A DNA stretch of 18,696 bases from Sulfurovum sp. (GTDB taxonomy: Bacteria; Campylobacterota; Campylobacteria; Campylobacterales; Sulfurovaceae): contig JALTYW010000211.1 in NCBI GenBank assembly GCA_027046415.1, positions 3,575 to 22,270 of the forward strand, written 5' to 3'. Below the pieces are notes generated by a model. That model saw only the letters and a list, made by a program, of their open reading frames with translations, searched no databases and was not told where the DNA came from. This document shows, piece after piece, positions 1 to 18,696 of this stretch. Position 1 is the first letter of the stretch, and each line of letters opens with the position of its first letter. Position numbers and translations under genes: made by a program.

Positions 1-70
1 CTCTACAGGATTCGAACCTGTGACCTTCGGTACCGCAAACCGATGCTCTATCCAGCTAAGCTAAGAGTGC
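1..70 (-). tRNA. tRNA-Arg (anticodon GCG), 3' end cut by window edge
   Basis: Read on the minus strand, the sequence folds as a tRNA. The acceptor 5' strand is GCACTCT (70-64). The D stem is GCTT/GAGC with one G-T pair. The anticodon stem is TCGGT/ACCGA around the loop TTGCGGT. The T arm is ACAGG-TTCGAAT-CCTGT. The anticodon (positions 36-34) is GCG, which reads CGC and CGU codons, so the tRNA inserts arginine. An A at the D-loop position after GG fits the A20 arginine identity element. Only AGAG of the 3' acceptor strand is inside the window; the last three paired bases, the discriminator and any CCA are missing. It is transcribed in the same direction as the upstream glycosylase operon but has its own promoter at 104-112. 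Confidence 0.93.
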
Positions 71-103
71 ACTTTTGAAGTTACTGCGATATTTGGTGAG
101 CGA

Positions 104-112
104 ATTGTAGCA
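104..112 (-). promoter_or_regulatory. Extended -10 promoter for the tRNA-Arg
   Basis: On the minus strand the sequence reads TGCTACAAT, a perfect TGn extended -10 followed by TACAAT. A run of seven T lies just upstream, which suits Campylobacterota sigma-70 promoters, since these usually lack a -35 box and have T-rich upstream DNA. Transcription would start near 97, giving a leader of about 27 bases for RNase P to remove before the tRNA begins at 70. Confidence 0.65.
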
Positions 113-140
113 AAAAAAGCTTTACTTTTCAAGTAAATGC
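112..140 (-). terminator. Intrinsic terminator of the pssA-to-glycosylase operon
   Basis: On the minus strand TTTACTT (137-131), a GAA loop and AAGTAAA (127-121) form a 7-bp stem. Flanking GC/GC pairs can extend it past one bulged A. Seven T follow at 118-112. The stem is AT-rich, but the hairpin plus T-run is typical of a rho-independent terminator. It includes the last codons and the TAA of the glycosylase gene, and its T-run also abuts the tRNA promoter. Confidence 0.6.
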
Positions 141-820
141 ATTCTTCCAAACAGTTCCTGTGCATTTTTATTGGCAATAAAACTGTGATTGTAGGGGTGT
201 TCCATCTCTATGGTATCGAAATGTGCCAGCGGCAGGGTGCGTTTGAGTGCCTGTGCATGGCTGCCAAACAAAATGAGTTTTGGAGACTGGGCAGTGAGTG
301 CTTCAAGCAATATCTGCATAAAAGGTCGCCACGCTTTGATATGTTTTGCAGAACTCTTTTTATCCGTAAAGATCAGGGCTGTGTTAAGCAGCAGCACCCC
401 TTCTCGTTCAAAGTTTTGCCGCAATGCCTGTACAGAGTCGATCAGCGGGGTTTTATCTATCGCAGCAATCGCATTTTGAGATGTATCTTCAATGGAGAGA
501 TCACCCCGTGCAACCAGTACCATTTTGATGAAATTGCGCAGGCTTGTGGCACGGTTCACCTCTTTACTGAGACCATTGGGAGAGAAGATGTTCTTTACTT
601 TCTCATCAATAAAGGCATACCCTCCGGCACTCTCTCTTCTTGGGTACGGATCTTGCCCAAAGAGGATGTAGCGCACATCCTTTTTGGGCAGGGTTTTAAA
701 GACGTTAAAACAGTCCGGCTTCGGCGGAAAATAGGCAGTATCTGTCTCGAGAAACTGTCGGTAGTCCGGATCGAGCGCACGGTAAGCTCTGTCTATAATC
801 TCCTGCCATGATCCACTCAT
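122..820 (-). CDS. Uracil-DNA glycosylase, divergent family 1 type (Ung-like)
   Basis: This 232-residue protein is predicted to cut uracil from DNA and so start base excision repair in the cytoplasm. The water-activating motif is present as GQDPY at residues 55-59, with D57 as the expected catalytic Asp and Y59 guarding the pocket. LLLN at 143-146 matches the strand with the uracil-binding Asn (N146). HP at 208-209 matches the catalytic His loop. It departs from classical Ung: GQDPYH is GQDPYP here, and the HPSPLS loop is HPYNHSF. The usual AHGLCFSV segment is AGGYAFID. The length fits the family (about 220-230 residues). The start ATG overlaps the stop of the upstream 110-residue gene as ATGA, so the two are translationally coupled, which supports this start. 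It is the last gene of its operon. The superfamily is clear; orthology to Ung and full activity are less certain. Confidence 0.82.
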   Translation of the reverse strand: MSGSWQEIIDRAYRALDPDYRQFLETDTAYFPPKPDCFNVFKTLPKKDVRYILFGQDPYPRRESAGGYAFIDEKVKNIFSPNGLSKEVNRATSLRNFIKMVLVARGDLSIEDTSQNAIAAIDKTPLIDSVQALRQNFEREGVLLLNTALIFTDKKSSAKHIKAWRPFMQILLEALTAQSPKLILFGSHAQALKRTLPLAHFDTIEMEHPYNHSFIANKNAQELFGRMHLLEK

Positions 821-1149
821 GCGCCCTGCTGTCCTTTTTTGATCTTGTCAAATTTGATGATCATCTCTACCTTGTCCAAAGGCATCTGAAGTACCCTTGC
901 AATCTCCTCTTTGGTTTCTCCCTCTGCCAGCATCTGCATCACTCTGTCTGACTCTGAGAGATTTTCTATCACATCCTTAACCAGTACCCTGTGAGATTCG
1001 AGGTTTTCAATCGTTTTGTCTTTTACCTCGACAATATTTCGCAAAAGAGCATTCTCTTTTGCCAGGTTTTTGTTTTTTGTTGCGAGGATCAAAAGGATGA
1101 TTGTCAATACCCCTACAAGCCCCAATACAATAAAATCCAACGGTTCCAT
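817..1149 (-). CDS. Small one-TM protein with coiled coil and helix-turn-helix-like tail
   Basis: I do not recognise this 110-residue protein as a named gene. Residues about 5-24 are one strongly hydrophobic membrane segment with no signal-cleavage site, so it is probably an N-terminal membrane anchor. Residues about 26-68 are charged with heptad-like spacing of Leu/Ile/Val and should form a coiled coil. Residues about 69-103 (LSESDRVMQMLAEGET onward) resemble a small helix-turn-helix of the sigma-region-4 kind, followed by a Lys-rich end. The topology suggests a cytoplasmic coiled coil tethered to the membrane. It starts directly after the prenyltransferase stop, with no bases between, and its stop overlaps the glycosylase start, so it belongs to that operon. 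Neither neighbour reveals its role, and the HTH reading is a pattern match by eye. Confidence 0.8.
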   Translation of the reverse strand: MEPLDFIVLGLVGVLTIILLILATKNKNLAKENALLRNIVEVKDKTIENLESHRVLVKDVIENLSESDRVMQMLAEGETKEEIARVLQMPLDKVEMIIKFDKIKKGQQGA

Positions 1150-2010
1150 CTACAGCACCTCCACTATGATCAAGATCAGGAATACAAACCCAAGGTAACC
1201 GTTTACCGTAAAGAATGCCCTGTCTATTTTTGTAAAATCTTTGTTGACAAGGTAGTGTTCATACCCTAACATCAACGCAGAAAAAATCACTGCGGCATAT
1301 GCCCATGCACCAAGCTGTGCACTGACAACAAACTGCCACCACAAGAGTATGGTCAATACATGAAACAAACGCGCGATACGCATAGTGTTGACTGCACCGA
1401 ACCGTGAAGGGATAGAGTGCAGATCATGGGCTTTGTCAAACTCTATATCCTGCAGCGAATAAAGCAGATCAAACCCTGCCACCCAAAACATCACCCCTGC
1501 GGCAAGATAGAGCGACCAGAGAGTGATCTCCCCTTCAACCGCTACAACACCGGCAATGGGTGCCAGTCCAAGACTGATCCCAAGCACAAGGTGTGCCAAT
1601 GCCGAAAAGCGTTTAAAGAGCGTATAGGCTCCCAGTATCAGCAAAATGGGCACGGAGAGTTTGAACGCCAAATCGTTGATCAGATAGGCTGTTGCAATAA
1701 ACACAGCCGCATTGAGCCAAATGAACATCTGCATCTGTACCGTACTGACCCTACCGTCGACTGAGGGTCTGTTCTTGGTACGCGGGTTAAGCCTGTCAAT
1801 ATCTCTGTCAAGATAGCGGTTGACACCCATGGCAAAATTTCGGGCAGTCACAGCAGCCACAGTACCTAGAAGCAGCAGTTTCCACCCAAACCATCCATCA
1901 GCCGCAACGACCATTGCAATAAAAATGAATGGTAGCGAAAAGACCGAATGTTTAAACATCACCAGTTCGGAAAAATCTTTCAACATCTGGGCAAGCCTGC
2001 CCTTTTTCAT
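1150..2010 (-). CDS. mqnP: UbiA-family prenyltransferase, probably MqnP of the futalosine menaquinone pathway
   Basis: This is a polytopic membrane prenyltransferase. From the ATG at 2010 (286 residues) the first Asp-rich motif is NRYLDRDID at 64-72, which binds the Mg-prenyl diphosphate. The second is DIEFDKAHDLHSIPSRFG from residue 188. The SIPSRFG ending is typical of the 4-hydroxybenzoate polyprenyltransferase clade that in Campylobacterota works in futalosine-pathway menaquinone synthesis (MqnP), usually annotated ubiA. Substrate choice is inferred from the lineage. An in-frame GTG at 2025 would add five residues (VKSEE), but it lies inside a heptamer repeat. I prefer the ATG because MKKGRLAQMLKDFSELV is the usual sort of beginning for the family. 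The gene follows pssA by a short repeat and abuts the next gene with no spacer. Its product would supply the quinone used by the nuo complex nearby. Confidence 0.87.
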   Translation of the reverse strand: MKKGRLAQMLKDFSELVMFKHSVFSLPFIFIAMVVAADGWFGWKLLLLGTVAAVTARNFAMGVNRYLDRDIDRLNPRTKNRPSVDGRVSTVQMQMFIWLNAAVFIATAYLINDLAFKLSVPILLILGAYTLFKRFSALAHLVLGISLGLAPIAGVVAVEGEITLWSLYLAAGVMFWVAGFDLLYSLQDIEFDKAHDLHSIPSRFGAVNTMRIARLFHVLTILLWWQFVVSAQLGAWAYAAVIFSALMLGYEHYLVNKDFTKIDRAFFTVNGYLGFVFLILIIVEVL

Positions 2011-2040
2011 CTCTTCACTCTTCACACTTCACTCTTCACT
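2011..2040 (-). repeat. Short heptamer tandem repeat between pssA and mqnP
   Basis: On the minus strand the spacer is almost entirely a heptamer array: AGTGAAG, AGTGAAG, TGTGAAG, AGTGAAG, then AG and the ATG of mqnP. The array begins one base after the pssA stop. Each unit contains a GTG and a purine-rich GAAG that could act as a weak ribosome site. The third copy supplies the alternative GTG start of the prenyltransferase. Confidence 0.8.
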
Positions 2041-2041
2041 A

Positions 2042-2602
2042 TCATGGGTGCGGTATTTTCAAATTGGAGTTCAGCGACCACGCAATTACCAGTACCAGTA
2101 CTGCTACCACATAACCGCTTCCTATCACTCCATATGCTGTTAACAGATAGACAAGCCAAAGCAAAATAGCCCCAAGCGGTGTAGGTACTCCCTCAAAATA
2201 CTTTGCTACCTCTCCTGCATCTACTTTGAGGTTAAACTCAACAAGACGTCTGAGCCCTGAAATGATGTACCAGATGAACACTATGCCAAGGATAATCTCT
2301 TCGGTTGCAGAGATATTGGTATAGTATCGTACTGCATAAAAAAGCAGAAAGGCCGGCATAACCACAAACGAGAGAAAGTCTGCAAAACTGTCCAACTGTA
2401 TGCCAAACTCTGTAGAGAGTCCATATTTTCTGGCAACTTTGCCATCGGCAATATCCAGTGCTCCCGCTATCCATGCCAGTACAATCGCGATAAAAAAGCT
2501 GTTTTGCTGTATCAGATACATCGCCGCAACACCACATGCGATGTTTCCGAATGTAATCAAGTTGGCAATATTGAAACGGTTGTCTTTGTCAAACAGGTTC
2601 AT
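2042..2602 (-). CDS. pssA: CDP-alcohol phosphatidyltransferase, probably CDP-diacylglycerol-serine O-phosphatidyltransferase
   Basis: This 186-residue membrane enzyme carries the full CDP-alcohol phosphotransferase signature: D53-G54, A57-R58, G67, D71, D75 (DGKVAR, then eight residues, G, three, D, three, D). Those Asp residues bind the metal and CDP-diacylglycerol. The N-terminus (FNIANLITFGNIACGV) is typical of PssA, which makes phosphatidylserine, the precursor of phosphatidylethanolamine. About five hydrophobic segments follow. It is shorter at the C-terminus than many PssA proteins (around 230-240 residues), but no frameshift is visible and it ends cleanly. The start is well set: GGAG lies six bases before the ATG. 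It is the first gene of the operon pssA-mqnP-(110 aa)-glycosylase and diverges from miaA. PgsA-type phosphatidylglycerol-phosphate synthase is the main alternative; the N-terminal sequence favours PssA. Confidence 0.85.
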   Translation of the reverse strand: MNLFDKDNRFNIANLITFGNIACGVAAMYLIQQNSFFIAIVLAWIAGALDIADGKVARKYGLSTEFGIQLDSFADFLSFVVMPAFLLFYAVRYYTNISATEEIILGIVFIWYIISGLRRLVEFNLKVDAGEVAKYFEGVPTPLGAILLWLVYLLTAYGVIGSGYVVAVLVLVIAWSLNSNLKIPHP

Positions 2603-2627
2603 ATACGCTCCAAAAAATGAATACCTA

Positions 2628-2633
2628 ATTCTA
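2628..2633 (-). promoter_or_regulatory. Candidate -10 box for the pssA operon
   Basis: On the minus strand TAGAAT sits 26 bases upstream of the pssA ATG, giving a predicted start near 2621 and an 18-19 base leader that contains the GGAG ribosome site. No -35 box is evident, which is normal for the presumed lineage. The only support is the match and the spacing. Confidence 0.4.
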
Positions 2634-2644
2634 CCCTTTTGGCA

Positions 2645-2665
2645 CTTAACCCTTAACCCTTAGCA
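2645..2665. repeat. CTTAACC heptamer repeat in the pssA/miaA divergent region
   Basis: Three tandem heptamers occur on the plus strand: CTTAACC (2645-2651), CTTAACC (2652-2658) and a degenerate CTTAGCA (2659-2665). They lie between the two outward-facing candidate -10 boxes, about 20 bases upstream of the miaA start. The unit differs in sequence from the AGTGAAG heptamers in front of mqnP but has the same length. Confidence 0.7.
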
Positions 2666-2666
2666 C

Positions 2667-2680
2667 TATACTGTTATGAT
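2667..2680 (+). promoter_or_regulatory. Candidate -10 elements for miaA
   Basis: Two overlapping candidates exist. TATACT at 2667-2672 would start transcription near 2679. TATGAT at 2675-2680, preceded by TGT as an extended -10, would start at about 2687, which is the A of the miaA ATG. Either way the leader is at most eight bases, too short for a Shine-Dalgarno site, and none is visible. Confidence 0.4.
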
Positions 2681-2686
2681 TACAGC

Positions 2687-3583
2687 ATGAATGGATTGAA
2701 ACAACTTGCACTCATCGGACCCACTGCTTCAGGTAAAACTGCTCTGGCTGTCAAGCTCGCACAGAAGTTGGATGCCTATATCCTCTCTCTCGATTCCCTT
2801 GCTATTTATAAAGAGATCGATATTGTATCGGCAAAACCCACAATTGAGGAGAGAGGCGGCATTAGACATTTTGGTATCGATGTGCTCTACCCGAATGAAC
2901 CCTTTGATGTGACGACCTTTGCAACACTTTACAAAAAAGCACTGCAGCAGTGTCATGCCGATGAAAAACATCTTGTGATCGTCGGAGGTACAAGCTTCTA
3001 TCTCAAAATGCTTATAGAAGGCATCAGTGAAATTCCATCTATAGACACCAAAACAGCGAACAAGGTTGCACTGCTTATGGTGCAGCCTGACAAAACCTAT
3101 GATATGCTCTACCAACATGATCCTGCCTATATGGATCAAATCAACCGTGGTGATACCTACCGTATACAAAAAGCACTGGAGATCTATCTTGCGACCGGAG
3201 AGACCCCAAGCAGCTATCTTCGTGCACATCCGCCACATCCGGTTATTACTGACACACTCCCCATATACGAGATAGTATGGGATAGAAGCGTGCTACGAGA
3301 GCGTATACGCCTTCGTACAGAGATCATGCTCAACAGTGGACTGATCGACGAGATTATCATGCTTGAGAAAAAATATACACGTGCACCAAATGCCATGAAG
3401 GCCATCGGTATCAAAGAAACACTTGCATACCTTGACGGGGTATATGACAAAAAGATGCTGCAGGAGAAGATAGCCACCAATACTGCACGTCTTGCAAAAC
3501 GCCAAAGTACCTTTAACCGTTCACAATTTAAAGAGGTAGTACGTGCGGATCTTCAAACACTCGAAAAGATGCTTGTGCAATAA
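2687..3583 (+). CDS. miaA: tRNA dimethylallyltransferase
   Basis: MiaA transfers a dimethylallyl group to N6 of A37 in tRNAs that read UNN codons. The 298-residue protein has the ATP/prenyl-diphosphate P-loop GPTASGKT at 11-18. The tRNA-binding segment DSLAIYKEIDIVSAKPT starts at residue 36, with D36 at the position of the conserved catalytic Asp. GGTSFYLKML begins near 100. The C-terminal part keeps the family feature IGIKETLAYLDG and an AKRQSTFNR segment (normally AKRQ-TWFR). Length matches the family. The ATG at 2687 is needed to keep the full N-terminus before the P-loop; no ribosome site precedes it. A four-codon minicistron ATG-ATT-ACA-GCA-TGA ends over the miaA start. It is a single-gene unit, divergent from pssA and convergent with nuoN. 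Confidence 0.95.
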   Translation: MNGLKQLALIGPTASGKTALAVKLAQKLDAYILSLDSLAIYKEIDIVSAKPTIEERGGIRHFGIDVLYPNEPFDVTTFATLYKKALQQCHADEKHLVIVGGTSFYLKMLIEGISEIPSIDTKTANKVALLMVQPDKTYDMLYQHDPAYMDQINRGDTYRIQKALEIYLATGETPSSYLRAHPPHPVITDTLPIYEIVWDRSVLRERIRLRTEIMLNSGLIDEIIMLEKKYTRAPNAMKAIGIKETLAYLDGVYDKKMLQEKIATNTARLAKRQSTFNRSQFKEVVRADLQTLEKMLVQ

Positions 3584-3589
3584 ATTTGT

Positions 3590-3613
3590 AAGGGCAACAT
3601 TTCAGTTGCCCTT
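3590..3613. terminator. Hairpin between convergent miaA and nuoN
   Basis: AAGGGCAAC (3590-3598) and GTTGCCCTT (3605-3613) form a perfect 9-bp stem around a six-base loop. It sits seven bases after the miaA stop and 14 bases beyond the nuoN stop on the other strand, so its placement fits a shared two-way terminator. Neither side is followed by a strong T-run, so efficiency as a rho-independent terminator is uncertain; it may instead protect 3' ends. Confidence 0.6.
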
Positions 3614-3627
3614 GAAGATATAGATGA

Positions 3628-5118
3628 TCAATACCCTGAGGCAGAGATCATATAGTAGAGATAAGAGATAAGCGGCTGAACATAGAAGATCGCTGTGACT
3701 GTCGCAACCGTCGCCAGCCCAATCACTGCCATAAGCGGTTTGGAGAGGTTATAGTAGACAGTATCGACATCTTTGACCGGCTCTTTGAGGAACATATAGA
3801 CAACCAGCTTCAAATAGTAGTACGCTGCAACAGCCGAGTTAAGTCCCATCACAATTGCAAGCCATACATAACCGGCATTGACCGCAGCCTGCATCACATA
3901 GATTTTACCCCAGAATACAGAGAATGGCGGTACACCTGCCAATGACAGCATAAAGAGTGCCATGATCACTGCACCCATAGGCATAATATGGATCAGCCCT
4001 GCAAATTTTTCATACGGGTGATCAAAACGTGCACTAAAATGTCTTACTTTATGACGAGAAATCCAAAGCATTGCAAAAGCGCCAAGGTTCGTGAACATAA
4101 AGAGTGCGTAGTAGAGGAATATGCTCGCCGTACCTTCGGTTGTATCGAGTGCTATCGCTGCCATAATAAAACCAGCATGCGAAATAGAAGAGTAGGCAAG
4201 CATACGCTTGACATCTTCCTGCACCAGTGCCATCAGGTTTGCAATTGTCATCGTAATGACTGTCAGTATAAGAACCATATCTCTCACCCATTCAACACCC
4301 AGATCGATGTACATACCGAATACTCTTACTGCCACAACCAGCGTAGCGATCTTTGGCACGATTGACATATAACCGGCAAGCGGTGCAGAAGCCCCTTCAT
4401 AGACATCCGGTGCCCATGTATGGAACGGGAAGAGTGAAAGTTTGAATGCCAGTGCTACCATCAGCAATACGGAAGAGCCAAGGATAGCAAGCACAATCTC
4501 TGTCTCATGCAGTCTGGCAGCGAGTACCTGCGCTACCTGATAAAGCTCGATTGATCCTGTCAGAGCATATACGACTGCTGAACCCATAGCGAAGAATCCT
4601 GCGGCAAGCGCACCCATGGTGAAGTACTTGACTGCCGCTTCATAAGAGTTGCTTCTGTTGTGCAGCGCAATCAGGGTATAAAGCGACAGTGATGCTGTTT
4701 CAAGTCCGACAAAGATCAGGATCAGGTTGTCGCTGGCGACCATAAACTGGAAGCCGGCTACCATGAAGAGGAAGAGCGCGAAGAACTCCGGATAGGAGTA
4801 CTCATGGAAACGCTTCGAAGTCAGGGCAAGCGGCGTAAACAGGATCGATGCAACAATAATCAATAGCTGGGAGATAATAGAGATCCCATCGATAAGCATC
4901 ACATTAAAGAAACCGCGTTCATTGACATTGAGTCCGATCGTCGCACCGAAATCCACAATAAGGATCAGGATCGTCAGCATGACATAGAGAGACTTGTGCA
5001 GTTTACTGTTGATCAGATCAAGAATGAGGATCACAAGACCGCCTGCAATTGCTATCAGCATCGGTGCAAGGGTAATGAGGTTCAGACTCTCCATACTTAC
5101 TTTAATTGGTTCAAACAT
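3628..5118 (-). CDS. nuoN: NADH-quinone oxidoreductase subunit N (complex I membrane arm)
   Basis: This 496-residue protein is one of the three antiporter-like proton channels of complex I, in the inner membrane. It has about 14 hydrophobic helices. The channel glutamate lies in GLETASLSLY (E140) and the half-channel lysine in AFKLSLFPFHTWAPDVYEG (K226), both at positions expected for NuoN. The start overlaps the nuoM stop as TAATG and has a strong ribosome site (AGGGGAGGTGA). That favours M1 over the internal M9 and points to translational coupling. It is the last gene of the operon, followed by the hairpin at 3590-3613. Nothing in it departs from the family. Confidence 0.97.
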   Translation of the reverse strand: MFEPIKVSMESLNLITLAPMLIAIAGGLVILILDLINSKLHKSLYVMLTILILIVDFGATIGLNVNERGFFNVMLIDGISIISQLLIIVASILFTPLALTSKRFHEYSYPEFFALFLFMVAGFQFMVASDNLILIFVGLETASLSLYTLIALHNRSNSYEAAVKYFTMGALAAGFFAMGSAVVYALTGSIELYQVAQVLAARLHETEIVLAILGSSVLLMVALAFKLSLFPFHTWAPDVYEGASAPLAGYMSIVPKIATLVVAVRVFGMYIDLGVEWVRDMVLILTVITMTIANLMALVQEDVKRMLAYSSISHAGFIMAAIALDTTEGTASIFLYYALFMFTNLGAFAMLWISRHKVRHFSARFDHPYEKFAGLIHIMPMGAVIMALFMLSLAGVPPFSVFWGKIYVMQAAVNAGYVWLAIVMGLNSAVAAYYYLKLVVYMFLKEPVKDVDTVYYNLSKPLMAVIGLATVATVTAIFYVQPLISYLYYMISASGY

Positions 5119-6653
5119 TACTTCACCTCCCCTGTTTTAGTTGCTGCATGCGGTACTTTGATCATCTCTTTCGCTTCAGCAGTGATCGCTTTTTCATCCA
5201 TAAATACCAGCATAGCATTGACCGATTTATTAATCGGATCAAGTACCGGTTTTGGATAGACCCCAAGCCAGATCACAATAGCAACAAGCGGGATCAGTGA
5301 CCAGCTCTCTTTGGGTGTTAGGTCCTTAAGTGTCTTGTTCTCTTCTTTGGTAATAGGACCAAAGAAACTCTTTTTGTAAAGTGAAAGCATATAGACCGCT
5401 CCGACAATGATAGATGTTCCCGCAAGAATCGTCATAATAGGTGATACATCATAGAAGCCAAGAAGCACAAGGAACTCCCCTACAAATCCGATGGTAAGAG
5501 GAAGACCTACTGATGCCATCAGCATAATACCAAAGATCACTGCATATTTAGGCATGACAGATGCAAGACCGCCAAACTCGCTCATCAGTTTTGTATGTCT
5601 TCTGTCGTAAATAACGCCGACAAGCATAAAGAGCGCACCCGAAACGATACCATGTGAGAGCATTTGGAACACAGAACCACCAATTCCTTCGCTGTTAAGC
5701 GCAAAGATACCAAGCATAATGATACCCATATGTGAGACAGATGAGTATGCAATGACCTGCTTCATATCCTTTTGTGCATATGCCACCATTGCAGTATAGA
5801 TGATCATCACAATTGAGATCACAGCAATCGGTGTAATCATCATCACAGAAGCATCCGGGAACATCGGCAGTGAGAATCTTACAAAACCGTAGGTACCCAT
5901 TTTAAGCAATACCGCCGCCAGAATAACTGAACCGATTGTTGGTGCCTGACCGTGGGCATATGGCAGCCATGTATGGAACGGGAACATCGGTACCTTGATC
6001 GCAAAACCGAGGAAGAATGCAGCAAAGAGCCAGAGCTGATAGTTTACCGGCAACACCAGTGCGTACCAGTCTGTAATCGCAAAGCTCCATACCCCTGTAA
6101 GATTGTGGTAGACATATGCCACAAAAAGCATACCCACCAGCATCACAAGCGATCCCATAAAGGTATAGAGGAAGAACTTGATTGCTGCATATACTCTAAG
6201 TGGTCCGCCCCACGCACCGACAATGTACAGCATTGGTACGAGAGAGAGCTCCCAGAAAAGGTAGAATATAATTGCATCGAGTGCAACAAAAACACCAACC
6301 ATAGTCATCTCAAGGAAAAGAAGTGTGATGATCATGTTTTTGACATCTTTCTCAATACTCATACTCATCATACCGATCAGCGTCATCAATGTTGCCATGA
6401 TGATAATGAAGAGAGAAATACCGTCAACACCAAGATAGTAGTTAACACCAAAATCAGGGATGAGAGGAATCATCTCTACAAACTGCATTCCTGCATTTGA
6501 GGTATCAAAACTGAACCACAGCCAGAGAGAGAGAAGAAACTCGATCGCCGCAACGGTGATTCCGTACGCTCTTGCACTCTTTTTGTCCACTACAAATCCA
6601 AGCAATCCTGCAATTGCCGGGAAGAATACCAATACACTTAAAATATTATCCAT
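5118..6653 (-). CDS. nuoM: NADH-quinone oxidoreductase subunit M (complex I membrane arm)
   Basis: This 511-residue antiporter-like proton-pumping subunit has the essential Glu in FWELSLVPM (E135). Lys residues are at AIKVPMFPFHTWL (K220) and LLKMGTYGFVRF (K251), matching the E. coli E144, K234 and K265 set. One small oddity is WLPYAHGQAPT at 229-239, where most bacteria have WLPDAH; this Asp-to-Tyr change may be typical of the lineage, since the surrounding sequence is very well kept. A ribosome site AAGGAG lies six bases before the ATG, inside the ten-base gap after nuoL, and the 3' end overlaps nuoN as TAATG. The C-terminal 30 residues are charged and probably cytoplasmic. Confidence 0.97.
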   Translation of the reverse strand: MDNILSVLVFFPAIAGLLGFVVDKKSARAYGITVAAIEFLLSLWLWFSFDTSNAGMQFVEMIPLIPDFGVNYYLGVDGISLFIIIMATLMTLIGMMSMSIEKDVKNMIITLLFLEMTMVGVFVALDAIIFYLFWELSLVPMLYIVGAWGGPLRVYAAIKFFLYTFMGSLVMLVGMLFVAYVYHNLTGVWSFAITDWYALVLPVNYQLWLFAAFFLGFAIKVPMFPFHTWLPYAHGQAPTIGSVILAAVLLKMGTYGFVRFSLPMFPDASVMMITPIAVISIVMIIYTAMVAYAQKDMKQVIAYSSVSHMGIIMLGIFALNSEGIGGSVFQMLSHGIVSGALFMLVGVIYDRRHTKLMSEFGGLASVMPKYAVIFGIMLMASVGLPLTIGFVGEFLVLLGFYDVSPIMTILAGTSIIVGAVYMLSLYKKSFFGPITKEENKTLKDLTPKESWSLIPLVAIVIWLGVYPKPVLDPINKSVNAMLVFMDEKAITAEAKEMIKVPHAATKTGEVK

Positions 6654-6663
6654 TTAGCTCTCC

Positions 6664-8562
6664 TTAACCTATCACCGCTGCTGATACAGCCGCGACAACC
6701 AATAGTAACACTGCACCTACTGCCATCCAGTTCAGATAGTTCGAAAGGTTACCAGTCTGCATTTTTCTTGAACCGTCACCGGTTTCGTAGAGGAATTTCG
6801 CAATACCGTCCACTGTTGCATCGACAATTCTCATATCGACACTGTTCCACATCTTCTCAGAGATCATCGCATACGGCTTGGAGATAAACTCTTCATAGAA
6901 ATCAGGTATATAGTACTGGTTTGCAAGCAGTTTGTAGTACCAGCTCGACTCAAGCGCCTCATCCCGTTTCAGACCTTTATAGTATTTTTTGAATGCCAGC
7001 GCAATACCACCTACTGCAAATACCAGTACAACGATACCCAGCAGCCATGCAATGTGATGGGTATGCTCGCTCATATGGTATTCCGGAAGCAGTGCTGTCA
7101 CAAAATGTTCAAATGGTTCTTTGAAGAATCCTGCAATGACTGCAAGAATCGCGAGTGGAGACATCGCAATAAGTACATACTTGTACATCTCATGCGGATG
7201 AATGCCATACTGCTTATAGCGCTCATCTCCTTCAAATGTCAGGAATACCTGTCTGAAGCTGTAGAATGCGGTCATACCGGCAGTAACGACAAGAATCAGC
7301 CACAGCACCAATGTTCCCTCGTTCCATGCGGTTTCAATGATCGCATCTTTTGAGAAGTATCCGGCGAAGAACGGGATACCTGCCAGTGCCAGAGAAGCCA
7401 GCCCCATATAGATGTATGTCCATTTCATTGTTTTCTTCAAGCCACCCATCTTGAAGATGTCAAGCTCATCATGCATCGCGTGCATGACGTTACCTGCACC
7501 AAGGAAGAGCAGTGCTTTAAAGAATGCGTGTGCGGCAAGGTGGAAGAGTGCGATCCAGTATGCACCCAGACCCGCTGCAGCGAACATATATCCAAGCTGT
7601 GAGAGTGTCGAGAAAGCGATGATACGCTTCAAGTCTCTGTTCACAAGCGCCATGGAAGCGGCGAAGAATGCCACAAATGTACCCAGTGCTGCAATAAAGT
7701 AGCTCACGTCAGGTGTCATAGAGAAGAGCGGATTGGCACGGATGACAAGGAATACCCCTGCCGTTACCATGGTAGCAGCGTGGATCAGTGCCGATACCGG
7801 TGTAGGTCCTTCCATCGCATCGGTCAGCCATGTATGAAGCGGGAACTGTGCCGATTTACCCATTGCCCCTATGAAGAGGAAGATTGCCGCTGCATTAAGG
7901 ATACTGCCGCTCAGGTGCGGCAGCGCTGCAAAGACTTCATCGTACTGCAGTGATCCGACATTCCAGTAGAGGATAAAGAGTCCGACAAGCATACCAAGGT
8001 CAGCAATACGGTTCATGATGAACGCTTCATTGGCAGCCCATGAAGGTGAAATGGATGGATTTTCCTCTCTTGAAACATCCTCTTTGTGGTACCAGAAACC
8101 GATCAGCAGCCATGAACAGACACCAACCCCTTCCCAACCAATAAAGAGTCCAGCAAAGTTGTCTGACATGACAAGTACCATCATCGAGAAAACGAATGCC
8201 GAGAGGTAAGAGAAGAACCGGTTGAAACTCTTATCATGATCCATATATCCGTTGGAGTAAATGTGTACAACGGTTGAAACCAGTGTCACAACAGACATCA
8301 TCGTTACAGAGACCTGATCGACCACAAAACCAAACGGAATGTGCAGATCACCCGCACTGATCCAGTCCATCATCGTTACGTGGATTGTATTACCTGTTGT
8401 ATAGACATAGGATGCCAGCATCAGCGATGCGACCAGAGAAATACCAAGCAGTACCGATGCAACAACACCTACAAACTGCTTTTTCGGGCTCATCCCAAAC
8501 AGTGCTGCAAAAAGTGAACTCACAAGCGGAGCAAATAGTGCTATGTATACCAAATTTTCCAT
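6664..8562 (-). CDS. nuoL: NADH-quinone oxidoreductase subunit L (complex I membrane arm)
   Basis: This is the distal and largest proton-channel subunit, 632 residues. GWEGVGVCSWLLIGFWY places the essential glutamate at E144. GKSAQFPLHTWLTDAMEGPTPV holds K236, and the adjoining LIHAATMVTAGV segment has H261, all standard for NuoL. The C-terminal part after about residue 520 is amphipathic and agrees with the long lateral helix (HL) that runs along the membrane arm, ending in one last membrane helix. Two bases separate it from nuoK upstream. It shares the MrpA-type fold with NuoM and NuoN but is not an Mrp antiporter, given its place in the complete nuo operon. Confidence 0.97.
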   Translation of the reverse strand: MENLVYIALFAPLVSSLFAALFGMSPKKQFVGVVASVLLGISLVASLMLASYVYTTGNTIHVTMMDWISAGDLHIPFGFVVDQVSVTMMSVVTLVSTVVHIYSNGYMDHDKSFNRFFSYLSAFVFSMMVLVMSDNFAGLFIGWEGVGVCSWLLIGFWYHKEDVSREENPSISPSWAANEAFIMNRIADLGMLVGLFILYWNVGSLQYDEVFAALPHLSGSILNAAAIFLFIGAMGKSAQFPLHTWLTDAMEGPTPVSALIHAATMVTAGVFLVIRANPLFSMTPDVSYFIAALGTFVAFFAASMALVNRDLKRIIAFSTLSQLGYMFAAAGLGAYWIALFHLAAHAFFKALLFLGAGNVMHAMHDELDIFKMGGLKKTMKWTYIYMGLASLALAGIPFFAGYFSKDAIIETAWNEGTLVLWLILVVTAGMTAFYSFRQVFLTFEGDERYKQYGIHPHEMYKYVLIAMSPLAILAVIAGFFKEPFEHFVTALLPEYHMSEHTHHIAWLLGIVVLVFAVGGIALAFKKYYKGLKRDEALESSWYYKLLANQYYIPDFYEEFISKPYAMISEKMWNSVDMRIVDATVDGIAKFLYETGDGSRKMQTGNLSNYLNWMAVGAVLLLVVAAVSAAVIG

Positions 8563-8564
8563 CT

Positions 8565-8867
8565 TTACCCCCTCATGCTTGCAAGATCATCAAGATCAAG
8601 ACTACCGTGTTTTTTGAACAACACAATCAGAATACCCAGTCCGACTGCCACTTCACTCGCTGCGATTGCAATGATGAAGAATGCAAACATCTGACCGGTC
8701 AAATCATGGTAAAAGTGTGAAATAGCCGCAAAAGCAATATTGACCGCATTGAGCATCACCTCCGTCGCGAAGAAGAGCATCAGCAGATTACGTCTTCTCA
8801 GAACCCCCATCAGTCCAATTGAGAAGAGGATCGCCGATACGATCAGGTAGTGTGAAAGACCTATCAT
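8565..8867 (-). CDS. nuoK: NADH-quinone oxidoreductase subunit K (complex I membrane arm)
   Basis: This small three-helix membrane subunit (100 residues, the usual size) carries the two buried glutamates at the canonical positions, E36 in FFATEVMLNAVN and E72 in AASEVAVGLGILIVLFK. These form the proton path next to NuoJ and NuoN. The MrpC/NuoK family motif GLMGVLRRRNLLMLF precedes E36. The start overlaps the nuoJ stop as ATGA. Confidence 0.97.
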   Translation of the reverse strand: MIGLSHYLIVSAILFSIGLMGVLRRRNLLMLFFATEVMLNAVNIAFAAISHFYHDLTGQMFAFFIIAIAASEVAVGLGILIVLFKKHGSLDLDDLASMRG

Positions 8868-9436
8868 TTTGCATCCTTTTGTATCAGTATTTCATCTTCA
8901 GCGTCAACACTGGTATCTTTAGTGAGACTCTGATCCATTTTTTTACCCGCAAGTATAATCCCTGCAATCATCGCAACCAGCAGCATCACCGCCGCAACTT
9001 CGAAAGGCACCAGATATTTGGTAAAGAGCACGATACCGACATCCTGTGCATTCCCTGCACCGTCATGGATTGGGTAGAGAGCCTGAATCGCTTCCGAATG
9101 GATTGGTGCGGCAAACATTAAAACAAGTACCAGCGCACTGAGTCCACCCAGCAGGAAGATTAGTGAAGCCGGTGTATTTTTCTCTTTAATATCACGTGTC
9201 GCATCAAAGAACATCATGGCAAACGAGTAGAGTGCCATAACCGCACCGACATATACGATCAGTTGCACGACTCCGAGGAAGTCAGCGCCGAGAATAAAGA
9301 AAAATCCTGAGATAAGTACCATGCCTGATGCCAGTGAGGTCATCGCATAAAGTACATTCTTGCTCATCACTGTGATGAGAAAAAGGACGATCGTCAGCGC
9401 CGAAAAAAGGTAAAAGGCTATCATTTCATACATCAT
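8864..9436 (-). CDS. nuoJ: NADH-quinone oxidoreductase subunit J (complex I membrane arm)
   Basis: The 190-residue product has five predicted membrane helices. The conserved third helix reads VQLIVYVGAVMALYSFAMMFF, the segment that changes between alpha and pi-bulge forms during turnover. The last about 20 residues are polar and acidic and should be cytoplasmic. The ribosome site AAGGAG lies just before ATGATG; either Met could start, and the first is used here. It sits eight bases after the nuoI stop and overlaps nuoK. Confidence 0.95.
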   Translation of the reverse strand: MMYEMIAFYLFSALTIVLFLITVMSKNVLYAMTSLASGMVLISGFFFILGADFLGVVQLIVYVGAVMALYSFAMMFFDATRDIKEKNTPASLIFLLGGLSALVLVLMFAAPIHSEAIQALYPIHDGAGNAQDVGIVLFTKYLVPFEVAAVMLLVAMIAGIILAGKKMDQSLTKDTSVDAEDEILIQKDAK

Positions 9437-9443
9437 TGTCTCC

Positions 9444-10067
9444 TTAGTACGCTAACGGCGTTTTCTTGATATTCTCATCCGCATTCGGTGTTACGGCACC
9501 AAAGCCGTCATACTCCTGCTGCAGGTTGAGTTTGTCGATTGGCGTAAGCATATCTTCAAAGAGCGAGAAGCTGGCTCTCTGCTCAGAAGCCGTCTCATAT
9601 CTCGGCCCGTGTACGATCGCCAGTTCAGGACATACTTCGGCACAGTAACCGCAGAAGATACATCGACCAAAGTTGATGGTATATTCACTGACCTCTTTAC
9701 GCTGGTTTTCATCATAGCGCGTATCCATGGTAATACAGTTGGAGATACAGATCTTTTCACACAGCCCACAGCCGATACATCTGTAGTGTCCGCTTTCAAG
9801 CAGTCTCAACATCTCATGAATCGCTCTGTAGCGTGGAGAGATAGGCAGCTTTTCGAACGGATACTTTACTGTATGCATCTGCCCTTTAAAGAGTGCATTG
9901 ATCATCTCTCTCATCGTTACCCACAGACCGACAAAAAGCTCTGCTTTAAATGTTCTTCTGACAACCTGGCGAAATTTTCCCATACCAGTTTCAGGGGTAT
10001 GTTCCAGATCCAGCATCACATAGTTCTGCTGTCCGACATTTCTGTTTTTAAATTGTTCTAAACCCAT
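9444..10067 (-). CDS. nuoI: NADH-quinone oxidoreductase subunit I (2 x [4Fe-4S])
   Basis: NuoI carries electrons from NuoG toward NuoB through clusters N6a and N6b on the cytoplasmic arm. The first ferredoxin motif has C97, C100, C103, C107 (CIGCGLCEKIC) and C111; the second has C136, C139, C142, C146 followed by Pro (CIFCGYCAEVCP). At 207 residues it is longer than E. coli NuoI (180), through an extra N-terminal stretch and a polar C-terminal tail. AAGGAG lies five bases before the ATG. The protein shows no change at its cluster ligands, so the connecting electron path after NuoG appears intact. Confidence 0.96.
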   Translation of the reverse strand: MGLEQFKNRNVGQQNYVMLDLEHTPETGMGKFRQVVRRTFKAELFVGLWVTMREMINALFKGQMHTVKYPFEKLPISPRYRAIHEMLRLLESGHYRCIGCGLCEKICISNCITMDTRYDENQRKEVSEYTINFGRCIFCGYCAEVCPELAIVHGPRYETASEQRASFSLFEDMLTPIDKLNLQQEYDGFGAVTPNADENIKKTPLAY

Positions 10068-10076
10068 ATCTACTCC

Positions 10077-11129
10077 TTATACCATCATCACGATACCGGT
10101 GATGACTACGTTGATCACCGCAATCGGCATCAACACCTTCCAACACAGCCACATCAGCTGATCCGGTCTTACATGAGGCCATGCAGCCCTGACCCACAGC
10201 ATGAGGAAGAAGAAGAATCCGACTTTCAGAATGATTGTCAGCCATCCGATACCCTCTTCACTGTATCCGCCCAAAAAGACGATTGCCGCAATGATTGAAA
10301 TCGTAATCATATTCGCATATTCACCGATGAAGAACATACCCCAGCGCATACCCGAATACTCTGTTGCATACCCGGAAACGACTTCCGCTTCATGCTCGAG
10401 CAGGTCAAACGGTGTTCTGTTTGTTTCTGCAAACCCGGCGATCAGGAACAGCACAAATGCAACCGGCTGCTGCCAGATGAGCCAATGGCTGATTCCCCCA
10501 GCCTGTGCTTCATTGAAATCTACAAATGAAAGCGATCCCACAAGCATAATAGGTGCAAGAATAGAAAGACCGGTTACCACTTCGTAGGAGAGGAACTGGA
10601 CTGCCGTACGTGCCGCACCGATGATACCCCATTTGTTCGCCTGTGCCATACCGGCAAGCAACGGTCCATAGAGACCGGCTGCCATCATACCAAGTACAAA
10701 CAGAATCCCGATATTCAGATCGGCTGCGATAGAAGGCACAAAAGTACCGCCAAGTACAGGAATCCATTCAGGGATTGTAAAGTCAGGGAATACAGGCACT
10801 GCCGCCAGAGCGATAAAAGCAGTAGCCGCTGTAATGACCGGTGCAACCATAAAGATCAATCTGTTTGCATTCTGCGGAACGATATCCTCTTTGGTAAAGA
10901 GTTTGATACCGTCTGCAATAATTTGAAGCAATCCGTACGGACCAACATGCATAGGTCCCAGACGTCGCTGCATGAAAGCAAGTACCTTTCTCTCCAGATA
11001 GGTACCAAACCCGGCAACAGCAGAGATGATTGCCAAAATAATGATGGCTTTGATCCACACACCTGCTGCCGTCACCTCTGGCAAATGCTGTACGAATGTT
11101 TCCACGTTTGTATAAGTTACCACTTCCAT
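10077..11129 (-). CDS. nuoH: NADH-quinone oxidoreductase subunit H (quinone-site membrane subunit)
   Basis: NuoH joins the peripheral arm to the membrane arm and forms part of the quinone chamber. The 350-residue protein has about eight to nine helices and the conserved first-loop sequence LERKVLAFMQRRLGP (45-59). It also has PYGLLQIIADGIKLFTKED and the acidic funnel segment EHEAEVVSGYATEYSGM. The C-terminal RAAWPHVRPDQLMWLCWK is standard. One base separates its ATG from the stop of nuoG copy 1 (TAAGATG). The quinone is presumably menaquinone, given the MqnP-like gene in this window. Confidence 0.97.
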   Translation of the reverse strand: MEVVTYTNVETFVQHLPEVTAAGVWIKAIIILAIISAVAGFGTYLERKVLAFMQRRLGPMHVGPYGLLQIIADGIKLFTKEDIVPQNANRLIFMVAPVITAATAFIALAAVPVFPDFTIPEWIPVLGGTFVPSIAADLNIGILFVLGMMAAGLYGPLLAGMAQANKWGIIGAARTAVQFLSYEVVTGLSILAPIMLVGSLSFVDFNEAQAGGISHWLIWQQPVAFVLFLIAGFAETNRTPFDLLEHEAEVVSGYATEYSGMRWGMFFIGEYANMITISIIAAIVFLGGYSEEGIGWLTIILKVGFFFFLMLWVRAAWPHVRPDQLMWLCWKVLMPIAVINVVITGIVMMV

Positions 11130-11130
11130 C

Positions 11131-13611
11131 TTACACCTTTCTCATAGTTACTTTTCTGTATCTGGCGTTGCCGAAGAGCCCATACACATCTTCTGCACTC
11201 TTGAAGTCTGCCAATGCCGTGATGTCACCTTCCATACGGTCATCTTCGATTACATCGACCACAATACTTCTGTTGCCAAAGTCAATCTCGACACGTGCGC
11301 CAAGATGCTCCGCTTTTGCAGGACTGGCGTAGAGCCCGAATGATTCAAAAATCTCATGTGCTTTATCGCTAAAGTCATTGAACTGTCTTTGCGGGTTACA
11401 GCGATAGACTATCTCTCCTTCAAGCACACACTGCTCATCGATCGGTTCTACAGCGACAGTGTCGGCATCACACGCAATACTGTTAAGTGCATAGCCTCTG
11501 TTTTCGGTACCGTCATTGAGATAGCCGTTTGGCAGGTCATCAAATGCGACGCTTTCAAACCCTTTCTCCACAGGAAGTGACTTTGTCCAGTCAACGGTCA
11601 ACTCCGGCGCACCCACAAGGGCTTTCATCAGATCATTGAGTTCATACCCTTTATACTCCAGTGCCGCATTGGTCGGTGTGACACGTTTATGCATATTGGT
11701 CAGGGTACCTTCCTGCTGGTTCATCGCAGGCATGTCAAGGTCTCCGTCTCCAAGTGCTGAGAGTTTAAAGTCTCCGTTTTCGTTGTAGCCTACTGTATAT
11801 CCTGTCGCTTCATCATCAAGATCACAGATCAGCGCAACCCCCAGAGAGTTCGTCTTTGGCGGGATCATCGCCACACGAATCGGTGTTGTCTGTTCGATGA
11901 GTGCGATCAGCTTTGCGATATTTTCCGCTCTTTCGTGGAAGTAGAGGTCTTCACCGACGATCATCGAGAAGGACTCTTTCTTCTTCATCATCTTCTCAAA
12001 TGCAACATCAAATGCATCACTCTCTTTTCCAAGCAGTTCTACCAGACCGTTCTTCTCAACTGTCACCTCTTTTTCAACCATTTCTGGTACTTTCTTGGTG
12101 ACCTCTTTCTCTTCACCAGTCTCTTCGTCTATGACTGTTTCAGTGACATCCTTCATCACCTTCTCTTTGGCAGTCTTGGTTGTTGTAGTCTTGAAGCTCT
12201 CAAGATAGGACTTTACATCCTCTGGAAGCTTCTCTTTATCTGCAAAAAGATCGAGCACAAGATAGAGTGCTGCTTCCTCAAGCCCTACTTTATGCGTAAA
12301 GACTTCAATGTTCTTACCGAACGTCGGCACAAGATTGTCTCCTACCGGATGGAAGTAGAGTCCTGCCCCCTTGTTCATCTTTTGAACATTGTTGAATGCA
12401 TAGCGTGCATTGGGGTTGTCGTTACGCAGCGCAGCACCGATGCTTATGACAAAGTCTGTTGCCATCACCTCTTTGAAGTCGTAGCTGTAGAGTGACTGCC
12501 CTGCTGCTTTGCTGTATGAAGCGAGGAACTTCTGGAAAGCTCTTGCATCCAGGTTGACCAGTTTGACGCCAAGCTTCTCTTTGAGTGTCTGAAGCATCAG
12601 CGCCTCTTCATTGGTAATGACAGAGTTAAAGCGGATCGTTTCCGCTTTTTTCAATGCTTCTACTGCTGCATTGAATGCTGCTTCGTCTTTCCCTTCTACT
12701 CTGTTTTCAAAATCATATCCGTAGCGTCCGGCACCGCACAGAGAAACATAGTTCCACTCATTGGTAACACGGTAGATCTTCTCACTTCTGTCAGATACAG
12801 AGGTATGCTTCTTCTCATAGTAGATTTGGCATCCTGAACTACAGTGTGCACAAGTTGCCGGTACACGCTCAAGCTCCCATGCATTGGAGGTGTAGACAAA
12901 GTCACGTCCTGTCAGCGCACCCACAGGACATACAGCGGTACACTCACCACAGTCGGAACAGTCAGTAAAGTCGGTACCGTTACTTGGCGCAATGATCGAC
13001 TTCTGCAGCTTGTTCCACATCGCATAGGCATCTTTTGGCATCGTCTCTTTATAGGCTTTGTCAAGCGGTTCGCCGCCACGCTTCGTTGTTGAGATCGCAG
13101 CATCGCCTATCATATCTTTACAAACAGTGGTACAGCGTTCACAGACAATACAGAGCCCTGCATCGTAGTGGAGTACGGAACTCCAGTCCTTCACTTCACG
13201 TTTGGTATCAGGAATCGCATATGTCTGCGAATCTACAGCCAGTTCCAGTGTATAGTTTTGCAGTTCACACTCACCACTTTTGTCACACACACCACACTGA
13301 AGCGGGTGGTTGACATCATAGACTTCCATGATCGCACGGCGTTCAGCAAGGATATTTGGAGTATCGACTGTGATCTCCATCCCCTCTTTGACCTTGGCAT
13401 TACAGGCATAAACCTGTTTGCCGTCCGCTTCCACAAGACAGAGACGGCAGGCCAGTGTCGGGCTGCATCGTGTCAGATAACAGATCGCCGGGATGAAAAC
13501 ATCATTCGCACGTGCTGCATTGAGGATATATTCACCCTCTTTTGCATGATATGTCTTACCGTCAATGGTGATGGTAACCATATTCTCTACTGTTTTTACT
13601 TCACTCATCAT
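11131..13611 (-). CDS. nuoG: NADH-quinone oxidoreductase subunit G, copy 1 (with an extra ferredoxin-type cluster)
   Basis: This 826-residue Fe-S subunit of the peripheral arm has cluster ligands readable in order. N1b [2Fe-2S] is C44, C55, C58, C70. N5 is H102, C106, C109, C115. Next comes a double ferredoxin-type region with C154, C157, C160, C164 and C218, C221, C224, C228 (ending CPVGAL), then N7 at C254, C257, C261, C292. An ordinary NuoG needs only four cysteines between N5 and N7 (N4); eight here point to two [4Fe-4S] clusters, as in NADP-reducing hydrogenase and formate dehydrogenase subunits. The rest is a degenerate molybdopterin-oxidoreductase fold with no sign of cofactor use. A charged insertion occupies about 474-520. 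Its start overlaps copy 2 by 11 bases, with AGGA upstream; the second Met (13608) is equally possible. It is probably the orthologue of the single NuoG in Campylobacter and Helicobacter. Confidence 0.93.
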   Translation of the reverse strand: MMSEVKTVENMVTITIDGKTYHAKEGEYILNAARANDVFIPAICYLTRCSPTLACRLCLVEADGKQVYACNAKVKEGMEITVDTPNILAERRAIMEVYDVNHPLQCGVCDKSGECELQNYTLELAVDSQTYAIPDTKREVKDWSSVLHYDAGLCIVCERCTTVCKDMIGDAAISTTKRGGEPLDKAYKETMPKDAYAMWNKLQKSIIAPSNGTDFTDCSDCGECTAVCPVGALTGRDFVYTSNAWELERVPATCAHCSSGCQIYYEKKHTSVSDRSEKIYRVTNEWNYVSLCGAGRYGYDFENRVEGKDEAAFNAAVEALKKAETIRFNSVITNEEALMLQTLKEKLGVKLVNLDARAFQKFLASYSKAAGQSLYSYDFKEVMATDFVISIGAALRNDNPNARYAFNNVQKMNKGAGLYFHPVGDNLVPTFGKNIEVFTHKVGLEEAALYLVLDLFADKEKLPEDVKSYLESFKTTTTKTAKEKVMKDVTETVIDEETGEEKEVTKKVPEMVEKEVTVEKNGLVELLGKESDAFDVAFEKMMKKKESFSMIVGEDLYFHERAENIAKLIALIEQTTPIRVAMIPPKTNSLGVALICDLDDEATGYTVGYNENGDFKLSALGDGDLDMPAMNQQEGTLTNMHKRVTPTNAALEYKGYELNDLMKALVGAPELTVDWTKSLPVEKGFESVAFDDLPNGYLNDGTENRGYALNSIACDADTVAVEPIDEQCVLEGEIVYRCNPQRQFNDFSDKAHEIFESFGLYASPAKAEHLGARVEIDFGNRSIVVDVIEDDRMEGDITALADFKSAEDVYGLFGNARYRKVTMRKV

Positions 13612-15886
13612 TGTTTCCTATATTCTCGTTATTGGTTTTTCTGAACACCAGTCTGCTAAATCTGTAAGAGGATAGCAAAGATGCACTTAATCCCATGTCA
13701 AATGTCGGATTGAGAGCAATGGTTCCTTTCATCTCTGTATCAATCTTAAACAGACGTTCAAAAGATATACCATCGATCTCAAATGTGATTGTGTCACCAT
13801 CTTGCAGTTTTGCAGCAGCTGCAAACTGTGTCGAACCAAGCATCACCGGTTCATCTTTGAGAAGCGTGGACTTCGCAGTAAATGGAGAAAACTGCTCTAC
13901 AGGGTCACAGCGATAGACCACAGCACCGTCAAAGGCTTCGATCTCTTCTATCTCATCGAGCGTACGCTTAACCGGTACTTTTTGGGATGCCAGCAGGTAT
14001 CCGCGATGTTCGGTTCCCGTTGCATCAAAGTACTCATCAAGTGCATCAAATACAGTCTTTTTGAACCCTTTGGCTACAGGAAGCATCGGTGTATAATCTA
14101 TCGTATATTTGGCGTGAATCCCGAGTGCATTGGCGATGTCGTTCAGGACGTACCCACCATACGGCAGTGCAACATGCATCGGTACCACACGCTTGTCCAC
14201 TGTGGTGAGTGTACCCTCCTGCTGATTGAGTGCCGGCATATCCAAATCTCCGTCACCCAGTGCAGAGAGGGTAAAGTCACCTTTGACATTGTAGCCTACC
14301 GTTTTACCTTCGGCACTGTCATCCAGATCACAAATGAGCGATACGCCCATTGCATTGCCCGCAGGCGGTACACAGATCACATTGAAACCGGCATATGTTT
14401 CAAGCAGCGCAACCAGTTTAGCGATCTGCTCAGCACGCGGGTGCATATAGAGATCACTGCCGACAACCAGAGAGAAACCTCTCTTTTTCAGCAGAGACTT
14501 CTTCAGAGCATCGAGCTCTTCTTCACCGACATTGCACTCTGCACTCAGGTTGCCAATATCAAGATCATCAAGATACTCTCTCAGTGTTTTTGTCACATCC
14601 TCATTTCCCTCAAGCAGTGTATGCGCCAACAGTGCTGCAACGCCCTCTTCACTACCAACTTCATACTTGATAAACTGGGTCACGATGTTCTGAATCTCAC
14701 TGTCTTCCATCGGATGCATATAAATCACTCTGGCTCGCTGCCATTTGCTTGCCATGTTGATGTGGTACTTAACCGTCGGTGAGTCGTTGTTGATACGTAT
14801 CCCAAGTACAATGACTGCCTGAGAATCGGATAGTGTTTTCAAATCACCATTGTAGAGGTGCTTACCTGTTACTGTACTGTACGCAGCCATGAACTTCTGA
14901 TAGGCTCTCGCTTCATGAGAGACCAGTTTGAAGCCATATTTCTCTTTGAGCTTCTGAAGGATCATCGCCTCTTCATTGGAGATTTGTGGGGCAAATACCA
15001 CACTGTCGGCATTTTTGAACGCTTCTACTGCCGCATTGAATGCCGCAGGATCTTTGCTTACCCCTTCATTGGCATAGTCAAATCCGAAACGTCCGGCTCC
15101 GCAGAGAGTGCTGAACTCAAACTCATTGGTCACACGGTAGATGCGGTCACGCTTAACCTCATAATACATCTGGCATCCGCCGCCACAGTGAGGACATGCA
15201 GAAGGAATCTTAGTCAACTCCCATGCATTGGAGGTGTATTTGAAAGCGGTACTCACCAGTGCACCCACAGGGCATACTGCTGCCGCTTCACCAAGCGAAG
15301 CATAATTCTTCTCCTGCTTAACATTGATAATGGTTGAACCGTATCCGCCAAACTTGACCTTGAGTGCTTCATCTCCGGTGATCTCTGTAGATACTCTCAC
15401 ACACTTTTCACACATGATGCAGAGTGCGGGGTCGTAGGAGACATGTCCCCAGTTTTCTACCGGTCTGTGCTGATCACGTGCGGTGAACTCCTGTGTATCG
15501 ACATCGAACTCCATCGTTTTGTTCTGCAGATCACACTCACCGCTTTTGTCACAGACACCACACTCGAGCGGATGGTTGACATCGTAGAGTTTCATAATGT
15601 TCTGGCGTTCATGGAAAAGCGCACTGTTGTTGGTCGTAATCACTGCACCGTCAACGGCTTTCTCCTGACAGGAGAGGATCATGCCGTCAACACCCTCTAC
15701 ATTCACGACACACATTCTGCATGAGCCTATCGGCTGTACTTTTGAGAGGTAGCACATCGTAGGAATATAGATATCATTTTCCCGTGCAATCTGCAGAATG
15801 GTCTTTCCAAAGGTGCTTTTACACACTTTCCCATCGATCGTTACGGTGATCGGTTTTCCTGTATTGATTGAATTGTGTACACTCAT
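13601..15886 (-). CDS. nuoG: NADH-quinone oxidoreductase subunit G, copy 2 (canonical cluster set)
   Basis: This second, different NuoG (761 residues) comes just before copy 1 in the operon. Ligands: N1b C45, C56, C59, C73; N5 H105, C109, C112, C118; N4 C156, C159, C162 and C205 in AVCPVGAL, with S166 where copy 1 has its fourth motif Cys; N7 C231, C234, C238, C262. That is the ordinary NuoG set. It shares clear full-length similarity with copy 1, closest around SALGDGDLDMPA and NQQEGTLT (540-561). It lacks the charged insertion of copy 1. I start it at the ATG at 15886, not at an in-frame ATG 69 bases further up, because the added residues are the antisense-like MKRRSPRRSAVC stretch inside the upstream gene and MSVHNSINTGKPITVTIDG is a normal NuoG start. 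One base separates it from the upstream stop. Confidence 0.92.
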   Translation of the reverse strand: MSVHNSINTGKPITVTIDGKVCKSTFGKTILQIARENDIYIPTMCYLSKVQPIGSCRMCVVNVEGVDGMILSCQEKAVDGAVITTNNSALFHERQNIMKLYDVNHPLECGVCDKSGECDLQNKTMEFDVDTQEFTARDQHRPVENWGHVSYDPALCIMCEKCVRVSTEITGDEALKVKFGGYGSTIINVKQEKNYASLGEAAAVCPVGALVSTAFKYTSNAWELTKIPSACPHCGGGCQMYYEVKRDRIYRVTNEFEFSTLCGAGRFGFDYANEGVSKDPAAFNAAVEAFKNADSVVFAPQISNEEAMILQKLKEKYGFKLVSHEARAYQKFMAAYSTVTGKHLYNGDLKTLSDSQAVIVLGIRINNDSPTVKYHINMASKWQRARVIYMHPMEDSEIQNIVTQFIKYEVGSEEGVAALLAHTLLEGNEDVTKTLREYLDDLDIGNLSAECNVGEEELDALKKSLLKKRGFSLVVGSDLYMHPRAEQIAKLVALLETYAGFNVICVPPAGNAMGVSLICDLDDSAEGKTVGYNVKGDFTLSALGDGDLDMPALNQQEGTLTTVDKRVVPMHVALPYGGYVLNDIANALGIHAKYTIDYTPMLPVAKGFKKTVFDALDEYFDATGTEHRGYLLASQKVPVKRTLDEIEEIEAFDGAVVYRCDPVEQFSPFTAKSTLLKDEPVMLGSTQFAAAAKLQDGDTITFEIDGISFERLFKIDTEMKGTIALNPTFDMGLSASLLSSYRFSRLVFRKTNNENIGNNDE

Positions 15887-15887
15887 C

Positions 15888-17897
15888 TTACACCGCCACC
15901 ATTGAGATATAGTAACAACGCATACAGCGCTCCGCCTCGGCGATCGCCTCTTCACCGGTAAACCCGAGGTTGACCTCTTTGTTGTTCGTTTTACGTTCTT
16001 CTACACTGAGTTTTTCACTCACGGCACGAGGCAGACCCGGCATCCATCCGGTAATCTTTTCGTTCTTGTCATAGACTTTGAGCTTGTTGAGATGGTCTTC
16101 CATGATCTCCTCATCTGTCAAGCTCACTTTACCGTCATAGATATAACGGCTAATGACCGATGCGGCACGTCTTGCCTGTCCAACCGCATTTACAATGGTC
16201 ATAGGTCCATACTCACAGTCACCTGCAGCAAAGAGCCCCGGACGAGAGCTCATGAAATCTCTTCCGTTGGTCAGGATCGTATTCCATGAAGTCAGTTCAA
16301 TGTTCCACTCTTCCGGCAGCAGTTGCAGGTCTGCAGACTGTGAAACCGCCGGAATCAGATAATCACATTCGATCTCAAAGTCTGCACCCTCGATCTTCTT
16401 CAACTGCGGTCTTCCACCATCAGGGTCAGGTACGAGTTCAAAACGGTTGACTTTGAGTTTGGTAATCTTCTCGCCGTCATCGAATATCTCTTCAATAGCC
16501 GAGTGGAAGATGAACTCTACACCCTCTTCTACCGCTTCATGGTACTCTTCGTAAGTCGTGTTTCGGATGATCGTCTTTTCGTCACGGCGATAGAGCATGA
16601 TCACCTTCTTCGCCCCTTCACGGATCGAGCAGCGCACAACATCCATCGAGGTAAATCCTCCACCGACACAGACAACCACTTTGTCTTTGAGCTCATTGGA
16701 AGCGGGTGAACCAATACCGTACTTGTTCCAGAGGTTTACCTTGTCAAGCATGGCGATCGCACCCCAATACCCTTTCATTTTCGGGTTTTCATTGGCAGCA
16801 CGTACCTTTTTGGAGAGGCGTGTACCAAATGCCAGAAGGGTTGCATCATATTCGGCATCGATCTCTTTGAGACGCTCAGCATCTACGCGGTGATTGTTAT
16901 GAATATGCACCGTAGGAAGATCCAATACAAGCTGGATATCTTTGTTATATTTGTCAACCGGCATACGATACTCAGGTACCCCTACAGCCACCTCTCCACC
17001 GTTGACCGGAAGCTCTTCAAAGATATCGACATGAATCCCCTGAATACCAAGGTAGTATGCTGCTGTCAGTCCCGCAGGTCCCGCACCGATGATCGCAACC
17101 TTTTTCCCATCATTGCGCGGAGGCTGTACTTCAAACGGATGCTGCCACGGCAGAGCATGGTCGGTTTCATAGTCTGCACCGAGCCTTTTAAGCTCCATGA
17201 TGGAGATTGGCTCATCCAGATTGGCACGGCGGCAGGCATCTTCACACGGGTGCGGACAGACACGCCCACAAGTGTGTGCCAGTGGCATGGTCTGGCGTGT
17301 CGCTGCCAGTGAATCGGTGAAGATCATGTCACGTACACCTTCGATGTAGGCAGGGATATCGACATGTGCCGGACACATATCGGTACACGGTGCCGTTACC
17401 TTGGCAATATAACTGGTGTCCCCACCATAATGCTTGGATGGCTGCTGCGCATCAATACAGGTATCAAACTGTTCCTTGTAGTGCTCCATCAGATCGAGGA
17501 TAGGTTTTGGAACCGTTTTCCCGATCTCACATTTGGAGGTTGCCATCATCGTTTCAGAAACCTCTTTGAGGTGCGCTACGTCATCATGCGTCCCTTCACC
17601 CCTTGCGATCTTGTCAAGCAGGTCATAAAGAATACGTCCGCCCCATCGTCCCGGTGCACAGCGTCCACATGCCTCGGAGTACTCCTGGTACTGCGCCGCA
17701 TATTGTGAAGCAAGTTCTACTGCATCGATATCTTCATCAAAGATTGCTACCCCATCCCAACCAATAAAGGCTTTGGACTTGGTATCACCGTCATAGGTTT
17801 CAGGCAGTTTAAATCCCGATTCACTCCACTGGTCAGACGGTTTGCCGCGGTTGTCGACAAACTCGTCCCTCCAGGTAGAGAATACTACGCGTGACAT
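15888..17897 (-). CDS. NuoF-C-terminal-domain / GltD-type flavoprotein fusion, electron-input subunit of complex I
   Basis: This 669-residue protein stands where nuoF should be. Residues about 1-70 have no fold I recognise. Residues 74-147 match the N3-cluster domain at the end of NuoF: SEACGRCAPGRWGG gives C77 and C80, TSKCEIG gives C123, but the third ligand of the normal CGKCxPCR motif is G83. The FMN/NADH-binding and SLBB parts of NuoF are absent. From about 167 a complete GltD/DPYD-type module follows: Fe-S domain C171, C175, C210, C214, C218, C222; FAD site GAGPAG (271-276); nucleotide site VGGGFTSMDVVR (411-422) with YRRDE (436-440), suggesting NADP(H); and GLFAAGDCEYGPMTIVNA closing the FAD site. 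It overlaps the NuoE-like stop by one base (TAATG). No gltB is nearby, so a complex I role is far likelier than glutamate synthase. The donor (NADPH, NADH or ferredoxin) is inferred, not shown. Confidence 0.88.
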   Translation of the reverse strand: MSRVVFSTWRDEFVDNRGKPSDQWSESGFKLPETYDGDTKSKAFIGWDGVAIFDEDIDAVELASQYAAQYQEYSEACGRCAPGRWGGRILYDLLDKIARGEGTHDDVAHLKEVSETMMATSKCEIGKTVPKPILDLMEHYKEQFDTCIDAQQPSKHYGGDTSYIAKVTAPCTDMCPAHVDIPAYIEGVRDMIFTDSLAATRQTMPLAHTCGRVCPHPCEDACRRANLDEPISIMELKRLGADYETDHALPWQHPFEVQPPRNDGKKVAIIGAGPAGLTAAYYLGIQGIHVDIFEELPVNGGEVAVGVPEYRMPVDKYNKDIQLVLDLPTVHIHNNHRVDAERLKEIDAEYDATLLAFGTRLSKKVRAANENPKMKGYWGAIAMLDKVNLWNKYGIGSPASNELKDKVVVCVGGGFTSMDVVRCSIREGAKKVIMLYRRDEKTIIRNTTYEEYHEAVEEGVEFIFHSAIEEIFDDGEKITKLKVNRFELVPDPDGGRPQLKKIEGADFEIECDYLIPAVSQSADLQLLPEEWNIELTSWNTILTNGRDFMSSRPGLFAAGDCEYGPMTIVNAVGQARRAASVISRYIYDGKVSLTDEEIMEDHLNKLKVYDKNEKITGWMPGLPRAVSEKLSVEERKTNNKEVNLGFTGEEAIAEAERCMRCYYISMVAV

Positions 17898-18634
17898 TAT
17901 TTAGCCTTTGATGTAAGAAGTTTTTTTGCATCAGCGACAGACTCTTTGAAGTCCCCTTTGAAAGAGTACTTCTCTTCCATCATCTGAATCTGCTCTTCAG
18001 TCATGTTGGCAACATCTTTAATAGTATAAATACCTTCGCTGTTGAGCTTCTCCATATAGGCTTTGCCGATCCCTTTGATCTTTGTCAGATCATCGCCTTT
18101 AGGGGCTGCTTCTTTTTTTTCAGCACTCTTTTTGGCAGGCTCTTTCTTGGCAGCCGCTTGCTTGCTCTCTGCCTTGGCTTTTGCTTTGGCTTCTGCTTCT
18201 GCTTTCGCCTTTGCCTCTTCTTCAGCCTTGGCTTTTGCTGCGGCTTCCTCTTTTGCTTTTGCTTCAGCAGCAGCTTTTTCAGCCTCTTCTTTGGCTTTAG
18301 CTTCAGCAGCCGCCGCTTCAGCCTTGGCTTTCTCTTCTGCAGCTTTTTGCTCTGCTTCGATACGTGCCTTCTCTACCGCTTCAGCCCTTGCCTTTCGAGT
18401 CTCTTCATCTACCTTCTTGACAACGATCGTCCAGTCAACTTCGTTAAACTTCAGAGAGTTCATCAGGTCGTGTCCAAGCGCTTTGATATAGTCGGCCGAT
18501 TTTTGGATATGGGAGAAGTCACCTACCTCGAACAGGAAAATCCCAACTTCACCTACCTTGAGCCCTTCCTCGATCAGCTCTCCCATTCTGTCATAGAAAT
18601 CATCATGCAAATGTCTTAAATCATATCTTTTCAT
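17897..18634 (-). CDS. NuoE-substitute protein with Ala/Lys/Glu coiled coil and C-terminal helix-hairpin-helix
   Basis: This 245-residue protein lies between nuoD and the NuoF/GltD fusion. Residues 1-75 ([50 protein letters not shown]) resemble the small 75-80 residue NuoE substitutes of Helicobacter and Campylobacter (HP1264/Cj1575c type). There is no cysteine anywhere, so it cannot bind the N1a [2Fe-2S] cluster of true NuoE. Residues about 76-178 are nearly all Ala, Lys and Glu and should make a long helix or coiled coil. Residues 181-245 ([22 protein letters not shown]) form a helix-hairpin-helix domain like the tails of some alphaproteobacterial NuoE proteins. A strong ribosome site (AAGGAG) overlaps the nuoD stop region. 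The role as a docking piece for an electron carrier or for the fusion flavoprotein is inference; the assignment to complex I rests on position and the N-terminal similarity. Confidence 0.85.
18101..18409 (-). repeat. Low-complexity Ala/Lys/Glu coding tract
   Basis: About 309 bases encode residues 76-178 of the NuoE-like protein with an imperfect, reiterated GCT/GCA-AAR-GAR pattern ([16 protein letters not shown] style). The near-repeats make this stretch a likely site of length change between strains through slippage or recombination, in steps that usually keep the reading frame. Confidence 0.75.
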
Positions 18635-18646
18635 ACGCTCTTCTCC

Positions 18647-18696
18647 TTAACGGTCGACTTCGCCGAATACGATGTTGGTTGAACCAATGATCGTAA
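18647..18696 (-). CDS. nuoD: NADH-quinone oxidoreductase subunit D, C-terminal 15 codons (partial)
   Basis: The minus strand entering from the right edge ends an open frame with TIIGSTNIVFGEVDR and TAA. The ending IVFGEVDR is the standard C-terminus of NuoD, the quinone-site subunit related to the hydrogenase large subunit. It lies 12 bases before the NuoE-like gene, and those 12 bases carry the ribosome site for it. Only the last 15 codons are in the window, so whether it is fused to NuoC cannot be seen. Confidence 0.85.
   Translation of the reverse strand, partial: TIIGSTNIVFGEVDR

Follow-up and report, generated by a model that had tools for sequence, protein, structure and literature searches.

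A Sulfurovum complex I operon with a candidate NADP(H) input module in the place of NuoE and NuoF

Complex I variants are sorted by the device through which electrons enter, using NADH, ferredoxin, F420H2 or flavodoxin. The locus described here raises the question of which donor serves a complex I whose operon carries an input end of another build. The window, a stretch of 18,696 nt from Sulfurovum sp. (GCA_027046415.1, contig JALTYW010000211.1), carries all its nuo genes on the minus strand, and NuoA-D lie immediately upstream of it (locus L081). The complete order is the Sulfurovum-like A-B-C-D-X-F-G1-G2-H-I-J-K-L-M-N. Downstream of G2 we found nuoH (10077..11129), nuoJ (8864..9436), nuoK (8565..8867) and nuoL (6664..8562) as open reading frames assigned by gene order, nuoI (9444..10067) by profile match, and the antiporter-like nuoM (5118..6653) and nuoN (3628..5118), both named by translation and position with a weak NuoL match. 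The A-D and G-N core is therefore present, as in the canonical 14-subunit NADH complex I that also occurs in some Campylobacterota. The canonical enzyme however takes up electrons through the FMN/NADH domain of NuoF and a [2Fe-2S] NuoE, and neither was found in the window operon. X-F-G1 takes their place, between D and G2.

The gene in the place of nuoE, nuoX (17897..18634), encodes an HP1264-type protein of 245 amino acids with an Ala/Lys/Glu-rich linker and without a single cysteine. A Pfam search assigned it to PF16514 (E 7.2e-39) with an additional HhH_5 tail, and its best PDB match is 2lxr, named 'NADH dehydrogenase I subunit E' (E 7.5e-24). A NuoE with a [2Fe-2S] site was thus not found at this position. 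The first-pass annotation had called the product a cysteine-free NuoE-like protein; the lack of cysteines and the position agree with this, but since X belongs to a Pfam family of its own, 'NuoE-like' describes position and name.

A normal NuoF encoded elsewhere and serving this complex was considered and rejected, since the FMN/NADH domain of NuoF (PF01512) was detected neither in the genome of the window itself (completeness 65.7%) nor in the 10 other surveyed genomes of the same genus (98-100%). The earlier description of an operon without FMN-containing NuoF agrees with this. Among the 126 genomes encoding F, 99 lack PF01512 and 27 contain one somewhere. Canonical loci do exist in other Campylobacterota (L161-L163), which encode NuoF with an N3 match and one NuoG. 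The presence of X, F and a second NuoG, with canonical NuoF not found, supports a rebuilt electron-input module.

F (669 amino acids, 15888..17897) was recognized as an open reading frame with Pfam matches well past chance level: PF10589, the NuoF Fe-S region (residues 66-145, E 1.2e-19), Fer4_20 (residues 168-246, E 1.6e-22) and Pyr_redox_2 (residues 265-575, E 5.8e-25). The N3-type domain is encoded at 17463..17702 and the GltD-type part (residues 168-661) at 15915..17396. These domains confirm the fusion first annotated, in which a GltD-type oxidoreductase is joined to the N3-type region of NuoF, with one correction. Of the four cluster cysteines expected in the N3-type domain only three are there (Cys77, Cys80 and Cys123), and Gly83 stands where the third ligand would be. 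This three-cysteine pattern recurs in 143/143 loci and 236/236 proteins. The GltD-type part has cysteines for two [4Fe-4S] sites, folds for FAD and NADP(H) and a circularly permuted C-terminal CxxC. Two stretches of cluster ligands (169-174 and 660-669) have a pLDDT below 50 in the structure model.

F is followed by two NuoG proteins. The open frame of G1 (13601-15955) begins at a GTG, and an ATG at 15886 directly follows the stop codon of F; from this ATG nuoG1 (13601..15886) encodes 761 amino acids with N1b, N4, N5 and N7 motifs. nuoG2 (11131..13611) contains the same four motifs and an extra [4Fe-4S] motif. Both exceed the cut-off of 591 bits for the NCBIfam NuoG model PRK08493, G1 with 852 and G2 with 1106 bits. 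G1 is full-length and, as proposed earlier, a second NuoG. When F is missing, it is G2 that remains as NuoG in those X-bearing operons that were read.

The nearest solved relatives of the GltD-type part, in a structure comparison covering mainly residues 168-661, come from the bifurcating enzymes NfnABC, Stn and NfnB, and the FAD-site Arg311 is kept in 143/143 sequences. Both observations would fit a bifurcating or confurcating device, as the first-pass annotation had suggested, in which NADPH electrons are split between menaquinone and ferredoxin. StnC (of StnABC) and NfnABC-A likewise combine a permuted GltD domain with a NuoG-like wire. In these proteins, however, the GltD domain lies within the NuoG-like chain and feeds the FMN-containing StnB, whereas in F it is fused to the N3-type domain. 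Bifurcation by Stn and Hyd enzymes depends on an FMN protein (StnB/HydB) and a NuoE-type [2Fe-2S] site (StnA/HydC). Neither was found here, PF01512 not being detected in the window's own, incomplete genome or the 10 congeners and X being devoid of cysteine. At the FAD-proximal cluster bifurcating NfnB uses a Glu ligand and StnC, reported to be non-bifurcating, a Lys (PMC10482914); by alignment F has Lys237 at this position in 143/143 sequences, as in StnC. Given Lys237, and with no FMN or [2Fe-2S] partner found, we regard bifurcation as very improbable, and the earlier suggestion is not supported.

A counterpart in layout is found in the NADP(H) subunits SfrB of Geobacter SfrAB and FdhB of Moorella (SfrB2), which are reported to resemble GltD in sequence or to combine Fe-S and NADP-binding parts. 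SfrB presumably carries an N3-type domain as well. F, in which an N3-type domain precedes the GltD-type FAD/NADP part, corresponds to this layout. SfrA is reported to be related to the NuoG-like part of StnC, and P0246 and P0248 bear the source name 'NADPH-Fe(3+) oxidoreductase subunit beta'. Layout, source names and papers, rather than sequence, suggest kinship of F to SfrB/FdhB. We consider it probable that the locus encodes a proton-pumping complex I in which an NADP(H) module resembling SfrAB/FdhB, consisting of F and G1, stands in for the NuoE and FMN-NuoF end. F would be the flavoprotein of this module and G1 its Fe-S wire. Electrons would be exchanged between NADPH, FAD, the two GltD-type [4Fe-4S] clusters and the three-cysteine N3-type cluster of F, and onward through the Fe-S clusters of both NuoG proteins, G1 before G2, and NuoI/NuoB to menaquinone, giving a reversible NADPH:menaquinone activity. 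The first-pass annotation had suggested another donor; a donor other than NADH is supported, with NADPH as the likeliest by homology. Against the proposal count the putative geometry of two NuoG proteins in series and the N3-type cluster of F, which is short of one ligand.

SfrAB is described as a soluble enzyme that reduces Fe(III) (PMC7483475), and a location in the cytoplasm is given for the NADP-formate dehydrogenase of Moorella (PMC5736913). Neither is part of a proton pump, and both are likened to F by layout, not sequence. F and G1 may accordingly make up a soluble NADPH oxidoreductase of SfrAB type, linked to nuo only by co-transcription, a reading we judge decidedly unlikely. Against it stand the position of X-F-G1, with D on one side and G2 on the other wherever an operon was read far enough, and a remnant gene, y, that remains in the operon after F is gone. 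In a passage citing Weerakoon and Olson, Cj1574c is reported to carry electrons from flavodoxin to complex I (PMC4178425); our equation of Cj1574c with y relies on gene name and place in the operon instead of sequence. The retention of y without F, taken with this report, suggests that the C-terminus of G1 should be part of complex I.

The operons containing y belong to the flavodoxin-type complex of Campylobacter and Helicobacter, in which nuoXY stand for nuoEF. They have the same core, the same X (PF16514) and G2 and, besides the input genes, the same gene order. In all 69 F-less genomes sampled, y immediately follows X (70/70 places), as it does in the 13 loci read, with y frames of 219-354 amino acids; at the window locus X is followed by F and a complete G1 instead. 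The y proteins match the G1 profile with E 6.5e-63 over 271 columns, compared with E 1.4e-22 over 259 columns for G2. NuoG was matched by 11 of the 12 sampled y proteins and a NuoF model by none (0/12), which led us to reject Helicobacter NuoY as a NuoF. Pfam returned only weak matches (Molybdopterin in 3/12), and neither a conserved cysteine nor a significant flavin-domain match was found in y. Judged by these profile matches, the Helicobacter 'NuoF', NuoY, is the C-terminal portion of G1 and free of Fe-S sites. The first-pass annotation made the comparison with NuoEF replacement in Helicobacter/Campylobacter but missed this origin. Since y has no conserved cysteine or significant flavin-domain match, electrons may enter G2 directly in these complexes, which changes the place at which to look for flavodoxin entry.

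X, G2 and the core are common to both types, and flavodoxin or ferredoxin is given as donor for epsilon-Nuo in reviews (PMC6682613, PMC4178425). Reduced ferredoxin or flavodoxin may thus still be the donor in Sulfurovum as in Campylobacter, with F as a side branch, a built-in ferredoxin/flavodoxin:NADP oxidoreductase that lets NADP(H) exchange electrons with the Fe-S wire. We consider this unlikely. In the 13 loci read and at 70/70 places the flavodoxin type needs neither F nor the Fe-S half of G1. F and this half disappear together, which ties both to one electron path.

F is present in 126 of the 397 Campylobacterota genomes surveyed, and G1 comes next wherever the following gene was readable (143 loci). 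Many Campylobacterota that live on sulfur and hydrogen carry a complex I of this apparently rebuilt kind. F occurs in 102 of the 118 genomes with a strong ATP-citrate lyase match, an association inflated by shared ancestry. The lyase but not F is present in 16 genomes, of which 9 belong to family f4. Another 24 genomes encode F but gave no strong lyase match; 16 of these belong to family f2 and one is the window's own incomplete genome. F is therefore not bound to autotrophy alone. In rTCA autotrophs the complex would run mostly in reverse, with proton-motive force driving the reduction of NADP+ by menaquinol, and lineages that lack ATP-citrate lyase could run it forwards. Reverse electron transport to NAD(P)H has already been proposed for the partial Nuo of Nautilia profundicola, from which nuoE, F, G and K are reportedly missing; the passages concerned mention no fusion or second NuoG (PMC2628731). 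In the titles, abstract openings and passages searched we found no description of an N3-GltD fusion or second NuoG in Campylobacterota complex I; older work may mention the fusion. An NADPH device, if true, would explain how vent and sediment autotrophs obtain NADPH without canonical NADH complex I.

More tentatively, and with slightly less than an even chance in our estimate, this may be a dedicated NADPH complex I, an SfrAB-type module on a pump with which rTCA autotrophs produce NADPH by reverse electron transport, and the flavodoxin type of Helicobacter and Campylobacter the same machine after repeated module loss, with 'NuoF' as a stripped second NuoG. In flavodoxin-fed lineages F would have been lost and G1 cut to its C-terminal part. 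A single F/y switch with vertical descent was rejected, since a quick tree of NuoD/H/I requires 6 changes and y as one clade has a p-AU of 3e-48. In the y gene tree, built from 258 columns and with long branches, a single origin of y is not rejected (p-AU 0.134; 0.285 without family f6), and without f2 the tree constrained to a single origin fits even better (p-AU 0.828). Repeated trimming and transfer of an X-y-G2 cassette are therefore indistinguishable.

A scan of viral contigs gave 10 stretches, none of them a relative. A plasmid search gave 185 records, 2 of which cover 80% of F, and a Collinsella relative was among the results. The Collinsella N3-GltD fusion adjoins an [FeFe] hydrogenase and has the full four-cysteine N3 motif, in contrast to the three cysteines of F in Campylobacterota.

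The window holds a nuo operon of a Campylobacterota genome on the minus strand, and together with its flank, as read in locus L081, the gene order is A-B-C-D-X-F-G1-G2-H-I-J-K-L-M-N. The unusual electron-input genes described in the first-pass annotation were confirmed. In the place of NuoE stands X (nuoX; 17897-18634, minus strand), a cysteine-free PF16514 protein of the same family as PDB 2lxr. It is followed by F (15888-17897, minus strand), which joins in a single frame a NuoF N3-type domain (PF10589) to a GltD-type oxidoreductase, the latter made up of an Fe-S domain of the GltD kind (Fer4_20) plus the folds for FAD and NAD(P). The extra NuoG is likewise present: both G1 (13601-15886, minus strand) and G2 (minus strand) are NuoG by NCBIfam score. 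PF01512, the FMN/NADH domain of NuoF, was found neither in the window's own genome (65.7% complete) nor in any of the 10 other surveyed genomes of the same genus (98–100% complete), in line with the proposed absence of an FMN-NuoF. Compared to canonical complex I the core is kept, but two features are missing, the FMN-containing NuoF and the [2Fe-2S] NuoE. X of the window contains a charged linker and then an HhH domain. Its frame is long (170–249 aa) here and in several other members of the genus; among the matches listed, most rows of other genera have an open frame of about 74–121 aa.

The nearest matches of F among named relatives are from Sulfurovum MAGs (97–98%). We surveyed 397 genomes from the phylum Campylobacterota, counting F as present at E<=1e-60. 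F was detected in 126/397 genomes, PF16514 in 332 and PF01512 in 95; a PF01512 protein occurs somewhere in 27 of the F genomes and in none of the other 99. In 9/126 genomes the F match starts no earlier than residue 157. Six of the nine were read and do possess the N3 part, followed by an insert; one is truncated by the end of its contig, and two (G283, G286) lie outside the loci read. F proteins of 724–962 aa with a variable insert between N3 and GltD parts occur in genera g25 and g46 of family f2 (L131, L132, L154, L155, L157, L158). From a scan of named genomes 80 loci of 188 relatives were retained, under titles of Sulfurovum, Nitratifractor, Arcobacteraceae or other Campylobacterota; a Chloroflexota title on one record (L053) is probably a binning error. 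The window, survey and named-genome loci add up to 143 F loci, among which some species are perhaps represented twice. The gene after F is a full G1 in 101 loci and a G1 split in two ORFs in two (L022, L079), in 37 the locus ends within G1, and in three the next gene is not visible. The pairing of fusion and second nuoG noted in the first-pass annotation recurs in the phylum, with G1 following F wherever the next gene was visible. In one genome of genus g48, family f2, NuoG2 is found in two ORFs of 309 and 537 aa (L130, 5681-8051); these divided NuoG genes may be natural splits or assembly errors.

Operons without F have the order D-X-y-G2-H. The product of y (NuoY, the 'NuoF' of Helicobacter) measures 240–339 aa across the 13 loci that were read, and an alignment of 12 sequences shows no cysteine conserved in it. 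A profile of 12 y sequences matched 24 G1 with an E-value of 6.5e-63 over 271 columns, and 21 G2 with 1.4e-22. The alignment to G1 begins near G1 residue 331 and passes over most of residues ~505–640. By this match y is G1 minus its Fe-S half and minus an internal stretch. The database protein P0180, 92% identical to the sampled y, is named 'NADH dehydrogenase I subunit F nuoF [Helicobacter pylori]'. y directly follows X, with a gap of −25 to 116 bases, at 70/70 X places in 69 F-less genomes (57 from the X matches listed and 12 belonging to family f3); the F-less genomes that have X number at least 206 (332 minus 126). Both genomes tested of genus g57 in family f3 (L171, L172) have X and y in one open frame of 352–354 aa, a natural NuoX-NuoY fusion. 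For nuoXY, flavodoxin or ferredoxin has been named as likely donor (PMC6682613), and Cj1574c, probably with Cj1575c, is described as carrying electrons from flavodoxin to complex I (PMC4178425). Since F and G1 replace y in the window, its complex is not of this flavodoxin type.

Among what was sampled, F and the Fe-S half of G1 come and go as a pair, and the operon keeps the C-terminal part of G1 in both states. In the simplest reading G1 would be bound to the complex via its C-terminal part and its Fe-S half would take electrons from F. Cluster motifs were scored by regular expressions: N1b, N5, N4 and N7 were matched in 101, 100, 103 and 93 of 103 full G1, and in 104, 104, 104 and 91 of 104 full G2. 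All 104 full G2 and 62/103 full G1 also contain the extra [4Fe-4S] motif CxxCxxCxxxCP; the 41 G1 lacking it are that of the window, 39 from named-genome loci and that of L150.

The N3-type site of F retains Cys77, Cys80 and Cys123 in 143/143 loci and 236/236 listed proteins. Both sets have Gly83 throughout at the place of the third NuoF ligand, a cysteine. Lys122 and Glu124 flanking Cys123 are invariant in the 143 loci. In contrast to these three cysteines, the four-Cys motif is complete in an N3-GltD fusion on a Collinsella plasmid record. This fusion adjoins an [FeFe] hydrogenase whose N-terminus is NuoG-like, and it shares 31% identity with F over 600 columns. Possible states of the site in F are a [4Fe-4S] cluster with a non-cysteine or open site, a [3Fe-4S] cluster, or no cluster.

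The GltD part of F is closest in sequence and fold to NfnABC-A and StnC. F and StnC have a C-terminal CxxC in common, whereas in NfnB the CxxC opens the protein; F residues 629–661 align with residues 10–42 of the NfnB-type chain 4ylf_B. For StnC, three Cys and Lys170 are reported at the cluster next to the flavin, where NfnB has Glu; StnC is also reported to have lost bifurcation and to hand NADPH electrons to its partner (PMC10482914). In the alignment Lys237 of F takes the position of Lys170, and Arg311 that of the FAD-site Arg; both are found in 143/143 loci, as are Arg437-Arg438 of the NADP fold. Cys410, Cys423 and Cys561 in the FAD/NADP folds are also invariant (143/143), and none of the five aligned PDB sequences has a Cys at these positions; the Collinsella fusion has Cys at the 561 position.

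A bifurcating device is unlikely: the window's module shows none of the features checked that mark NfnB, Stn and Hyd as bifurcating. Because F has one flavin site and the StnC-type Lys237, and neither FMN nor [2Fe-2S] parts for bifurcation turned up, its step is, judged from sequence, most likely a plain reversible transfer between NADPH and the wire. It would work like the NADP(H) input device of SfrB/FdhB, here on a complex I chassis, a likeness drawn from layout, database names and published descriptions. SfrB itself has an N3-type domain. Some F proteins carry the database names 'formate dehydrogenase beta subunit' and 'NADPH-Fe(3+) oxidoreductase subunit beta', others 'FAD-dependent oxidoreductase' and 'glutamate synthase small chain'. 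Fusions or subunits of this kind have been described as NADPH modules. The beta subunit of the NADPH-dependent formate dehydrogenase of M. thermoacetica is reported to be SfrB2 (PMC13040438), and for an [FeFe] hydrogenase an SfrB-like protein has been suggested as the partner that oxidises NADPH (PMC3543383).

At textbook potentials of −320 mV for NADPH and −74 mV for menaquinone, transfer of two electrons from menaquinol to NADP+ is calculated to cost about 47 kJ/mol, equal to a pmf of ~123 mV with four protons flowing back, versus ~188 mV needed with ferredoxin at −450 mV as target. NADP+ is therefore a feasible target of reverse electron transport. The potential of −74 mV for menaquinone is also given in PMC10734219. 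An earlier proposal for Nautilia profundicola has a partial Nuo running in reverse to make NAD(P)H (PMC2628731).

We also compared F with ATP-citrate lyase, using a strong set of 118 of 124 matching genomes; the six weak rows dropped are all F-less. Both occur in 102 of the 397 genomes, F only in 24, the lyase only in 16 and neither in 255, a coincidence that is inflated by shared ancestry. Family f2 accounts for 16 of the 24 genomes with F only, which means that F has other users as well. Nine of the 16 lyase-only genomes belong to family f4, in which neither F nor X was found in the survey. The F-only genomes of f2 and the lyase-only genomes of f4 were counted against reading the coincidence as a link to autotrophy.

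On a quick joined NuoD/H/I tree (51 rows, 13 y) the F/y state changes six times, also when only strongly supported branches are used. Six changes remain on a reduced tree (47 rows, 10 y), from which L125, L126 and L149 were dropped for long branches and L160 as half-filled. A single clade of the y rows was rejected on the NuoD/H/I tree (p-AU 3e-48, 47 rows). An AU test on the y gene tree did not reject a single origin of y (p 0.134). On the tree of y, G1 and G2, two y of family f6 fall inside the G1 of f6 (support 83–90, not starred) and four y of f2 join the G1 of f2 (support 95, starred). Genome G208, of the same family as the window, gave no match to F and has ATP-citrate lyase and two operons starting X-y-G2 (L128, L160). 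In one of them NuoD falls with family f10 at support 99, suggesting horizontal transfer.
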